NCBI RefSeq assembly: GCF_000213575.1
Contig: NZ_GL892004.1
Location: forward strand, 734,846-798,845
Reading direction: 5' to 3'
Origin: Dysgonomonas mossii DSM 22836
Lineage (GTDB): Bacteria; Bacteroidota; Bacteroidia; Bacteroidales; Dysgonomonadaceae
DNA: 64,000 nt
Shown here: positions 1 to 64,000 of the stretch, piece after piece
Position numbering within the stretch: position 1 is the stretch's first letter
Layout of the letters: the number at the start of each line of letters is the position of its first letter
The notes under the pieces: generated by a model
Seen by the model: only the letters and a program-made list of their open reading frames with translations
Databases searched by the model: none
What the model was told of the DNA's origin: nothing
Translations under genes and position numbers: made by a program

Positions 1-1007
1 GTTATGCAGTGCAACGAGCCATGTTGACGTATCAGCGCAGAACAATCTATTCCTATGATTTCTCTTGTAGGAAAAGCAATCTCTAATTTTTCTTTAGCCT
101 CTATATCTCTTTCCAAATCGTTGTAGAATGGAAGTAGTACAACGTCGTTCATTATAAGGAAATTGGCATAGGTAGCCGGAAGCCTTTCATTGTCTTCGTC
201 GTATACGGCTTTTGCCATAGGCAGCGGGATTAGCTTATATGGATTCCCCTGATAATCGGTGAAGGTTTTTAATTGTTCCTCCATCTTGGCTAATGCCTCA
301 TAATGTTCGTCGTTTTTATCTTCACATTTTACATATACAATTGTATGCTCGTCACAATAACGAGCCAATGTATCTATATGGCTGTCAGTGTCATCTCCAC
401 TTAGGTAACCATGGTCTAACCATAATATCTTATTTAGTCCGAAGGCTTCTTTTAGATACTTTTCTATTTCTTCTTTCGACATGAATGAATTTCTGTTCGC
501 AGAAAGTAAGCATTCGGATGTAGTCAAAAGTGTGCCTTTTCCGTCCGATTCTAACGCTCCTCCTTCGAGGGCAAAATCTTTCTTGTTGAGTAGCTCCACA
601 TCACTTTTAAATATACCGTTTTTGAACAAGCCTCTGCTTATTTGATTGTCGTAGTTTGATGCAAACTTTAGTCCCCACCCATTGAACGTGAAATCATACA
701 CCTGTTTTTTTCCATTGTTGATAACAGATATCCCGCTGTGATCACGTGCCCAAGTATCATTGGTTGGCAATTCTACCAATGTGAGGTTTGAGAATAAGGC
801 TTTGTGCTCTTTCAACTCATATTTTACGGTTTCTGCATTGTGACACACAACAATTAATTTTTGCCTTTTCAGTATTTCTACTGCTATATTCACATAGCAT
901 GCAGTAACTTCTTCGAGCATATAATCCCAATCGGTGTCGGGATGAGGCCACGTTAATTGGATTGCACTTTGCGGATACCACTCGGATGGAAAAAATATAT
1001 GATTCAT
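1..1007 (-). CDS. aguA: Agmatine deiminase (3' end cut by window edge)
   Basis: Hydrolyses agmatine to N-carbamoylputrescine and ammonia in the cytosolic arginine-to-putrescine route. I translated 335 codons from the ATG at 1005-1007; the frame runs off the left edge without a stop. The start reads MNHIFFPSEWYPQSAIQLTW, the middle carries the family signature HGYLSGDDTDSHIDTLARY, and the last visible residues (CSALIRQHGSLHCIT) include the catalytic Cys of the guanidino-modifying fold. Given the usual family length only a short tail is missing. Its usual partner, N-carbamoylputrescine amidase, would lie outside the window. A -7 element lies 33 bp upstream. Identity is secure from the motifs. 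Confidence 0.94.
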   Translation of the reverse strand, partial: MNHIFFPSEWYPQSAIQLTWPHPDTDWDYMLEEVTACYVNIAVEILKRQKLIVVCHNAETVKYELKEHKALFSNLTLVELPTNDTWARDHSGISVINNGKKQVYDFTFNGWGLKFASNYDNQISRGLFKNGIFKSDVELLNKKDFALEGGALESDGKGTLLTTSECLLSANRNSFMSKEEIEKYLKEAFGLNKILWLDHGYLSGDDTDSHIDTLARYCDEHTIVYVKCEDKNDEHYEALAKMEEQLKTFTDYQGNPYKLIPLPMAKAVYDEDNERLPATYANFLIMNDVVLLPFYNDLERDIEAKEKLEIAFPTREIIGIDCSALIRQHGSLHCI

Positions 1008-1040
1008 TATCAACGGTCTTTTTATTGTTTGTTTGCTACA

Positions 1041-1048
1041 CAAAAGTA
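1041..1048 (-). promoter_or_regulatory. Promoter -7 element of agmatine deiminase gene
   Basis: On the minus strand this reads TACTTTTG, matching the Bacteroidota housekeeping sigma consensus TAnnTTTG, 33 bp before the start codon. No good -33 TTTG is seen at the expected spacing. Confidence 0.55.
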
Positions 1049-1056
1049 CAAAATTA

Positions 1057-1866
1057 TTACTTCAATACACCTCCTGTTAACATCCGTCCCGAATTGATTG
1101 TTTGTCTTCGGGCAGAGAAGAAAAGTTCGGGATGAGAATAAGTGCATAAGTTCGCAATCTCTATATTATTCTTGTCGATGCCGGCTTCAATTAATAGTAA
1201 CTTATTTGCCAATTCAAGATCTATGTGCATTTTTCCGCTCTCAGTATTGCGGTATGCTATATCAGTGATGGTAAATCCTGTCTGAATAAAAGCTTCTACG
1301 ACTTCATCTCCTACTTCGAAGTGTTTCTGCGATATGCAAGGGGCTATTCCTGCCACTAAGTCTTGAGGCTTACAGCCGAATTGCTCTGTCATCTTTTCTA
1401 TTGTTTTCTCTGCAATTCGGGCTACAGTACCTTTCCATCCTGCATGTATTGCAGCAAGCACATGTTGTACAGGATCAAATATAAGAATGGGCACACAATC
1501 GGCAGTCGTAACTCCTATGCAAATATCTTTCTGATTGGTGATTAAAGCATCAATGCCATTCAGATGTTTTGCTTTTTCAAAGTCACTTCTCTGTAAGAAA
1601 TCCTTATCTATAATTGCTACTTTATCTTTATGAGTCTGATAAGGGATGTATAAATCTTCTATGGATACATTTATTTCATCAGCAAGACGCTCCTGATTTT
1701 CACTGACACAATCTGTATCATCTCCCGAATAGGGACTAAGATTTAGAGAAGCGTATGCTCCTGTGCTAATTCCCCCTTGAGTGGTGGTTGCGAAAACTGA
1801 TACGCTCTCTGTAGGAAAAGAGGGAAATGTAAGTAGATTCAGCCTATTGCTTCGAATTGTATCCAT
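1057..1866 (-). CDS. pgeF: Peptidoglycan editing factor / multicopper-like purine nucleoside phosphorylase (YfiH family)
   Basis: 269-residue cytosolic protein of the laccase-domain (YfiH/LACC1/PgeF) family. Family members act on purine nucleosides and, in E. coli PgeF, prevent L-Ser misincorporation into the peptidoglycan stem peptide. The three metal-binding residues are visible: His79 (YQTHK), Cys124 (TTADCVPILIF) and His141 (AAIHAGWKGTV). The full length matches the family. It is the last gene of the run hpt-adk-obgE-pgeF, 56 bp after obgE with a hairpin in the gap, so probably cotranscribed. The older name polyphenol oxidase should not be taken literally. Confidence 0.93.
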   Translation of the reverse strand: MDTIRSNRLNLLTFPSFPTESVSVFATTTQGGISTGAYASLNLSPYSGDDTDCVSENQERLADEINVSIEDLYIPYQTHKDKVAIIDKDFLQRSDFEKAKHLNGIDALITNQKDICIGVTTADCVPILIFDPVQHVLAAIHAGWKGTVARIAEKTIEKMTEQFGCKPQDLVAGIAPCISQKHFEVGDEVVEAFIQTGFTITDIAYRNTESGKMHIDLELANKLLLIEAGIDKNNIEIANLCTYSHPELFFSARRQTINSGRMLTGGVLK

Positions 1867-1881
1867 GTTCCTTATTTTAAG

Positions 1882-1915
1882 AAATGCCCTTGATCTCTGT
1901 TGATAAAGGGCATTT
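1882..1915 (-). terminator. Hairpin between obgE and pgeF
   Basis: A perfect 10-bp stem (AAATGCCCTT at 1882-1891 and its complement at 1906-1915) with a 14-nt loop. The U-tract on the minus strand is weak, so it may be a partial terminator or an mRNA processing or stability element that lowers pgeF expression relative to obgE. Confidence 0.6.
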
Positions 1916-1922
1916 GCTTTTC

Positions 1923-3101
1923 TTATTTATTTTCTTCTTCAGTATCTTCTCCGTAATAAAAATCCGGATCGAAATCCTCATCCTCTTCCTCATCCCAGTC
2001 TTCTTCTTCATAGTCATCTTCCGGGATAGATTCGTCATCATCATCGAATTCCACAACTTTTATGTCGAGGTTTCGATGGGTGATGCTTTCAAACGATTTT
2101 TTGTATTCGCCGTCTGCATTTAGTTCACGCCATAGCATATCTTTTAGGCCTGTAATATTATACCCTGTAATGGATGAAATAAATATATGCGGTATTTCGG
2201 GTAGATCAGCTTCCAAAGCTTCCATTAGTTCATCGTCGAGCATATCAGCTTTCGAGATCGCTAATATTCTTCGCTTATCTAACAATTCGGGATTGTACTG
2301 AGCCAATTCATTCAATAAAACTCTGTATTCTTGATGGATATCGTCAGCATCGGCAGGTACCATAAACAATAAAAGCGAGTTGCGCTCAATATGTCGTAGG
2401 AAACGCAATCCGAGTCCTTTCCCTTCGCTTGCACCTTCTATAATACCCGGTATGTCAGCCATTACAAATGATTTGTAATCACGATAACTCACGATACCGA
2501 TTTTAGGTTCAAGGGTAGTAAACGGATAATTTGCTATTTTGGGTTTTGCTGCACTAACTACCGATAGAAGTGTTGATTTTCCTGCATTCGGAAATCCTAC
2601 GAGCCCTACATCGGCAAGAACTTTTAGTTCCAGTATGACCCTGCGCTCTTGAAATGGTTCGCCGGGCTGTGCATAGCGGGGAGCCTGATTTGTTGAGGTT
2701 TTGAAGTGGTTGTTTCCTTTTCCCCCTCTTCCTCCTTTCAATAGAACAACTTCTTTTCCGTCTTCAGTAACGTCGCAAAGATATTCTCCTGTTTCGGCAT
2801 CATAGGCTACTGTTCCGCAAGGAACATCTATGATTTTAGAATCACCACTTTTACCTGTACTCAATCTGCCCGATCCACTTTCTCCATGTCCTGCAAGGAC
2901 ATGTCGCTGGTATTTCAGATGGAGCAATGTCCACATGTTTCGGTTGGCTCGGAGAATAATATCACCTCCGTCACCTCCGTCACCTCCGTCAGGGCCACCT
3001 TTCGGTATATACTTTTCCCTGCGGAAATGGGTTGAACCTCTACCACCTTTACCCGACCGGCAGTATATCTTGACGTAATCTATGAAATTTGATTCTGCCA
3101 T
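1923..3101 (-). CDS. obgE: Obg-family GTPase
   Basis: 392-residue GTPase acting in late 50S ribosome assembly and stringent response. The N-terminal Gly-rich Obg fold is at about 3-160 (repeated [10 protein letters not shown] at 39-46). The G domain starts at 167: Walker A GFPNAGKS (169-176), DxPG in [10 protein letters not shown], and SKAD as the base-specificity motif. The C-terminus is an acidic tail of about 35 residues rich in Asp, Glu and Tyr, in place of a folded C-terminal domain. Start [12 protein letters not shown] matches the family. It follows adk by 85 bp on the minus strand, with a hairpin in the gap. Confidence 0.97.
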
Positions 3102-3130
3102 ATTTTTATTTATTCTATTTAGATAACAAA

Positions 3131-3165
3131 GGAAGTTATAATACCGTTCACGGTTTATAACTTCC
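3131..3165 (-). terminator. Hairpin in adk-obgE gap
   Basis: Inverted repeat GGAAGTTATAA (from 3131) with its complement ending at 3165, extended by ACCG/CGGT near the loop. The U-tract on the minus strand is poor (TTTG), so partial termination or attenuation between adk and obgE is more likely than a full stop. Confidence 0.55.
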
Positions 3166-3186
3166 CTGTATATATAAATAATTCAA

Positions 3187-3759
3187 TTATTTAACTTTGT
3201 CCACGGCTTCGGCTATAAGATCAAATATCTGATCTATGGTGCCAACACCTTTTATTGTGGCCAATTTCCCCGAATTCATATAATGATCTTTCAGTGGGGA
3301 AGTTTGATTTTTATATACATCAAGGCGGGATTTTATAGTCTCCAGATTATCATCTGAGCGTCCCGATTGTTGTCCGCGTTTAATAAGTCTGTCTATCAGT
3401 TCCGGCTCTTCTACATCGAGATTGATAACGATAGAAATTTCTTCTCCGCGTTCTTTTAATATTTTTTCAAGAGCCTCGCCTTGAGCGATTGTTCTTGGAA
3501 AACCATCGAATATAACGCCTGCTTTATCTTTCTTGCTATCCAAAACATTTGCCAGCATCCCGATAACTACATCATCCGGTACAAGCTGACCTTTAGAGAT
3601 ATATTCTTCGGCCAATTTGCCAAGTTCAGTTCCATTTTTTATCTCTGCACGTAGCACATCTCCTGTCGAAATGTGAGCGAGATTATATCTTGTGATGAGA
3701 TTTTCACTTTGAGTTCCTTTTCCTGAGCCCGGAGCTCCAAAAATTATAATATTCAGCAT
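3187..3759 (-). CDS. adk: Adenylate kinase
   Basis: 190-residue enzyme interconverting ATP + AMP with 2 ADP. The P-loop GAPGSGKGT lies at 8-16, followed by the AMP-binding STGDVLR and the signature DGFPRTIAQ. The LID region (GQQSGRSDDNLETIKSR) is short and lacks the Cys zinc cluster, so this is the short bacterial form. It lies second in the minus-strand run after hpt. The leader just upstream of the ATG holds a patch of four degenerate 7-nt repeats (3767-3794). Confidence 0.97.
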   Translation of the reverse strand: MLNIIIFGAPGSGKGTQSENLITRYNLAHISTGDVLRAEIKNGTELGKLAEEYISKGQLVPDDVVIGMLANVLDSKKDKAGVIFDGFPRTIAQGEALEKILKERGEEISIVINLDVEEPELIDRLIKRGQQSGRSDDNLETIKSRLDVYKNQTSPLKDHYMNSGKLATIKGVGTIDQIFDLIAEAVDKVK

Positions 3760-3766
3760 ACTGTTA

Positions 3767-3794
3767 GAATTACGAGTTACAAGTTACGGGTTGC
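3767..3794. repeat. Heptanucleotide repeat patch in adk leader
   Basis: Four consecutive degenerate 7-mers on the plus strand: GAATTAC, GAGTTAC, AAGTTAC, GGGTTGC. The patch starts 7 bp upstream of the adk start codon. A second, different-sequence heptad patch lies at 39966-39993 in an equivalent position. Confidence 0.75.
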
Positions 3795-3826
3795 AAACAG
3801 CAAGGCGTAAATCGTAAATATTATTG

Positions 3827-4366
3827 TTAAGAGTTTTTTATTTTGTATATGTCAGCAAGATTGCGGCCATAACCATCATAATCGAGTCCGTATCCAACGA
3901 TAAAGTCGCTAGGGATTTCTAATGCCACATAGTCTAGCTGTACTTTATGCTTTAGGGCATCGGGTTTAAGAAGGAGTGTAGTTACAAGTATTTCTTTCGG
4001 GCTATCGCATGCCAACTGTTCGAGCATCAAAGACATCGTATAGCCTGTGTCTACTATATCTTCAACAATAACTATTGTACGGTCGGTAATATCTTCTTCA
4101 AGTCCGTATATTTCTTTCAATTTACCTGACGATGACGTACCTTGATAAGATGACATTTTCACGAAAGATACTTCGCTTGGAACAGTGACACGCTTCATCA
4201 GTTCCGAAGCGTACATAAAAGAACCGTTGAGAACACAGATAAATAAAGGATCCTTACCTGCTAAATCTTTGTTCAGTTTTTCTGCGATATCATCTATTGC
4301 TTTTTCAATTACCTCCTGTGTCAGAAATAGTTCGAATTCTTTATCTTTGATTTTTACTGTCTTCAT
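3827..4366 (-). CDS. hpt: Hypoxanthine phosphoribosyltransferase
   Basis: 179-residue purine salvage enzyme making IMP or GMP from hypoxanthine or guanine and PRPP. The PRPP-binding loop IVIVEDIVDTGYT is at 98-110, and the N-terminal half has the flexible-loop SSYQGT (72-77). I chose the ATG at 4364-4366 (MKTVKIKDKEFEL): an AAGGAG-like ribosome site lies about 10 bp upstream, and a longer reading of 16 extra residues starts at or inside the promoter -7 element. First gene of hpt-adk-obgE-pgeF. Confidence 0.94.
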   Translation of the reverse strand: MKTVKIKDKEFELFLTQEVIEKAIDDIAEKLNKDLAGKDPLFICVLNGSFMYASELMKRVTVPSEVSFVKMSSYQGTSSSGKLKEIYGLEEDITDRTIVIVEDIVDTGYTMSLMLEQLACDSPKEILVTTLLLKPDALKHKVQLDYVALEIPSDFIVGYGLDYDGYGRNLADIYKIKNS

Positions 4367-4400
4367 AGAAGCTCTTCTCCTTAAATATTTTATTAAAGTG

Positions 4401-4408
4401 CAAAAGTA
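4401..4408 (-). promoter_or_regulatory. Promoter -7 element of hpt operon
   Basis: Minus strand TACTTTTG (TAnnTTTG consensus), 34 bp before the hpt start. It supports the shorter hpt start, since the transcript would begin downstream of the longer reading's ATG. Confidence 0.6.
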
Positions 4409-4481
4409 GTACATTTAGCTTAAAAATACATAATGAATTATGTTTTTTAATAAATAGAAATGAATAATTAGGGAGAAAATT

Positions 4482-4513
4482 AAAAAAGGTATTCTCAATG
4501 AATACCTTTTTTT
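4482..4513 (-). terminator. Intrinsic terminator of the AIM24-like gene
   Basis: Stem AAGGTATTC / GAATACCTT with a 5-nt loop and runs of A and T on both sides, so it works as a rho-independent terminator on the minus strand just after the stop at 4536. Confidence 0.85.
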
Positions 4514-4535
4514 ATATATAAAGAACTTTTACTGA

Positions 4536-5228
4536 TTATTGAGGCGCGCCGTACACTTCTTCACATGGTTGTACTATTACCCAACCTTCGCCTTCAAACA
4601 TCATCTGGAAGCTTTCGCCGCTACCACGTCCGATGAATGTTTTGAGGGATATATCTGTTTTTATAGTTGGAGTCAGATTGCCCGACCATGCAACAGTAGC
4701 GTTAGGGTCAGTAAATATTGGTTGTCCCGGTTTCACCAACAGTGTCATTGGTTTACCGTGAGTAGTAATAGCCACATGTCCTGTCCCCGCCAGACGTACT
4801 TGAAATAGTCCGCCACCCATAATGCCGGCAATACTTTTCATCATCTTTACATCTGACTGTATAGAATTTTCATGAGCAAGGATGTCATTCCCATTTACAT
4901 TGATAGCTTCGTTTTCAAGATATAAGATTCTTACTCTTTTCTCGAAATCGGCAGCATATACACGTCCGGTTCCGGAAGTTCTCATCATGGTGGTTCCTTC
5001 TCCCGACATTGTTTTCTTTAGTAAATTTCCGATACCTTTACTCAACATGCCTTCCCTTTCAAACTTTATGTTTCCTGTATAGGCTACCATTGCTCCTTTT
5101 TTTAACATCACCGTTTGGTTGTTGATGTTAAGCTCAAGCATATGAGTGCTTTCCAGTTGGAAGAAGTCGTTTTTTGATTCATCTTGTGCAGTTTCTTCGA
5201 TGAAAGATCTAATAGAATATTTGTTCAT
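4536..5228 (-). CDS. AIM24 / TIGR00266-family beta-sandwich protein
   Basis: 230 residues. The sequence fits the AIM24 family, which has tandem beta-sandwich repeats and no settled biochemical role in bacteria. Visible signs are GAMVAYTGNIKFE near the N-terminus, GGGLFQVRLAGTGHVAITTHG in the middle and a Gly-rich end GRGSGESFQMMFEGEGWVIVQP. No signal peptide or membrane segment. I start at the ATG at 5226-5228 (MNKYSIRSF); the 17 extra upstream codons would read into the promoter area. It is a single-gene unit with its own -7 element and terminator. Confidence 0.82.
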   Translation of the reverse strand: MNKYSIRSFIEETAQDESKNDFFQLESTHMLELNINNQTVMLKKGAMVAYTGNIKFEREGMLSKGIGNLLKKTMSGEGTTMMRTSGTGRVYAADFEKRVRILYLENEAINVNGNDILAHENSIQSDVKMMKSIAGIMGGGLFQVRLAGTGHVAITTHGKPMTLLVKPGQPIFTDPNATVAWSGNLTPTIKTDISLKTFIGRGSGESFQMMFEGEGWVIVQPCEEVYGAPQ

Positions 5229-5276
5229 ACACGTAAAGTTGTTGATGATGATTAATAAAAATTGACTATAATTCAG

Positions 5277-5284
5277 CAAAAGTA
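5277..5284 (-). promoter_or_regulatory. Promoter -7 element of AIM24-like gene
   Basis: Minus strand TACTTTTG, 48 bp before the chosen start. The longer reading of the gene (from 5279) would start inside this element, which argues for the shorter start. Confidence 0.55.
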
Positions 5285-5355
5285 ATAAAAAATAAGGTGT
5301 AAATAAAAAAGATCAGCTTTTATAGCCTGATTCAGGTAATCTCTGATATATTTGA

Positions 5356-5402
5356 ACAGAGTGAAACATTTCTTCTCATTGAGATTATTTGTTTCACTCT
5401 GT
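5356..5402. repeat. 13-bp perfect inverted repeat downstream of rnr
   Basis: Arms ACAGAGTGAAACA (5356-5368) and the exact complement (5390-5402), loop 21 nt. A second smaller hairpin (AACTGT / ACAGTT) follows at about 5413-5435. They lie in the 237-bp gap after the rnr stop; the U-tract is poor on either strand. Confidence 0.7.
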
Positions 5403-5465
5403 ATATCGTAAAAACTGTAGTGTGTCTAAACAGTTCTTCTTTATATTTGGTTGCAGAACCTCATT

Positions 5466-7622
5466 TTATTCTTCAACCAGTGCAAAATCGAGTTGTTTTC
5501 GTTCCAGATTGGCACGGGCAACTTTAATTTTCAGAGGGTCGCCAAGGCTGTAAGTGCGTTTTTTGCGACGACCTCGTAAGCAATAATTCTTTTCATCAAA
5601 TTCGTAGAAGTCATCATCCAAATCTCGTATCGGGATCATACCCTCACATTTGTTTTCATTGATTTCCGCATAAACACCCCATTCTGTTATGCCGGAAATG
5701 ACAGCGTCGAAAACCTGTCCGAGTTTATCAGACATATATTCTACTTGTTTGTACTTGATAGATGCTCTTTCTGCATTCGCGGCTAGCTGTTCCATTTCAG
5801 AACTATGTTCACATTTGCCTTCGTATAGATGTTTGTTTACACTGCGTCCTCCATCCAGGTATCTGGTGAGTAGCCTGTGCACCATCATGTCGGGGTAGCG
5901 GCGTATGGGAGAGGTAAAATGTGTATAGTATTCGAATGCCAGTCCGTAGTGACCGATATTGACTGTAGAATATATTGCTTTTGCCATCGCACGGATAGCG
6001 ATCGTAGAAATAAGATTCTCCTCTGGTTTTCCGCTCACTTCATCCAGCAGGTGATTGATAGCCTTCGATACATTTGTCTTTGTTCCATCTACTTTGATTT
6101 TGTAGCCAAAACGACGGATAAACTCGGAGAGATTTTTCATCTTTTCGGTATTTGGTATATCATGGATACGATAAACAAATGTTTTTGCATTTTTATTTTT
6201 TGGAACGTTTCCTACAAACTCAGCTACAGTTTTATTTGCCAAAAGCATAAACTCTTCTATCAGCTTATTCGAATCTTTTGCATACTTGAAGTAAACACTC
6301 AGCGGTTTTCCTTTCTCATCGATTTCGAATCTCACTTCGTGACGATCGAATGCGATAGCTCCGTCGTTGAAGCGTTTAGCTCTCAATTTCTTTGCTAAGT
6401 CGTTCAACTGTAGGATATCTTCTTTAAAGTCTCCTTCTGCTCCTTCTATTATATCTTGTGCTTCCTCGTACGTAAATCGTCTGTCCGAATGGATAACAGT
6501 GCGGGTGATTCTATGCTTTTTTATATTTGCTTCATCATCTAGTTCGAATATAACAGAGTAGCATAGTTTATCTTCGTGAGGACGTAGTGAGCACAAGTTG
6601 TTGCTCAGTCTTTCGGGGAGCATCGGGATGGTGCGGTCTACAAGATAGATCGATGTAGCTCTGCTTTCACCTTCCTTGTCTATTGTGTCTCCCTCTTGTA
6701 CATAGTGGGTCACATCAGCTATGTGGACTCCTACCTCCCAACGTCCGTTTTTTAATTGTTTGATAGATAATGCATCGTCGAAGTCTTTTGCATCTCGCGG
6801 GTCGATGGTGAATGTCGTTGTATTGCGCATGTCTTCGCGTTTGGCTATTTCTTCGGCGGAGATGTCATCCGGTATTTTATTTGCTGCTGCTTCTACCTTT
6901 TCGGGATATTTGTATGGCAGCCCAAATTCGGCGAGGATAGCATTCATCTCGGTATTGTTTTCTCCTGCCTTTCCAAGTATATCTATAACTTTTCCTATCG
7001 GATTTTTAGCTTTCTGAGGCCACTCCACTATCTCTACCAATGCTTTGTCTCCGTCATTTCCTCCTTTGAGGTTTTCTTTCGGGATGAATATATCATTTGC
7101 AAGTATCTTGCTGTCCATTACCAAGAAAGCAAATTGCTTTTGCACATCGAGTGTGCCAACAAATGTTGTTTGTTTTCGTTCCAGTATTTCTAATACTTCT
7201 CCTTCCGGATCACGCCCTTTTCGTTTTGCCAACATTTGTATTTTCACACGGTCGCCATTCATTGCATGCGCCGAATTGCGCTCGGCAATAAATATATGTG
7301 TAGATTCACCTTCTCCATCGGGTACGAAAAAGTTTTTACCATTGCTTCTTCGTTCGAATATTCCTTCAACGAAAATTCCTCTATTGTTCGATTTATATTT
7401 TCCCTTTCCGGTTTCTATTATAAAATCATCTTCTTGGAGATCGTATAGTATATTGCTTATTAGTTGTTTCTCGGCCGGTTTTTTGAACCCTAATTTTTCG
7501 GCTACCTGTTTGATGCCAAATGATTCGGAAGCATTCTTGTTGAAAAAGTTTACAACGGAATTTGTAATGTCGCTCTTAGTCTTCCTTTTGTCTTTTTTAT
7601 GAGGAGCTTTATTCTTACTCAT
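5466..7622 (-). CDS. rnr: Ribonuclease R (3'-5' exoribonuclease)
   Basis: 718-residue processive exoribonuclease of the RNB family, active on structured RNA, rRNA fragments and mRNA. Order visible: basic N-terminus with a helix-turn-helix-like segment (20-70), cold-shock-type OB domains (about 85-230), the RNB core with the catalytic Asp cluster DPRDAKDFDDALS near 280, the RRYPDMMVHRLL motif, and an S1 domain at the C-terminus (VFDAVISGITEWGVYAEINE). Full length for the family. It stands alone with a TAnnTTTG promoter 81 bp upstream. Confidence 0.97.
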   Translation of the reverse strand: MSKNKAPHKKDKRKTKSDITNSVVNFFNKNASESFGIKQVAEKLGFKKPAEKQLISNILYDLQEDDFIIETGKGKYKSNNRGIFVEGIFERRSNGKNFFVPDGEGESTHIFIAERNSAHAMNGDRVKIQMLAKRKGRDPEGEVLEILERKQTTFVGTLDVQKQFAFLVMDSKILANDIFIPKENLKGGNDGDKALVEIVEWPQKAKNPIGKVIDILGKAGENNTEMNAILAEFGLPYKYPEKVEAAANKIPDDISAEEIAKREDMRNTTTFTIDPRDAKDFDDALSIKQLKNGRWEVGVHIADVTHYVQEGDTIDKEGESRATSIYLVDRTIPMLPERLSNNLCSLRPHEDKLCYSVIFELDDEANIKKHRITRTVIHSDRRFTYEEAQDIIEGAEGDFKEDILQLNDLAKKLRAKRFNDGAIAFDRHEVRFEIDEKGKPLSVYFKYAKDSNKLIEEFMLLANKTVAEFVGNVPKNKNAKTFVYRIHDIPNTEKMKNLSEFIRRFGYKIKVDGTKTNVSKAINHLLDEVSGKPEENLISTIAIRAMAKAIYSTVNIGHYGLAFEYYTHFTSPIRRYPDMMVHRLLTRYLDGGRSVNKHLYEGKCEHSSEMEQLAANAERASIKYKQVEYMSDKLGQVFDAVISGITEWGVYAEINENKCEGMIPIRDLDDDFYEFDEKNYCLRGRRKKRTYSLGDPLKIKVARANLERKQLDFALVEE

Positions 7623-7703
7623 ATTTCTCTTATTAAATTATTTCTTAATATCTATAACAACCGTTTGTTGTTAATTTTTATCTGTATATCTGTTAAAACT
7701 ACT

Positions 7704-7711
7704 CAAATGTA
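7704..7711 (-). promoter_or_regulatory. Promoter -7 element of rnr
   Basis: Minus strand TACATTTG, a full TAnnTTTG match, 81 bp upstream of the rnr start. Confidence 0.5.
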
Positions 7712-7807
7712 CAAAAAAGTATGGATATTAGATATTAGATAAAGTATGAATAAAATTTAATTATCAAGATTTTGTGTAATTTTACATCCTGTAAAAAAGA
7801 AAATGTA

Positions 7808-8509
7808 ATGTCTTGTATTTTAAGTATAGAAACTTCTACAGAAGTATGCTCAGTAGCTGTCTCTAATCGAGGTGAAATAATATTTGAAAAAGAAAATATA
7901 GAAGGCCCTTCCCACGCTGTTCTCCTCGGAGAATATGTAAATGAAGCAATCCAATTTCTGAGATTGGAGAATATGTCATTAGATGCCGTTGCTGTTAGTT
8001 GCGGACCCGGTTCTTATACGGGACTTCGTATCGGAGTGTCTGAGGCAAAAGGTCTTTGCTATGGATTGAGTATTCCTCTGATTGCAATTAATACATTAGA
8101 ATTAATGGCTTATGGGGTTGTAAAATCAAACATGATTGATCGGTCAATTCTTCTTTGTCCGATGATAGATGCTCGTAGAATGGAGGTTTATGATACCTTA
8201 TTTGACTTTGACTTAAACTTGAAAAAAGAAATATCGGCTGATATTATAGACGAAAATTCTTTTGCTGACATTCTGAATGAAAATAAGATAGCCTTTTTCG
8301 GCAATGGCGCAGACAAATGTAAAAACGTCTTGTCGCATGCGAATGCTCAATTTATAGATAACGTATATCCGAAGGCCGCAAATATGGTGACATTAGCAGA
8401 AAAAGCCTATGAGGAAAAATCATTTGTAGACGTTGCTTATTTTGAGCCATTCTATCTCAAAGAATTTGTAGCTACTACACCTAAGAATAAGGTTTTGCCA
8501 GGGAAATAA
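7808..8509 (+). CDS. tsaB: tRNA threonylcarbamoyladenosine biosynthesis protein TsaB
   Basis: 233-residue partner of TsaD in the t6A37 tRNA modification complex; it has the ASKHA fold but is not itself the transferase. The N-terminus MSCILSIETSTEVCSVAV and GPGSYTGLRIG (66-76) are the family signatures. I chose the ATG at 7808; a start 36 bp earlier adds the unrelated peptide MCNFTSCKKENV. It is divergent from rnr and monocistronic as far as can be seen. Confidence 0.95.
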   Translation: MSCILSIETSTEVCSVAVSNRGEIIFEKENIEGPSHAVLLGEYVNEAIQFLRLENMSLDAVAVSCGPGSYTGLRIGVSEAKGLCYGLSIPLIAINTLELMAYGVVKSNMIDRSILLCPMIDARRMEVYDTLFDFDLNLKKEISADIIDENSFADILNENKIAFFGNGADKCKNVLSHANAQFIDNVYPKAANMVTLAEKAYEEKSFVDVAYFEPFYLKEFVATTPKNKVLPGK

Positions 8510-8640
8510 TCCTTTATATAAGTTGTTTTCTTATTTGTATGGTATCAGTTTTGTGATAACTATTCTTTTTTTGTGCTTACAAGCAACATTCTGAAGCTTT
8601 TTTGCATCATATATTATATAGTTAACCTACTTCTTAAAAT

Positions 8641-9066
8641 ATGAAAAAGCTTATATTATTTCTTTTTAGCGCATTGTCGCTTATTCTAGTGACTGCTTGT
8701 AGTGATGACTCGGATCTTGATTTTAATTATGAAATAGCAGATTGTGAGCAGGTTCAATTGTCTGCTGATATTTCTGGTGAGAATTGTATCTCTTCAGAAC
8801 AAGCTCTTCAGGGAGAGCTAACGCAAGTGAAAGGTCAGATTATCCTGAAAAAAATTAAAAACGGGACTACTGTTTTGGATATTATTGTTGTAAAAGGTAT
8901 TGATGGTAAAGAATATTCAAGTTGTAGTACAGAATTTAATAAGAATAATGTAGGTAAGATGATAATTTTCTCAGGATTAACGTATGGTACTAGTGCATCT
9001 GCTTTTTATTATTATATACCTAACGGAGGATTTTTAAAGGTAACTGAACTTTGGTTGAAAAAGTAA
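8641..9066 (+). CDS. Small lipoprotein of unknown function
   Basis: 141 residues with a type II signal peptide: hydrophobic 3-17, then the lipobox LVTAC with Cys20. The mature part is mostly beta by appearance, with Cys34, Cys50 and Cys93 and no family I recognise. It may be membrane anchored facing the periplasm or surface. It stands alone between tsaB and the blaI-type gene, with 131 and 150 bp gaps. No function is claimed. Confidence 0.75.
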   Translation: MKKLILFLFSALSLILVTACSDDSDLDFNYEIADCEQVQLSADISGENCISSEQALQGELTQVKGQIILKKIKNGTTVLDIIVVKGIDGKEYSSCSTEFNKNNVGKMIIFSGLTYGTSASAFYYYIPNGGFLKVTELWLKK

Positions 9067-9150
9067 TAAGTAGATTCAGCTTTTATTGATAAAGAAATAC
9101 GAGGTTCTATCGTTTTCTCTCTTTATTTCATAAAAAAAACTTTCTAAATA

Positions 9151-9181
9151 TTTGCATTATAAAAAATAACATCTATATTTA
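9151..9181 (+). promoter_or_regulatory. Promoter of the blaI-M56-TPR unit
   Basis: TTTG at 9151-9154, a 19-bp spacer, then TATATTTA at 9174-9181 (one mismatch from TAnnTTTG). The predicted transcript start is near 9188, placing the palindrome at 9197-9206 just inside the leader. Confidence 0.6.
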
Positions 9182-9196
9182 CGAAAAAATAGTAAA

Positions 9197-9206
9197 TCTA
9201 CGTAGA
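9197..9206. promoter_or_regulatory. Candidate BlaI-type operator
   Basis: Perfect 10-bp palindrome TCTACGTAGA between the -7 element and the ATG at 9217. Known BlaI/MecI operators are short TACA/TGTA-type dyads over promoters, so autorepression is a reasonable inference. Confidence 0.5.
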
Positions 9207-9216
9207 ATTTATAATA

Positions 9217-9579
9217 ATGGAAAAGTTAACCCATCAGGAAGAAGCGGTAATGCTTCATATTTGGCAATTAAAAGAGTGTGTAGTAAAAGACATCCTAAAT
9301 GAAATGGATGACCCCAAACCACCTTACACTACCGTTGCTTCTATTGTTCGCAATCTGGAGCAAAAGGAGTATTTGAATTCTAAGAAATATGGAAATGTGT
9401 GGGTTTATACTCCGAAAGTAGCCGAAGATGATTATAAGAAGGCTTTTATGTCGAATGTGGTGAAGAGTTATTTCGAAAACTCGTATAAAGAGTTGGTCTC
9501 GTTCTTTGTGAAAGAAGAAAAAATATCTCCTGAAGAGTTGCAAGAAATAGTGAAAATGATAGAAAAAGGAAAAGAATAA
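9217..9579 (+). CDS. BlaI/MecI/CopY-family transcriptional repressor
   Basis: 120-residue winged-helix repressor. The N-terminus MEKLTHQEEAVMLHIWQLKE and the recognition part PPYTTVASIVRNLEQKEYL are typical, followed by YTPKVAEDDYKKAFM and a helical dimerisation tail. In this family the repressor is inactivated by cleavage when the partner M56 membrane peptidase senses a signal. The partner gene follows 20 bp downstream. A palindrome sits on its own leader, so autoregulation is likely. The signal is unknown; a beta-lactam link is not implied because no beta-lactamase is nearby. Confidence 0.93.
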   Translation: MEKLTHQEEAVMLHIWQLKECVVKDILNEMDDPKPPYTTVASIVRNLEQKEYLNSKKYGNVWVYTPKVAEDDYKKAFMSNVVKSYFENSYKELVSFFVKEEKISPEELQEIVKMIEKGKE

Positions 9580-9599
9580 ATCATTTAATTGTTAACGCC

Positions 9600-11333
9600 A
9601 TGGAACACACAATTATACCTTATTTGATTAAAGCTTCTGTATCATTGGCTTTATTTTATGGCTTATATATGTTGTTGCTCAGAAAGGATACTTTTTTTCG
9701 ACTGAGGAGGTTTTATTTTCTTTTTTCAATCGCTTTTTCATTACTATTTCCTTTTTTGATGATAGAAGTGACGACTAAGGAAGAAGTTCCTGTTCAGATA
9801 CCGGCATATTGGCTTTCGCAAATAGAGGTATCGGCAATGCCCGCAGAACAGGTTTCGGTGATCGATTGGAAGCTGATTGCCTTATTTGCAATAGGAGCAG
9901 TATCTCTGATTTATGCGTTGCGATTTACAATGCAATTATTTTGTATACTAAAGTTAAGGATCGGTCATGATTCTGAAAAATTAGATACATGTTGTATTGT
10001 AAAAATAAAAGACAAGAAGGTTTCTCCATTCTCATTTTTCAGATGGATTTTTATCGGTTCTCAAATTGATGGAGAGGAAAAATTAAAAGAAATTATAGCT
10101 CATGAGGTAGTGCATGTCAGGCAACTGCACTCTGTAGATGTATTACTGGCTGAGATTTTGTGTATATTCTTTTGGTGGAATCCTTTTGTCTGGCTTCTGA
10201 AAAAGGAAATAAAAATAAATCTTGAATATTTGGCGGATGAGGGGGTGTTGAAAGAAGGGTTTAGCCCTAAAGAATACCAATATATATTACTGCAAGTATC
10301 AAACGTAAATACCGGTATACCAATTATAAACAATTTTAATGTTTCACAATTAAAAAAACGAATTACCATGATGAATAAAAATAGAACATCGCTAGGTAAA
10401 GCAACTAAATATTTATTGCTTGCACCGGTTGTTTTTGTTTTGCTATTAGGAAATGCTGTGCAGGCTTCGCCGGATATAGCCGATATGATAACGATACCTT
10501 TTGTTAATGACGGGCAACAAGTGCCTCAGAAAAAAGGGGATGTATATGTGACTGTAGACAAAATGCCTGAATTTCCGGGAGGACTGAATGCTCAGCAAAG
10601 ATTTATTGGGGAGAATTTGAAGTATCCTGTTGAAGCTCAGGAAAAAGGGGTAGAAGGGCGTGTCATTGTGCGTTATGTTATAAGAAGTACAGGGGATATT
10701 ACAGATATAGAGGTTATAAGAGGTGTTTATCCGTCTTTGGATGAAGAAGTAGTCCGTATAGTGAAGGCTATGCCTAAATGGATTCCCGGAAAGCAAAATG
10801 GAAAAGCTGTTGATGTGTACTATACATTACCTTTGATATTCAAAATATCAGGTAGTAAGAAGAATTTTTCGGAGGGAGAAAAAGATAAAGATGTTATGGT
10901 TGCTGTCGGATATGGAACTCCTAAAAAAGAAGGCATTACATTGAAAGAAATTACATTGAAAGAAGGTGGTGCTGAACCATCTCTAGATCATCCTTTTATT
11001 ACCGTAGAGGATATGCCGGTGTTTCCCGGAGGGGAGGCGGCGATGCAGAAGTTTGTAGCAGATAATCTGAAATATCCCCAATCTGCACAAAAAGCAGGTA
11101 TAGAGGGCCGTGTAACAGTTCGCTTCATCGTGGGTAAAACAGGTGAGATCTCAGATGTAAAAGTTATTAGAGGTATCGACCCCGAATGTGATGCAGAGGC
11201 AGTGAGAATGATACAATCTATGCCAAATTGGACGCCTGGCAAGCAGAATGGAATAGCTGTACCTGTCTATTTCACATTGCCGATTGTATATAGACTTAAA
11301 AAAGATACTGTAGTAAATACAACAAAGAAATAG
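9600..11333 (+). CDS. M56-family (BlaR1-like) membrane peptidase with two TonB C-terminal domains
   Basis: 577 residues. Membrane segments at about 8-27, 37-55, 91-112, 183-200 and 271-290 surround a cytosolic zinc-peptidase module with HEVVH (168-172) and a downstream Glu209 (NLEYLADE). The periplasmic part holds two homologous TonB C-terminal domains, about 317-416 and 468-567, each starting with a MPxFPGG motif and ending in PGKQNGxAVxVYxTLPL. This couples a BlaR1-type regulatory protease to domains that usually contact outer-membrane TonB boxes. With the upstream BlaI-type repressor it forms a signal pair; the ligand is not evident. Confidence 0.92.
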   Translation: MEHTIIPYLIKASVSLALFYGLYMLLLRKDTFFRLRRFYFLFSIAFSLLFPFLMIEVTTKEEVPVQIPAYWLSQIEVSAMPAEQVSVIDWKLIALFAIGAVSLIYALRFTMQLFCILKLRIGHDSEKLDTCCIVKIKDKKVSPFSFFRWIFIGSQIDGEEKLKEIIAHEVVHVRQLHSVDVLLAEILCIFFWWNPFVWLLKKEIKINLEYLADEGVLKEGFSPKEYQYILLQVSNVNTGIPIINNFNVSQLKKRITMMNKNRTSLGKATKYLLLAPVVFVLLLGNAVQASPDIADMITIPFVNDGQQVPQKKGDVYVTVDKMPEFPGGLNAQQRFIGENLKYPVEAQEKGVEGRVIVRYVIRSTGDITDIEVIRGVYPSLDEEVVRIVKAMPKWIPGKQNGKAVDVYYTLPLIFKISGSKKNFSEGEKDKDVMVAVGYGTPKKEGITLKEITLKEGGAEPSLDHPFITVEDMPVFPGGEAAMQKFVADNLKYPQSAQKAGIEGRVTVRFIVGKTGEISDVKVIRGIDPECDAEAVRMIQSMPNWTPGKQNGIAVPVYFTLPIVYRLKKDTVVNTTKK

Positions 11334-11345
11334 CAGATTTTTTTC

Positions 11346-11398
11346 TCAAGATTATATAGAGGCTAGGTGATAGTATAGCCTACCTCTATTAATCTTGA
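11346..11398. repeat. Long hairpin between the M56 and TPR genes
   Basis: Outer arms TCAAGATTA (11346-11354) and TAATCTTGA (11390-11398), continued inward by TAGAGG / CCTCTA and TAGG / CCTA with small bulges, about 20 paired bases. There is no U-tract after it on the plus strand, so it is not a classical terminator; it may set the ratio of the flanking genes by processing or attenuation. Confidence 0.75.
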
Positions 11399-11415
11399 AT
11401 TGCAAAAGATAATCT

Positions 11416-12714
11416 ATGAAAAAGACCTTGATACTCCTTTCTTTTTTAATTGTGCATTCTGTTTTATTTTCTCAAACTGTAGAAAATGATCTGGAAACTT
11501 ACATTCAAAATTTTCAATACCAAAAAGCGTTGGAATATATCTCCGCTAAAGAACCTTCGACGTATCTACAGTTTCAGGAAGCGATGTGCCGTAAAGCTTT
11601 AGGTAATTATTTGAAATCGATCGATATTTTACAAAGACTATCTACGGATAACCCTGAAAATGTTCGGGTCAAATCTGAATTGGCGAATTGTTTTGCAATA
11701 ACTGGGCGAAGGCAAGCAGGGATAGATTGCTATGATGACCTGATTCGTTTAGACTCAACGAATTTATATTATAAAATACAAAAGGCTGAACTGCTATTCC
11801 AACAGACGAAATACGAAAAAGCTTTGTGTTTGTTTAAAGAGATATACAGTCGCAATAATTCTCCCAACACTTTATCTCAGATCGCTCAATGTTTTGAGAA
11901 GATGAATCAAGCTGATAGTGCTATGGTGTACTTCAAAGTAGCATGGGATACGAATCCCTCTGATAGTTATTCTGCGGCAAGTCTTGTTAACCTATGTTTA
12001 AAGGCAGATCGTAGCCTAGAGGCTTTAGCTTACTCTACAGCATATCTTGAAAAAGATAGTACCGATCAGCAGATGAATTTGCTGAATGCGTTGACATATT
12101 ATATGATGGATAACTATGAGGAAGCGATTTCCCGATTTAAGAAGTGTTACGAAGCCGGTGATTCCTCGCTTATTGTTAACCGTAGTCTTGGAATTTCTTA
12201 CTATTCATTGAGGGAGAATTACGAAGCTGAGATTTTTTTAGACAAAGCATTTCGCCAGGATACTACAAATAATAATGTGCTCTATTGTCTGGCTGTAAGT
12301 TCGAACGAATTGGCAGATCATAAAAAGGCAATTCCCTTGTTTCGGAAATTGTTGGATAGGACAATTCCGTCTGATCTGACTTTATATCTTTATTATAAAG
12401 GATTGGCATCGGCTTATGATAAGGGCTCTCTTTTCGAAGATGCTGTAGAAGCATATAAAAAGGCATTGATATATGCCGGAACCAATCAGAAAATGACAAT
12501 AAATTTTGCGATAGGTCAATTGTACGAAAATCAGATAAAAGATAGTTCGAACGCTCTTATATACTATCAGAATTATAGATACGATTTGAACGAATACCTA
12601 GAAGGTCTGATAAGAAAAAATGAAACGGATGAAAATGTTGACGATACGAAGAAGCGACTTAAATATTTAGATGAACATATCAAAGAATTAACAAAAGCGA
12701 TGTCTGTCAATTAG
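11416..12714 (+). CDS. Secreted tetratricopeptide-repeat protein
   Basis: 432 residues with a Sec signal peptide (MKKTLILLSFLIVHSVLFSQ) and about nine helix-pair repeats of TPR type from residue 45 to 395, for example the segments around NPENVRVKSELANCFAITGR and DNYEEAISRFKKCYEAGDSS. TPR domains hold protein partners, so a periplasmic scaffold is the likely role. It lies 82 bp after the M56-TonB gene with a long hairpin between. Its stop overlaps the recG stop by 4 bp on the opposite strand. Confidence 0.88.
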   Translation: MKKTLILLSFLIVHSVLFSQTVENDLETYIQNFQYQKALEYISAKEPSTYLQFQEAMCRKALGNYLKSIDILQRLSTDNPENVRVKSELANCFAITGRRQAGIDCYDDLIRLDSTNLYYKIQKAELLFQQTKYEKALCLFKEIYSRNNSPNTLSQIAQCFEKMNQADSAMVYFKVAWDTNPSDSYSAASLVNLCLKADRSLEALAYSTAYLEKDSTDQQMNLLNALTYYMMDNYEEAISRFKKCYEAGDSSLIVNRSLGISYYSLRENYEAEIFLDKAFRQDTTNNNVLYCLAVSSNELADHKKAIPLFRKLLDRTIPSDLTLYLYYKGLASAYDKGSLFEDAVEAYKKALIYAGTNQKMTINFAIGQLYENQIKDSSNALIYYQNYRYDLNEYLEGLIRKNETDENVDDTKKRLKYLDEHIKELTKAMSVN

Positions 12715-14807
12715 CTGATCAAGCCCCAGTTGTACTTGTTACCACCTAGTTTGCGTAATTGTCTCTTTAGTAATAAGCTCTCAGGCTTTTCCATTTGCGG
12801 ATCTTCATCCAGTACTTTCTGGGCGACTTCACGTGCATATTGCAGTATCTCCCCGTCTCGTACAAGATTTGCTATCCGCAGATTGAATGGGATGCCGCTT
12901 TGTTGAGTTCCTTCCAGATCGCCAGGCCCTCTTAGTTTTAGGTCGGCTTCGGCTATTTCAAAGCCGTCATTGCTTTCTACCATTATGTCGATACGCTTCC
13001 GTGTGTCGGCTGATAGCTCGTAAGGCGTCACCAGAATACAATATGATTGGTCTGCTCCACGACCAACACGCCCTCTCAATTGGTGCAGCTGTGATAGCCC
13101 GAAGCGTTGAGCCGATTCTATCACCATAACGGATGCGTTTGGTACGTTTACACCCACTTCAATAACGGTAGTGGCTACCATTATCTGAGCCTCATTGGTT
13201 ACGAAGCGTTGCATTTCTGCATCTTTTTCTTTGGGTTTCATCTTGCCATGAACCTTGCAGACCGTATAATCGGGGAAGATTTCTTTTATATGCTCAAACC
13301 CCTCTTCGAGATTTTTAAGGTCGAGCTTCTCACTTTCTTCTATCAGTGGATACACTATATATACTTGCCTACCTTCTTGCAGTTGTCTGCGAATGGATTC
13401 GTACAAAGCCCCTCGTTTTTTATCATACTGATGAATTGTTTGTATCGGCTTGCGTCCCGGTGGAAGCTCGTCTATTACCGATACGTCCAGATCGCCATAT
13501 ACGGTCATTGCCAGCGTGCGGGGTATAGGGGTGGCAGTCATTACTAAGATATGTGGCGGGTTTACGTTTTTCGACCACAATTTGGCTCGTTGTGCTACGC
13601 CAAAGCGATGTTGCTCGTCAATAACCACTAAGCCTAAGTTTGAAAACTGTACGGTGTCTTCTATAAGGGCATGTGTGCCAATTAATATTTGAAGGTCTCC
13701 CGTCAAAAGAGCATTGTGTATGCGTTCCCTATCCGATTTTTTTGTTGAGCCGGTCAGTAATTCTACATTTACATCAAGCCCTGCTAATGCCTCTGTGATT
13801 GTTTGGTAATGTTGGGTTGCTAATATTTCCGTTGGAGCCATTAGGGCTGCTTGGAAGTTGTTATCCAATGCGATTAGCATAAGCATAAGCGCTACAAGCG
13901 TCTTTCCGCTACCAACATCTCCTTGCAGTAAGCGATTCATTTGTTCGCCAGTAGCCATATCCTGCCTGATCTCTTTTATGATTCGTTTTTGTGCATTGGT
14001 TAAAGGAAAGGGGAGGTTTTCATCATAAAATCTATTAAGGTAGTCGCCTACCTTAGAAAAAACGAATCCTTTTAACTTTGACTTTCTGTCGGCGGTATAT
14101 CTTAGAATGTTTAGTTGAATATAGAATAACTCTTCAAACTTTAACCTGTATTGTGCTTCTCGTAACAATGCCGTACTCTCCGGGAAATGAATATTGCGCA
14201 TAGCACTTTTTAATCCCATCAAGCGAGCTTCGTTGATGATGCTGTCCGGTAGCGTTTCGGGTAAGCTTCTTACGACTGAAGAAAATGCGGCCGCCATTAT
14301 TTTCTGAATTGCTTTTGAGTTCAGATAATGGTTTTTCATTTTTTCTGTTGTGTTGTAATAAGGCATCAAGCCTGTAGGACGTTCTTCTTCGCTGATATAT
14401 GGATCAATATCCGGGTGTGGAATATTAAATTTGTCTCCAAAAAGAGTAGGTTTTCCAAAAACAATATAGGGTAAGTTCACTTTATATTTATCCGTAATGA
14501 ACTTTGCTCCTTGAAACCATACGAGATCAATAAATCCTGTGCCGTCAGTAAAATGTGCTACGAGCCTTTTTTTTCTGCCTTCACCGAATGTTTCAAAAGC
14601 TGTAATTCTTCCTCTAATTTGTATATATGGCATATTACCGTCTATTTCGTGTATAAAATAGATACGGCTGCGGTCTATATATTTGTAGGGGAAATAATAT
14701 AGTAAATCTTCAACCGAAAATACATTTATTTCCTTGTTGAGTATTTCAGCCTTTTTGGGGCCTACACCTGCCAGGTATTTTATATCTGTTTGAAAAGAAT
14801 CTGTCAT
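12711..14807 (-). CDS. recG: ATP-dependent DNA helicase RecG
   Basis: 698-residue branched-DNA helicase that remodels stalled forks. An N-terminal wedge OB domain spans about 1-180 (LAGVGPKKAEIL at 13-24, then IQIRGRITAFETFG). The helicase core has GDVGSGKT near 295, DEQHRFGVAQR near 400, TATPIPRTLAM, and in the second RecA fold VATTVIEVGVNVPNA and QLRGRVGRG. Full length for the family. It is convergent with the TPR gene (4-bp overlap). Confidence 0.97.
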   Translation of the reverse strand: MTDSFQTDIKYLAGVGPKKAEILNKEINVFSVEDLLYYFPYKYIDRSRIYFIHEIDGNMPYIQIRGRITAFETFGEGRKKRLVAHFTDGTGFIDLVWFQGAKFITDKYKVNLPYIVFGKPTLFGDKFNIPHPDIDPYISEEERPTGLMPYYNTTEKMKNHYLNSKAIQKIMAAAFSSVVRSLPETLPDSIINEARLMGLKSAMRNIHFPESTALLREAQYRLKFEELFYIQLNILRYTADRKSKLKGFVFSKVGDYLNRFYDENLPFPLTNAQKRIIKEIRQDMATGEQMNRLLQGDVGSGKTLVALMLMLIALDNNFQAALMAPTEILATQHYQTITEALAGLDVNVELLTGSTKKSDRERIHNALLTGDLQILIGTHALIEDTVQFSNLGLVVIDEQHRFGVAQRAKLWSKNVNPPHILVMTATPIPRTLAMTVYGDLDVSVIDELPPGRKPIQTIHQYDKKRGALYESIRRQLQEGRQVYIVYPLIEESEKLDLKNLEEGFEHIKEIFPDYTVCKVHGKMKPKEKDAEMQRFVTNEAQIMVATTVIEVGVNVPNASVMVIESAQRFGLSQLHQLRGRVGRGADQSYCILVTPYELSADTRKRIDIMVESNDGFEIAEADLKLRGPGDLEGTQQSGIPFNLRIANLVRDGEILQYAREVAQKVLDEDPQMEKPESLLLKRQLRKLGGNKYNWGLIS

Positions 14808-15063
14808 CTTTCGGTTTAATGCCTAAATTCAAATAAAGTTACCTTTCTGTTGTTTTTGTTCTACGAAGATAATAAATAAAAATGTTTTGCTGTCAAGAGG
14901 AGGTTGTTATTGCCTGTTGGGAAAATAATGTTTAATGTGTCTCTTTTTATAAAAGAGGAATTTTTATTAAAAAAATTAAATTAAAAAGATTGAAGGTTAA
15001 AATTGGAGGGATTATTTGTTTGTTTTTAGTCTCATGTGCTGTCATATTTAAATAATAATGAAA

Positions 15064-15085
15064 GTAAATGTTAATTAACATTTAC
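15064..15085. promoter_or_regulatory. Perfect 22-bp palindrome upstream of amino-sugar operon
   Basis: Half-site GTAAATGTTAA followed directly by its exact complement, without a spacer. Its centre lies about 42 bp upstream of the TATATTTG element, a place suited to an activator or to a repressor over the -33 region. Confidence 0.75.
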
Positions 15086-15112
15086 GCTAACGGATATTCT
15101 TAGAATGCTCTG

Positions 15113-15120
15113 TATATTTG
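15113..15120 (+). promoter_or_regulatory. Promoter -7 element of the ROK gene
   Basis: TATATTTG, a full TAnnTTTG match, 132 bp before the start codon. No TTTG is found at -33; dependence on an activator bound at the adjacent palindrome would explain this. Confidence 0.55.
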
Positions 15121-15252
15121 TATTACCTGACGATTTATTATGAAAAATGAGTAGAATAAGGATGTCTGGCAGCTTTGGCGATGATCACATGAGTGAACAT
15201 TAATTGTGTAATTGCATTATAATAATAACATAACAGGGGCGTGTAGTTTATT

Positions 15253-16077
15253 ATGAGAATCGGAATAGATATAGGTGGATCAAAAATCCGTATGGGAGTA
15301 GTTGATGGCGGACAAATATATAAAAAAATAGAAGCCCCCACGAATGCTACAGAATCAGAAGATGCGATTCTGTCTAACTTGTGTGATATGATCCGCAAGG
15401 TAATGAACTCAAATATTAGAGGGATTGGCATCGGAGTACCATCTGTGGTTGATGCAGAGCAGGGAATTGTATATAATGCTGTGAATATACCTTCATGGAA
15501 AAGAGTCTACCTGAAAGATATTCTGGAAAAAGAATTCAGAATTCCTGTTTTTGTAAATAACGAATCTAACTGTTTTGCTTTCGGCGAGCGTTATTATGGC
15601 GAAGGTACAGCTTACCGGAATATTGTTTGTGTAACTCTCGGTACCGGGGTAGGAGCTGGAATTATTATCAATGACGTATTGTATAACGGAAATAATACCG
15701 GCGCCGGAGAAATAGGAAGTCTTCCTTATCTTGATGCCGATTATGAATATTATTGCAGTCGCAAATTCTTTGATCGTAATAATATTTCCGGTCGAGATGC
15801 TTTAAACATGGCTTTGGTTGGAGATACAAAAATGATTTTACTGTGGGAAGAATTTGGTAAGCATATCGGCAAACTTATAAATGCTATTTTGTTTACTTAC
15901 GATCCGCAAGCTATAATACTAGGGGGAGGTCTCTCGGCAGGATACCAGTTATTTTCTGAGAAGATGTTTGATGTGATTGCTACCTTTCCTTATCCTGAGA
16001 CAATAAAGAGAATGAAGATACTACTATCTCGTAAAGAAGATATATACCTACTTGGAGCAGCTGCTTTAGTTGTTTGA
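15253..16077 (+). CDS. ROK-family sugar kinase-like protein
   Basis: 274 residues. The N-terminal phosphate-binding loop MRIGIDIGGSKIRMGVVDG and the LGTGVGAGIIINDVLYNG and GAGEIGS motifs place it in the ROK family of cytosolic sugar kinases and regulators. Two departures are visible: the catalytic Asp of the usual NDAN motif is Glu (VNNESNCFAFGE), and the usual zinc motif CxCGxxGC is absent (YYCSRKFF follows instead). Glu could still act as base, so activity is possible but not assured. There is no HTH, so it is not a NagC-like repressor. Position before two NagB-type genes suggests an amino-sugar substrate or ligand. Confidence 0.88.
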   Translation: MRIGIDIGGSKIRMGVVDGGQIYKKIEAPTNATESEDAILSNLCDMIRKVMNSNIRGIGIGVPSVVDAEQGIVYNAVNIPSWKRVYLKDILEKEFRIPVFVNNESNCFAFGERYYGEGTAYRNIVCVTLGTGVGAGIIINDVLYNGNNTGAGEIGSLPYLDADYEYYCSRKFFDRNNISGRDALNMALVGDTKMILLWEEFGKHIGKLINAILFTYDPQAIILGGGLSAGYQLFSEKMFDVIATFPYPETIKRMKILLSRKEDIYLLGAAALVV

Positions 16078-16124
16078 CTTTTTATAATAAATATTTACAA
16101 TAGAACCATTAATAAATTTTTAAC

Positions 16125-18107
16125 ATGAGATTGGATTTAAGTTCGCAAATCGTATTAGATCGGGTGTCACCACGATATTATCGTCCCGAAAATGAATTTG
16201 AGCTTTCTGCTTTAACTCGTTTCGAGAAAGTACCCACCCAAATATATGAATCTTCAGTAGAGGCTTCACTAAGCATCGCTAGAGATATTGCGCAAAAGAT
16301 TAAAAACAAAACTATTGCCGGACAAAAATTTGTTTTGGCACTTCCCGGAGGACATTCACCTCAAACGATTTATCAAGAACTGATACGTTTACATAAAGAA
16401 GAAGGACTAAGCTTCAAAGATGTTGTGATATTCAATATCTATGAGTTTTATCCTCTTGCACCTCAGTCTAGTGGTAATCTGAAACTACTGAAAGAGTCTT
16501 TCTTGGATTATATAGATATTGATCTGAACAATGTATATTCTCCTGATGGACAAGTACGCAAAGAGGAAATTTTGAACTATTGTAAAGCCTACGAACAGAC
16601 TATACAAAACGTTGGAGGAATTGATTATTTGTTGTTGGGTTTAGGTCGTGCCGGTAATATCGGAATTAACATTGCGGGATCGAGTATGAACTCAAATACT
16701 CGCTTAGTTCTGTTGGATCAGCAATCGAGAAAAGAAGCTATAAACACATTCGGTTCTTTAGAGCAGGTTCCGCCTAGTGCTGTTACTATGGGGATATCTA
16801 CTATTATGAGGGCTCGTGAGATAGCTCTTATCGCTTGGGGAGAGGATAAGGCAAAAAGTATAAAAGATGTGGTAGAAGGCCCTGTTTCTGAGTCTGTTCC
16901 TGCTTCATGCTTGCAAGCTCATCCAAATACAACTGTGCATATCGACCTGAATGCGGCATTTAGTCTGACTCGTATAAACCAGCCTTGGTTGGTGACAAGC
17001 TGTGAGTGGACTAGCAAAATGATTCGCAGAGCTATTGTTTGGCTTTGTTTCAAAGTGAATAAGCCGATCTTGAAATTAACGAATAAAGATTATCAAGATA
17101 ATAGCCTCGAAGAGTTATTGGCGCTATACGGTTCTGCTTACAATGTAAATATCAAGATATTTAACGATCTTCAACATACAATTACCGGTTGGCCGGGAGG
17201 TAAACCAAATGCTGATGATACCAATCGTCCTGAGCGAGCAACTCCGTATCCAAAAAAAGTAATCGTTTTTAGTCCGCATCCCGATGATGATGTAATCTCT
17301 ATGGGAGGAACATTCAAACGTCTTGTTGATCAGAAGCACGATGTGCATGTGGCATACCAGACATCAGGTAATATTGCGGTAGGCGATGAAGAAGTAGTTC
17401 GCTATGTTTCTTTCTTAGAAGATGTGAGAAATAAATACGATGCCAATAATGATGTATTGAAGAAAAAGTATGCTGATGTTTTGCAGTTTTTATTGCAAGA
17501 TAAAAAAGAAGGTGATGTTGATACAGCAGACATTCTTTTCATGAAAGGGCATATTCGCCGTCAGGAAGCTACAACAGCTTGTCGCTATGTAGGAGTGCAA
17601 CCAGAAAACGTTACATTCTTAGATCTTCCATTTTATGAAACTGGGCGTGTGAAGAAAAATCCGATTTCAGAAGCAGATGTAGAAATCGTGAAAAACTATT
17701 TGGTAAGCGTACAACCTCATCAGATATTTGTTGCAGGTGATTTGGCTGACCCACATGGAACTCACAAAGTGTGTCTTGATGCGATACTTGCTGCTATTGA
17801 TGAGCTAAAGGGTGCTGAGTGGTTGAAAGAATGCCGTATCTGGATGTATCGTGGTGCTTGGGCTGAGTGGGAAATTGACCATATTGAAATGGCTGTGCCT
17901 ATCTCTCCCGAAGAACTCCGTAAAAAGAGAAATGCAATTCTGAAACATCAGTCGCAAATGGAGAGTGCTCCGTTCTTGGGCAACGATGAGCGTCTGTTCT
18001 GGCAACGTTCCGAAGACAGAAACCGTGCTACTGCTGAATTGTACCGACAATTAGGGCTGGCATCTTACGAAGCGATTGAAGCTTTTGTAGAATATCATCC
18101 TTTATAA
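16125..18107 (+). CDS. NagB-like domain (catalytic residues lost) fused to PIG-L/LmbE deacetylase
   Basis: 660 residues, two modules. Residues about 30-285 align with glucosamine-6-phosphate deaminase, but each catalytic position of the true NagB encoded next door is changed: Asp72 is Tyr106 (FNIYEF), Asp141 is Ala176, His143 is Asn178 and Glu148 is Ile183 (GLGRAGNIGINIAGSS). The C-terminal half, about 378-600, is a PIG-L-type N-acetylglucosaminyl deacetylase with intact zinc motifs SPHPDDD (384-390) and HGTH (544-547). The deaminase half probably binds sugar phosphate as a sensor or scaffold, and the deacetylase half is the likely enzyme. Similar fusions annotated as NagB are common in Bacteroidales. 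It lies 47 bp after the ROK gene. Confidence 0.9.
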   Translation: MRLDLSSQIVLDRVSPRYYRPENEFELSALTRFEKVPTQIYESSVEASLSIARDIAQKIKNKTIAGQKFVLALPGGHSPQTIYQELIRLHKEEGLSFKDVVIFNIYEFYPLAPQSSGNLKLLKESFLDYIDIDLNNVYSPDGQVRKEEILNYCKAYEQTIQNVGGIDYLLLGLGRAGNIGINIAGSSMNSNTRLVLLDQQSRKEAINTFGSLEQVPPSAVTMGISTIMRAREIALIAWGEDKAKSIKDVVEGPVSESVPASCLQAHPNTTVHIDLNAAFSLTRINQPWLVTSCEWTSKMIRRAIVWLCFKVNKPILKLTNKDYQDNSLEELLALYGSAYNVNIKIFNDLQHTITGWPGGKPNADDTNRPERATPYPKKVIVFSPHPDDDVISMGGTFKRLVDQKHDVHVAYQTSGNIAVGDEEVVRYVSFLEDVRNKYDANNDVLKKKYADVLQFLLQDKKEGDVDTADILFMKGHIRRQEATTACRYVGVQPENVTFLDLPFYETGRVKKNPISEADVEIVKNYLVSVQPHQIFVAGDLADPHGTHKVCLDAILAAIDELKGAEWLKECRIWMYRGAWAEWEIDHIEMAVPISPEELRKKRNAILKHQSQMESAPFLGNDERLFWQRSEDRNRATAELYRQLGLASYEAIEAFVEYHPL

Positions 18108-18121
18108 TATCATTACGAAGA

Positions 18122-18165
18122 CAAACCTTTTAGTATATTGTACTAAAGGGTTTGCTTTGTTTTTT
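18122..18165 (+). terminator. Strong terminator between fusion gene and nagB
   Basis: 14-bp stem CAAACCTTTTAGTA / TACTAAAGGGTTTG with one G-U pair, 5-nt loop, then a T-rich tract. It separates nagB from the upstream two genes or at least attenuates readthrough. Confidence 0.9.
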
Positions 18166-18195
18166 ATAAACTAACATATTTAAGATTTAATAATC

Positions 18196-19005
18196 ATGAG
18201 ATTAATTATTCAACCAAATTACGATTTACTTTCGCAATGGGCGGCAAACTATGTAGTTTCTAAGATTAAAGCTGCAAATCCAACTGCTGAAAAACCTTTT
18301 GTGTTAGGATTGCCTACTGGTTCTTCGCCTATGGGTATGTATAAAGCGTTGATAAAGCATTATCAGGAAAAGAGAGTTTCCTTTCAGCATATTGTCACTT
18401 TCAACATGGATGAGTACGTCGGTTTGCCGAAAGATCATCCGCAGAGTTATCATACTTTTATGTGGAGCAATTTTTTCAGCCATATAGATATCAATCCCGA
18501 AAATGTAAACATGCTCAATGGCAATGCATCAGACCTTGAGGCAGAGTGTACTGCTTACGAAGCCAAAATGAAGGCTGTAGGTGGTGTTGATTTGTTCTTG
18601 GGTGGAATTGGTGCTGATGGTCATATTGCTTTCAATGAGCCGGGATCTTCTTTGTCTTCTCGTACTCGTATTAAAACGCTGACACAGGATACAATTATTG
18701 CGAACTCACGCTTTTTTGATAACGATGTCAACAAAGTGCCAAAAACATCAGTGACTGTTGGTGTAGGAACAATTCTTGATGCTAAAGAAGTGCTAATCAT
18801 GGTGAATGGTCACAACAAAGCCCGTGCTTTGGCTCAGGTGGTAGAAGGTTCTATCAACCAGATGTGGACTATCACGGCTTTGCAATTACATCCTAAGGGA
18901 ATTATTGTTTGCGACGAGATGGCAACTTATGAACTAAAAGTAGGAACATACAATTACTTTAAAGATATTGAAGCTGTAAACTTAAATCCGGATAGCCTCC
19001 TTTAA
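18196..19005 (+). CDS. nagB: Glucosamine-6-phosphate deaminase
   Basis: 269 residues, cytosolic; converts glucosamine 6-phosphate to fructose 6-phosphate and ammonia. All catalytic residues are in place with the E. coli numbering: Asp72 (FNMDEYVG), Asp141 and His143 ([10 protein letters not shown]), Glu148 (FNEPGSS). Phosphate-binding TGSSPMGMY is at 41-49. It follows the fusion gene but is separated from it by a strong terminator, so it may have its own promoter in the short gap or depend on readthrough. Confidence 0.97.
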
Positions 19006-19027
19006 TTTTACAGTATTAACGATATGT

Positions 19028-19060
19028 AAGCTGTGTACATTTTTGTATGCAGCTTTTTTT
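19028..19060 (+). terminator. Terminator after nagB
   Basis: Stem AAGCTGTGTAC / GTATGCAGCTT (two G-U pairs), 6-nt loop, followed by seven T residues. Confidence 0.85.
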
Positions 19061-19169
19061 ATTGAATTAGCTTTTGATATTTATTCAAAATTTATATATT
19101 TATCCTTATATATGTATTTGATTTATATATGTGTATTGTTTGTTGTTTTTGTGTATAAATATAGATTGA

Positions 19170-19948
19170 ATGGAAAATAGGAATGTATCGATGATAACCA
19201 AGTCGATGGAGTTGCTTGAGCTTTTGTCGGAGCACCCTCAAGGACTGACTTTGCAAGAAATTGTTGGGCTTCTCGATTATCCAAAGTCCTCCATTTATAA
19301 AATAGCGACAAATCTTCTCGAAATCGGCTACATAGGGCGAGAACCCGGTAACTTTCGTTATTTCCTTTCCCGAAAGTTACTTCTGCTGGGACTTAAAGCT
19401 GTAAGTAGCTATGATATCATTGAGATGTCGGAGGAATATATGAAGCGTTTGCGTGATAGAGTCGGTGAATCTGTGATGATCGGAACACTCGTTGATTCTG
19501 AGGTAGTATTGCTGAAGCAAGTGCAGGGCAATCTCGACTTGTATTCATCTTGCAGCAGGGTATGCGCTTTAATCTTCATTCTACTGCACCGGGTAAAGTA
19601 TTACTGGCTTTTATGTCGGGGAAGAAGCAAAAAGAAAAACTTTCGGAGATACGTTTTGAAGCTCTGAATGAATACACGATAACAGATAAAGAGCATTTGG
19701 AGAAAGAATTGAATAAGATAATTCAGGACGGATATGCAATAGACCTGAACGAGACCGTTGAAGGTGTGCATTGCATTGCAGCCCCCATATTTGACGAAAA
19801 AGGAAATGCAATAGCTTGTATTTGGACCTCGGGCCCCGCAGGACGCTTACCCAAAGAAAAAGTGAAAAATATAGGACTCCAGATCAGGGATACAGGATTG
19901 GAGATTTCTCGTAACATAGGATATAATCGTAAATTAAAAATAAGATAG
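19170..19948 (+). pseudogene. IclR-family regulator broken by a one-base frameshift
   Basis: The first frame (from 19170) gives an IclR winged helix (MITKSMELLELLSEHPQG, QEIVGLLDYPKSSIYKIATN) and then the start of the ligand domain, but after VQGNLD it turns into unrelated sequence and stops at 19667. The remainder (VFILQQGMRFNLHSTAPGK, then VEGVHCIAAPIFDEKG, a typical IclR C-terminus) continues in the -1 frame to 19948. Restoring one T near 19538-19541 would give a continuous 259-residue protein. It is therefore either a recent null mutation or a sequence error. The DUF1349 gene starts 4 bp after its stop, so the regulator was likely cotranscribed with it. Confidence 0.88.
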
Positions 19949-19952
19949 AAAA

Positions 19953-20600
19953 ATGAAAAAAATCGCAGTTAGTTTATTTGCTGTAGTATTAGCCCAATTT
20001 GCTTCAGCTCAGAGTTTAGAAAAAATGCAATGGTTCAATGAACCTGAAAAATGGGAAGTAAAAAATAAAACATTAAGTATGTTTGTAACTCCTCAGAGTG
20101 ATTATTGGCGTATATCTCACTATGGGTTTACTGTCGACGATGCACCTTTTTACTACACTACATATGGAGGAGAGTTTGAGGTGAAAGTAAAAATTACGGG
20201 AGATTACAAAGCTCGTTTCGATCAAATGGGTTTGATGCTTCGTATAGATCACGAAAACTACATAAAGACAGGGATCGAATTTGTAGATGGAAAGTATAAT
20301 CTAAGTACTGTTGTAACTCATAAGACGAGCGATTGGAGTGTTATTCAATTGGATAAAAAAATATCTTATGTATGGATCAAAGCTGTAAGACGTATTGATG
20401 CAGTTGAGATTTTTTATTCTTTCGATGATAAAACATATACTATGATGCGTAATGCTTATTTGCAAGATAATACTCCTGTAATGGTAGGATTGATGGCCGC
20501 AAGTCCTGATGGAAATGGATTTGAGGCTAAATTCGAAAACTTTAAGGTGACTCATTTACCTGATCAAAGGAGACTGAAATGGCTAGAAAATAATAAATAA
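19953..20600 (+). CDS. Secreted DUF1349 (concanavalin-like) protein
   Basis: 215 residues with a Sec signal peptide (MKKIAVSLFAVVLAQFASAQ). The mature part is a beta-rich jelly-roll typical of DUF1349, a concanavalin-like family often found beside sugar-related genes: GGEFEVKVKITGDYKARFDQ, LMLRIDHENYIKTGIEF, and DNTPVMVGLMAASPDGNGFE. No catalytic pair stands out. It starts 4 bp after the broken IclR gene, forming a two-gene unit that probably relates to carbohydrate sensing. Confidence 0.85.
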   Translation: MKKIAVSLFAVVLAQFASAQSLEKMQWFNEPEKWEVKNKTLSMFVTPQSDYWRISHYGFTVDDAPFYYTTYGGEFEVKVKITGDYKARFDQMGLMLRIDHENYIKTGIEFVDGKYNLSTVVTHKTSDWSVIQLDKKISYVWIKAVRRIDAVEIFYSFDDKTYTMMRNAYLQDNTPVMVGLMAASPDGNGFEAKFENFKVTHLPDQRRLKWLENNK

Positions 20601-20629
20601 CCGTCAGTAAAAGTAGAATACACGATATG

Positions 20630-20661
20630 AGAGGCTATCCTTCAGGGATAGTCTCTTTTTT
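20630..20661 (+). terminator. Terminator after the DUF1349 gene
   Basis: Stem AGAGGCTATCC / GGGATAGTCTCT with a 4-nt loop and six T residues. Confidence 0.9.
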
Positions 20662-20783
20662 ATATCCTATTCGTTATCAGTTATAAAGTTATTTGCTGAC
20701 ATTTTGTCACCATTAGTTTTTGGCAAGTAATTTGAACGATAGAATATAGATACGATAAATAACGAAATAAAGAAACTAAAAAT

Positions 20784-23375
20784 ATGAATTTCAACAATTT
20801 TACAATCAAATCTCAAGAGGCTGTTCAAAAAGCAATTGAGATAACGAAAGAGAGAGGACAGCAAGCTATCGAGCCTGCTCATATTCTACTTGGAGTGATT
20901 ATGAGTGGTGAGAATGTTGTGAATTTTCTTTTTCAAAAGCTTGGAGCTAATCCGGCATATATTACTTCTGTGCTTAATAAAGAAATAGACTCCTTCCCGA
21001 AAGTATCGGGTGGGGGCGAAGCATACTTAAGCCGCGAAAGTAATTCAGCTTTGGACAAAGCAATGGATTATGCTAAGAAAATGGGAGATCAGTATGTATC
21101 TATCGAGCATTTGCTGTTAGGTATTTTAGCTACTAAAAGTTCGGCTTCACAGATAATGAAAGATGCCGGAGTTTCAGAAAATGAATTGCAGCAGGCTATA
21201 AGTGAATTGCGTAAAGGCAGTAACGTAAATAGCCAAAGTGCAGAAGATACATATCAGTCTTTGGAAAAATATGCTATCAATCTGACTCAAAGAGCAAAAG
21301 ATGGCAAACTTGATCCCGTAATTGGTCGTGATGAAGAAATCCGTCGGGTACTTCAGATTTTGAGTCGTAGAACAAAGAATAACCCAATACTTATCGGTGA
21401 ACCCGGTACAGGAAAAACAGCTATTGCCGAAGGGCTTGCTCATCGTATTGTCCGTGGAGACGTGCCCGAAAACTTAAAAAGCAAACAAATCTATTCTTTA
21501 GATATGGGTGCCCTGATTGCAGGGGCTAAGTACAAAGGAGAATTCGAAGAGCGTCTCAAATCGGTAGTGAACGAAGTGACTAAATCGGAAGGGGAGATTA
21601 TTCTTTTCATCGATGAAATACATACTCTCGTAGGAGCCGGTAAGAGCGAAGGTGCTATGGATGCAGCCAATATCTTGAAGCCTGCCTTAGCACGTGGAGA
21701 ATTGCGTTCGATAGGAGCGACTACCTTGGACGAATATCAGAAATATTTTGAGAAAGATAAAGCACTCGAACGTCGTTTCCAGATAGTGATGGTAGACGAG
21801 CCAAGCGAAGTGGATGCAATATCTATCCTGCGTGGCTTGAAAGAGAAATATGAAAATCACCATAAGGTACGTATCAAAGATGAGGCTATTGTTGCTGCTG
21901 TCCAGCTTTCGAGCCGTTACATTACAGATCGCTTCTTACCCGATAAGGCAATTGACCTGATGGATGAGGCGGCTGCCAAATTACGTATGGAAGTGGATTC
22001 TGTTCCCGAAGAACTTGATGAAAAGAGCCGTCGTATCAAGCAATTGGAGATTGAGCGAGAAGCTATTCGTCGAGAAAATGATAAACAGAAAGAAGCTGAA
22101 TTGACCAAAGAGATCAGTAAACTCAAAGAAGAGGAAACAGAACTTAAAGCAAAATGGCAATCAGAAAAAGAAGTCATCAATAAGATACAGCAGAATAAGA
22201 TAGATATTGAGAATGCTAAGTTTGAGGCTGAAAAAGCAGAACGTGAAGGCGACTATGGTAAAGTTGCGGAATTACGTTACGGCAAAATAAAAGAACTGGA
22301 AACAGGCATTGCTCAACTTCAATCTCAATTGCATGAGATGCAAGGTAGTCAGGCAATGGTAAAGGAAGAGGTCGATTCTTTTGATATTGCCGATGTTGTT
22401 TCTCGTTGGACAGGTATACCTGTGAACAAGATGCTCCAGAGTGAAAAGGATAAGTTATTAAACCTGGAAGAAGAGCTGCACAGAAGGGTTGTTGGTCAGG
22501 ATGAGGCTATCTCTGCCGTATCCAATGCTATTCGCCGTAGTCGTGCAGGGTTGCAAGATCCGAAACGTCCGATAGGTTCGTTCATATTCTTAGGTACAAC
22601 AGGTGTCGGTAAAACCGAATTGGCAAAAGCTTTGGCTGAATTCTTGTTTGATGATGAGAATATGATGACACGTATAGATATGAGCGAGTATCAGGAGAAA
22701 TTTAGTGCTACCCGTCTTATAGGAGCACCTCCGGGATATGTAGGTTATGACGAAGGAGGTCAACTTACCGAGGCTATCCGCCGTAAACCCTATTCTGTCG
22801 TTCTTTTCGATGAGATAGAAAAAGCACATCCCGACGTGTTTAATATTCTGTTGCAAGTGCTTGATGATGGACGGTTGACAGATAATAAAGGACGAGTGGT
22901 AAACTTTAAGAATACGATTATCATTATGACATCTAATATGGGATCTCCACTGATTCGTGAAAACTTTGCAGGTATTACGCCAAAGAATCATGATGAAGTA
23001 GTAGAAAGAACCAAAAAGGAAGTTCTCAATATGCTAAAAGTAAATATTCGTCCCGAATTCTTGAACCGTATCGACGAGATAATTATGTTCGAGCCATTGA
23101 CATTGAAAGAGATAGAGCAGGTGGTTCGTATTCAGCTCGATGGCGTTGTCCGCATGCTGAAAGGAAATGGTGTCGATCTCAAATTCGAAGATGAAGCAGT
23201 CAATTGGATTTCTCAAATGGGATTCGACCCGGAGTTTGGCGCACGTCCTGTAAAAAGGGTTATTCAGCGAATGGTGTTAGACCCGCTGTCGAGACAGTTG
23301 CTTGCCGGTACTATAGATAAATCGAAGTCTATTATAATTGATATGAGAGATGGAGAGTTAGATTTTAAGAATTAA
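20784..23375 (+). CDS. clpB: ATP-dependent disaggregase ClpB
   Basis: 863-residue Hsp100 chaperone that threads aggregated proteins together with DnaK. Order: Clp N-domain (1-145), AAA1 with GEPGTGKT near 205, the coiled-coil M domain (about 405-525, charged and Lys/Glu rich), AAA2 with [10 protein letters not shown] near 604 and Walker [14 protein letters not shown], then the C-terminal small domain. There is no ClpP-binding IGF loop visible, which fits ClpB rather than ClpA or ClpC. Monocistronic, with a terminator after it. Confidence 0.97.
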
Positions 23376-23400
23376 GTATAGTGAATATATATTTCTTGAG

Positions 23401-23432
23401 GGGTAGTTGGATTTATTCAGCTACCCTTTTTT
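23401..23432 (+). terminator. Terminator after clpB
   Basis: Stem GGGTAGTTG / CAGCTACCC with an 8-nt loop, followed by six T residues. Confidence 0.88.
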
Positions 23433-23533
23433 AATTTGAATATTTTGAGTTCATTCGTATACTTGGTATATTTTGTGATTATTTCCACCTTATTACGACT
23501 AATATATAAATAGAGTTTTAAATTTAATAGATT

Positions 23534-25432
23534 ATGAAAAGGAAATCATTTGTCACAAACATCCTTATGTTGATGTTTTTATTTACCTCGATGAGCGTTT
23601 TTAGTCAAGCTCCCAACATCCCTTTAGAAGATTTTTTCAGAAACCCCGAAAAGGCATCTTATCAGATATCGCCGGATGGGAAACATTTTTCTTTTACAGC
23701 GCCTTATGAAGGACGCATGAATATTTTTGTACAAAAAGTAGGTGACAATACGCCTGTAAGACTAACCTCTGAAACAGAAAGAGATATTGCCGGTTACTTT
23801 TGGGGAAATAATAATCGCATCTTGTTTCTCAAAGATACAGGGGGCGATGAAAACTTTCAGCTATATGGTGTAAATGCTGATGGAAGTAATCTTCTTCCGC
23901 TTACAGCTTTTGAGAAGGTACGTACTACTATTATTGACGATCTGCCTGAGATAGAGAGCGAAGTTATTATTGGTCTCAATAAAAGAAATCCACAGGTGTT
24001 TGATCCATACAGGCTAAATATCGAGACCGGTGAGCTGACAATATTAGCTGAGAATCCCGGAAATATTCAGGGCTGGATGACAGACCACGATGGAAAACTG
24101 CGTATTGCTATCGCACTTGATGGTGTAAATCAGAGCCTATTGTATCGTGATAAAGAAAGTGATCCATTCAGAACACTTATCACTACAAACTTTAAAGAAA
24201 GTATAAGCCCTTATTATTTTACTCCAGATAACCAGAAGTTGTATGCTACCTCTAATATTGGCAGAGATAAAGAAGCTGTAGTAATATTTGATCCACAAAC
24301 GGCCAAAGAAGTAGAAGTTTTGTACGAAAATGATACTTACGATCTGTCTGGAATTTCATATTCTCGAAAATATAAGAGGTTGCAGGCTGCGTCTTATCAG
24401 GCTCATGAAGGAGCAAAGCGTCATTTCTTCGATAAAGATTTGAAAGCTGTTTTCGATAAAGTAACAGCAAAAGTATCAGGAAAACCTCTTAGCGTTAGCA
24501 GCCAAAATAAAGATGAAGATATGCTGATTGTTCGTACATATAACGATAAAACTCCCGGAGGATACTATCTCTATGATGTAAAGAAAGATGAACTGACTCA
24601 TATTGCAGATATTTATCCTTGGCTCGATGAAAATAATATGGCCGAAATGAATTGTGTGAAATATACTACACGTGATGGTTTAACGATAGAAGGTTACCTC
24701 ACTCTACCGAAAGGATATACTTTGGAAACAGCAAAAAATCTGCCTGTAGTTGTTAATCCGCATGGTGGCCCATGGGCACGTGATAGTTGGGGCTTTAATC
24801 CGGAGGTACAATTCTTAGCCAATAAAGGATATGCTGTATTCCAAATGAATTTCCGAGGATCTACCGGATTTGGCAAGAAATTTTGGGAAATATCGTTCAA
24901 GCAATGGGGGAAAACAATGCAGGATGATATAACCGACGGTGTGGAATGGCTGAAAAAGAAAGGTATAGCCGATCCTTCTAGAATAGCCATATATGGTGGT
25001 AGTTATGGAGGATATGCAACACTTGCCGGACTAACATTTACTCCTGATCTTTACGCTTGTGGAATTGACTATGTGGGTGTATCCAATTTGTTTACCTTCT
25101 TGAATACAATTCCTCCATATTGGAAACCGATGCTTGATATGATGCACGAAATGGTGGGAGATCCTATTGCTGATAAAGAATTGCTCGAAAGTGCTTCACC
25201 TGTATTCCATGTAGATAAGATTAAAGCACCGTTGTTTGTAGCACAAGGAGCAAATGATCCTCGTGTAAATAAAGATGAATCGGACCAGATGGTTGAGGCA
25301 TTGAAGAAAAGAGGTGTTGAAACCCAATATATGGTAAAAGACAATGAAGGTCACGGTTTCCACAATGAAGAGAATCGTTTCGATTTCTACCGTGCAATGG
25401 AAAGCTTCTTATCAGCACATATTGGTAAGTAA
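23534..25432 (+). CDS. S9-family prolyl oligopeptidase / acylaminoacyl peptidase, secreted
   Basis: 632 residues. An N-terminal hydrophobic signal (about 8-24, ending in FSQ) is followed by a beta-propeller (about 40-375) and an alpha/beta-hydrolase domain. The triad is visible: Ser490 in YGGSYGGYA, Asp575 in GANDPRVN and His607 in NEGHGFHN. The HGGP motif forming the oxyanion hole is at NPHGGPWARDSWGF. Such enzymes cut short peptides, often in the periplasm. It stands alone and is followed by a nested inverted repeat that also acts as terminator. Confidence 0.94.
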   Translation: MKRKSFVTNILMLMFLFTSMSVFSQAPNIPLEDFFRNPEKASYQISPDGKHFSFTAPYEGRMNIFVQKVGDNTPVRLTSETERDIAGYFWGNNNRILFLKDTGGDENFQLYGVNADGSNLLPLTAFEKVRTTIIDDLPEIESEVIIGLNKRNPQVFDPYRLNIETGELTILAENPGNIQGWMTDHDGKLRIAIALDGVNQSLLYRDKESDPFRTLITTNFKESISPYYFTPDNQKLYATSNIGRDKEAVVIFDPQTAKEVEVLYENDTYDLSGISYSRKYKRLQAASYQAHEGAKRHFFDKDLKAVFDKVTAKVSGKPLSVSSQNKDEDMLIVRTYNDKTPGGYYLYDVKKDELTHIADIYPWLDENNMAEMNCVKYTTRDGLTIEGYLTLPKGYTLETAKNLPVVVNPHGGPWARDSWGFNPEVQFLANKGYAVFQMNFRGSTGFGKKFWEISFKQWGKTMQDDITDGVEWLKKKGIADPSRIAIYGGSYGGYATLAGLTFTPDLYACGIDYVGVSNLFTFLNTIPPYWKPMLDMMHEMVGDPIADKELLESASPVFHVDKIKAPLFVAQGANDPRVNKDESDQMVEALKKRGVETQYMVKDNEGHGFHNEENRFDFYRAMESFLSAHIGK

Positions 25433-25447
25433 TATTTGATTATATAT

Positions 25448-25571
25448 AGAACTGTTTGGACTGTATAGCTATGTCATTCTGAGTGTAACGAAGTATCTCT
25501 TTTTAGAATCGAGATGTTTCACTTCGTTCAACATGACAAAGAGATAAGGATAATACACTCCAAACAGTTCT
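25448..25571. repeat. Nested inverted repeat (REP-like) between convergent genes
   Basis: Outer arms of 19 bp (25448-25466 and 25553-25571, AGAACTGTTTGG... with one mismatch) enclose imperfect inner arms of 28 bp (25472-25499 and 25511-25538, starting TGTCAT on each strand and containing GAACGAAG- or TAACGAAG-like cores). The right outer arm is followed by CTCTTTTTT, so it terminates the S9 gene as well. The inner sequence resembles dispersed TGTCATTCTGAG-type repeats I know from other Bacteroidota. Confidence 0.8.
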
Positions 25572-25576
25572 CTTTT

Positions 25577-26989
25577 TTATACTTTCTCAATAGTACTTTT
25601 TTTGCTACTCAATAGAGATATTCCCACTCCAATAACAGCAAATCCAAGCAAAAGGAAAGGCATATACCAGATAATAAAATCGATCTGTGGATGCCAGAAT
25701 GAATGCTCTTTGAATATCACATACCACGAAAGCGGGCAGATAGCAGACATGAGCGTAGAAATAACCAACGCCATGTACTTTCTTGTGTTTAGTTTGATAC
25801 CTAAGAACAAAACTATTGCATAAAAAAGTAGAATAATACCGATTAGAACCGCAAACCAAAATTCAAAACCTTTGTCAATAAAACCCCATTCGAAAGCATT
25901 ACCTCTCAGGTAATCTTTGATTACATTATTCCAAAGAAAAGATAAAGAATCGGAATCTGCAAAACGATCGCTATCCAGATCTGCACCGGACAATCCGCTC
26001 TTAAAAGATGCCCTTCTAAAGAAAGCATTTGCCAGATATTGGAATGCTGCATCATAGCTGTTTAATAAATATCTCAGCTGAATAATTAATACTCCGAACT
26101 GTATAATAATAGCTCCTGTGGCAACCAAACCAGACTTAACGGACAGTTTTATAAGATCTACGATTTTCCACTTTTCAAGAATAGCATAATAAATGATAGG
26201 AATGAAAATAGTCAGCATCGCTGTTGATATAAATTCCAGACCCGAGAAAAATAGTTTGGCTAGTACAGCTATAAATAGCCAGGTTAGAATCCTATTTACA
26301 GATACTTTTTCGGGAAAATTATGTCTTTTTTCTAAAAGTAGGAGCATCGTTAAAAAAGGAACATAAAAGTTCCATAAAGCCCACCACAATCCATTACCCC
26401 CAAACAATACAAGCCACGAAGACAAAAATGTAAATAGGAATGTGACGATAGCAGTAATAAAACCAAAATTTCTGTATATCCAACCTATGATCAGCACAAA
26501 ACACAAGGATAAGAGTATACAATTGATAAGTCTTAGTATTTGATAGTTCGTATAGTTATCGAAAGGAAGAATTTTATGAATTCCATACCAAAACAAAGCG
26601 TTTCCTCCCGAATGGCTTACATAAACACAATAATCCTTGGGTGTGTTTTCTTTTCCTACAAAATAGTTGAGTTGAGAATCTTTAAATTGGATGATGATAT
26701 GATCTCGTATTAGCAAGTCGTTTATCTGGTCGCCTTTCAAGATACTGTCTGCAACAAGAGTCTTATCATAATTTACCCCTGTAAATCCTGATGCAGCGAG
26801 GACTCCATCCTTTTGGGCTTTAGCCATTTTCCCCACAACGAGAGCCTCTACAAAAGTTTCATATCCTTGATATCTGCTTTCCGGTATTATCTTAAAAACA
26901 TTTGTGTAAAAACTTAATAAGAATAATGTAAAGCAGATAATATAAAATATGGATTGTTTTTGTTTAAGTCGCTTAAGAATGATGCTCAT
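25577..26989 (-). CDS. Polytopic membrane protein, unknown (possible GT-C-like)
   Basis: 470 residues. A first membrane helix at about 14-33 is followed by a polar stretch of about 110 residues, then some nine more helices between residues 150 and 460. The layout (one helix, large extracytoplasmic loop, then a helical bundle) resembles GT-C glycosyltransferases or O-antigen-type enzymes, but no diagnostic DD or DE pair near the first loop convinced me. It follows the two glycosyltransferase-like genes by 5 bp on the same strand, so a joint role in surface glycan assembly is inferred. Confidence 0.72.
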   Translation of the reverse strand: MSIILKRLKQKQSIFYIICFTLFLLSFYTNVFKIIPESRYQGYETFVEALVVGKMAKAQKDGVLAASGFTGVNYDKTLVADSILKGDQINDLLIRDHIIIQFKDSQLNYFVGKENTPKDYCVYVSHSGGNALFWYGIHKILPFDNYTNYQILRLINCILLSLCFVLIIGWIYRNFGFITAIVTFLFTFLSSWLVLFGGNGLWWALWNFYVPFLTMLLLLEKRHNFPEKVSVNRILTWLFIAVLAKLFFSGLEFISTAMLTIFIPIIYYAILEKWKIVDLIKLSVKSGLVATGAIIIQFGVLIIQLRYLLNSYDAAFQYLANAFFRRASFKSGLSGADLDSDRFADSDSLSFLWNNVIKDYLRGNAFEWGFIDKGFEFWFAVLIGIILLFYAIVLFLGIKLNTRKYMALVISTLMSAICPLSWYVIFKEHSFWHPQIDFIIWYMPFLLLGFAVIGVGISLLSSKKSTIEKV

Positions 26990-26994
26990 ATAAA

Positions 26995-27861
26995 TTATAT
27001 TCTGAATAAATCCTTAAAAAAATATTTAAACTTCCACCACATTCCGTATAGTTTTCGCAATTGAAAACGGCGATTGTAATGACGCATACTTTTGTAGTAA
27101 ACATTTCGGCGAGCTTGTATCGGATACTTATCTATGATAGACCAATCCATTACCCCTCCCAAAGGAATTAGTTCGTTTGTCGATACTGCCTCTATCTTAT
27201 ATTTTTTTGCTAGCATAGAATAGATGCTTTGATCGTGACGGTTCTCTTGGAATCCTGGTAGATTAGGGCTTCTTGAAGGAGCATCCGTGATAAGACTGAA
27301 ATCATCATCAATAACCTTTACCCATTCATTTACAAAGGTTGTAGATACAGGCCCCTTTTTGATGAAAATGATCCCTGCTTCATATTGGGTTGTTTGAGTT
27401 ACTTCTGTGTTGTCTCTGACTCCAAAGTAATCAAAAATGTCACCTTTAGTCCATTCATACTCGAAGCGTAATCCCTCAGGCATCCCGTTATAGTTTTTCT
27501 CAAAACTTCTGAAGCCTAACATTCCCGAAGGGCTTTTTTCTACTATGTCGTAATATTCGGCCAGTCGTTCTTTTCCATTCGGATTTAGGTAGCATCCTAC
27601 ATCTGTATAGAGTAGAATATCTCCTTCTTCCATCGTGTCGAGTGTTTTCTTTATCAAAGGTGGTTTCCAACACCAATAGCCATACCCTTTTGAGTAAGGA
27701 TACATGTATCGACCCCATTTCTTCCTGAAATCTTTACTTAGGTCTTTTTCGGTATATGTATATATTTCGTCGAATACTCCCATTGCCTCTGCATTTTGTA
27801 CAAACTGAGGAAATCCCGGAGCTAATAGTGTATTACCAAATGTGCATAATATTTTTTTCAT
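26995..27861 (-). CDS. Glycosyltransferase-like protein, copy 2
   Basis: 288 residues, cytosolic or peripheral. Features: a Rossmann-like start (MKKILCTFGNTLLAPGFPQF), the aromatic-rich GYGYWCWKPPLIKKTLDTM, then GDILLYTDVGCYLNPNG, where DVG resembles the metal-binding DxD of GT-A enzymes, and RHDQSIYSMLAKKY. The C-terminus is basic and aromatic, which suits membrane contact. About half the positions match the adjacent gene at 27876-28724, so this is a tandem duplication. I do not recognise a named family with certainty. Confidence 0.72.
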   Translation of the reverse strand: MKKILCTFGNTLLAPGFPQFVQNAEAMGVFDEIYTYTEKDLSKDFRKKWGRYMYPYSKGYGYWCWKPPLIKKTLDTMEEGDILLYTDVGCYLNPNGKERLAEYYDIVEKSPSGMLGFRSFEKNYNGMPEGLRFEYEWTKGDIFDYFGVRDNTEVTQTTQYEAGIIFIKKGPVSTTFVNEWVKVIDDDFSLITDAPSRSPNLPGFQENRHDQSIYSMLAKKYKIEAVSTNELIPLGGVMDWSIIDKYPIQARRNVYYKSMRHYNRRFQLRKLYGMWWKFKYFFKDLFRI

Positions 27862-27875
27862 GCAAGGTTGTATAA

Positions 27876-28724
27876 TTATAGTCTATCTTTGAACCAATAT
27901 TTTATTTTCCACCACCTGCGATAAAGCTTTCTCAATCTAAAACGATGTTTGTAGTGATATTTGCTTGGGTAATACTTGTCTCTGCGAGCCTGGATCGGGT
28001 ACTTTTCGAGAAGATTCCAGTCTCGTTGAAATATTTCGTTTGTAGAAATTTCTGCTATACCATATTTTTTAGCAAGGATAGAGAAAATGCTTTGATCGTG
28101 TCTGTTTTCTTTAAATCCGGGCAAGTTAGGAATTCGTGACGGTGAGTCTGTAGCAAGACTGTAATCATCGAGATATGCCTGATACCAGTCTCTCACAAAC
28201 TGCATCACAACAGGGCTTTTTTTGAAAAAAATAATAGTGGATTCAAACTGAGGAGTATGTGTATAAGCCTTATCGTTATATACACCATAATACTCAAACA
28301 GGTCGCCCTTTGTCCATTCATATTCATAATAAAGAGTTTCGGGCATGCCGTTGTAGCTCACCTCTTGGCTCTTTACCCCAAGTATTCCGGTTGGAGTTTT
28401 CTCTACAATATCATAATACTCTAAGAGTCGTTCTTTGCCTTTGGGATTAAAATAACAGCCAATATCTGAATAGAGAAGTACATCGCCGTCCTCCATTTTT
28501 TTCAATATTTTGAGGATAAAATAGGGCTTCCAACACCAATAGCCAAAACCTCTGGAGTATGGGATCAGGTATCGTCCCCATCTTTTGTAAAAGTTTGCAT
28601 CTAAATCTTTTTCACAGATAGTATATATATCATCAAAGATATCCATACTTTCAGCCATGCTTCTAAAGCGGGGAAAGCCTTCTGTTAAGTAATAGCTACC
28701 AAATGTACAGATTGCTTTTTTCAT
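27876..28724 (-). CDS. Glycosyltransferase-like protein, copy 1
   Basis: 282 residues; paralogue of the next gene, 14 bp upstream of it. Shared landmarks are MKKAICTFGSYYLTEGFPRF, GFGYWCWKPYFILKILKKM, GDVLLYSDIGCYFNPKG, EYEWTKGDLFEYYGV and RHDQSIFSILAKKYGI. I start at the ATG at 28722-28724 because it aligns with the start of the paralogue; nine further codons upstream are possible. With the following membrane protein it forms a three-gene surface-glycan-like unit downstream of the alpha-2-macroglobulin gene. Confidence 0.72.
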   Translation of the reverse strand: MKKAICTFGSYYLTEGFPRFRSMAESMDIFDDIYTICEKDLDANFYKRWGRYLIPYSRGFGYWCWKPYFILKILKKMEDGDVLLYSDIGCYFNPKGKERLLEYYDIVEKTPTGILGVKSQEVSYNGMPETLYYEYEWTKGDLFEYYGVYNDKAYTHTPQFESTIIFFKKSPVVMQFVRDWYQAYLDDYSLATDSPSRIPNLPGFKENRHDQSIFSILAKKYGIAEISTNEIFQRDWNLLEKYPIQARRDKYYPSKYHYKHRFRLRKLYRRWWKIKYWFKDRL

Positions 28725-28814
28725 TAAGTTTTGCGTTAATAATTGATACAAAAATAGGGTATTTTATTCGAAAAATACCCTATCTTATTTTGATTGTTAG
28801 TTAATTACATAACT

Positions 28815-31800
28815 TTATTGCTTTACTTCTACCCATTGTCCTGTAGTACGCCCATTTATATCAGGGCTATACATGGCAGAGCTGGCTACAGCCGGAAGAT
28901 AGAATTTACCACAATATGCAGCCTGCAATCTTACCTTGAACGACATCGAGTAACCTGTACCCAGGTTGAAGTAAGTGTACACTCTGTCATCTCTGATGTC
29001 TTGGTAGTTATATGCACCGGCTGTTCTTGTATCAGCTTCGTTGAACAAGCGATTGTTGAATATTTCCCATCCGGAGGCAAATATCTGATCGAGCGTCATA
29101 TCAGTAAGATACTGTCCCGAAATGTTTTGAACAATCACATTTGCATAGAATTCTGTCCCTTGTCGTAGAGAAGAAACATCCAGTTCTTTTCCGTTTTCAT
29201 CTATATATTTTACATGTAGTTTTACTCCGTTCGCTTCGGCAGGGTTTTTGTCTGTCAGAGGTTGTGTTTTGCCTAACAGGCGGACAAATATATCACCCTG
29301 TCCCTTATTCTTAATCGATAAGTTTACCTTATCGTGAGGTTTTATATTTACTTCTTGGAAAACATCGCCCGAGTTACTTACTTTTTGAGGAACTCCATTC
29401 AACGACCATTCGTATGAAATAACACCTTTACCCATTTTTTCAGCTAGTCTAGACATGGCTATCAATCCATAAGCCGCTGTTTGAGTTGTTATATAACTTC
29501 CACTCAGGTATTCAGATACTTTAAATGAGAGTTTTAGCGCTTTTTGTGTCTGACCTAACAACAGGTATGTCTCCATTATCATAGCCATATCGCGCTGAGA
29601 ACTACCAAACGTGTTGTTACTGAATGCATAATGTTCTACCTGATCGCTGGCATTGTTTGTCAGTTGCAGTGCCGCATCTTTCTTCCCTGCTAAGGCATAG
29701 GCCGCAGCCAACCTCCAACGAGCCTGTACCGATAGACCTTGCATTTCTTTCAATCGGTTCATCGCTCCCAGTTCTGGGTCTCCGGCAAGAGCCAAGGTGT
29801 ATAAACGGTATGCTTGCTGCAAGTCACTCATCGAGTAAGTATAATAAGAACTATAAAGGTTACCCTTATTCCATGTTTGAGCTGCTTTTTTCTGGAACTG
29901 CTTCCATTTATTGATTACAGATGTTGGAACTTCCCATCCGGCTTTCTGTGCTTCCAGTAAGAAGTGTCCGGCATAACTGCTTACCCATTCATCCGGATAG
30001 CGATTGCCCGGCCAGTAAACAATACCACCGTCGCCAAGCTGTCGTGAAACGATTGTCTGAATAGCTCCTTTTACATTATCTGTTACTATAACTTCTTTTT
30101 CTTTCTCGGTAAGAGGTCTGAATTTTTCTAAGAATAACAGAGGGAATCCTTTTGATGTCACTTGCTCGGTACATCCGTGAGGATAGTAGCGCAAATAAGT
30201 TAATGTGTTATTCAGATTCACTCCCGGCATACGTGATACTTCAAGTTTTGCCCAGTCTTCAGCTTTTATATCTTCGAATGATATGGCTAGATGTGCCGTA
30301 TCGTTTGGAGAAACAAGAGCGTGAGAACTTAACAGCACATTCGGGTTCGGATTGCGAATCTCAATATCAATTGTTTCTGTAGCAGATTCTCCTCCTCCCG
30401 TCGCTTTAATCACAACTTTCTCATAGCCTGTTTTCTTTCCGACTTTCACTTTAAAGTAAACCATCTTGTCGCCTACATTCGTAAATGATACAGATTTAGA
30501 AGTTCCTTCTGTAAATTGGAATATACCCTTCGATTCTACTGTCAGATTTACAGTTTTCACTTTTTTATCCATCGCAAATACATTTACAGGAAGCAAGAAC
30601 TCTTCGTCAGGACCTGCTACACGTGGTAATGTAGATAATATCATCAGTGGATTTCTTACAGGAACAGTTTTCTCTCCACTTCCGTAAGCCCCTTTTTTAT
30701 TTCCGGCAACAACCATTACACGTACTGATCCGAAATAAGATGGAAGTTTGATTTTGTGTGTATCCGTTTTACCTCCGCTTATTGTAAATGGCCCCATGTA
30801 TTTTACTACAGGTTTAAATCGGCTCATAACATTGTTAGCTGGCTTCAAAGCTTCGTCACCCCCAATGCTCAATAGAGGACCAAGCTTACCTGTTTGTGCG
30901 CCTACTACCATGTCGAACATATCCCATGTGCGTACACCCAGAGCCTGACGGGCATAGAAATCAGCCCATGCATTCGGTGTTTTGAATGATGTGAGGTCTA
31001 ACAAACCTTCATCTACAATGGCGAGGGTATAAGTCATATCCTTCTTGTTCTTTTCGGATATCGAAACACTGAATTCCTTTTCCGGACGAAGTTCATCCGG
31101 CATCGTAATGACAGGATTCAGTTCCGTTTCTTTATTTTCTACATTGATGTTCAAGATACCATACATGCGGATAGGCAGATCATTGTCTGTTTGCGCATGC
31201 GGTTGTAACTGGCTGGCGGCAATGTAGAAGTTAGGTGTCATTTCTTCCGTCACCTTGAAGGTGTGCTTGGTATCTTCTGTAGCACTTGTTTTTACCCATT
31301 CGCGCGAAATGATACGTGAGCCATCCTCTATGGTAATCAGGGTACGACCCTTTGAACTTTTTGGTAAAATTACGGTAACAGTTTCTCCAACTTTGTAAGA
31401 CTGCTTGTCTGTAGAGAACGAAAGCATTGTTAATCCGCTTGGGTCATCTTTCTCTGAGCGTCCTCTCCACGATGGCCAATCCACATAGAATACTCTACCT
31501 GTGATATGTCCGCTCTGTTCATCTTTTACCATGATGAGATAACGTCCCCAATCCGGATAGTTTACACGAAACTTGGCTTTCGCTTTTCCTGCCGAAGTTG
31601 AAATATTTTCATTTAATAAGACTTCGGTCGATGTATTATTCACATAAGAAGCCAAATTGTCATTGGTATTCCACCACCAAGACCATTTCAATTTATAAAT
31701 CTTTACATTTACATTTGAGCGGTTGATTGGTTTCCCTTCGGGGCTGAGTGTAACAATATCAAACATATTGTCCTTGTCTGTCTCCAACCAGCCGTAATCG

Positions 31801-34382
31801 CTGCTTGTTGGGGCTTTAACTCCTACATATGACGAATATGGAGAGTAAGCAGCAGTTTGAGTATATATACTGGCATCTCCTCCCGACTCAAATACTCGGG
31901 AAACGATATTTGCTCTCAACATTCCCGGTGCACTGGATGCCTGAGGCAGGCTTGTTCTCACTGTTGCATTTCCTTCGGCATCAAGTTTTCCATCAAAAAC
32001 TGTATAGGTATCCGAAGCAAAGTTCGACGTTGGGTTGTTGAACGTATACGTTTCGTATCCTTTGAATGGATTGGATGCTTTACTTAATGTCATTTCCACT
32101 TTTGCAGCTAGGTTTGCCGCCGGAGCACCATGTAGCCATTGCGAAGACAACGGCGCAGAAAATGTGCCGCTTCCTGCGTTTATCATTTCACCTGCATCAA
32201 GTCGTACTTTTAAACGGTTCGGCTTAACGGTTTCTATTTTCAATGTCTTCGAGAATGTTACTCCTCCCACCTTTACACGCGCCCTCCAATTGCCCGTAAT
32301 AGCATTCGGATCGGTAGCCATACGGAAAGCATAGAATCCATCTTTACCCGTAGTGGATACATAACGTTGAGCCATTTGCCCGCGTGGGGTATATAGCTCG
32401 AGTGAAACAGGATGGTCTTTTGGTAATGTCTGATTCCTATCTTCGAGAATGAAGGTGACAAATATAGAATCGCCCGGACGCCACACGCCTCGCTCTCCAT
32501 AGATATACCCTTTCAGTCCTTTTTGTATCTCTTGTCCGCTAACATCAAAGTTGCTAAGCGATAAGGAAAGATTTGAAGTAACCTTCAGATAACCTTTTTC
32601 TTTGCCATGCGATGCGATAACTGCAAACGGAACACCTCCCTTGTATTCTATTTCTGTAAAGCCGTCTCCATCCGTTTTGCCTGTGCCAATGCGTTGCATC
32701 TGATAGTTGTAAATATCAACGGTTGCACCCGAAATAGGGTTTGTAGTTAGTATATCTGTAAGGGCTACCGTCATTTTCTTTTCGGAACCCATTTTTGCTG
32801 TGATACCAATGTTGGATGCTAATACAACGACCTCTGATGTTTTGTTCATGTAATATGTCGGGTCGCAAGGGTTATTTCTTTCTTGCCAGTTATATTCATC
32901 CCAATCCCATTCGTCGGAGTAGTAGTAATATCCCGGATTATCCCATTGCTTTTCGTCTTCTTCGTCCATTTCATTGTCGAAACGTTGCAATGCCGCATCT
33001 TTCGGTATCTGAGGAATCATACCGTCGCAAGGATAAAGAGAGTATTCTTTTTTCATGGTGAATTCCACTTTATACACAGCCCCCGGATCTTGCTTAATTA
33101 GTTTTGCCATATCCAGAGAGAATGTATTCCATTCATCCAGTTTCATCGTAGGGTCTTCATCCAAGCGGATACGTTTTTTTAGAACCAGACGACCGAAACG
33201 TTTTAGCTCGTTGCTTCCTCCAAAATCATTCGATTGTAGATAACCCAGTATATTGTTTTCGTATATTTTAATAACTTTTACATCCACTGCCCAAAGGTTG
33301 ACAGCCTTGAATGGAATGATCAGATTATCCGAATTTGGTAGTATATTACCTGCATTCGGTACTTCTATTTCGGGTTTGTTCTTTTCGAAATTTACACTGA
33401 ACGTATAATCTTTATCAAGAGTCTTGTTTTGTGAGTTTCTCAGCTCTTTGAATATTTTCAGATCAGTACTTGTTCCTCTTGTCGTTTTATCAAGATAGAG
33501 TTTCATTATATTTTTCTGAATATCGAAAGAAAAACTTTCTATAATACCCGGTTTTATCAGTCCCTGTATATTCTGATTGAGAGATAGAGGATCACTGAAA
33601 GTAATGCGAACGCATTCTTGCGGAGAATATTCCATTGATACGTCTAATACCTTAAAATCGGAGATTGCAGGGATAATGATTTTTTGCTCATCATCTCTTT
33701 TTGCATTTATGGCACTCCCCTTTATGCTCAATGTATATTCTATTTCTTTTGTACCTCTGTAGAGGCTGTCTATCGTTAGATTGTATCTACCTTTTATTTC
33801 GCTTGGAGTAATCTTTATTTTAGCATCTTTAGATTTATCTCCGCCCGATAAAGAGAACATACTTTTTACATCGTCTGTATTGGCCTCATCGGCTAAAAGA
33901 ATTTCGCCTTGTACAGTGTTCCACACAAGGTCATTATCTTTCATTTGAGTATAAGAACGTAGGTTTACGTTGAAGTTTTGTTCGGGCACACGGAAAAAAA
34001 AGTAGAACTCTTTGAAGTCGCTATCTACTTTCAGAACCTTGTCGAGTTTGAACCAAGCATCATATTCTGTCCCTTGTTTCAACTCACCCGAATCAGGTAC
34101 AAATTTGATAGTACGTGTACTGGTCCAGTAAGCTTTACCTTTTATCGATGGTGAAAATTCAAATAGCTCCTGCTCAATTTCTTTATTGAGTTCGGCTGTC
34201 GGAATATCTTGTGTAAGTTCGATTTGGATCTCGGAAGATGAAGATATTTTCCCATAGGTAAAGGCTGCAATATATTTTGCAAACTCGGAGTTGATCTCTT
34301 TACTGCCACTTTTTTTACATGAATTTAGACTAAAAAGACATGAAATGACGATCAGACTAAGGGTGAATAAGTATTTTTTCAT
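28815..34382 (-). CDS. Alpha-2-macroglobulin-family lipoprotein with thioester
   Basis: 1855 residues, the largest gene here. The N-terminus MKKYLFTLSLIVISCLFSLN ends in a lipobox (SLNSC, Cys22). Many beta-sandwich MG domains follow, with an Asp/Glu/Tyr/Trp-rich insertion around 480-505. The thioester motif GCTEQ is intact (Cys1404, Gln1407), followed by the helical thioester-domain (SYAGHFLLEAQKAGW, LQQAYRLYTLALAGD) and a C-terminal beta domain. Bacterial family members trap proteases by covalent thioester bonding and often work with the peptidoglycan synthase PbpC. No pbpC is in this window. Confidence 0.95.
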   Translation of the reverse strand: MKKYLFTLSLIVISCLFSLNSCKKSGSKEINSEFAKYIAAFTYGKISSSSEIQIELTQDIPTAELNKEIEQELFEFSPSIKGKAYWTSTRTIKFVPDSGELKQGTEYDAWFKLDKVLKVDSDFKEFYFFFRVPEQNFNVNLRSYTQMKDNDLVWNTVQGEILLADEANTDDVKSMFSLSGGDKSKDAKIKITPSEIKGRYNLTIDSLYRGTKEIEYTLSIKGSAINAKRDDEQKIIIPAISDFKVLDVSMEYSPQECVRITFSDPLSLNQNIQGLIKPGIIESFSFDIQKNIMKLYLDKTTRGTSTDLKIFKELRNSQNKTLDKDYTFSVNFEKNKPEIEVPNAGNILPNSDNLIIPFKAVNLWAVDVKVIKIYENNILGYLQSNDFGGSNELKRFGRLVLKKRIRLDEDPTMKLDEWNTFSLDMAKLIKQDPGAVYKVEFTMKKEYSLYPCDGMIPQIPKDAALQRFDNEMDEEDEKQWDNPGYYYYSDEWDWDEYNWQERNNPCDPTYYMNKTSEVVVLASNIGITAKMGSEKKMTVALTDILTTNPISGATVDIYNYQMQRIGTGKTDGDGFTEIEYKGGVPFAVIASHGKEKGYLKVTSNLSLSLSNFDVSGQEIQKGLKGYIYGERGVWRPGDSIFVTFILEDRNQTLPKDHPVSLELYTPRGQMAQRYVSTTGKDGFYAFRMATDPNAITGNWRARVKVGGVTFSKTLKIETVKPNRLKVRLDAGEMINAGSGTFSAPLSSQWLHGAPAANLAAKVEMTLSKASNPFKGYETYTFNNPTSNFASDTYTVFDGKLDAEGNATVRTSLPQASSAPGMLRANIVSRVFESGGDASIYTQTAAYSPYSSYVGVKAPTSSDYGWLETDKDNMFDIVTLSPEGKPINRSNVNVKIYKLKWSWWWNTNDNLASYVNNTSTEVLLNENISTSAGKAKAKFRVNYPDWGRYLIMVKDEQSGHITGRVFYVDWPSWRGRSEKDDPSGLTMLSFSTDKQSYKVGETVTVILPKSSKGRTLITIEDGSRIISREWVKTSATEDTKHTFKVTEEMTPNFYIAASQLQPHAQTDNDLPIRMYGILNINVENKETELNPVITMPDELRPEKEFSVSISEKNKKDMTYTLAIVDEGLLDLTSFKTPNAWADFYARQALGVRTWDMFDMVVGAQTGKLGPLLSIGGDEALKPANNVMSRFKPVVKYMGPFTISGGKTDTHKIKLPSYFGSVRVMVVAGNKKGAYGSGEKTVPVRNPLMILSTLPRVAGPDEEFLLPVNVFAMDKKVKTVNLTVESKGIFQFTEGTSKSVSFTNVGDKMVYFKVKVGKKTGYEKVVIKATGGGESATETIDIEIRNPNPNVLLSSHALVSPNDTAHLAISFEDIKAEDWAKLEVSRMPGVNLNNTLTYLRYYPHGCTEQVTSKGFPLLFLEKFRPLTEKEKEVIVTDNVKGAIQTIVSRQLGDGGIVYWPGNRYPDEWVSSYAGHFLLEAQKAGWEVPTSVINKWKQFQKKAAQTWNKGNLYSSYYTYSMSDLQQAYRLYTLALAGDPELGAMNRLKEMQGLSVQARWRLAAAYALAGKKDAALQLTNNASDQVEHYAFSNNTFGSSQRDMAMIMETYLLLGQTQKALKLSFKVSEYLSGSYITTQTAAYGLIAMSRLAEKMGKGVISYEWSLNGVPQKVSNSGDVFQEVNIKPHDKVNLSIKNKGQGDIFVRLLGKTQPLTDKNPAEANGVKLHVKYIDENGKELDVSSLRQGTEFYANVIVQNISGQYLTDMTLDQIFASGWEIFNNRLFNEADTRTAGAYNYQDIRDDRVYTYFNLGTGYSMSFKVRLQAAYCGKFYLPAVASSAMYSPDINGRTTGQWVEVKQ

Positions 34383-34415
34383 AAATTGTGTTATTGATGC
34401 AAGTTAGTATAAGTA

Positions 34416-34423
34416 CAAATATA
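34416..34423 (-). promoter_or_regulatory. Promoter -7 element of alpha-2-macroglobulin gene
   Basis: Minus strand TATATTTG, full consensus, 33 bp before the start codon. No -33 TTTG is seen. Confidence 0.55.
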
Positions 34424-34550
34424 TGAGAATATTTTCGATAAAGAGATTGATTGTATTTACTTTTTATAAAACACATATAAATTGTTTGCTTTGTAAAGAT
34501 TCTGTTTTCTAGTGCTTTATGTATTTCTTTCAAAAAAACAGGAAAAAGTT

Positions 34551-34576
34551 GTAACTATATTCTTGGGATTATCGTC
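34551..34576 (+). promoter_or_regulatory. ECF-sigma-like promoter of DUF3836 gene 1
   Basis: GTAAC (34551-34555), 17-bp spacer, CGTC (34573-34576). AAC-type -35 and CGT-type -10 elements are the hallmark of extracytoplasmic-function sigma factors. The same elements and spacing occur before the second DUF3836 gene. A shared AGCGCTTTT lies 11 bp further on, at 34588-34596. Confidence 0.65.
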
Positions 34577-34643
34577 TTATGTATAGAAGCGCTTTTCAAA
34601 TAATTGGTAAAAAGATTAAGAAATATTTAAAGTAAATACAGTC

Positions 34644-35069
34644 ATGAGAACAACAATATTAACATCACTTTTAGTCGTATTATTATCTGTAGCAAATGCA
34701 TATGCAGGGAGTCCTAAAACCAGAGTTTATAGCAATAATGACGACAAAACGAAAGAGTACGTAACAGTAGATAAAGAAACCTCGAAGGCGTTGGACAAAA
34801 CAGTATACAAATATAGTACTGATGGTTCTTTACAAGAAAGAGTACTTTACAAATGGGTAGATAAAGAAGGTTGGGTAGGAGTTCAGAAGTACAGTTATGA
34901 ATATAACAATAAAGGACAAGTGGTAGATATTGCTTATACAACATGGGATCAGGGTATATCTACATGGTCGTTACAGTCTCAACACTTGCAACACATATAT
35001 GATGCACAGGGTGAACTGTTGGCAGTAGTGCAGGTGAATGCAAAAGATAATCTGACAGCAATAAAATAG
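34644..35069 (+). CDS. Secreted DUF3836 protein, copy 1
   Basis: 141 residues with a Sec signal peptide (MRTTILTSLLVVLLSVANAYA, cleavage before GSPKTRVY). The mature part has short beta repeats of the YD/RHS-like style typical of DUF3836: VYKYSTDGSLQERVLYKW, WVGVQKYSYEYNNKGQVV, TWSLQSQHLQHIYDAQGELL. Function unknown. A paralogue lies 24 kb away (58960-59409), and both carry the same ECF-like promoter, so they probably belong to one envelope-stress or colonisation regulon. Confidence 0.88.
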   Translation: MRTTILTSLLVVLLSVANAYAGSPKTRVYSNNDDKTKEYVTVDKETSKALDKTVYKYSTDGSLQERVLYKWVDKEGWVGVQKYSYEYNNKGQVVDIAYTTWDQGISTWSLQSQHLQHIYDAQGELLAVVQVNAKDNLTAIK

Positions 35070-35097
35070 AACTTATATTTATCAACACGGTATTGTG

Positions 35098-35129
35098 ATC
35101 CTGCTTCTCGAAAAGAGGCAGGATTTTTT
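35098..35129 (+). terminator. Terminator after DUF3836 gene 1
   Basis: Stem ATCCTGCTTCT / AGAGGCAGGAT (one G-U), 5-nt loop, then six T residues. Its T-tract overlaps the stop of the convergent ZIP gene. Confidence 0.9.
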
Positions 35130-35925
35130 ATATAAACAAATATAAACTGAATGCCATGACCAGCATCCCTGCTACGAGTCCCATAATCGAAATATGATGT
35201 TTCCCATATTTCTCGGCACTAGGCAAAAGTTCGTCCAATGAGATGAACACCATAATGCCCGACACCGCAGCCAGTATAAGCCCATTGATAGCAGGAGTCC
35301 AAAACTGTAAAAGGAAAAAATAGGCAATCAGTGCACCGAACGGCTCTGCCAGACCGGATGCAAACGAAAGCCAGAAAGCCTTCTGCCGGCTGCCTGTTGC
35401 ATGATATATGGGTACAGCCACAGCAATCCCTTCGGGGATATTGTGTATTGCTATTGCTATCGTAATCGGTATTGCAACGTCTAAAGACCCGAGAGCCGAT
35501 GTAAATGTGGCTATCCCTTCGGGAAAATTATGAATTGCTATAGACATGGCAACTACGATACCTGTGCGTTTCAATGCCCGTTTTTTTATACCCATGTCTT
35601 CTACCCCTTGTATTTCATGAGGGTTTAGAGATTCGGGAATAAGAAAGTCAATGAGATTGATAAATGCAATTCCTATAAAAAATGCCAGAATAAGATAAAG
35701 TGTACCTAGTTTTTCTCCATAAGCAGCAACAAGTTCTATTTTCCCTTCGGGTATCATTTCCATAAAGGAAACGTATATCATGATTCCTGCCGAAAAGCCG
35801 AGAGAAGCGCAAAGGAAATTTGTATTTGTATGTCTTGCCAATAATGCAATCAGGCTGCCTATTCCGGTAGATAGTCCGGCTATAGCAGTGAGTATAAAAG
35901 CTAGTAGTATATTATAATCTGACAT
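35128..35925 (-). CDS. ZIP-family divalent metal transporter (ZupT-like)
   Basis: 265 residues, eight membrane helices. The two metal-site helices carry IAIHNFPEGIA (His132, Pro135, Glu136) and IAIHNIPEGIAVA (His161, Glu165), the ZupT/GufA-type binuclear site. It imports zinc and possibly iron or manganese across the inner membrane. I start at the ATG at 35923-35925 (MSDYNILLAFILTA); the 33 extra codons upstream are basic and non-family. It is divergent from the amidotransferase gene, and the 129-bp gap must hold both promoters. Confidence 0.93.
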   Translation of the reverse strand: MSDYNILLAFILTAIAGLSTGIGSLIALLARHTNTNFLCASLGFSAGIMIYVSFMEMIPEGKIELVAAYGEKLGTLYLILAFFIGIAFINLIDFLIPESLNPHEIQGVEDMGIKKRALKRTGIVVAMSIAIHNFPEGIATFTSALGSLDVAIPITIAIAIHNIPEGIAVAVPIYHATGSRQKAFWLSFASGLAEPFGALIAYFFLLQFWTPAINGLILAAVSGIMVFISLDELLPSAEKYGKHHISIMGLVAGMLVMAFSLYLFI

Positions 35926-36054
35926 CCTTAGTAGCGTGTTATGAATGTAAAGGTATGATATAGTTTTTATTTTGAAAACTATATTTTTTATAGATTGTTC
36001 TTGATATGAACATTTTTGGTACATTTAAAGTTTAAATCACACAAAAATATAATT

Positions 36055-36753
36055 ATGTCTACATACAGGGTTCATTACATTCAGCATGTACCATACGAAG
36101 GCTTGGGGTATATCGAAAAATGGGTAAAGGATAACGGTTATAGTCTAACCGTAACCAAAGTTTTTGAGGACTATAAGTTCCCTGATCAGGATGACTTTGA
36201 TATGCTCGTAATTATGGGAGGCCCTATGGGGACTTATGAAGAAGACAGCTATCCTTGGTTGAAAGATGAAAAGCTCTTTGTCCGAAAAGCAATTGATTCA
36301 GACAAAGCAGTGCTGGGTATCTGCTTGGGTTCGCAAATAATAGCCAATGCATTGGGAGCCGCAGTATATCCAAATAAAGAAAAAGAAATAGGCTGGTTGT
36401 CCATATCGTTTGTTGACAAAGAATCTCAGGACTTATTCGGAAGTGAAACCGTGTCTCCTATTGTTTTCCAATGGCACGGCGATACATTTGATTTGCCGGT
36501 AGGAACCAAGCTGCTCGCTTCGAGTGAGGCATGTGTTAATCAGGCTTTTTCGTATAAAGAAAAGGTTATCGGCTTACAGTTCCATTTTGAAGCAACTGAA
36601 AAAAGTTGCGCCGATATACTCAATAATAGTGATGAAGAACTTGTTGGAGGAAAATATATTCAATCGGAAGATTATATAAGAAAAAACACTCAATATATTC
36701 CATCATGCAATAAGATGATAGAAACAATCTTGAATAAACTGATCAGACTATGA
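36055..36753 (+). CDS. Class I glutamine amidotransferase-like protein
   Basis: 232 residues, cytosolic. The triad of a class I glutaminase is present: Cys90 in GICLGSQ, His177 and Glu179 in LQFHFEAT; MGGPMGTYEEDSYPWL is also typical of the stand-alone GMP-synthase-like group. The substrate is unknown; members include gamma-glutamyl hydrolases and peptidase-like enzymes. I start at 36055 (MSTYRVHYIQHV), as the 13 codons before it are not conserved-looking. The stop overlaps the MFS gene start by 4 bp (ATGA), so the two are translationally coupled. Confidence 0.9.
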   Translation: MSTYRVHYIQHVPYEGLGYIEKWVKDNGYSLTVTKVFEDYKFPDQDDFDMLVIMGGPMGTYEEDSYPWLKDEKLFVRKAIDSDKAVLGICLGSQIIANALGAAVYPNKEKEIGWLSISFVDKESQDLFGSETVSPIVFQWHGDTFDLPVGTKLLASSEACVNQAFSYKEKVIGLQFHFEATEKSCADILNNSDEELVGGKYIQSEDYIRKNTQYIPSCNKMIETILNKLIRL

Positions 36754-38138
36754 CGCATCCTGAGAAAAAAGCAAACACAGGAGCTTTGTTATTTATCCTG
36801 TGTCTGGCTTCTTCGCTTGTGCCTTTTATAAGTTCGGCTCTAAATCTTGCGCTGCCGTATATCAATAAAGACTTATCGCTCAACGCTGTTATGTCGGGAT
36901 GGGTGCCGACTTCTTATATGCTGTCTACAGCCATTTTGCAAATACCCTGTGCCCGTATGGCAGACATGATAGGACGCAAAAAGGTGTTTATATGGGGGGT
37001 AGTTATTCTGACTATATTTTCGGTATTGAGTGGATTAGCAACAACAGGGGTTACGCTTATCATATACCGCTTCCTTGCAGGAATAGGTAGTGCCATGATG
37101 TTTGGTACTAGTACAGCTATTCTTACTTCTTCTATACCTGCCGAAAAACGGGGGAAAGCTATGGGGGTAGTTGCTGCAACTGTGTATTCCTCATTGGCTG
37201 CCGGACCTTTTGTGGGTGGTTTGCTTACTCAATACTTCAATTGGCATAGTATCTTTTTTGTTTCTGCGGCTATTTGCTTTATCGTTGCTGTAGGTGGATA
37301 TTATATCATTAAAGAAGACTGGAAAGAAGAGGTGAAAAGTAAGTTTGATACGATAGGTTCTATCTTGTTTGCTATTGGGCTGTTTGCTCTGATTTATGGC
37401 TTTGCGGAATTACCTCATATTCAGGGTTTCATTTTTATTGTAATAGGTATAATCGTATTATTCCTATTTGCTTTATATGAAAAGAAGCAAGAGTTTCCGG
37501 TGTTTAATATCCGTGTTTTTATCGGCAACAAAATGTTTCGGATGTCTTCGTTGTCTGCTCTGATAAATTATTCGGCGACATTTGCCATTTCCTTCATGTT
37601 GAGCCTGTATCTTCAGTATGTGCGGGGATTATCTCCTCGCGATGCGGGACTGATACTTATCATACAATCTGTTATACAGGCTATCGCCGCTTTGAGGTCT
37701 GGGAGTTTGTCTGATAAAATGTCTCCAACATTTCTAGCTACCTTAGGCATGTCTATTATTGCAGTTGGCTTGGGTGGATTGTGCTTTATTACCGAGACTA
37801 CAAGCTATTACTTTATTGGTATCATGATGGTTCTTTTGGGGTTAGGTTTTGGAATATTCTCTTCCCCAAATACAAATATTATCATGAGTTCGGTAGACAG
37901 AAAACATTATGGATTGGCATCTGCAACGATGGGTACGATGAGGCTTACAGGGCAGTCTCTTAGTATGGGGATTGCTATAATGGCTATGTCGATAATGGTG
38001 GGCAATATCGATTTGTCTTTAGCACCTCACCCTCAGTTTATAGGGAGTATGCGTATTACATTCATCACCTTCTTTGTGCTTTGTCTCTTTGGAGTATATG
38101 CTTCTTCTGTGAGGGAAAAGAAGAAATCGAAAGAATAA
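36750..38138 (+). CDS. MFS drug/solute exporter (DHA2, 14-helix type)
   Basis: 462 residues. The pattern of hydrophobic segments fits 13-14 helices. Motif A-like RMADMIGRKKVF lies between helices 2 and 3, and the motif C region is GPFVGGLLTQYFNW. This suggests a proton-coupled EmrB/QacA-type antiporter of the inner membrane. Coupled to the preceding amidotransferase gene by a 4-bp overlap, so the exporter may handle a product of that enzyme. No outer-membrane or membrane-fusion partner is adjacent. Confidence 0.92.
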   Translation: MTHPEKKANTGALLFILCLASSLVPFISSALNLALPYINKDLSLNAVMSGWVPTSYMLSTAILQIPCARMADMIGRKKVFIWGVVILTIFSVLSGLATTGVTLIIYRFLAGIGSAMMFGTSTAILTSSIPAEKRGKAMGVVAATVYSSLAAGPFVGGLLTQYFNWHSIFFVSAAICFIVAVGGYYIIKEDWKEEVKSKFDTIGSILFAIGLFALIYGFAELPHIQGFIFIVIGIIVLFLFALYEKKQEFPVFNIRVFIGNKMFRMSSLSALINYSATFAISFMLSLYLQYVRGLSPRDAGLILIIQSVIQAIAALRSGSLSDKMSPTFLATLGMSIIAVGLGGLCFITETTSYYFIGIMMVLLGLGFGIFSSPNTNIIMSSVDRKHYGLASATMGTMRLTGQSLSMGIAIMAMSIMVGNIDLSLAPHPQFIGSMRITFITFFVLCLFGVYASSVREKKKSKE

Positions 38139-38142
38139 ATTT

Positions 38143-39318
38143 CTATTTTACTTTTCTTCTTATTATCAGAATATTCAGCGAAGATAAAAGTAAGAAGATA
38201 CAGACTCCGGCAATCAGAGTAATCATAATGTCCGAACCTTCGAACTCACTCCATACATTGCGTACGATATCGCTGTACTTGATGCGTATCACCAAGACCG
38301 AGGCAATAGCAAGTATGAGTATCGCAAAGTTCATCCCGATAGCCATCAACTCGTAAGGACGGATTACCGCGCTTTTTGCATAACCTATCAGACGGAGATT
38401 TCGTAGTTTATCCATATTCTTTTCCAATAGCAGATAGATGCTGAGTGTAAGAACAAAAAAGGCTAGTGCACAGATTATTATCCCTATTGCAATAACAATG
38501 CCTACCATTATCTTTAGGAAATAAGACATTTTACTCACTGCCGAGTTTTCGCCTTCTACTTCATAGTTATTCTTTTTGAGGAAGGTCGCAATATTTGGAT
38601 CGGCAGGATTGTTTACTTCTACCATCAGTCGGCTGGGATTGGAGACGGCTTGTTCGCCGTAGTTTTCGTTGGCCCATTTCATAAAAGATTCGGGAACAAG
38701 GATTGTGTTTATCCGATTCGAAAAACCGGCTATTTGCCCCTTAAACTCCTTATGTTGCCATTTGCCTGATATGGTGATGTTGAAATTCACCATCCCGATT
38801 ACACTCTGCGAAAGTTTCGGCATGGAGCGAGCTTCGGCAAAACCAAAATTGTAGAGGTCAAGGTAGTTTTTAGGAAGGATAATAGGAACGAATTCATCAT
38901 CGGGACTAAATTTCCACCTGTCGGTCTTTACATCTATGAAATCATCAGGAACCGATTCGAAAAACATCTCGGTGTTGAAACCTCCCTGATTGGTATTTAT
39001 TCCTCCAAAAACCTTATATCTCGAAGCGGTGAATGCTCCTACCTGCGTTGCAAAACTGGTGTTCTCTATATTTTTAATTTCTTCGGCGGAGAAACCTGAT
39101 GCTTGAGGGTTCAGTGTATTGTAAATACCTACTTGTTTTGTTAGTACCAAAAAATCCCTCTTCATGATAGTATCCTTTTCCGAAAACAAGGGGTTGATAT
39201 CCAGGTAAAACTGGAGGCCAAGCAGAACAATTGTTAATCCGATAAGATTGGCAATGAAGAATCCGGCAAACTGTCCTTTGCTTATATTTTGTTTCAAGAG
39301 CTTCCAAACCAGATTCAT
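38143..39318 (-). CDS. ABC transporter permease, FtsX-like
   Basis: 391 residues. One membrane helix near 17-40, a periplasmic domain of about 230 residues, then three helices at about 270-300, 322-345 and 362-385, the FtsX/MacB arrangement. Such permeases do not move solutes through a pore but drive mechanical work on lipoproteins or wall enzymes. The start overlaps the ATPase gene stop by 4 bp, so both proteins form one transporter. It lies 4 bp from the MFS gene stop, tail to tail. Confidence 0.82.
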   Translation of the reverse strand: MNLVWKLLKQNISKGQFAGFFIANLIGLTIVLLGLQFYLDINPLFSEKDTIMKRDFLVLTKQVGIYNTLNPQASGFSAEEIKNIENTSFATQVGAFTASRYKVFGGINTNQGGFNTEMFFESVPDDFIDVKTDRWKFSPDDEFVPIILPKNYLDLYNFGFAEARSMPKLSQSVIGMVNFNITISGKWQHKEFKGQIAGFSNRINTILVPESFMKWANENYGEQAVSNPSRLMVEVNNPADPNIATFLKKNNYEVEGENSAVSKMSYFLKIMVGIVIAIGIIICALAFFVLTLSIYLLLEKNMDKLRNLRLIGYAKSAVIRPYELMAIGMNFAILILAIASVLVIRIKYSDIVRNVWSEFEGSDIMITLIAGVCIFLLLSSLNILIIRRKVK

Positions 39319-39959
39319 AGCGATAATATTTGAGAGTAATCCATTGGTAAATCTTTGCCTATCGAGGTCACTATCAACCCTGCATGCTGCGCTGTTACCT
39401 CTTGGAGGATAAGCTCAGTAATGATTTTGGCATTGTTGTCATCGAGATGGCTGATGGGTTCGTCGAGAATAAGAAAGTCGAAAGGCTGGCAAAGCGAGCG
39501 GATAATTGCCACTCGCTGCTGCTGCCCCCAAGACATTTTTCCTATTGGTTGGTTTGTCTTTTCACTAATGCCCAACCTATCGAACATCAAATTGATTTCC
39601 GATTCGGTTTTGTGGTGAGTGAGATTGTTTTTTAGCCGGATGTTTTCCAGTGCTGTCAATTCGGGAAAGAGACGTAGTTCTTGAAACAGAAGACTCAGAT
39701 GTTTTGATCTGATGTTATCCCATTTTTTTCTTTTTATATTTTTGACTTCTGCTTCGTCAAAAAGGATATTTCCCGAAAAATCGGCTCTGTAGCCATAGAT
39801 ATAGCTACAGAGCGAACTTTTTCCTAAGCCTGATTCTGCTTTTATCAGGTATGTTTTTCCCTTCTCAAAAGTGACGTCTTGTCTCCAGATATCTGATTTT
39901 ATATCTTTTATCTCCGAGAAGACATCAGGAAGGGCGTTTTTTAATTGTATCGTATTCAT
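39315..39959 (-). CDS. ABC transporter ATP-binding protein
   Basis: 214 residues. Walker A AESGLGKSSL (about 57-66), the signature region MSWGQQQRVAIIRSL, Walker B FLILDEPISHLDD and a terminal switch region (IVTSIGKDLPM). The signature is MSWGQQQ, instead of LSGGQ, a visible departure. It partners the FtsX-like permease (4-bp overlap). The leader just before the ATG carries four degenerate heptanucleotide repeats. Confidence 0.9.
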   Translation of the reverse strand: MNTIQLKNALPDVFSEIKDIKSDIWRQDVTFEKGKTYLIKAESGLGKSSLCSYIYGYRADFSGNILFDEAEVKNIKRKKWDNIRSKHLSLLFQELRLFPELTALENIRLKNNLTHHKTESEINLMFDRLGISEKTNQPIGKMSWGQQQRVAIIRSLCQPFDFLILDEPISHLDDNNAKIITELILQEVTAQHAGLIVTSIGKDLPMDYSQILSL

Positions 39960-39965
39960 CCATGC

Positions 39966-39993
39966 TTAGCTGTTAGCTTCTAGCTATCAGCTT
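39966..39993. repeat. Heptanucleotide repeat patch in ABC-ATPase leader
   Basis: Four consecutive 7-mers on the plus strand: TTAGCTG, TTAGCTT, CTAGCTA, TCAGCTT. The patch starts 6 bp from the start codon at 39957-39959. Confidence 0.75.
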
Positions 39994-39998
39994 TTTAT

Positions 39999-41660
39999 TT
40001 AATATTCTTGAGCGATATGTGTAACTACACTGTCTACAAATTTACAAATTACAGCAAGGCTATTGCCACTTGTATCTGTAATAACGATTTTACCATTGCC
40101 ACTCATGTCCTGAGTTGTTATATAATTATAATCACCAAGCAAGTCGAAGCCTTTTGTGACAAGCTCCTTGGTTTTATCGTTACCTCCCATTTCTGACAAT
40201 AATAATGGTTTTAGAGGGCTGAATGTTCCACATATAAATGTAGTATTATCTTTTGCCTGATCCGACAGATCACTCTTTAGTCCTGTTGCTGATATGTTTT
40301 TGAATACACTTTCGCTATTTGTAAAGAAGAACATATTGTTGTTGATTCCAAAATAAGCGGTTGTATTCTCATCCATTTTCAGCGAATATGTATTTGGATT
40401 CAATTCAGTGAAAACAGCAGCTTCGCCATTAAGTTCCTTTATCTTTCCTTTTGCAATATTCCATATAGAATTAGCGTCTTTGAGGTCTGCAAAAAATGAA
40501 AGTTCGGGTGATGAATCTGTATATTCAAAATCGTAGTACTCAGATTTCTTTGTTATAATTTTTACATTATTTACGGCAAAGGTGATGTCTCCATCCATAT
40601 TCGAGATAAAAGATTTCAGGTCGATGCCTAACTCCGATAAGTTAGAACCGGCATTCTCTTCTATCAGAGAGATGAAGCCTAATTCGTTCAGATAATTATA
40701 TATTCCTTCTCCTTTCATGTTAGCCGAGATTGAAAAGATCGGTTTATCTGTAAAGTATTTAAGCTGATCACCTTTTAGTTTACCTGTCATCTGCGACGCC
40801 AGTTCGTTAAACTTCTTCTCTGCTTCCGGGGTATCATAGTACATTTTATTGCTAAATGCTATTTCCCCTTTTTCGAACGAAATAAAAGCCGCTGTATTTA
40901 TATCTTTTAATTGGTCATATAATCCTGTTAGCATTTTATTTACAGTATTCCCGTCATGTCCTTGCATTGCCAATGCCTGAGGCAACAAAGAAGACCACAT
41001 TCCTTTTATATTACTGTATGAAGAGAAGATTGAAATATCTTTTTTGTTCGAAATAAATTCTGCGAATGATTTTTTAGAGTTGATGCTCTCTTTTGCTGTT
41101 TGCGTTAGTTGTTTTGTAACCAATGTTTTCAGATCAGGCAAGGCACTTTGGTCACGATAATATACAGTTCCCATATATGTAAGCAATAAAAGCTTGTCCT
41201 TAGTCCAGCCTATAACAAAGTTTTGTTGTGCACTTACTGTAGTCACCCCATCTTTTTCTTCCAACATTTGCTCCGGTAGTTCGAAGGTCTTGATAAGTAA
41301 TTCTTTCAATTTCTTCTGATCGTCCATTTTCAAAACAATCCCCATTGTAGTACTGTCCATATACATGTAACAGTCGCTAAGAAAATCGATGCCTGTTGAA
41401 TTCGGGTTTTTAAGGAAACTCTCAAGTTGTTCAATCGCTTTTGTAGCGTTGCCGCCGGATTTAGCCTTGTCGAGGGCTTCTTTTATAACTTTATTCTCCA
41501 GTGGCTTATAGTCGGCTTTTGTCAATAGAGATTTTGTATCGATATGTATAACAGTAGCGGCACTCGCCGGTATCGAGTTGGTCAAGTCTGCCGAATCTTT
41601 ACATGAATAAAAAAAAGCTACAAATAATGCAACTATGAGAGTAATACCTGTTTGTTTCAT
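39999..41660 (-). CDS. DUF4836-family lipoprotein
   Basis: 553 residues with a type II signal peptide (MKQTGITLIVALFVAFFYSC, lipobox Cys20). The mature start IPASAATVIHIDTKSLLTKAD is typical of the Bacteroidales DUF4836 group; the rest is a mix of beta sheets and short helices repeated roughly twice. Function unknown; envelope localisation follows from the lipobox. I start at 41658-41660, since 27 further codons upstream would displace the signal peptide. It is separated by only 39 bp from the ABC ATPase gene, so cotranscription is possible. Confidence 0.85.
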   Translation of the reverse strand: MKQTGITLIVALFVAFFYSCKDSADLTNSIPASAATVIHIDTKSLLTKADYKPLENKVIKEALDKAKSGGNATKAIEQLESFLKNPNSTGIDFLSDCYMYMDSTTMGIVLKMDDQKKLKELLIKTFELPEQMLEEKDGVTTVSAQQNFVIGWTKDKLLLLTYMGTVYYRDQSALPDLKTLVTKQLTQTAKESINSKKSFAEFISNKKDISIFSSYSNIKGMWSSLLPQALAMQGHDGNTVNKMLTGLYDQLKDINTAAFISFEKGEIAFSNKMYYDTPEAEKKFNELASQMTGKLKGDQLKYFTDKPIFSISANMKGEGIYNYLNELGFISLIEENAGSNLSELGIDLKSFISNMDGDITFAVNNVKIITKKSEYYDFEYTDSSPELSFFADLKDANSIWNIAKGKIKELNGEAAVFTELNPNTYSLKMDENTTAYFGINNNMFFFTNSESVFKNISATGLKSDLSDQAKDNTTFICGTFSPLKPLLLSEMGGNDKTKELVTKGFDLLGDYNYITTQDMSGNGKIVITDTSGNSLAVICKFVDSVVTHIAQEY

Positions 41661-41770
41661 AATTTCGTGTTTAAAAATATTAATTCTGCGAATATAAGAA
41701 AAAGAAAGGTGTTGGGCTTTGGAATGATTAATTCTTTTCACATTTTATGAAGATTGTTTTGCGAAAAAGA

Positions 41771-41778
41771 TAATTTTG
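41771..41778 (+). promoter_or_regulatory. Promoter -7 element of Nramp gene
   Basis: TAATTTTG, full TAnnTTTG match, 19 bp before the start codon, which implies a very short leader. Confidence 0.5.
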
Positions 41779-41797
41779 TATTCAAATATAGAACGTA

Positions 41798-43081
41798 ATG
41801 AATCTTTTTGAAAAATTAAAGAAAGCATATACACGCATCCATCCCAAACCAAAGTATGGTGCTTTGGAGCTATTAAAATATATAGGCCCCGGATTGTTGG
41901 TAACTGTGGGATTTATCGATCCGGGTAACTGGGCTTCGAATTTTGCGGCAGGATCGGAGTTTGGATATGCCCTCTTATGGGTAGTAACGTTGTCTACCGT
42001 TATGTTGATTATCCTTCAACACAATGTAGCTCACTTGGGTATTGTGACAGGACTCTGTCTTTCCGAAGCGGCTAATAAATATTTGCCACGAATGGGCTCG
42101 CGGACTATATTGTGGTCGGCAATGGGGGCTTCTGTCTCCACATCGTTGGCTGAAATATTGGGAGGGGCTATTGCATTGAATATGCTTTTTGATATTCCTA
42201 TTAAAGTGGGGTCTGTGTTGGTTGCAGTTTTCGTTTTTGCGATGATGTTTTCCAATTCGTATAAAAAGATAGAGCGTTATATTATTGCTTTTGTCTCCCT
42301 TATCGGACTATCTTTTATCTACGAGCTTTTTCTTGTTGATATAGAGTGGGGAGAGGCTGCACAAGCATGGGTAGTACCTTCGATTCCTGAAGGGAGCATG
42401 CTGATTATAATGAGTGTACTAGGTGCAGTGGTGATGCCGCACAATCTTTTTCTGCATTCGGAAGTCATACAAAGCCGTCAGTGGAATTTGCAAGATGAGG
42501 CTGTAATTGAAAAACAATTGAAGTACGAGTTTTTCGATACCTTTTTCTCTATGTTTATCGGGTGGGCAATAAATAGTGCGATGATCTTATTAGCTGCTTC
42601 AACTTTCTTTAGAGAAAATATTGTAGTCAATGATCTTCAACAGGCTCACTCTCTGCTCGAACCATTGCTAGGGAATAATGCGGTTGTGATATTTGCATTG
42701 GCATTGCTGTTGGCGGGAGTCTCGTCTTCTATGACTTCGGGTATTGCGGCAGGCTCTATATTTGCAGGCATGTACGACGAGCCTTATGATATAAAAGATA
42801 TTCATTCGCGTACAGGTGTTATTATCTCGCTTGGAATAGCATTGCTAATCATATTTATGATCGGAGATCCTTTCAAAGGGTTGATTATCTCTCAAGCCAT
42901 TTTGAGTGTGCAACTTCCAATAACTGTGTTTTTGCAGGTAAGGCTTACTTCATCTAGAGAGGTAATGGGAAAATATGCCAATACTCTTTTTACCAAAATA
43001 TTGTTGTATGGCATAGCCATCGTTGTTACACTTCTTAATATATTGTTGTTGGTTAGTTTTTTTGTAGATGTTAAGATATAA
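41798..43081 (+). CDS. Nramp-family divalent metal transporter
   Basis: 427 residues, about 11 membrane helices. The helix 1 metal site is FIDPGNW (Asp41, Asn44) and the helix 6 site is GAVVMPHNLFLHS (Ala210, Met213), the Met marking selectivity for Mn, Fe and other transition ions over Ca and Mg. It is an inner-membrane proton-coupled importer of manganese or ferrous iron. No MntR-like site was recognised upstream. It stands alone. Confidence 0.94.
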   Translation: MNLFEKLKKAYTRIHPKPKYGALELLKYIGPGLLVTVGFIDPGNWASNFAAGSEFGYALLWVVTLSTVMLIILQHNVAHLGIVTGLCLSEAANKYLPRMGSRTILWSAMGASVSTSLAEILGGAIALNMLFDIPIKVGSVLVAVFVFAMMFSNSYKKIERYIIAFVSLIGLSFIYELFLVDIEWGEAAQAWVVPSIPEGSMLIIMSVLGAVVMPHNLFLHSEVIQSRQWNLQDEAVIEKQLKYEFFDTFFSMFIGWAINSAMILLAASTFFRENIVVNDLQQAHSLLEPLLGNNAVVIFALALLLAGVSSSMTSGIAAGSIFAGMYDEPYDIKDIHSRTGVIISLGIALLIIFMIGDPFKGLIISQAILSVQLPITVFLQVRLTSSREVMGKYANTLFTKILLYGIAIVVTLLNILLLVSFFVDVKI

Positions 43082-43123
43082 TCGATATTGATTGAATAAA
43101 GAACAGTTTTTAGGTCTGTTTTT

Positions 43124-43183
43124 CTCTCTTATAAATACGTAGTGAGTTAAAATATAACAGTAAGAGAGATCAGATTCTTTTTT
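43124..43183 (+). terminator. Possible terminator after Nramp gene
   Basis: CTCTCTTA (43124-43131) pairs with TAAGAGAG (43161-43168), a large loop of 29 nt; then CAGATTC and six T residues. The loop is long, so support is modest. Confidence 0.4.
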
Positions 43184-43229
43184 GAATACGTATCTTTATC
43201 ACTTGATTATTAATAAAAATCGGATAGTT

Positions 43230-43688
43230 ATGAAAAAATATATTGTTTTTGCTCTTGTTTGTTCGATTGCTCTGGTTGGTTTCTCTAGTTGTGGCTCAAA
43301 ATCAAAAACGGATAATACAACAGATGAAAAAACTGTAAAAACAGAAGTAAAAGGAGAAGCACCGAAGAAGAAATATATTAAGCTGGCCGAAAAAGCGAAT
43401 GCTTCGATGCCGATGGTATTACCCGGTAATATACGCATGGATCGAGCCGAGGCTGTTTCTGCTACAGAATATAAGTATTACTACACTTTTACTCAAGAGC
43501 CTACCGTGTCTGTTGACGAATTTATTCGGAGTGCAAAACCTGCTATCACTATGGGGTTACGTGAGAATAAAGGGGAAGATCTCGATATGTTTCGTAAAGA
43601 TAAAATGACAGTAATATTCGCTTATTATAAACTGGATGGTACGCTTTTTGCAGAGATAAAAGTGTCACCGAATGAGTACGCAGAATAA
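43230..43688 (+). CDS. Small lipoprotein of unknown function
   Basis: 152 residues; signal peptide with lipobox GFSSC (Cys21), followed by a short Ser/Thr/Lys linker and a globular part (MPMVLPGNIRMDRAEAVSAT, then FIRSAKPAITMGLRENKGED). No recognised family. I start at 43230 since this ATG gives a proper signal peptide. It lies 148 bp after the Nramp gene, so a link to metals cannot be shown. Confidence 0.78.
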   Translation: MKKYIVFALVCSIALVGFSSCGSKSKTDNTTDEKTVKTEVKGEAPKKKYIKLAEKANASMPMVLPGNIRMDRAEAVSATEYKYYYTFTQEPTVSVDEFIRSAKPAITMGLRENKGEDLDMFRKDKMTVIFAYYKLDGTLFAEIKVSPNEYAE

Positions 43689-43729
43689 TTTCTGCTTGTT
43701 TTTATCTATTAATAGAATGATTTAAAGAA

Positions 43730-43780
43730 AAAAGGTGACGATATAAATACGTGCAAAAAGTGTCACTTTTGTCACCTTTT
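43730..43780. repeat. Nested hairpin upstream of the Dabb gene
   Basis: Outer arms AAAAGGTGAC (43730-43739) and GTCACCTTTT (43771-43780) pair perfectly; an inner hairpin AAAAGTG / CACTTTT (43756-43770) sits inside. The right arm's T-run makes it a plausible terminator for the lipoprotein gene; it ends 24 bp before the next ATG. Confidence 0.75.
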
Positions 43781-43804
43781 GATAAAACCAAAATATAACA
43801 GAAT

Positions 43805-44104
43805 ATGATTAAACACATCGTAATGTGGAAGCTGAAAGATGAAGCTCACGGAAATGATAAAGCTACAAATGCAAAGCTAATAAAAGAGAAACTGGAAGCT
43901 TTGTCGGGCAAAATTGATGGATTACTCAAGATAGAAGTAGGTATCGACTTTTTAGGAGGTGGCAACTTTGATGTTGCTCTTTATTCAGAATTGAGTAAGA
44001 AAGAAGATTTAGAAATATATCAGAATCATCCGTTACATCAGGCTGTTCTTCCTTTTATCAGAGAGGCTGTAATAGATAGAAAAGCCGTAGACTTTGAGGT
44101 ATAA
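43805..44104 (+). CDS. Dabb-family (stress-responsive A/B barrel) protein
   Basis: 99 residues. The start MIKHIVMWKLKDEA and the middle VGIDFLGGGNFDVALYSELS with the late HPLHQAVLPFIREAV are typical of the dimeric alpha/beta barrel Dabb family, whose roles vary (some are small enzymes or heme-related). Cytosolic. The next gene starts immediately at its stop codon (TAA then ATG), so they are co-expressed. Confidence 0.9.
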   Translation: MIKHIVMWKLKDEAHGNDKATNAKLIKEKLEALSGKIDGLLKIEVGIDFLGGGNFDVALYSELSKKEDLEIYQNHPLHQAVLPFIREAVIDRKAVDFEV

Positions 44105-44770
44105 ATGCAAGAAGATATAATAAAAGACATTCGTAAGAGATGCCGTATGGCTATGAACGGCATCGTTTCAACAAACATGCGCCAGCGTGGTTTGGATTAC
44201 AAGCTAAACTTTGGTTTGACTGTTCAGCAGATAAAAGATTTAGCGAAGCGTTATCAACCCGATTCAGAATTGGCTGAAACTCTTTGGGCAGACAATACCC
44301 GTGAGTTGAAAATATTGGCAACCCTACTTTATCCAACCGATTCTTTTACAAAAGAAAAGGCTGATGAATGGGTTTTATCTATTCCCAATCAGGAGATAAG
44401 AGAACAGGTTTGTGCAAACTTGCTTCAAAATGTGACATTTGCCAGAGAGATAGCATTGGAGTGGGCAAACTCAACGGTTACAGATGTCAGAGCCACTGGC
44501 TATTGGCTATTAGCTCGTTTGTTTATTGCTAAGAAGACTGAACCAGTAGCGGTAGAATTAATATCAACTATTTGGGATGATGTGATATCCGAGGATATTT
44601 TTCTGCGAAATGCTGCATTGTTAACTCTAAAACATATCGGTCGCCAATCTAAAGATATTGCAGATCGCATTCTTCAAAAATTATCTGCATATAAGGACGA
44701 TGAAGATTTGATAAAGCAAGAGGCGTTTAATAGTATGGCTTTCGAGTTTGATTATTTCTTTGAGGGGTAA
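44105..44770 (+). CDS. DNA alkylation repair protein (AlkD-like HEAT repeats)
   Basis: 221 residues, all helical, built of HEAT-like repeats. AlkD-family glycosylases remove bulky alkylated bases without flipping them. Visible family features are KLNFGLTVQQIKDLAKRY, ARETALEWA-like segment REIALEWANS, and the DVRATGYWLLARLF motif. Catalytic Asp and Trp could not be assigned with certainty, so glycosylase activity is inferred. It begins directly after the Dabb stop and is followed 5 bp later by a small membrane-protein gene. Confidence 0.85.
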   Translation: MQEDIIKDIRKRCRMAMNGIVSTNMRQRGLDYKLNFGLTVQQIKDLAKRYQPDSELAETLWADNTRELKILATLLYPTDSFTKEKADEWVLSIPNQEIREQVCANLLQNVTFAREIALEWANSTVTDVRATGYWLLARLFIAKKTEPVAVELISTIWDDVISEDIFLRNAALLTLKHIGRQSKDIADRILQKLSAYKDDEDLIKQEAFNSMAFEFDYFFEG

Positions 44771-44775
44771 GAGTA

Positions 44776-45081
44776 ATGTTTGGATTAGACTTCTCCCTCA
44801 TATTATTCGTTGTTATTCTTATACCGGCTTATGTGTTGATAAAGCACTTCAAGGGTAGGAGAGAGCCATTGGCATTATTGATAATGTCTGTCCTTTCTAT
44901 TCTTTGTTGGCTGCTGATAGGAGTTGTACTTTACTTTCTGGATATAGATATGCAAGCCACGGCACTGTTAGTCAATGTCTTGATCTTTTTACCTGTTTTC
45001 CTTTCCTCTCTTATCTTATTGATAAAGCTAATTCTGTTTGTAAGACATAAATATAAAAAGCGAGGTGAAATATCTCATTAA
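44776..45081 (+). CDS. Small three-helix membrane protein
   Basis: 101 residues with three hydrophobic helices at about 7-24, 32-54 and 63-88, and a basic C-terminus (RHKYKKRGE). No recognised family. It lies 5 bp after the alkylation-repair gene and ends inside a terminator stem, so it is the last gene of that run. Confidence 0.72.
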   Translation: MFGLDFSLILFVVILIPAYVLIKHFKGRREPLALLIMSVLSILCWLLIGVVLYFLDIDMQATALLVNVLIFLPVFLSSLILLIKLILFVRHKYKKRGEISH

Positions 45082-45102
45082 TAATAGATACTTCACCCCG
45101 CT
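45059..45102. terminator. Bidirectional terminator between membrane protein and TonB receptor genes
   Basis: 17-nt arms (45059-45075 and 45086-45102) with two mismatches, overlapping the last codons of the plus-strand gene. A/T-rich flanks on both sides. Confidence 0.75.
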
Positions 45103-45129
45103 TAATATTTTAGATTATAACTACCTTAA

Positions 45130-47340
45130 CTACTTCCCAATAGCATATCGTAATCCTACGTAAAATTTACGACCCTGAGTTGGTCCCCAAACCATTGTGG
45201 CATCAAAGTCATCACCAAATGGATTTTCGGCCGAGACGATCGGATTTTTTTGTTTGAAATCCGTAATGTTTTCTGCTCCCACATAGATACTCCAATTACG
45301 GAAGTTCTTAGTGATCTGTGCATTCAGTATTGTAAACGAATCGAATGTAGTTTTCCACAAAGGATTCACCGCATCAGGGGTTGGCATACGTCCGCCTCCG
45401 TTAAATTGGGCGGTAAGGTCGAATACCCATTTTTTTAAGCGGGTTTCGTAAGAGCCTGTTAGAAGTGCTTTGTAGTCACTTATAAGAGGTTTCTTCATTA
45501 GTTTATCTCCGTAAGTTGTTTTTGCATTTGTCCAACGATACGCCCCCAATATATTAAACCCTTTGAATAAGGGGTATGATGCTTCTATCTGATAACTATC
45601 GGCATACGATTTGCCCGATAGGTTATAGAACTTTACAGCATGAGGGTCGCTATCTACATCGGTTACCACCTGATTGTCGAAGTCGGTTCTGTACCACTCT
45701 CCCGATATGGTAAGTTCTTCTCCTCTTATTGGTATATGAAAAGATATGCTTGTGCCGTAGTTCCATGCCGACTCTTGTTGCAGATTATCTGCTATCTCTA
45801 TCTTTCGGCTGCTTGCTAAGAAGTAACTGTTTTCAGGCATAACAAACACCGTGCGATAGCCCTTTCCTGCAGATGCTCTAAGGTTTAGCCACTCTACAGG
45901 CATATATTTTAAGTGCAGGCGTGGCGTAACAAAGGCTTTTTTGTGCAGGGTGCTGTAGTCAGTCCGTAATCCGGCTAGGGCTATGAACTTATCATCCTTG
46001 TTAAAGGTATATTGCAGATATCCTCCTGTTACAGTTTCCTCATCAGGCTGATTTGTGATTGGCTGAGTCAGATAAATTGATTGGTTGTATTTGTCCCAAT
46101 TCATACTTAAACCTGCACTTAGTTGGTGCATCTTGCCAAACCCTGTTTCATACATTAATGATGCATACAGATTGTTTTCATATACATTGTATTTATCAGC
46201 GGCATACTTTGATTTCTGATCGTGGTATGAGCCTGTGAATATCAGAGCAATATTGCCGTTACGCTCTTCGTCTACAATGTATGAGTTCTTTGTGTAAAAT
46301 TCCCCTCTGTTTGTCTTTACAGATATTTCGTATGGATCAGTATTAATGGAGGCGGAATTTAAAGTGTGCATTGTTTGCCCACTGGTACGGTAATCCTGTA
46401 AGAAACGAACGCCGAATTGTGAAGCATATTTGCCCGACATATAATTCCACCTGTTCATCATATTAAACTGGTGTTTCTTCGGCATGTCTAAGAAGCTGTC
46501 ATCGTTGTCGTCATGTGATGCAGATTCATTCGAATAGTGTAGGAATACCCCCGTACTTAATTTATCATTCAAGATAAATGCTGCATCGGCATTACCTTCG
46601 TATCTTCCGGCATCGCTCGAAAATAAATTCAAGCTGAGAGGATCTGCGCTATTTGGCTTTTTATATTCTACATTCATTTGTCCTGTAATCGACTCATAGC
46701 CGTTCTTTACCGAAGCTGCACCTTTAGATATCTGTATGCTTTCCATCCATGGCCCGGGTATGTAGTCCAGTCCGTATACTGAGGCTGCTCCTCTAAAGTT
46801 AGGATAGTTTTCTGTTAATGTTTGCACGTAAGTTCCGGCTAGTCCGAGCAGTTGTATTTGTTTAGCTCCTGTTACCGCATCGCTAAAAGAGACGTCTACA
46901 GAAGGATTTGTTTCGAAGCTTTCGGAAAGATTGCAACATGCCGCACGGTGTAATTCTTTGGTTGTTATTTTTTCGGTATTCAGAAGGCTTGTCCGAGATT
47001 TGATTGTTCCCGGCACAGTTCTTTCTACAACTACTTCGCCTAATTCGGCATTTTCTTGCAATACAACGTTTTGTGTGTCTGCAAAATCATGTATGTGGAT
47101 AACTTTATCTTCAAATCCGACATACGATATGGCGAGCATGTGATCTTTGTGTGGTGTACCCGATATTTCAAAATAACCATGTTCGTCAGTCATTACTCCT
47201 GCCTTTGCATTCTCCCATCTTACAGATGCACCTATTAAAGGCTGTTTTTGGTTGTCGAATACATATCCTTTCAAGATGTCTTTGCTAAATGCGAAAATGG
47301 GGATGAGGAGAAGTAGAATAAATATTTTAAATGTTTTCAT
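45130..47340 (-). CDS. TonB-dependent outer-membrane receptor
   Basis: 736 residues. Signal peptide MKTFKIFILLLLIPIFAFS, an N-terminal carboxypeptidase-regulatory-like beta domain (about 23-100, GYVFDNQKQPLIGASVRWEN), a plug (about 120-240, with IQISKGAASVKNGYESITGQ) and a 22-strand-type barrel ending in the aromatic GLRYAIGK. Single receptors of this kind (no SusD partner) take up metals or metal chelates. The Cys-rich gene upstream supports a metal, perhaps copper. I start at 47338-47340, at the signal peptide. Confidence 0.92.
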   Translation of the reverse strand: MKTFKIFILLLLIPIFAFSKDILKGYVFDNQKQPLIGASVRWENAKAGVMTDEHGYFEISGTPHKDHMLAISYVGFEDKVIHIHDFADTQNVVLQENAELGEVVVERTVPGTIKSRTSLLNTEKITTKELHRAACCNLSESFETNPSVDVSFSDAVTGAKQIQLLGLAGTYVQTLTENYPNFRGAASVYGLDYIPGPWMESIQISKGAASVKNGYESITGQMNVEYKKPNSADPLSLNLFSSDAGRYEGNADAAFILNDKLSTGVFLHYSNESASHDDNDDSFLDMPKKHQFNMMNRWNYMSGKYASQFGVRFLQDYRTSGQTMHTLNSASINTDPYEISVKTNRGEFYTKNSYIVDEERNGNIALIFTGSYHDQKSKYAADKYNVYENNLYASLMYETGFGKMHQLSAGLSMNWDKYNQSIYLTQPITNQPDEETVTGGYLQYTFNKDDKFIALAGLRTDYSTLHKKAFVTPRLHLKYMPVEWLNLRASAGKGYRTVFVMPENSYFLASSRKIEIADNLQQESAWNYGTSISFHIPIRGEELTISGEWYRTDFDNQVVTDVDSDPHAVKFYNLSGKSYADSYQIEASYPLFKGFNILGAYRWTNAKTTYGDKLMKKPLISDYKALLTGSYETRLKKWVFDLTAQFNGGGRMPTPDAVNPLWKTTFDSFTILNAQITKNFRNWSIYVGAENITDFKQKNPIVSAENPFGDDFDATMVWGPTQGRKFYVGLRYAIGK

Positions 47341-47347
47341 TTGAATT

Positions 47348-47442
47348 CTTATTATTTGATTTGTAAAATACAATAGAGACTTTGTTGTATACCATATCGG
47401 TACACAATAAGCTGATGTGTATTACAAAAATCAAATAATAAG
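47348..47442. repeat. Large nested hairpin between Cys-rich gene and TonB receptor gene
   Basis: Outer arms of 25 nt (47348-47372 and 47418-47442) share a perfect outer 15 bp (CTTATTATTTGATTT) and a mostly paired inner part; within lies a second stem TTGTATACC / GGTACACAA (47385-47393, 47399-47407). The right arm covers the last codons of the Cys-rich gene. No U-tract follows, so an RNA processing or translation-control role is possible. Confidence 0.8.
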
Positions 47443-47898
47443 TACGCGAATGAGGGACAGGTATTCACGAGGTGGAATATCCGGTGGAGATTCGAATATA
47501 GGATTATCTTGAGTATATAAAGAATTATCTGTAAGGATACTCAAAGGAATAGTTGGAGAAGCATCAGATATCCAAACGAATGGCACAGATACTATCGGCC
47601 TGAATGAAGAGGCGTCAATATCTATAGATAAACGAGAGGCGGTGCAAGATATATCTTGAGTGAAAGAAGTGTCTCCGCACGATTCATCGTGTGATACATC
47701 TTTGTGCATCGAACAGCAATCACCTTTCTGCTCCGCTTTCTGATGTTCCAGAGAACAACATGTATGTTGCTCGGTCATGAAAAGGGTTTGCTCGCTACAT
47801 GAGTTGCAGCAGTAGTTTATAATTGTAACCCCCGCACCGGTAAGAAACACCGTAGCGGCAGCAATTATAAGAATGAAATTTTGTGCAAATCTTTTCAT
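47431..47898 (-). CDS. Cys-rich secreted protein (HYC_CC_PP-like)
   Basis: 155 residues with a signal peptide-like start (MKRFAQNFILIIAAATVFLT). It carries the order of motifs known from Bacteroidota HYC_CC_PP proteins: NYCCNSC (His of HYC is Asn here), paired Cys (TCCSLEH, CCSMH) and a Pro-rich end PPDIPPREYLSLIRVLII. About eleven Cys and several His could bind copper or another soft metal. It precedes the TonB receptor gene, the usual arrangement. Family assignment is from memory of the motifs, so moderate. Confidence 0.7.
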   Translation of the reverse strand: MKRFAQNFILIIAAATVFLTGAGVTIINYCCNSCSEQTLFMTEQHTCCSLEHQKAEQKGDCCSMHKDVSHDESCGDTSFTQDISCTASRLSIDIDASSFRPIVSVPFVWISDASPTIPLSILTDNSLYTQDNPIFESPPDIPPREYLSLIRVLII

Positions 47899-47906
47899 AT
47901 CAAATG

Positions 47907-47914
47907 CAAAGATA
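47907..47914 (-). promoter_or_regulatory. Possible -7 element of Cys-rich gene
   Basis: Minus strand TATCTTTG, full consensus, but only 9 bp before the ATG, which would give a nearly leaderless transcript. A downstream start or another promoter is possible. Confidence 0.35.
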
Positions 47915-47999
47915 TGAGAAAATTATAGACATATATAGGTTTTAAGTTTTTTTATTTAGAGTGATTCTATTTAGTCTTTTCTATCGGTTGTCTGTTTCT

Positions 48000-50825
48000 C
48001 TACTTCGTTACTTCATCAATCAGATAAAATATAGACTTGAAATTTATATCGCTGTATTCGCTCATCCCGATTTCGCAAGTGCGGCTCGTAGAGTAGCCGT
48101 CTTTACATCCGGCAGGAATTTGTTCGTTGAGGTGTCTTTGTCCGTGAGCATTCAACTCGGGATATGTAAATCCTCTGTCGCCGGCAAAACCGCAACAATT
48201 CGTATCCACAAAGGCAACCTCTTTGGCGCATAACTTGGCCAATTGCAAAAGCTTTTGTTCCATACCAATCTTCTTGACTGAGCATACAGGGAAAACAGTC
48301 ACTATATTACGAGGGTGTTTGATTTCCAGCTTAGGCATCACAAAGTCGAGCATAAACTCTATGGGGTCATATATCTTTAAGTCTTTACTCTCGTATGCCT
48401 CATGAAATGTATAGAAGCATGGACTCATATCAAATAGAATAGGATATTTCCCATTTTCGGAAGCTTTCAATAATGCACTTTCCAGCTCTTTCGATTTGCG
48501 GGCACCTTCTTCTTTCAGACCTTTACTGCTAAACGCCATTCCACAACAAAGGCTATTGATACCCTCCGGATAAATAATCGTAAATCCTGCACGTTGTAGA
48601 AGTTCCTGTGTCTTTTTTGTCAATTCTACATCGCCCTTTTCATAGCCGTTTGATTTGCCCATCGAACGGTTTATACACGAAGGAAAGTAAACAACTTTGT
48701 CTACCTGTCCTTCATTTATTATCATATCCTTTATCTTGCTCGCACCCTTAGGCATATCCTTATTCCATTTTGGAATCGTTTTTAGAGATAAGGTTCGCAT
48801 CGTAGAGGCGATTCCACCCATCAGTGTATCACCTAATATAGAATGGACGAAGTGAACAAAATTAAGTCCCCCTCTTGCTGCCGAGGTAGTCCCGGCCATG
48901 CGGTTGCCAATATAAGACGCTACTTTTTTTGCAGTGTCGGATGCTTCTTCGTGTCGGACATGCTTGATGAATTTGCCTGTATCTATTTTTACAGGACAAA
49001 CCAATCCACAAAGTCCATCTGTAGCACACGTCTCGTCTGAATAATACTTCGCATCATCCAACATTTGTTTCAATCGTGAAGGGTCTTCACCTAATGCTTT
49101 TAGTCTTGATATTTCACGAGCAATAACGATCCGCTGGCGTGGCGATAGGGTTAACCCTTCAGCAACACAGTTTGGTTCGCAAAAGCCACATTCCATACAT
49201 TTATCTATTATATCATTTGCTGCAGGAAGAGGTTTCAGATTTTCAAGATGTATCTTGGGGTTCTCGTTGATGATTACCCCCGGGTTTATAAGTTTATGAG
49301 GATCAAAAATATTTTTAATCTTGAGCATAATCTTATAAGCAGCTTCTCCCCATTCTTTTTCTACAAAAGGAGCCATGTTGCGTCCTGTTCCATGCTCAGC
49401 TTTTAATGAACCATCAAACTTATTGACAACAATGTCGGCCAGTTCGTCCATCATGTCTGCATACTTCTGTACCTCGCTCGGACTGTTGAAGTCCTGAGAG
49501 AACACGATATGGAAGTTTCCGTCAAGAGCATGTCCGTACAACACAGCATCCGCATATCCTAAACGCTTGAATAAGTCTTTTAAAGCCACACACGCATCTC
49601 CCAGTCTATCTATAGGAAACGCAACGTCTTCTATAAGACATGTTGTTCCTGTTTTTCGCAGGCCTCCAATGGATGACAGAAGTCCTTTGCGAGCTTTCCA
49701 GTTAAATTTATATTCTTTAGGATCGGATGTAAATTTATATGGTTGTATTGTGGGATATGCTTCAATTGCCTTGCGGATGACAGCCTCCTTTTCATTCATT
49801 TCGAGTTGTTCGTTGGCTTGTATTTCTACCAGCAGCAAACAGGCTGTTTCGGGTAATGTCCGAAAATATGAAGGAGCTTCCGGATCGTCTTCGATAGATC
49901 GTATAGAATCTCTATCGAGTAATTCTACTGCAGACACAGGTGTCTTTTTGAGCATAGGAACTACTTCACAGGCTTTCTCTATGGTTTCGAAGATCATTAG
50001 TGCACAAGCTTTATATTTCTCGTCCACAACCGTATGGTAGGTTATGTCGGAGGTGAAAGCGAGTGTCCCTTCCGAACCAATCATCAGGTGTTTAATGATA
50101 TCGAAAGGATCTTCATAATCTACTAATGCATTTATGCTATATCCTGTCGTGTTCTTTATTTTGTATTTCTGTTTAATACGCTCCGTAAGCGTGTTGTCTG
50201 CTTTTATGCTATCTCTAAGTTTTTCTATTTCACGGATAATTTCAGGGTGTTTTTCGGTGAAATCCAATTTACTTTCTTCATCCGAAGTATCGAGGATAGT
50301 ACCATCATAGAGGACGATGCGGATATCTGCTATTGTTTTGTATGAGTTCTGATCTGTACCACAGCACATTCCGCTCGCATTGTTCGCGGCTATACCTCCG
50401 ATCATTGCGGCATTGATAGATGCCGGATCGGGACCTATTTTACGACCAAATGCTTGTAGGTGAATGTTTGCTCTTGCTCCGGTTATTCCGGGCTGTAGTT
50501 TTATCTTTAAAGCTTCATCATCAAGAATCGTATATTTCCGCCATTCGTGTGTTGCTACCATCAGTACCGAGTCGGTTATCGCTTGCCCCGAAAGGCTTGT
50601 GCCTGCTGCCCGATATGTTACCGGAATATTAAGTTTTCCTGTCTGACGTATTACTTCTACAGCTTCTTCTTCTGTATGCACTTGTACTACTATTTTAGGT
50701 ATCAGGCGATAAAAACTTGCATCAGTACCGTATGCTAATAGTTGCAGAGGATTGGTGATAATTCGTTTCGACGGAATTGTTTTAGATAATTCTTTTTTCA
50801 GTTGCTGATAATTATCAGGTAACAT
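48000..50825 (-). CDS. FAD- and Fe-S-containing 2-hydroxyacid dehydrogenase (GlcD/D-LDH type)
   Basis: 941 residues, three modules. An FAD-binding domain of the PCMH type at about 25-230 (AAGTSLSGQAITDSVLM, INAAMIGGIAANNASGM); a FAD-oxidase C-terminal domain to about 525 with YGHALDGNFHIVF and KAEHGTGRNMAPF; then a ferredoxin-like part with two Cys clusters near 542 (CMECGFCEPNC) and 596-606 (CATDGLCGLVCPV), and two CCG-type domains (LCCGMAFSS, TNCCGFAGD). Such fused proteins oxidise D-lactate, glycolate or D-2-hydroxyglutarate and feed electrons to quinone or ferredoxin. The substrate cannot be told from sequence alone. Confidence 0.93.
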   Translation of the reverse strand: MLPDNYQQLKKELSKTIPSKRIITNPLQLLAYGTDASFYRLIPKIVVQVHTEEEAVEVIRQTGKLNIPVTYRAAGTSLSGQAITDSVLMVATHEWRKYTILDDEALKIKLQPGITGARANIHLQAFGRKIGPDPASINAAMIGGIAANNASGMCCGTDQNSYKTIADIRIVLYDGTILDTSDEESKLDFTEKHPEIIREIEKLRDSIKADNTLTERIKQKYKIKNTTGYSINALVDYEDPFDIIKHLMIGSEGTLAFTSDITYHTVVDEKYKACALMIFETIEKACEVVPMLKKTPVSAVELLDRDSIRSIEDDPEAPSYFRTLPETACLLLVEIQANEQLEMNEKEAVIRKAIEAYPTIQPYKFTSDPKEYKFNWKARKGLLSSIGGLRKTGTTCLIEDVAFPIDRLGDACVALKDLFKRLGYADAVLYGHALDGNFHIVFSQDFNSPSEVQKYADMMDELADIVVNKFDGSLKAEHGTGRNMAPFVEKEWGEAAYKIMLKIKNIFDPHKLINPGVIINENPKIHLENLKPLPAANDIIDKCMECGFCEPNCVAEGLTLSPRQRIVIAREISRLKALGEDPSRLKQMLDDAKYYSDETCATDGLCGLVCPVKIDTGKFIKHVRHEEASDTAKKVASYIGNRMAGTTSAARGGLNFVHFVHSILGDTLMGGIASTMRTLSLKTIPKWNKDMPKGASKIKDMIINEGQVDKVVYFPSCINRSMGKSNGYEKGDVELTKKTQELLQRAGFTIIYPEGINSLCCGMAFSSKGLKEEGARKSKELESALLKASENGKYPILFDMSPCFYTFHEAYESKDLKIYDPIEFMLDFVMPKLEIKHPRNIVTVFPVCSVKKIGMEQKLLQLAKLCAKEVAFVDTNCCGFAGDRGFTYPELNAHGQRHLNEQIPAGCKDGYSTSRTCEIGMSEYSDINFKSIFYLIDEVTK

Positions 50826-52456
<1,631 letters not shown>

Positions 52457-52478
52457 GAAGCAAACTTCTTGATATTAC

Positions 52479-52513
52479 AAAGGCTGTTCCGATAGGGACA
52501 GCCTTTATTTGTT
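52479..52513. terminator. Terminator between enolase and the DUF6620-like gene
   Basis: Stem AAAGGCTGTTCC / GGGACAGCCTTT with one G-U pair and a 4-nt loop, then a T-rich stretch. It lies between convergent genes and may work on both strands. Confidence 0.88.
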
Positions 52514-52540
52514 TAGTTTCAGTATATGTTCGATTTTCAA

Positions 52541-53557
52541 TTAAAATTGAATATCATCTGCAATATTTCCTCCTTGCTCTTGTGCAAATATCTTTTTATA
52601 CTCTTCCATCTTATTCTGCATATGGCGGGTATACTTTAGAGTCATTTCCATATCAACATGTTTCTGATCTTGCTCCATATGGAAAGTCGCTATTTTCTGA
52701 AATTCTCCTAAAGATACATGATAGTTATCCATAATCCATTGTGAACCGTCTAAACCATATTCATAAGCGGCACTACGAGCTCCACATAACTCTTCGTAGA
52801 AGAAGCGATCATTTTTCATTTTTTCTAATGTTGACTTTCCTTTTTCGGAAAGTTCGACAGCCGCACCGCTTAATTTAGGGTGTTTGTCTGAGGTTCCGTA
52901 ATATTGGCTAAATAAAGTTGCTACCTGAAACGTTGTGTCTTCCTGTATTCGTTTTGCCCAGATAGTGCTCACCTCTTGATATATGACCATATCGATACCC
53001 AGTTTAGATAATATTGTGTTAAGATCGCTTCCAGAAGCCAGGAAATAAGATATGGCAGCATAATCCTCTAAACTGATACCGTGTATAGGATCCAATAATG
53101 GGTTGCTGTTGTCATGTTTAGCATTTCCGAAAGAAGTTACTCCAAGGTGTTCCATTTGATTCACTTGTTCCCATTGCAGCATCATATTGGTGTTTGCTCC
53201 TGTCCACTCTTGGTATACTTGCCTTCTTACATTAATATAATAGTTTCTTATATCACTTTCCGAAACTTTATTATTCTCTGCCTCATCTTCCTTAATGAAT
53301 TTTTGTACTATCCTTTCTACTTCTGCATCAAACTCTTCTACAGTATAATTTGTTCCATGAAGTGTGTTAGGATCTAGTTCTACTGCGGCCTTTTGTCCTC
53401 TTTCAGAGTCAGCCCATTCATTATCACTTTCTTCTTCGGTCTCAACCTCTATGTCAGCAACAATTAGTTCTTCTTGTGAAGAGTTTTTATTTGTTTCTTC
53501 CTTTTGCTTATCGCTTTCCTTCTCTGAATCAAATAGATTTAAAAATTTTTTCAACAT
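52541..53557 (-). CDS. Acidic cytosolic protein, DUF6620-like; last gene of SPFH cluster
   Basis: 338 residues. The first 60 are highly charged and low complexity (Glu, Lys, Asn, Ser), likely disordered. The folded part has WTGANTNMMLQWEQVNQMEH, LGVTSFGNAKHDNSNPLLDP and IHGISLEDYAAISYFLASG, which I associate from memory with DUF6620; this is not verified. The rest is helical. There is no membrane segment and no enzyme motif. It starts 28 bp after the zinc-ribbon gene before it on the same strand. Confidence 0.75.
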   Translation of the reverse strand: MLKKFLNLFDSEKESDKQKEETNKNSSQEELIVADIEVETEEESDNEWADSERGQKAAVELDPNTLHGTNYTVEEFDAEVERIVQKFIKEDEAENNKVSESDIRNYYINVRRQVYQEWTGANTNMMLQWEQVNQMEHLGVTSFGNAKHDNSNPLLDPIHGISLEDYAAISYFLASGSDLNTILSKLGIDMVIYQEVSTIWAKRIQEDTTFQVATLFSQYYGTSDKHPKLSGAAVELSEKGKSTLEKMKNDRFFYEELCGARSAAYEYGLDGSQWIMDNYHVSLGEFQKIATFHMEQDQKHVDMEMTLKYTRHMQNKMEEYKKIFAQEQGGNIADDIQF

Positions 53558-53585
53558 TTTTGTTCATTTTTTAGTAATTACTCTA

Positions 53586-54500
53586 TTATTGGTTTGCTAT
53601 GTAGTCTTTTATCCAGCTTTGATAAACTTTTTCATTGTATTCTTTTAAATCGGGAATTATCTTATTCCACTCGTCGAACATGGCTCTCATATATTTTATG
53701 TAAAGTTTTGGAGCTTCTTCTATTGATTGTTTTCTTTGGATTTCCAACATGTTTATTTGTTTTTCAACCTCTATCTTTTTTTGCATGTTCTTTTCTAAAA
53801 TAATACTCAATTTAAGATTATGTATTTGATGATAAAGATCACGTTCCTTTTTTACTTCTCTTTCATAATTTTGTAACAAGTGTTTGGTGCGTTGTTCTGC
53901 TAATGTTCTACTCAAATGTTCTAATTGAGATATTTTGCTGCTTGGTCTATAGGTGTTTTGAGTTTTACAAGAGAGACATTCTATATGTGTTGCATTAAAG
54001 AATATTTTTTCCAGTATAATGTAGTTTCCGCACTGTGTACATTTAAATTTGTTTTTTGTAAGTTCAAATTCATGTAAAATAGCTTCATATTTTTCTTCCA
54101 AATTAATATATTCTGCTGCTTTTATTTTATTATACCAAATATATGCCCTGTCTGTAAATTCTCTCAATAGTGTAGCACAGATTTCCTTCTTGTCATATAT
54201 TACTTTAGATGATTCTTCTGCAGGGTTATTTACTTCCATTTCATCAAACTCATTTCTTACTTTTTCAGCAAATACGCTGTCTGCTTTATGAATAATATGC
54301 AATACTTGTCCAAGTACCCCTGAAACCATTCGATGGTAAGCCATTTTGTTGATATCTTTATCCATCTTATATGTTTCTGCAAGTTCTGGAATGGATACCT
54401 CATATAGTTCTACTAATCGATCTTCTAATTTCAGAATGAAATTCCTCCAGCGTAGCTCTATTTCATCAGCGGAATTGTTTAAGTCGTAGCTTTTTGCCAT
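53586..54500 (-). CDS. Zinc-ribbon and coiled-coil protein; third gene of SPFH cluster
   Basis: 304 residues, highly charged. A helical N-terminal part (about 10-145), then a four-Cys zinc ribbon at 154-178 (Cys154, 157, 175, 178: CTQCG...CLSCKT), and a long amphipathic helix or coiled coil after it (about 195-255, rich in Lys, Glu, Leu), ending in short aromatic helices. No membrane segment or catalytic motif. No family is recognised. Visibly A+T-richer than enolase next door. Confidence 0.75.
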   Translation of the reverse strand: MAKSYDLNNSADEIELRWRNFILKLEDRLVELYEVSIPELAETYKMDKDINKMAYHRMVSGVLGQVLHIIHKADSVFAEKVRNEFDEMEVNNPAEESSKVIYDKKEICATLLREFTDRAYIWYNKIKAAEYINLEEKYEAILHEFELTKNKFKCTQCGNYIILEKIFFNATHIECLSCKTQNTYRPSSKISQLEHLSRTLAEQRTKHLLQNYEREVKKERDLYHQIHNLKLSIILEKNMQKKIEVEKQINMLEIQRKQSIEEAPKLYIKYMRAMFDEWNKIIPDLKEYNEKVYQSWIKDYIANQ

Positions 54501-54574
54501 ATTCTAAGATGTGTTAGTCTTGTTTATAGGTTGGTAGTGAAAATATATCTAACATTAGATACATAACTTAAATT

Positions 54575-54820
54575 CTATTTTGAATTATCTGTTTTTTTTA
54601 AGTTTATACCATCAGTTAATTCTAAAGAAATAAATTCAAATCCACAATATACACATTTTGTAAGTCCATCAGTTTTGGCCCTTCCGGCCCCGCAATTAGG
54701 ACATAATGTTGTGCTTACTTCAGCCTCGAAATGTTGTGTCTCATTTCCGTATGGCTTTTGCTCAAGTACCTTTTGTTTTATTCTTTGAATAAACGAATTG
54801 GCTTTATTTTCGTCTTTCAT
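54575..54820 (-). CDS. Small zinc-ribbon protein; second gene of SPFH cluster
   Basis: 81 residues with one zinc ribbon, Cys40, 43, 56 and 59 (CPNCGAGRAKTDGLTKCVYC), preceded by a basic helix (SFIQRIKQKVLEQK). Its ATG follows the SPFH gene stop without a gap (TAA, ATG on the minus strand), so the two are tightly coupled and the proteins probably interact. Confidence 0.8.
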   Translation of the reverse strand: MKDENKANSFIQRIKQKVLEQKPYGNETQHFEAEVSTTLCPNCGAGRAKTDGLTKCVYCGFEFISLELTDGINLKKTDNSK

Positions 54821-55759
54821 TTACAGTTGATTCAATAGTTCTGCTTTTTTTGCTTTAAATTCATCTTCATCGATTAATTCCGCATCAAAAAGATCTTTCA
54901 ATTTCTTTAATTTAGCTGCAATATTGTTGTTTTCTTGAGTATTTTGGTTCATTTGTCCCATTATTGCACCTAACATTGCTGCTGTTTTAGTCCCTTCATT
55001 TACTGCAGTGTCTTGTTGTATTATAGCAGAAGCGGTATTGAATTTCTGAAAACGATCTATATCTCCAATCATATTCATATTAGTAACAATATCATAATGC
55101 TTAAGTACATCATCCGGCAGAGTGACACTAGATACTTGAAATTTAGTAAGTGCTAATCCTAATTCATCAAATAGAGGTTGTATTAGAGGTCGTATTTTAT
55201 TGCTTAATTCTGTAATATTTCCTGCAACATCCATAATGCTGTATCCATTCTTGACTAGTATTTCTCCGAATGCAGGAGCAATGAAGTCTCGTAATTGCCG
55301 CTCCAGTTCAAATACAGTTAGCTGATGATAAGTTCCGGCGTATTGACGGAAAAACTTTGCTACATCTGATATCTGGATATTATATGTTCCGAAAGCTCTG
55401 ACTCTGACTTGTCCAAATTGAGAATCGGGCATTATAATAGGCATTGGAGTCCCCCATTTTAAATTGATAAACTGATGCATATTGAAAAAGTATATATCAA
55501 CTTTGAATGGACTGTTAAATCCATACTTCCAGCTTTTTAGACTAGTGATTATGGGTATGTTTTCTGTGGTAAGATTATACATTCCAGGTGAGAAAATATC
55601 ACCTAGCTGACCTTCATTGAGAATCATTACATGTTGACTTTCTCGTACTGTAAGAGCCGCACCGTTTTTTATTTCTTGTCCTGCGTCTTGAAACTTCCAC
55701 ATTAATAAGTTTGGGTCAGGAGTAAGGGATTCGATAATTTCAATATAAGGGATCTTCAT
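54821..55759 (-). CDS. SPFH-domain protein with C-terminal SHOCT; first gene of cluster
   Basis: 312 residues. The SPFH/Band 7 fold spans about 25-230 (ESQHVMILNEGQLGDIFSPG, FGTYNIQISDVAKFFRQYAG, FELERQLRDFIAPAFGEILV). It belongs to the soluble YdjI/virion-core-like branch, with no membrane helix at the N-terminus. A SHOCT motif ends the protein (about 283-312: KLKDLFDAELIDEDEFKAKK). In Bacillus the related YdjI protein works with zinc-ribbon and PspA proteins in a membrane-stress complex; by analogy this cluster may act at the membrane, but partners here are different. Confidence 0.9.
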   Translation of the reverse strand: MKIPYIEIIESLTPDPNLLMWKFQDAGQEIKNGAALTVRESQHVMILNEGQLGDIFSPGMYNLTTENIPIITSLKSWKYGFNSPFKVDIYFFNMHQFINLKWGTPMPIIMPDSQFGQVRVRAFGTYNIQISDVAKFFRQYAGTYHQLTVFELERQLRDFIAPAFGEILVKNGYSIMDVAGNITELSNKIRPLIQPLFDELGLALTKFQVSSVTLPDDVLKHYDIVTNMNMIGDIDRFQKFNTASAIIQQDTAVNEGTKTAAMLGAIMGQMNQNTQENNNIAAKLKKLKDLFDAELIDEDEFKAKKAELLNQL

Positions 55760-55885
55760 CTTTTATAGCTTTTTTAGTAAACCAAAGGGAATAATAGTAG
55801 ATTAAATAATTTAAGGAATATGTCAATACGAAACCTTATTTTATAGGTTTGCTATTTGTCTTCTCCTTTGAGATCTATTTTAAAC

Positions 55886-55964
55886 TACTCACTCTTATTT
55901 CTTAATGTAGCTTTTAGTGAGTAAATTTATTATTGTTCATTTTTTAGTAGATAGCAATGAACAA
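55886..55964. repeat. Two adjacent perfect hairpins
   Basis: First: TACTCACT (55886-55893) with AGTGAGTA (55916-55923). Second: TTGTTCATT (55933-55941) with AATGAACAA (55956-55964). They lie directly upstream of the amidase -33 element and could be protein-binding dyads. Confidence 0.7.
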
Positions 55965-55966
55965 GA

Positions 55967-55996
55967 TTTGTTAGTTTTATTTGTTTTGTACATTTG
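55967..55996 (+). promoter_or_regulatory. Promoter of the cell-wall amidase gene
   Basis: TTTG (55967-55970), 18-bp spacer, TACATTTG (55989-55996). Both elements fit the Bacteroidota consensus. The leader would be about 125 nt. Confidence 0.65.
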
Positions 55997-56128
55997 AGTT
56001 TTGCTTCAATATGAGTTACACTCCAAAGTTATAACAAAATCCTCATTCGACCCAATCTTTGGTGAAATCTTAGTATCTTTACCATCTGCAAAATTTCTCA
56101 CTGCCGTTCCGGCTAAGTTTAGTGACAT

Positions 56129-57160
56129 ATGAAATATATTCGACTTATAATCTTTTCGATATTTATAATATCCAGTATCTCTGTTTATTCTCAAAGTGAA
56201 AAAGATACACCTCGTAATGGTGAAGGTATCCTCGCTTTCCTGAGAAGAAATAAACGTACAGGAGCAGAGAATCTTAATATGTTTTTGGAATTGAATAAAG
56301 GAAAGTTTGGTAAAGGAGATTCCTTGTTGAAGGATGTTTCGTATATATTACCTGACACAGATAAAGATGATACGAAAAAAGCAAAGGACGAAGTTTTTGA
56401 TTCTAATCAAAAGGGTAAAAAAACGGAGAATAAGCTTTTTGGAGAAAAATATGCGGAGTATACTATTAAATCAGATAAGCTAAAAGGTGCTTGTTTCTTC
56501 TTATCCAGCGGACATGGAGGTCCTGATCCCGGAGCTATGGCAGAGGTAGACGGGTATGAGCTTTGCGAAGATGAGTATGCTTATGATATAACACTCAGAC
56601 TGGCACGTAACTTAATGGAAGAAGGTGCTACAGTCTATATGATTATTCAAGATGCAGAGGATGGCATAAGGGATGATCGTTATTTGTCGAACAGCAAGCG
56701 TGAAACTTGTATGGGTGCTACTATTCCTTTGAACCAGATTGCCCGATTGAAGCAACGAACAGATAAAATTAACAGCTTGAATAAGCGTTCGAAAGCAAAA
56801 TATAAAAGATCTGTTTTTATTCATTTGGATAGCAGAAGTCAGAAAAAACAATTAGATGTATTCTTTTATTACTCAAAGAATAGTACTGTGGGTAAAAAAC
56901 TAGCGAATACAATGCGTGAAACCTTCAGCGATCATTATGACAAGCATCAGCCGGATAGAGGTTTTACCGGCACAGTAAGTACACGAACCTTATACGTTCT
57001 TGATAAAACTTTACCTGTGGGTATTTACGCTGAGCTTGGTAATATCCAGAATAGTTTTGATCAACGTCGCTTTTTACAATCAGATAACAGGCAAGCTTTA
57101 GCCAATTGGATGTGTAGAGGTTTCATCAAAGATTATGAAAACTCGAAGAAAGGAAAGTAG
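56129..57160 (+). CDS. N-acetylmuramoyl-L-alanine amidase (Amidase_3 family)
   Basis: 343 residues. Signal peptide at 1-21 (VYSQ), a LysM-like segment at about 28-76 (GEGILAFLRRN, ending SYILP), a polar linker, then the zinc amidase domain: His129 in SSGHGGPDPGA, a Glu near 145-148, His232 in FIHLDSR and the catalytic Glu302 in YAELGN. It cleaves the bond between N-acetylmuramate and the peptide stem in the periplasm, for example in daughter-cell separation. Monocistronic. Confidence 0.9.
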   Translation: MKYIRLIIFSIFIISSISVYSQSEKDTPRNGEGILAFLRRNKRTGAENLNMFLELNKGKFGKGDSLLKDVSYILPDTDKDDTKKAKDEVFDSNQKGKKTENKLFGEKYAEYTIKSDKLKGACFFLSSGHGGPDPGAMAEVDGYELCEDEYAYDITLRLARNLMEEGATVYMIIQDAEDGIRDDRYLSNSKRETCMGATIPLNQIARLKQRTDKINSLNKRSKAKYKRSVFIHLDSRSQKKQLDVFFYYSKNSTVGKKLANTMRETFSDHYDKHQPDRGFTGTVSTRTLYVLDKTLPVGIYAELGNIQNSFDQRRFLQSDNRQALANWMCRGFIKDYENSKKGK

Positions 57161-57239
57161 AAAATAGACATTTTAATGCTTTTTAGCTTATCCACTTGAA
57201 TATTCAGAGCTACAATACAACAGATGAAGAAAGCCACCA

Positions 57240-57270
57240 TTGTCGGTTATCATAAAAACTAATATATTTG
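57240..57270 (+). promoter_or_regulatory. Promoter of pepE
   Basis: TTG (57240-57242), 20-bp spacer, TATATTTG (57263-57270). The start codon is 22 bp downstream, giving a short leader. Confidence 0.6.
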
Positions 57271-57292
57271 TATAAATACAAAAAAGTCCATT

Positions 57293-58003
57293 ATGAGATT
57301 ATTACTTATCAGCAATTCAACGAATCCGGGAGAGGCATATTTAGACTATCCGAAGTATAACATTAAAGAGTTTTTAGGAGAAAAACCTATAGAAGCACTA
57401 TTTATTCCTTATGCTGCGGTTACTTTTTCCTACGATGAGTATGAGAAGAAAGTCAATGAGCGTTTCAAAGAAATAGGACATAGTGTTGTTAGTATTCATC
57501 ACTACGACGATCCTGTAAAGGCAGTTGAAGAAGCAGAGGCTATTGTAGTAGGAGGCGGTAATACATGGAAGCTTGTCCGCATGCTGCGTGATAATAAGAT
57601 TATAGAGCTTATCAGTAAAAGAGTAAAACAAGGAGTTCCATATATAGGATGGAGTGCCGGTTCAAATGTGGCTTGCCCTACATTGCGAACAACAAACGAT
57701 ATGCCGATCATCGACCCAAAAGGCTTTGATGTGGCAAACCTAGTCCCTTTTCAAATAAACCCGCATTATCTGGATACACATCCCGAAAATCATGGAGGCG
57801 AAACACGTGAAGATCGTATCAGGGAGTTTATTACAGAAAATCAGGATATATATGTTGTAGGACTTCGAGAAGGCTCTATGCTGAATCTCGAAGGCGATGA
57901 CTTGAAGCTTATCGGTAAAAAGACTGCACGTATATTCAAATATGGCGAAGAGCCAAGAGAATTAAAAATAGGTGATGATTTCAGCTTTCTACTAAAGAAG
58001 TGA
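57293..58003 (+). CDS. pepE: Dipeptidase E (peptidase S51)
   Basis: 236-residue cytosolic serine peptidase cutting dipeptides with N-terminal Asp. The nucleophile elbow is GWSAGSNVA (Ser121), and the family motifs VVGGGNTWKL and PFQINPHYLD are in place. It ends directly before the patatin gene on the other strand (stop at 58003, patatin stop at 58004), tail to tail. Confidence 0.95.
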   Translation: MRLLLISNSTNPGEAYLDYPKYNIKEFLGEKPIEALFIPYAAVTFSYDEYEKKVNERFKEIGHSVVSIHHYDDPVKAVEEAEAIVVGGGNTWKLVRMLRDNKIIELISKRVKQGVPYIGWSAGSNVACPTLRTTNDMPIIDPKGFDVANLVPFQINPHYLDTHPENHGGETREDRIREFITENQDIYVVGLREGSMLNLEGDDLKLIGKKTARIFKYGEEPRELKIGDDFSFLLKK

Positions 58004-58846
58004 TTAAAGATTCATCTTCTCAATAGACATACCACACTCATAGCCCTCTTTGTAGAGAGCTGTGAGTTTGTTTACATCTTTTTCTATACGGTCTACAATG
58101 ATCGGTTTTTGAGGTCTGATAACAAATACAGATCCTTCCTCCTCAAGCTTGTCTATTAAATCCAATTGAGAGTTATAGAGACTATTCCTGTTGCTTAAAG
58201 CCTCACGCATAGCCGGATATTTCCGGTAAATGAAAGATGGCATTTTTATATCCTTGCTTTCTTTTCTGTATCCCTTGTTGCGTGTAAGGATGACTATGTT
58301 TTTTTTATAACCCTGATCTATTGCCCTGTTTACAGGTATTGAGTCGCAGATGCCTCCGTCAAGCATCGGGATATCGTCTACATACGCTATAGGACACATA
58401 ATAGGTAAGCTACTGGATGCTTTTACAATATCTATAACCCTTTCTTTATTCGATTTTTCTTCCAAATATTCTGCTTCTCCTGTAAGGCAATTGGACGTTA
58501 CCATCTCAAATCGTGATGGAGAGGAGAAGTAAGTCTGATAATCGTAGGGTATGATATTTTCAGGAAACTCATGGAACAGTAAATCGAAATCCATGATATT
58601 TCGTTTTTTTATATAGTGTTTAAGCCCTATATATTTATACTTAGCCAGAAGGTCTATATTACTATATTTAGCTCTTCCTTGTTGTTTAGAGATAAAAGAA
58701 AGCCCATTACAAGCTCCGGCAGATACACCTATTGCATAAGGGAACTCAATATTTCGACTCATAAAATAATCCAAAACTCCACAGGTGAAAACACCACGCA
58801 TACCTCCTCCTTCGAGTACTAAGCCTATATCTGATGTATTGATCAT
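58004..58846 (-). CDS. Patatin-like phospholipase
   Basis: 280 residues. Oxyanion-hole GGGMRGVF (13-20), nucleophile GVSAG (Ser42) and the catalytic Asp163 in DGG form the Ser-Asp dyad. No signal peptide or membrane helix, so it is cytosolic or peripheral; the substrates are likely lysophospholipids or other acyl esters. Similar to the E. coli YjjU group. A second dipeptidase-independent transcription unit is likely, as the upstream DUF3836 gene has a terminator in between. Confidence 0.92.
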   Translation of the reverse strand: MINTSDIGLVLEGGGMRGVFTCGVLDYFMSRNIEFPYAIGVSAGACNGLSFISKQQGRAKYSNIDLLAKYKYIGLKHYIKKRNIMDFDLLFHEFPENIIPYDYQTYFSSPSRFEMVTSNCLTGEAEYLEEKSNKERVIDIVKASSSLPIMCPIAYVDDIPMLDGGICDSIPVNRAIDQGYKKNIVILTRNKGYRKESKDIKMPSFIYRKYPAMREALSNRNSLYNSQLDLIDKLEEEGSVFVIRPQKPIIVDRIEKDVNKLTALYKEGYECGMSIEKMNL

Positions 58847-58893
58847 CTTCGTTTTTTATACTTATTGGGGGCTAAAGGTAGCAATTTTTACAA

Positions 58894-58931
58894 TAAAAAA
58901 AGTTCTGCTCTTTATCGCAAGGAACAGAACT
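58894..58931 (-). terminator. Terminator after DUF3836 gene 2
   Basis: Stem AGTTCTG / CAGAACT (58901-58931) with a long loop containing a few more pairs, and a T-run on the minus strand (A-run 58894-58901). Confidence 0.75.
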
Positions 58932-58959
58932 CGAAAAGTAGTAATTCTAAAAATGTGGC

Positions 58960-59409
58960 TTATTTATTAGCAATAAGACCACTGGAATTATTGTTTACTT
59001 GAACTTGCTTAACTGTTAATAGCTTTCCGCTCGCATCATCATATACGTGTATCAAATGCTGCGATTTGGTAGACCATGTTGCCATATTTTTATCCCACTT
59101 GGTGAAAATAAGATTGGCCACTTTGCTTCCATCCGAATTATATTCATATACATATTTTTGAGTTCCAATCCATCCTTGTGAACTCCATTTGTAATATGTT
59201 CTTTCCTTCAGATTGTTTTTTGTATCGTAGACAAACACAGCTTTTTTCAAAGCTTCTAATGAAGTGCCGTCTACTGTTGTATATTCTTTTGTGCAACCGT
59301 ATTTAGTGGTTTCAATATTGCTATATACTTTGTTTTTTGAATTTCCTGCATATATATTAGAGAATGAAAATAGCGTTGCCAAAACTGTTGTTAAAAATAT
59401 TGCTTTCAT
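58960..59409 (-). CDS. Secreted DUF3836 protein, copy 2
   Basis: 149 residues, signal peptide MKAIFLTTVLATLFSFSNIYA. It matches the first copy along its length: GNSKNKVYSN versus GSPKTRVYSN, LKERTYYKWSSQGWIGTQKY versus LQERVLYKW, and TWSTKSQHLIHVYDDASGKL near the end. Function unknown. The promoter shares ECF-like elements with the first copy, so coregulation is likely. Confidence 0.88.
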   Translation of the reverse strand: MKAIFLTTVLATLFSFSNIYAGNSKNKVYSNIETTKYGCTKEYTTVDGTSLEALKKAVFVYDTKNNLKERTYYKWSSQGWIGTQKYVYEYNSDGSKVANLIFTKWDKNMATWSTKSQHLIHVYDDASGKLLTVKQVQVNNNSSGLIANK

Positions 59410-59758
59410 GTCGGTATCTTTTAAATTGTTACCTTGTTAATAGATCGAATTTTTGTTTTTAAAAGCGCTTTCTATATATATGACGTTGTCAACTATCGAA
59501 TAGTTACAAAAATATTGGATTATTTTTAGTACTATGTTATGCATAGAAGTGTGTTTTGTGTATATGTATTTGTAAATTAGTCGTTTATTGCTGGTGTTAA
59601 TTAAGGTTAATGGTTGGCCGTTTGTTCTTCTATAGCCAGATTTTTTATGATATAATTAATAAAATACTTTTCAGTAAGGTGAAAGAACTTATCTTTACAT
59701 CGTTTTCTGCTTACAGATAATATAGAATTTTATTTATTATCCTTAATGAATTAAAGAA
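59410..59758. other. 349-bp divergent region between DUF3836 gene 2 and DinB-like gene
   Basis: No gene seen. It contains the ECF-like promoter on the minus strand. On the plus side a TATCTTTA near 59690 could serve the DinB-like gene, weakly. Confidence 0.7.
59482..59507 (-). promoter_or_regulatory. ECF-sigma-like promoter of DUF3836 gene 2
   Basis: Minus strand GTAAC (59503-59507), 17-bp spacer, CGTC (59482-59485), identical in elements and spacing to the promoter of gene 1. AGCGCTTTT follows at 59461-59469 as in gene 1. Confidence 0.65.
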
Positions 59759-60247
59759 ATGGAAAAAATTGATTTTTATCAGGTTATAGATGGTATTAAG
59801 CAAGTCATTAATACCGAAGAGCAATTCCTACTATCATTGTCAGAAGAACTGATAACCACGAAAGTAAATAAGCAGAACAGAAATATAAAACAGATACTTG
59901 GACACTTGGTAGATTCAGCGTCTAATAATATACATCGTATTATCCATTTGCAAAACCAGCCCAGTCCGTTGATTTTCCCCGATTATGCTAACCTGGGAAA
60001 TAATGACAGATGGATAGCTATCCAGGATTATCAGACAGAGAATTGGGAGGACTTGGTTCAATTGTGGAAATATTCAAACCTCCACATAATGCATATTATC
60101 AAACATGTAGATGCTGATAAGCTCACTAATGAATGGATTACAGCCCTTGGAGATAGAGTCTCTCTAAAAGAGATGATTATAAATTACCTGCCTCATTTAC
60201 ATTTGCATATAAATGAGATTCATGAGCTGCATGCCAGTAATGCTTAA
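59759..60247 (+). CDS. DinB-superfamily protein
   Basis: 162 residues, a four-helix bundle by pattern, with the His residues of the family metal site: His48-like in ILGHLVDSASNNIHRI and the late pair in LPHLHLHINEIHELH. Family members include thiol transferases and damage-induced proteins of uncertain role. Cytosolic. It stands alone, facing proS tail to tail with a bidirectional terminator between them. Confidence 0.85.
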   Translation: MEKIDFYQVIDGIKQVINTEEQFLLSLSEELITTKVNKQNRNIKQILGHLVDSASNNIHRIIHLQNQPSPLIFPDYANLGNNDRWIAIQDYQTENWEDLVQLWKYSNLHIMHIIKHVDADKLTNEWITALGDRVSLKEMIINYLPHLHLHINEIHELHASNA

Positions 60248-60266
60248 GACATACTCTTCAAAAATA

Positions 60267-60299
60267 AATAGAGGATTTGGAAACCCCAAATCCTCTATT
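60267..60299. terminator. Bidirectional terminator between DinB-like gene and proS
   Basis: Perfect 14-bp stem AATAGAGGATTTGG with its complement and a 5-nt loop; T-rich flanks are better on the minus strand, after proS. Confidence 0.9.
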
Positions 60300-60325
60300 C
60301 TATTATAAGTTGTTACTTTCCTCAA

Positions 60326-61807
60326 TTAATAAGCTCTGGCGAATATTACTCGTTGAGCAGATGGTTTTCCTGTAACCATACATTTGCCCGGAGTTTTATC
60401 CCCTTCAAGAGGTATACAGCGTATTGTTGCTTTGGTTTCAGCTTTCACTTTCTCCTCAGTTTCGGCGGTGCCATCCCAATGAGCAAGAATAAATACCCCT
60501 TCTTCTATCTTTTCTTTAAACTCTTCGTATGTCTCTACAGTGATTGTTTGCTTAGCTCTGAAATCGAACGCTTTTTTGTAGATGTTAGCCTGAATATCAT
60601 CCAATAGATTCTTGATATACATATCCAGTCCATCGCATGATACAGTCTCTTTAGTCAGCGTGTCGCGGCGAGCAACTTCTACTGTGTTATTCTCCATATC
60701 GCGAGCACCCATAGCCAAACGTACAGGGACACCTTTCAATTCATATTCTGAGAATTTCCATCCCGGTTTTCTGTTGTCTGCATTATCATATTTAACACTG
60801 ATGCCAAGAGCTTTCAATGATTTTACAATGCCATCTACCTTCTCGTTGATCAAGGCCAATTGCTCTGCTCCTTTATATATAGGAACAATAACAACTTGGA
60901 ACGGAGCCAGTTTTGGAGGAAGCACAAGCCCATTGTCATCCGAGTGTGCCATTATCAGAGCTCCGATAAGGCGGGTAGATACTCCCCATGAAGTAGCCCA
61001 TACGTAATCCATCTTACCCTCTTTATCCGCAAATTTCACATCAAATGCCTTTGCGAAATTCTGTCCAAGGAAGTGAGATGTTCCCGATTGAAGTGCTTTT
61101 CCATCCTGCATCATGGCTTCTATTGTATATGTATCTACAGCTCCGGCAAATCGTTCAGATGCTGATTTTACACCTTTAATTACAGGCACAGCCATATACT
61201 CTTCAGCAAACTGAGCATACACGTTCAACATTTTTTCTGCTTCTTCTACAGCTTCTTCTTTTGTGGCATGAGCAGTATGCCCTTCTTGCCACAAGAATTC
61301 TGCGGTACGCAGGAATAAACGTGTACGCATCTCCCAACGTACAACATTTGCCCATTGATTTACCAAGATAGGCAGATCTCTATATGATTGTATCCAATTA
61401 CGGTACGTATTCCAGATAATCGTTTCGGAAGTTGGACGAACAATAAGTTCTTCTTCCAATTTTGCATCAGGGTCAACTATTACTCCTTTTCCGTCAGGAT
61501 CATTTTTTAGACGGTAGTGAGTTACAACAGCACATTCTTTAGCAAAACCTTCAACATGATCAGCCTCTTTACTCAAAAATGATTTGGGGATGAAAAGCGG
61601 GAAATAAGCATTCATGTGTCCTGTTTCTTTGAACATATCGTCTAATTGACGTTGCATTTTTTCCCAAATCGCATAGCCGTATGGCTTTATCACCATACAT
61701 CCGCGTACAGCAGAGTTTTCTGCCAAATCTGCTTTTAATACCAAATCGAGATACCACTGACTGTAATCTTGACTTCGAGATGTCAGTTCTTTAAGTTCTT
61801 TTGCCAT
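60326..61807 (-). CDS. proS: Prolyl-tRNA synthetase (archaeal/eukaryote type)
   Basis: 493 residues, the short class II form without an editing insertion. Motif 2 and 3 signatures are visible: [42 protein letters not shown], and [20 protein letters not shown]. An anticodon-binding domain and the C-terminal zinc-binding-like end ([18 protein letters not shown]) follow. It attaches proline to tRNA(Pro). Bacteroidota typically carry this form. It has a -7 element 31 bp upstream. Confidence 0.98.
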
Positions 61808-61838
61808 ATTATTGAATTCTGTTTTTCCAAAATTGCTA

Positions 61839-61846
61839 CAAAGTTA
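61839..61846 (-). promoter_or_regulatory. Promoter -7 element of proS
   Basis: Minus strand TAACTTTG, full TAnnTTTG match, 31 bp before the start codon. Confidence 0.55.
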
Positions 61847-61885
61847 GTAAAAGCCCTTAATTAAATGATATTTGATTTGTATTTC

Positions 61886-62275
61886 TTATAGGGTTTGTTT
61901 TATAGAAGTCACCGTAACTTCCAATACCCTGCTCAGAAATGAGTATTTTTCTTTCATATAGTCATATTCCTCTCCCGAAGTAATATATCTCGCCGTTCCT
62001 TCTATATAGAAGCCTGTTCCCTGATAGTCTTTATAGCCTAAAACATCTCTACTGCCCAATGTAAGTTTTACTTTGTTGTTTACTTCTACGTTTCTTTGTG
62101 TTTTACGCAAACCATAGGCAGGGATGAGAATGCGTTCATCCTCTGTGACTTCCAGATATGAATTCCATGTATTAGCTATATGCGGTTCTTCCTTTCCCCA
62201 CGATACGATTGATACTACGCCTTCGTTTTCGATTACTTTATGAAATTTCTCTGTAAGTTTCTTTGAAGCATTCAT
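61886..62275 (-). CDS. Pyridoxamine 5'-phosphate oxidase-family flavoprotein
   Basis: 129 residues, a split-barrel flavin or F420-type fold by pattern: VVSIVSWGKEEPHIANTWNS, RILIPAYGLRKTQRNVEVN, KVKLTLGSRDVLGYKDYQGT. It is a small PPOX-family reductase or oxidase of unknown substrate, unlikely to be PdxH itself. It lies 76 bp downstream of the Crp/Fnr gene on the same strand, and an 18-bp Crp-type dyad sits in that gap, so it is the likely target of that regulator. Confidence 0.85.
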   Translation of the reverse strand: MNASKKLTEKFHKVIENEGVVSIVSWGKEEPHIANTWNSYLEVTEDERILIPAYGLRKTQRNVEVNNKVKLTLGSRDVLGYKDYQGTGFYIEGTARYITSGEEYDYMKEKYSFLSRVLEVTVTSIKQTL

Positions 62276-62327
62276 TGTTTTCTATTTTTTATTCAGGCGT
62301 AAAATTACAACTCATCGGATAGGCAAA

Positions 62328-62345
62328 TCTTAAGCTGGTTTAAGA
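62328..62345. promoter_or_regulatory. Candidate Crp/Fnr-type operator
   Basis: Dyad TCTTAA-N6-TTAAGA centred 61 bp upstream of the PPOX start, the half-site length and spacing typical of Crp-family sites. A further CTTAAG at 62351-62356 overlaps the crp-type stop codon. Confidence 0.55.
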
Positions 62346-62351
62346 AATAAC

Positions 62352-62924
62352 TTAAGGGTTCTTTTTCCTAATCTCACTCAGATATTCCGGCGTAAGTCCT
62401 AAGAACGAAGCCAGCATATATTGAGGAACACGTTGAACAAACTCGGGGAAAGATGTCTTAAAGTGTTTATATATACCTTCTTTCGAAAGTTCATAGAGTA
62501 GCTTCATTCTAAATTGCGAAGCAGCAAGTGCTCTTTCTGTGACTAACCTGAAGTATCGCTCTAAAGAGGGCAACTCTAAAATCATTTTTTGAAAATCGTG
62601 AAAACCAATAGAAAACACGCTCGAATTTTCTATCGCTTGTATATAATATTCGGATGGCTTTTGGTTAGAAAGGCTCATATAATCCGTCATCCACCAACCC
62701 TCTAGCGCAAACTGAATTGTTTGCTCCGTTCCTTTGTCGTTGTGGAAGAACATCCGCATGCAGCCTGTTTCAACAAAGTAATAAGCTTTGCAGACTTGTC
62801 CCTCTTCTAATACAAATTGTTTGTTTTTTAGATCAAGGAGGGTTATATATTGAGCTAATATTTCAATATCAGAGTCGCCGAAATGAATATAATTGCGGAT
62901 ATGGCTGATTAGTTTACTATACAT
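62352..62924 (-). CDS. Crp/Fnr-family transcriptional regulator
   Basis: 190 residues. A cyclic-nucleotide-type beta barrel at about 15-115 (QFVLEEGQVCKAYYFVETGC, TEQTIQFALEGWWMTDYMS), a dimer helix, and a short C-terminal helix-turn-helix (YMLASFLGLTPEYLSEIRKK). There is no Fnr-like Cys cluster, so oxygen sensing by Fe-S is not indicated. This short subtype is frequent in Bacteroidota next to a redox or flavin gene. The neighbouring PPOX gene is the probable target. Confidence 0.92.
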   Translation of the reverse strand: MYSKLISHIRNYIHFGDSDIEILAQYITLLDLKNKQFVLEEGQVCKAYYFVETGCMRMFFHNDKGTEQTIQFALEGWWMTDYMSLSNQKPSEYYIQAIENSSVFSIGFHDFQKMILELPSLERYFRLVTERALAASQFRMKLLYELSKEGIYKHFKTSFPEFVQRVPQYMLASFLGLTPEYLSEIRKKNP

Positions 62925-62971
62925 CGCTTGTTATTTAATAAAGACTCTAAAGTAATATAAAAAAGACGGAG

Positions 62972-63000
62972 TTTGTCCTTATCTATATTTTGTATCTTTG
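62972..63000 (+). promoter_or_regulatory. Promoter of the YjjG-type nucleotidase gene
   Basis: TTTG (62972-62975), 17-bp spacer, TATCTTTG (62993-63000). The ATG is 23 bp downstream. One of the best promoters in the window. Confidence 0.7.
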
Positions 63001-63023
63001 CCATCTACTAATATAAGATAATT

Positions 63024-63722
63024 ATGAAATCAAAATATACAGATATTCTTCTCGACTTGGATGATACGCTTATAGATACTGTAGAGAATACCCGACAGAC
63101 TTTAGTAGAGCTATATGATGATTATAACTTTGGAAACTACTTTCCGTCTTTCGACGATTTTTATACAATATATTATGCCAATGTCAGCCAGCTTTGGGAG
63201 ATGTATGGGCAAGGTAAAATATCTAAAGCCACTTTGCAAAGAGAACGTTTTATTGCTCCTCTTTCTTTGGTAGAGGATATATCGGAAGAAAAGGCACTTG
63301 CTATTAATGATGATTATATAGAGCGGATAATGCAAAAAAAGACCCTTATTGATGGTGCTGTCGATTTACTGGACTATCTGAAGTCGAAATACAAGATACA
63401 TATCCTTTCCAATGGCTTTACCGAGATGCAATATATCAAAATGGATAATGCCGGACTAACAGGCTATTTCGATAAGGTGATACTCTCCGATGCTGTAGGG
63501 GTGAATAAACCTCATCCGCATTTGTTCGATTATGCTCTGAAAGAAGCAGGGGCAGAGAGAGACTCTACAATCATGATAGGGGATAATCTATTCACCGATA
63601 TCGGCGGTGCATACAATAGTGGTATCGATCAGATTTGGTATAACCCCGGAGGTAAGCCTGTCGGAGATTTTCAGCCCACTTATGTTGTCGATAAGTTGTC
63701 AGCAATAAAGAATATCCTTTAG
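63024..63722 (+). CDS. yjjG: YjjG-family noncanonical pyrimidine nucleotidase (HAD)
   Basis: 232 residues. HAD motif I is LDLDDTLIDT (Asp11, Asp13), motif II is ILSNGFTEMQ, and motifs III and IV are VNKPHPHLFDYAL and MIGDNLFTDIGGAYNSGID. YjjG dephosphorylates noncanonical pyrimidine nucleotides such as dUMP analogues, protecting against mutagens. It is convergent with the flavodoxin gene, with a shared terminator between. Confidence 0.93.
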   Translation: MKSKYTDILLDLDDTLIDTVENTRQTLVELYDDYNFGNYFPSFDDFYTIYYANVSQLWEMYGQGKISKATLQRERFIAPLSLVEDISEEKALAINDDYIERIMQKKTLIDGAVDLLDYLKSKYKIHILSNGFTEMQYIKMDNAGLTGYFDKVILSDAVGVNKPHPHLFDYALKEAGAERDSTIMIGDNLFTDIGGAYNSGIDQIWYNPGGKPVGDFQPTYVVDKLSAIKNIL

Positions 63723-63729
63723 GAAAAGT

Positions 63730-63763
63730 AAAGAGCCGGTTGGGGGATACCAACCGACTCTTT
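63730..63763. terminator. Bidirectional terminator between yjjG and flavodoxin genes
   Basis: Stem AAAGAGCCGGTTGG / CCAACCGACTCTTT with one mismatch and a 6-nt loop; usable on both strands. Confidence 0.9.
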
Positions 63764-63792
63764 ATATACATCACTAAATAAAGATATATTTA

Positions 63793-64000
63793 TTAAAAAT
63801 ACTTTTTTAAATCTTCAAGCCAGTCTGCTACACGCTTCTCTGTCTCATTGTATTCATTATCTTCATCCAAAGCCAGACCAACGAATTGCCCGTTTACAAC
63901 AGCATCAGACTCGTCGAATGTATATCCGTCTGTTGGAACAAAGCCTACGATTTCTACTTTTCCTTTCAGAGCCTTGTACATCGTATACATACCTCCGGCA
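63793..64000 (-). CDS. Flavodoxin (5' end cut by window edge)
   Basis: The last 68 or so codons of a long-chain-type flavodoxin, open at the right edge (residues AGGMYTMYKAL visible at the edge). The C-terminus VGFVPTDGYTFDESDAVVNG, FVGLALDEDNEYNETEKRV is typical of FldA. It carries electrons in the cytosol in place of ferredoxin. The true start is outside the window; the internal Met at 63988-63990 is not the start. Confidence 0.9.
   Translation of the reverse strand, partial: AGGMYTMYKALKGKVEIVGFVPTDGYTFDESDAVVNGQFVGLALDEDNEYNETEKRVADWLEDLKKYF

What the first reader, a model, noticed from the sequence alone, without database searches (positions are those of the whole stretch)
52541..55759. 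Four-gene SPFH / double zinc-ribbon / acidic-protein cluster as a candidate uncharacterised system
Seen: an SPFH-SHOCT protein gene abuts (TAA-ATG) an 81-aa zinc-ribbon gene, followed by a 304-aa protein with a second four-Cys ribbon plus coiled coil, and a 338-aa charged protein. All are on one strand, visibly more A+T-rich than enolase, and no TAnnTTTG promoter is found. Known: in Bacillus the YdjI SPFH protein joins zinc-ribbon and PspA-type proteins in a membrane-stress assembly. Inference: this is a Bacteroidota counterpart with its own, untested partners, all soluble, perhaps assembling on the membrane or on a large particle.
Basis: partly seen in the sequence, partly recalled or inferred. 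Interest (0 to 1): 0.72.

Follow-up and report, generated by a model that had tools for sequence, protein, structure and literature searches.

The report
Mobile four-gene SPFH scaffold cassette
Four neighbouring bacterial genes, one for a ring-forming scaffold protein, two for zinc-binding proteins and one of unknown fold, turn out to travel and be kept together as one unit across many Bacteroidota, so they very probably build a single machine that nobody seems to have described yet.

Summary
Four minus-strand genes (SPFH-SHOCT, 81-aa zinc ribbon, 304-aa ribbon/coiled-coil, 338-aa DUF6620 protein) lie at 52541-55759, TAA-ATG abutting between the first two. The reverse search with DUF6620 found the 304-aa gene beside it in 6 of 6 other genomes. 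All four are under purifying selection. In this Dysgonomonas the cassette is a ~3.5-kb insertion of exactly these four genes between enolase and an amidase gene; in 13 of 16 congeners, including the sister species, those two are adjacent. The cassette proteins are all soluble; the two large partners match no solved fold. Best reading: an accessory, laterally moving, soluble SPFH scaffold in which ribbons and helical adaptors bind clients; it may work like YdjI/YdjG but is not that operon. New variant of a known kind; no paper found describes it. Function (stress, quality control, defence) is untested.

The parts
54821..55759 (-). SPFH/Band_7_1 protein, 312 aa; SPFH domain codons about 55073-55702, C-terminal SHOCT domain about 54833-54913
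   Evidence: Pfam Band_7_1 1.9e-71, SHOCT 2.4e-6; no transmembrane segment
54575..54820 (-). 81-aa single zinc-ribbon protein (Cys 40, 43, 56, 59; codons 54644-54703) with conserved C-terminal tail LTDGINLKKTDNS
   Evidence: ribbon cysteines invariant in 34 aligned relatives; SPFH-ribbon gap median -1 bp in 52 loci
53586..54500 (-). 304-aa protein: long helices, second zinc ribbon (Cys 154, 157, 175, 178; codons 53967-54041), long helical hairpin; no family model
   Evidence: AlphaFold2 model mean pLDDT 94.7, no PDB fold match at E<=0.001
52541..53557 (-). 338-aa DUF6620 protein: acidic disordered N-terminus (1-49), all-helical body, conserved C-terminal module (codons about 52544-53116) ending in DDIQF
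   Evidence: Pfam DUF6620 3e-16; model pLDDT 84.6, no fold match in PDB or BFVD; acidic-hydrophobic-x-F end in 82 of 83 relatives
52521..56029 (.). insertion carrying exactly the four genes; the sister species has 49 bp here between the enolase downstream region and the amidase gene
56024..56031 (-). lone TAACTTTG box 272 bp upstream of the SPFH start, at the right edge of the insertion; promoter role doubtful

Best explanation
The four genes are one laterally moving accessory unit that encodes a soluble scaffold complex. SHOWN: they are kept together in at least 72 loci, in three gene orders, under purifying selection, and arrived here as a clean 3.5-kb insertion of just these genes. INFERRED: the SPFH subunits assemble, through the SPFH and SHOCT domains, into a large ring or cage; the 81-aa ribbon protein, made right after it by coupled translation, docks on it through its conserved tail; the 304-aa ribbon/long-helix protein and the DUF6620 protein are adaptors that bring clients or attach the cage to a surface. 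The most likely job is an envelope- or proteostasis-stress scaffold that works like YdjI/YdjG but with its own partners, without PspA and without built-in membrane helices.
For: Unit: 72 of 79 loci with all four; reverse search from DUF6620 in 296 phylum genomes finds the 304-aa family beside it in 6 of 6 other genomes, and the SPFH gene next to it in 4 of 6. Gene order differs in Aquimarina (ribbon-304-SPFH-DUF6620) and Dysgonomonas PF1-14 (ribbon-304-DUF6620-SPFH), and the SPFH of those comes from a different branch: one-clade tree rejected, AU p 7e-7, so the partnership was kept or formed with another SPFH. Pairwise-distance correlations 0.90-0.95 between all pairs of families within the main clade; dN/dS mostly 0.01-0.1. 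Movement: enolase and the amidase gene adjacent in 13 of 16 congeners, and a clean insertion relative to the sister species. Coupling: SPFH-ribbon gap median -1 bp. Ribbon tail of 12 or more residues in 56 of 56 main-clade loci and absent in 21 of 23 others, where the SPFH is another lineage or not adjacent. No convincing TM segment in any family. SPFH proteins form rings/domes (abstract of PMC12624060); SHOCT is most often fused to PF13421 (PMC3581485).
Against: No interaction, expression or localisation data. Ring formation is taken from other SPFH proteins; the ribbon docking is inferred from co-variation only. Two deep-branching genomes (G371, G376) keep ribbon, 304-aa and DUF6620 genes without an SPFH gene beside them, so SPFH may not be indispensable. 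The forward locus set was fetched by one of the four genes and is rich in Flavobacterium and Aquimarina; correlations between co-inherited neighbours do not by themselves show binding.
Confidence: 0.55

Rival explanations
1. It is the Bacteroidota version of the Bacillus pspA-ydjGHI membrane-stress operon proper: YdjI-type SPFH at the membrane, the 304-aa coiled coil standing in for PspA and the ribbons for YdjG.
For: Same SPFH family (PF13421) as the one found in B. subtilis (control genomes); two ribbons as in YdjG; both cassette ribbons align to the first ribbon of YdjG-like proteins in profile comparison; some Flavobacterium cassettes are followed a little downstream by a TPM-domain protein, the YdjH domain.
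Against: No PspA in the genome, no PspA match for the 304-aa protein, no membrane segment in any of the four, and a separate YdjG/YdjI-like pair exists in the same genome. Zinc ribbons resemble each other anyway. The TPM genes seen lie in Flavobacterium loci and the product looks secreted.
Confidence: 0.2
2. It is an anti-phage or inter-bacterial conflict module: accessory, mobile, patchy, AT-rich.
For: Clean insertion, patchy presence (5 of 101 relatives; 7 of 296 phylum genomes); neighbours in some loci are SUFU, DUF2314, SUKH and DUF6714 genes of the kind seen in toxin-immunity loci (the link to immunity loci is my own knowledge); type I restriction specificity gene in one locus.
Against: No enzymatic effector domain; no PADLOC match of weight for any of the four; no defence gene was seen to recur among 132 neighbour proteins; strong purifying selection rather than rapid change; the 304-aa protein has no match in 50,697 phage records or in viral contigs, and the DUF6620 protein none in 72,556 plasmid records.
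Confidence: 0.15
3. A soluble closed particle: the SPFH protein forms a free cytosolic cage (comparable in principle to the vault, whose major protein also has an SPFH-type domain) that encloses or carries the DUF6620 protein.
For: All components soluble in every locus; SHOCT end; the conserved acidic-hydrophobic-x-F end of DUF6620 proteins looks like a docking or cargo tag; two partners with no known fold.
Against: No structural evidence for a closed shell; most SPFH assemblies abut a membrane (abstract of PMC12624060); the MFKKLF start of many DUF6620 proteins could instead be a membrane-touching helix.
Confidence: 0.1

Closest known systems
Bacillus subtilis pspA-ydjGHI operon (YdjI SPFH, YdjG ribbons, YdjH TPM; PMC8581546, PMC11237479)
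   Same: SPFH of the same Pfam family working with zinc-ribbon partners; YdjI itself soluble
   Different: cassette has no PspA, no TPM gene beside it in the window, no membrane-spanning partner; ribbons are on two separate soluble proteins; adds the 304-aa and DUF6620 families
YdjG/YdjI-like pair of Bacteroidota (here G000:C3, L093)
   Same: Band_7_1 protein followed by a ribbon protein
   Different: its ribbon protein holds two ribbons and a C-terminal membrane helix; its SPFH lies in a separate clade (100/100) and carries a different C-terminus
SPFH-NfeD and HflK/HflC-FtsH systems (PMC2636767)
   Same: SPFH scaffold with conserved operon partner
   Different: no NfeD, no protease, no N-terminal membrane anchor
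Pfam DUF6620 (PF20325)
   Same: C-terminal module of the 338-aa protein is a member
   Different: no paper in the library searched names the family, so it had no described context or function there

Membership tests
PF13421 Band_7_1 (YdjI-type SPFH) | match to the family model over its length | tested here: met
   240 bits against cut-off 24, residues 20-229 = model 1-210
SHOCT domain | C-terminal SHOCT match over cut-off | tested here: met
   27.6 bits against 27; marginal but the end is conserved in relatives
DUF6620 (PF20325) | model match over cut-off | tested here: met
   59.5 bits against 27, model positions 266-450 only
Bacillus-type pspA-ydjGHI system | PspA partner gene | tested here: not met
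   PF04012 absent from the whole genome; the same search rings in 9 of 14 control genomes
Bacillus-type pspA-ydjGHI system | membrane-spanning ribbon protein (YdjG) and TPM protein (YdjH) as anchors | tested here: not met
   no convincing TM segment in any of the four families; no TPM-like gene among the ORFs next to the cassette (read by eye; not searched genome-wide)
Bacillus-type pspA-ydjGHI system | membrane localisation under envelope stress | not testable with these tools
   needs microscopy
Known anti-phage systems (PADLOC-DB 2.0.0) | match to a defence-system protein model | tested here: not met
   only weak ribbon or C-terminal matches, E >= 1e-4
SPFH-NfeD operons | NfeD gene beside the SPFH gene | tested here: not met
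   the Pfam scan of the three partners finds no NfeD; the gene next to SPFH is the ribbon gene

The most novel reading that the evidence does not exclude
The cassette is a self-contained, horizontally transferred SPFH-based cytosolic compartment or scaffold of Bacteroidota, with two adaptor families of new fold, that installs a whole stress or defence function in one 3.5-kb step.
Probability: 0.2. Interest if true: 0.82.

Novelty: new variant of a known kind. Interest (0 to 1): 0.58.

Why it matters
[quoted passage not shown] A compact four-gene unit that moves between bacteria as a block, with partners that are always the same, would give a genetically tractable SPFH system in which ring, ribbon and adaptors can be taken apart one by one. 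It also gives a context and a first hypothesis to DUF6620 and to an unnamed ribbon/coiled-coil family.

Tried and rejected
Phage or plasmid origin: no match of the 304-aa protein in phage records or viral contigs, or of the DUF6620 protein in plasmids. Defence annotation of the four proteins: PADLOC and PHROGs gave nothing of weight; 132 neighbours scanned as a batch showed some defence genes, of which the type I specificity match was traced to a single locus, Riemerella L068; the PtuA and PD-Lambda-5 matches were not traced to their loci. A missing small membrane anchor upstream: only two loci (L046, L052) share a 62-81 aa hydrophobic protein, not general. Fold relatives: no PDB hit at E<=0.001 for either partner, no BFVD hit for DUF6620; sequence search of PDB returned only coiled-coil or chance matches. 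TAnnTTTG promoter conservation: not clearly enriched. Papers: none names DUF6620/PF20325. An earlier count said '14 of 17' empty sites; the correct count is 13 of 16 other genomes with enolase within 1.5 kb upstream of the amidase gene.

Full report
WHAT IS THERE. The four ORFs are real and at the stated coordinates on the minus strand. The SPFH protein matches Pfam Band_7_1 (1.9e-71) and ends in a SHOCT domain; the 81-aa and the 304-aa proteins match no family above its cut-off in Pfam or NCBIfam, and only weak hits in PHROGs and PADLOC; the C-terminal half of the 338-aa protein is DUF6620. The SPFH stop codon and the ribbon start codon abut. Three of the four genes are unusually A+T-rich for the window, the DUF6620 gene is not.

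IS IT A UNIT? Yes. A scan of one genome per species for about 85,000 bacterial and archaeal species with the 304-aa family gave 99 confirmed relatives, of which the best 79 loci were kept; their record titles name Bacteroidota organisms or MAGs. 72 of the 79 carry all four genes. The exceptions include contig ends and Capnocytophaga loci in which no SPFH gene was found in the stretch held and the DUF6620 gene lies several kilobases off. Because the loci were fetched with one of the four genes, I ran the reverse test: Pfam DUF6620 in 296 near-complete genomes of the phylum is present in only 7, and in all 6 other than the window's the 304-aa gene lies beside it, with the SPFH gene adjacent in 4. 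Flanking genes differ between lineages while the four stay. The four show dN/dS mostly 0.01-0.1 in close pairs, and their pairwise distances correlate at 0.90-0.95 in the main clade. One exception is the DUF6620 protein in an Aquimarina pair (0.415), where the N-terminal half differs between versions.

GENE ORDER AND SPFH REPLACEMENT. Most loci read SPFH-ribbon-304-DUF6620; Aquimarina reads ribbon-304-SPFH-DUF6620; Dysgonomonas PF1-14 reads ribbon-304-DUF6620-SPFH. In an SPFH tree the main cassettes form one clade (100/100), and the Aquimarina/PF1-14 SPFH proteins group with non-cassette SPFH proteins instead; forcing all cassette SPFH proteins into one clade is rejected (AU p 7e-7). So the same three partners have worked with two different SPFH lineages. 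The ribbon protein's C-terminal tail follows this: present in 56 of 56 main-clade loci, missing in 21 of 23 others. I read that as a hint that the tail docks on the main-clade SPFH protein; it is an inference.

MOVEMENT. The window lies in a Dysgonomonas genome (inferred from its nearest relatives). In 13 of 16 other genomes of the genus that hold the amidase gene, enolase lies directly upstream of it. In the sister species (enolase 100% identical, amidase 93%) 49 bp stand where the window has about 3.5 kb, 52521-56029, which holds exactly the four genes and nothing else. No transposase or integrase ORF was seen in the insert. Other Dysgonomonas cassettes sit beside other genes. Near-identical SPFH proteins in different families (Daejeonella and Flavobacterium) also speak for lateral transfer, with the caution that some of these are metagenome bins.

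WHAT THE PARTNERS LOOK LIKE. AlphaFold2 models are confident: the 304-aa protein (pLDDT 94.7) is long helices, a zinc ribbon and a long helical hairpin; the DUF6620 protein (84.6) is a disordered acidic N-terminus and an all-helical body. Neither has a fold match in the PDB at E<=0.001. 82 of 83 DUF6620 relatives end in an acidic-hydrophobic-x-Phe tail (the one exception, L046, looks truncated). None of the four families has a convincing membrane segment.

THE YDJI COMPARISON. In B. subtilis, YdjI needs the membrane proteins YdjG and YdjH and recruits PspA (PMC8581546; domains in PMC11237479). The window's genome has no PspA. It does have a second Band_7_1 protein, next to a 363-aa protein with two ribbons and a C-terminal hydrophobic helix, which is the better YdjG/YdjI counterpart and recurs in the phylum. 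The cassette's two ribbons both align with that protein's first ribbon, so an origin from a split ribbon protein is possible but weakly supported, since ribbons are alike in general.

HOW IT MOST LIKELY WORKS. SPFH proteins build rings and domes, usually against a membrane (abstract of PMC12624060). I think the SPFH protein forms the scaffold, the coupled ribbon protein caps or keys it, and the 304-aa and DUF6620 proteins bring clients or attach it. The steps shown are conservation as a unit, selection, transfer and lack of membrane helices; the assembly and the task are inferred. A TPR-membrane-LuxR-type regulator gene lies just upstream in seven loci of several families, which would fit an envelope-sensing regulator, but this was not tested. 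Defence is possible (accessory, mobile) but has no effector domain, no database match of weight and slow evolution against it.

VERDICT. No paper in the library names DUF6620, though absence there does not prove it is undescribed.

Noticed in passing
G000:C3:317269 (L093): Separate SPFH (366 aa) plus 363-aa double-ribbon membrane protein: a YdjG/YdjI-like pair without PspA, an arrangement that recurs in Bacteroidota.
   Followed up: partly
L072-L083, L087, L089-L092 (Aquimarina and relatives): Cassettes lie next to genes for LipL32-family (PF12103) proteins, named for a spirochaete surface lipoprotein; 25 proteins in 17 loci.
   Followed up: no
L015-L041 (Flavobacterium): Cassette often followed by DUF2314-ankyrin, TPM-domain and SUFU genes.
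   Followed up: partly
L142:1591-2511; L141:5697-7093: Deep-branching DUF6620 proteins show an internal repeat (PV.G..LE.W ... W..RM) or occur as tandem genes; DUF6620 seems to be a repeat module with swappable N-termini.
   Followed up: partly
L046, L050, L052, L053, L069-L071: TPR-TM-LuxR-type regulator gene directly upstream of the cassette; L046 and L052 add a 62-81 aa hydrophobic protein in between.
   Followed up: partly
L046:4941-6760: DUF6620 gene lacks its usual C-terminus and is followed by an IS110-like transposase fragment (read by eye), perhaps an insertion that cut it.
   Followed up: no
L064, L065, L067 (Capnocytophaga): SUKH-type genes lie between cassette genes (L064, L067), and a short DUF6620-like gene sits at the canonical place after the 304-aa gene.
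   Followed up: partly
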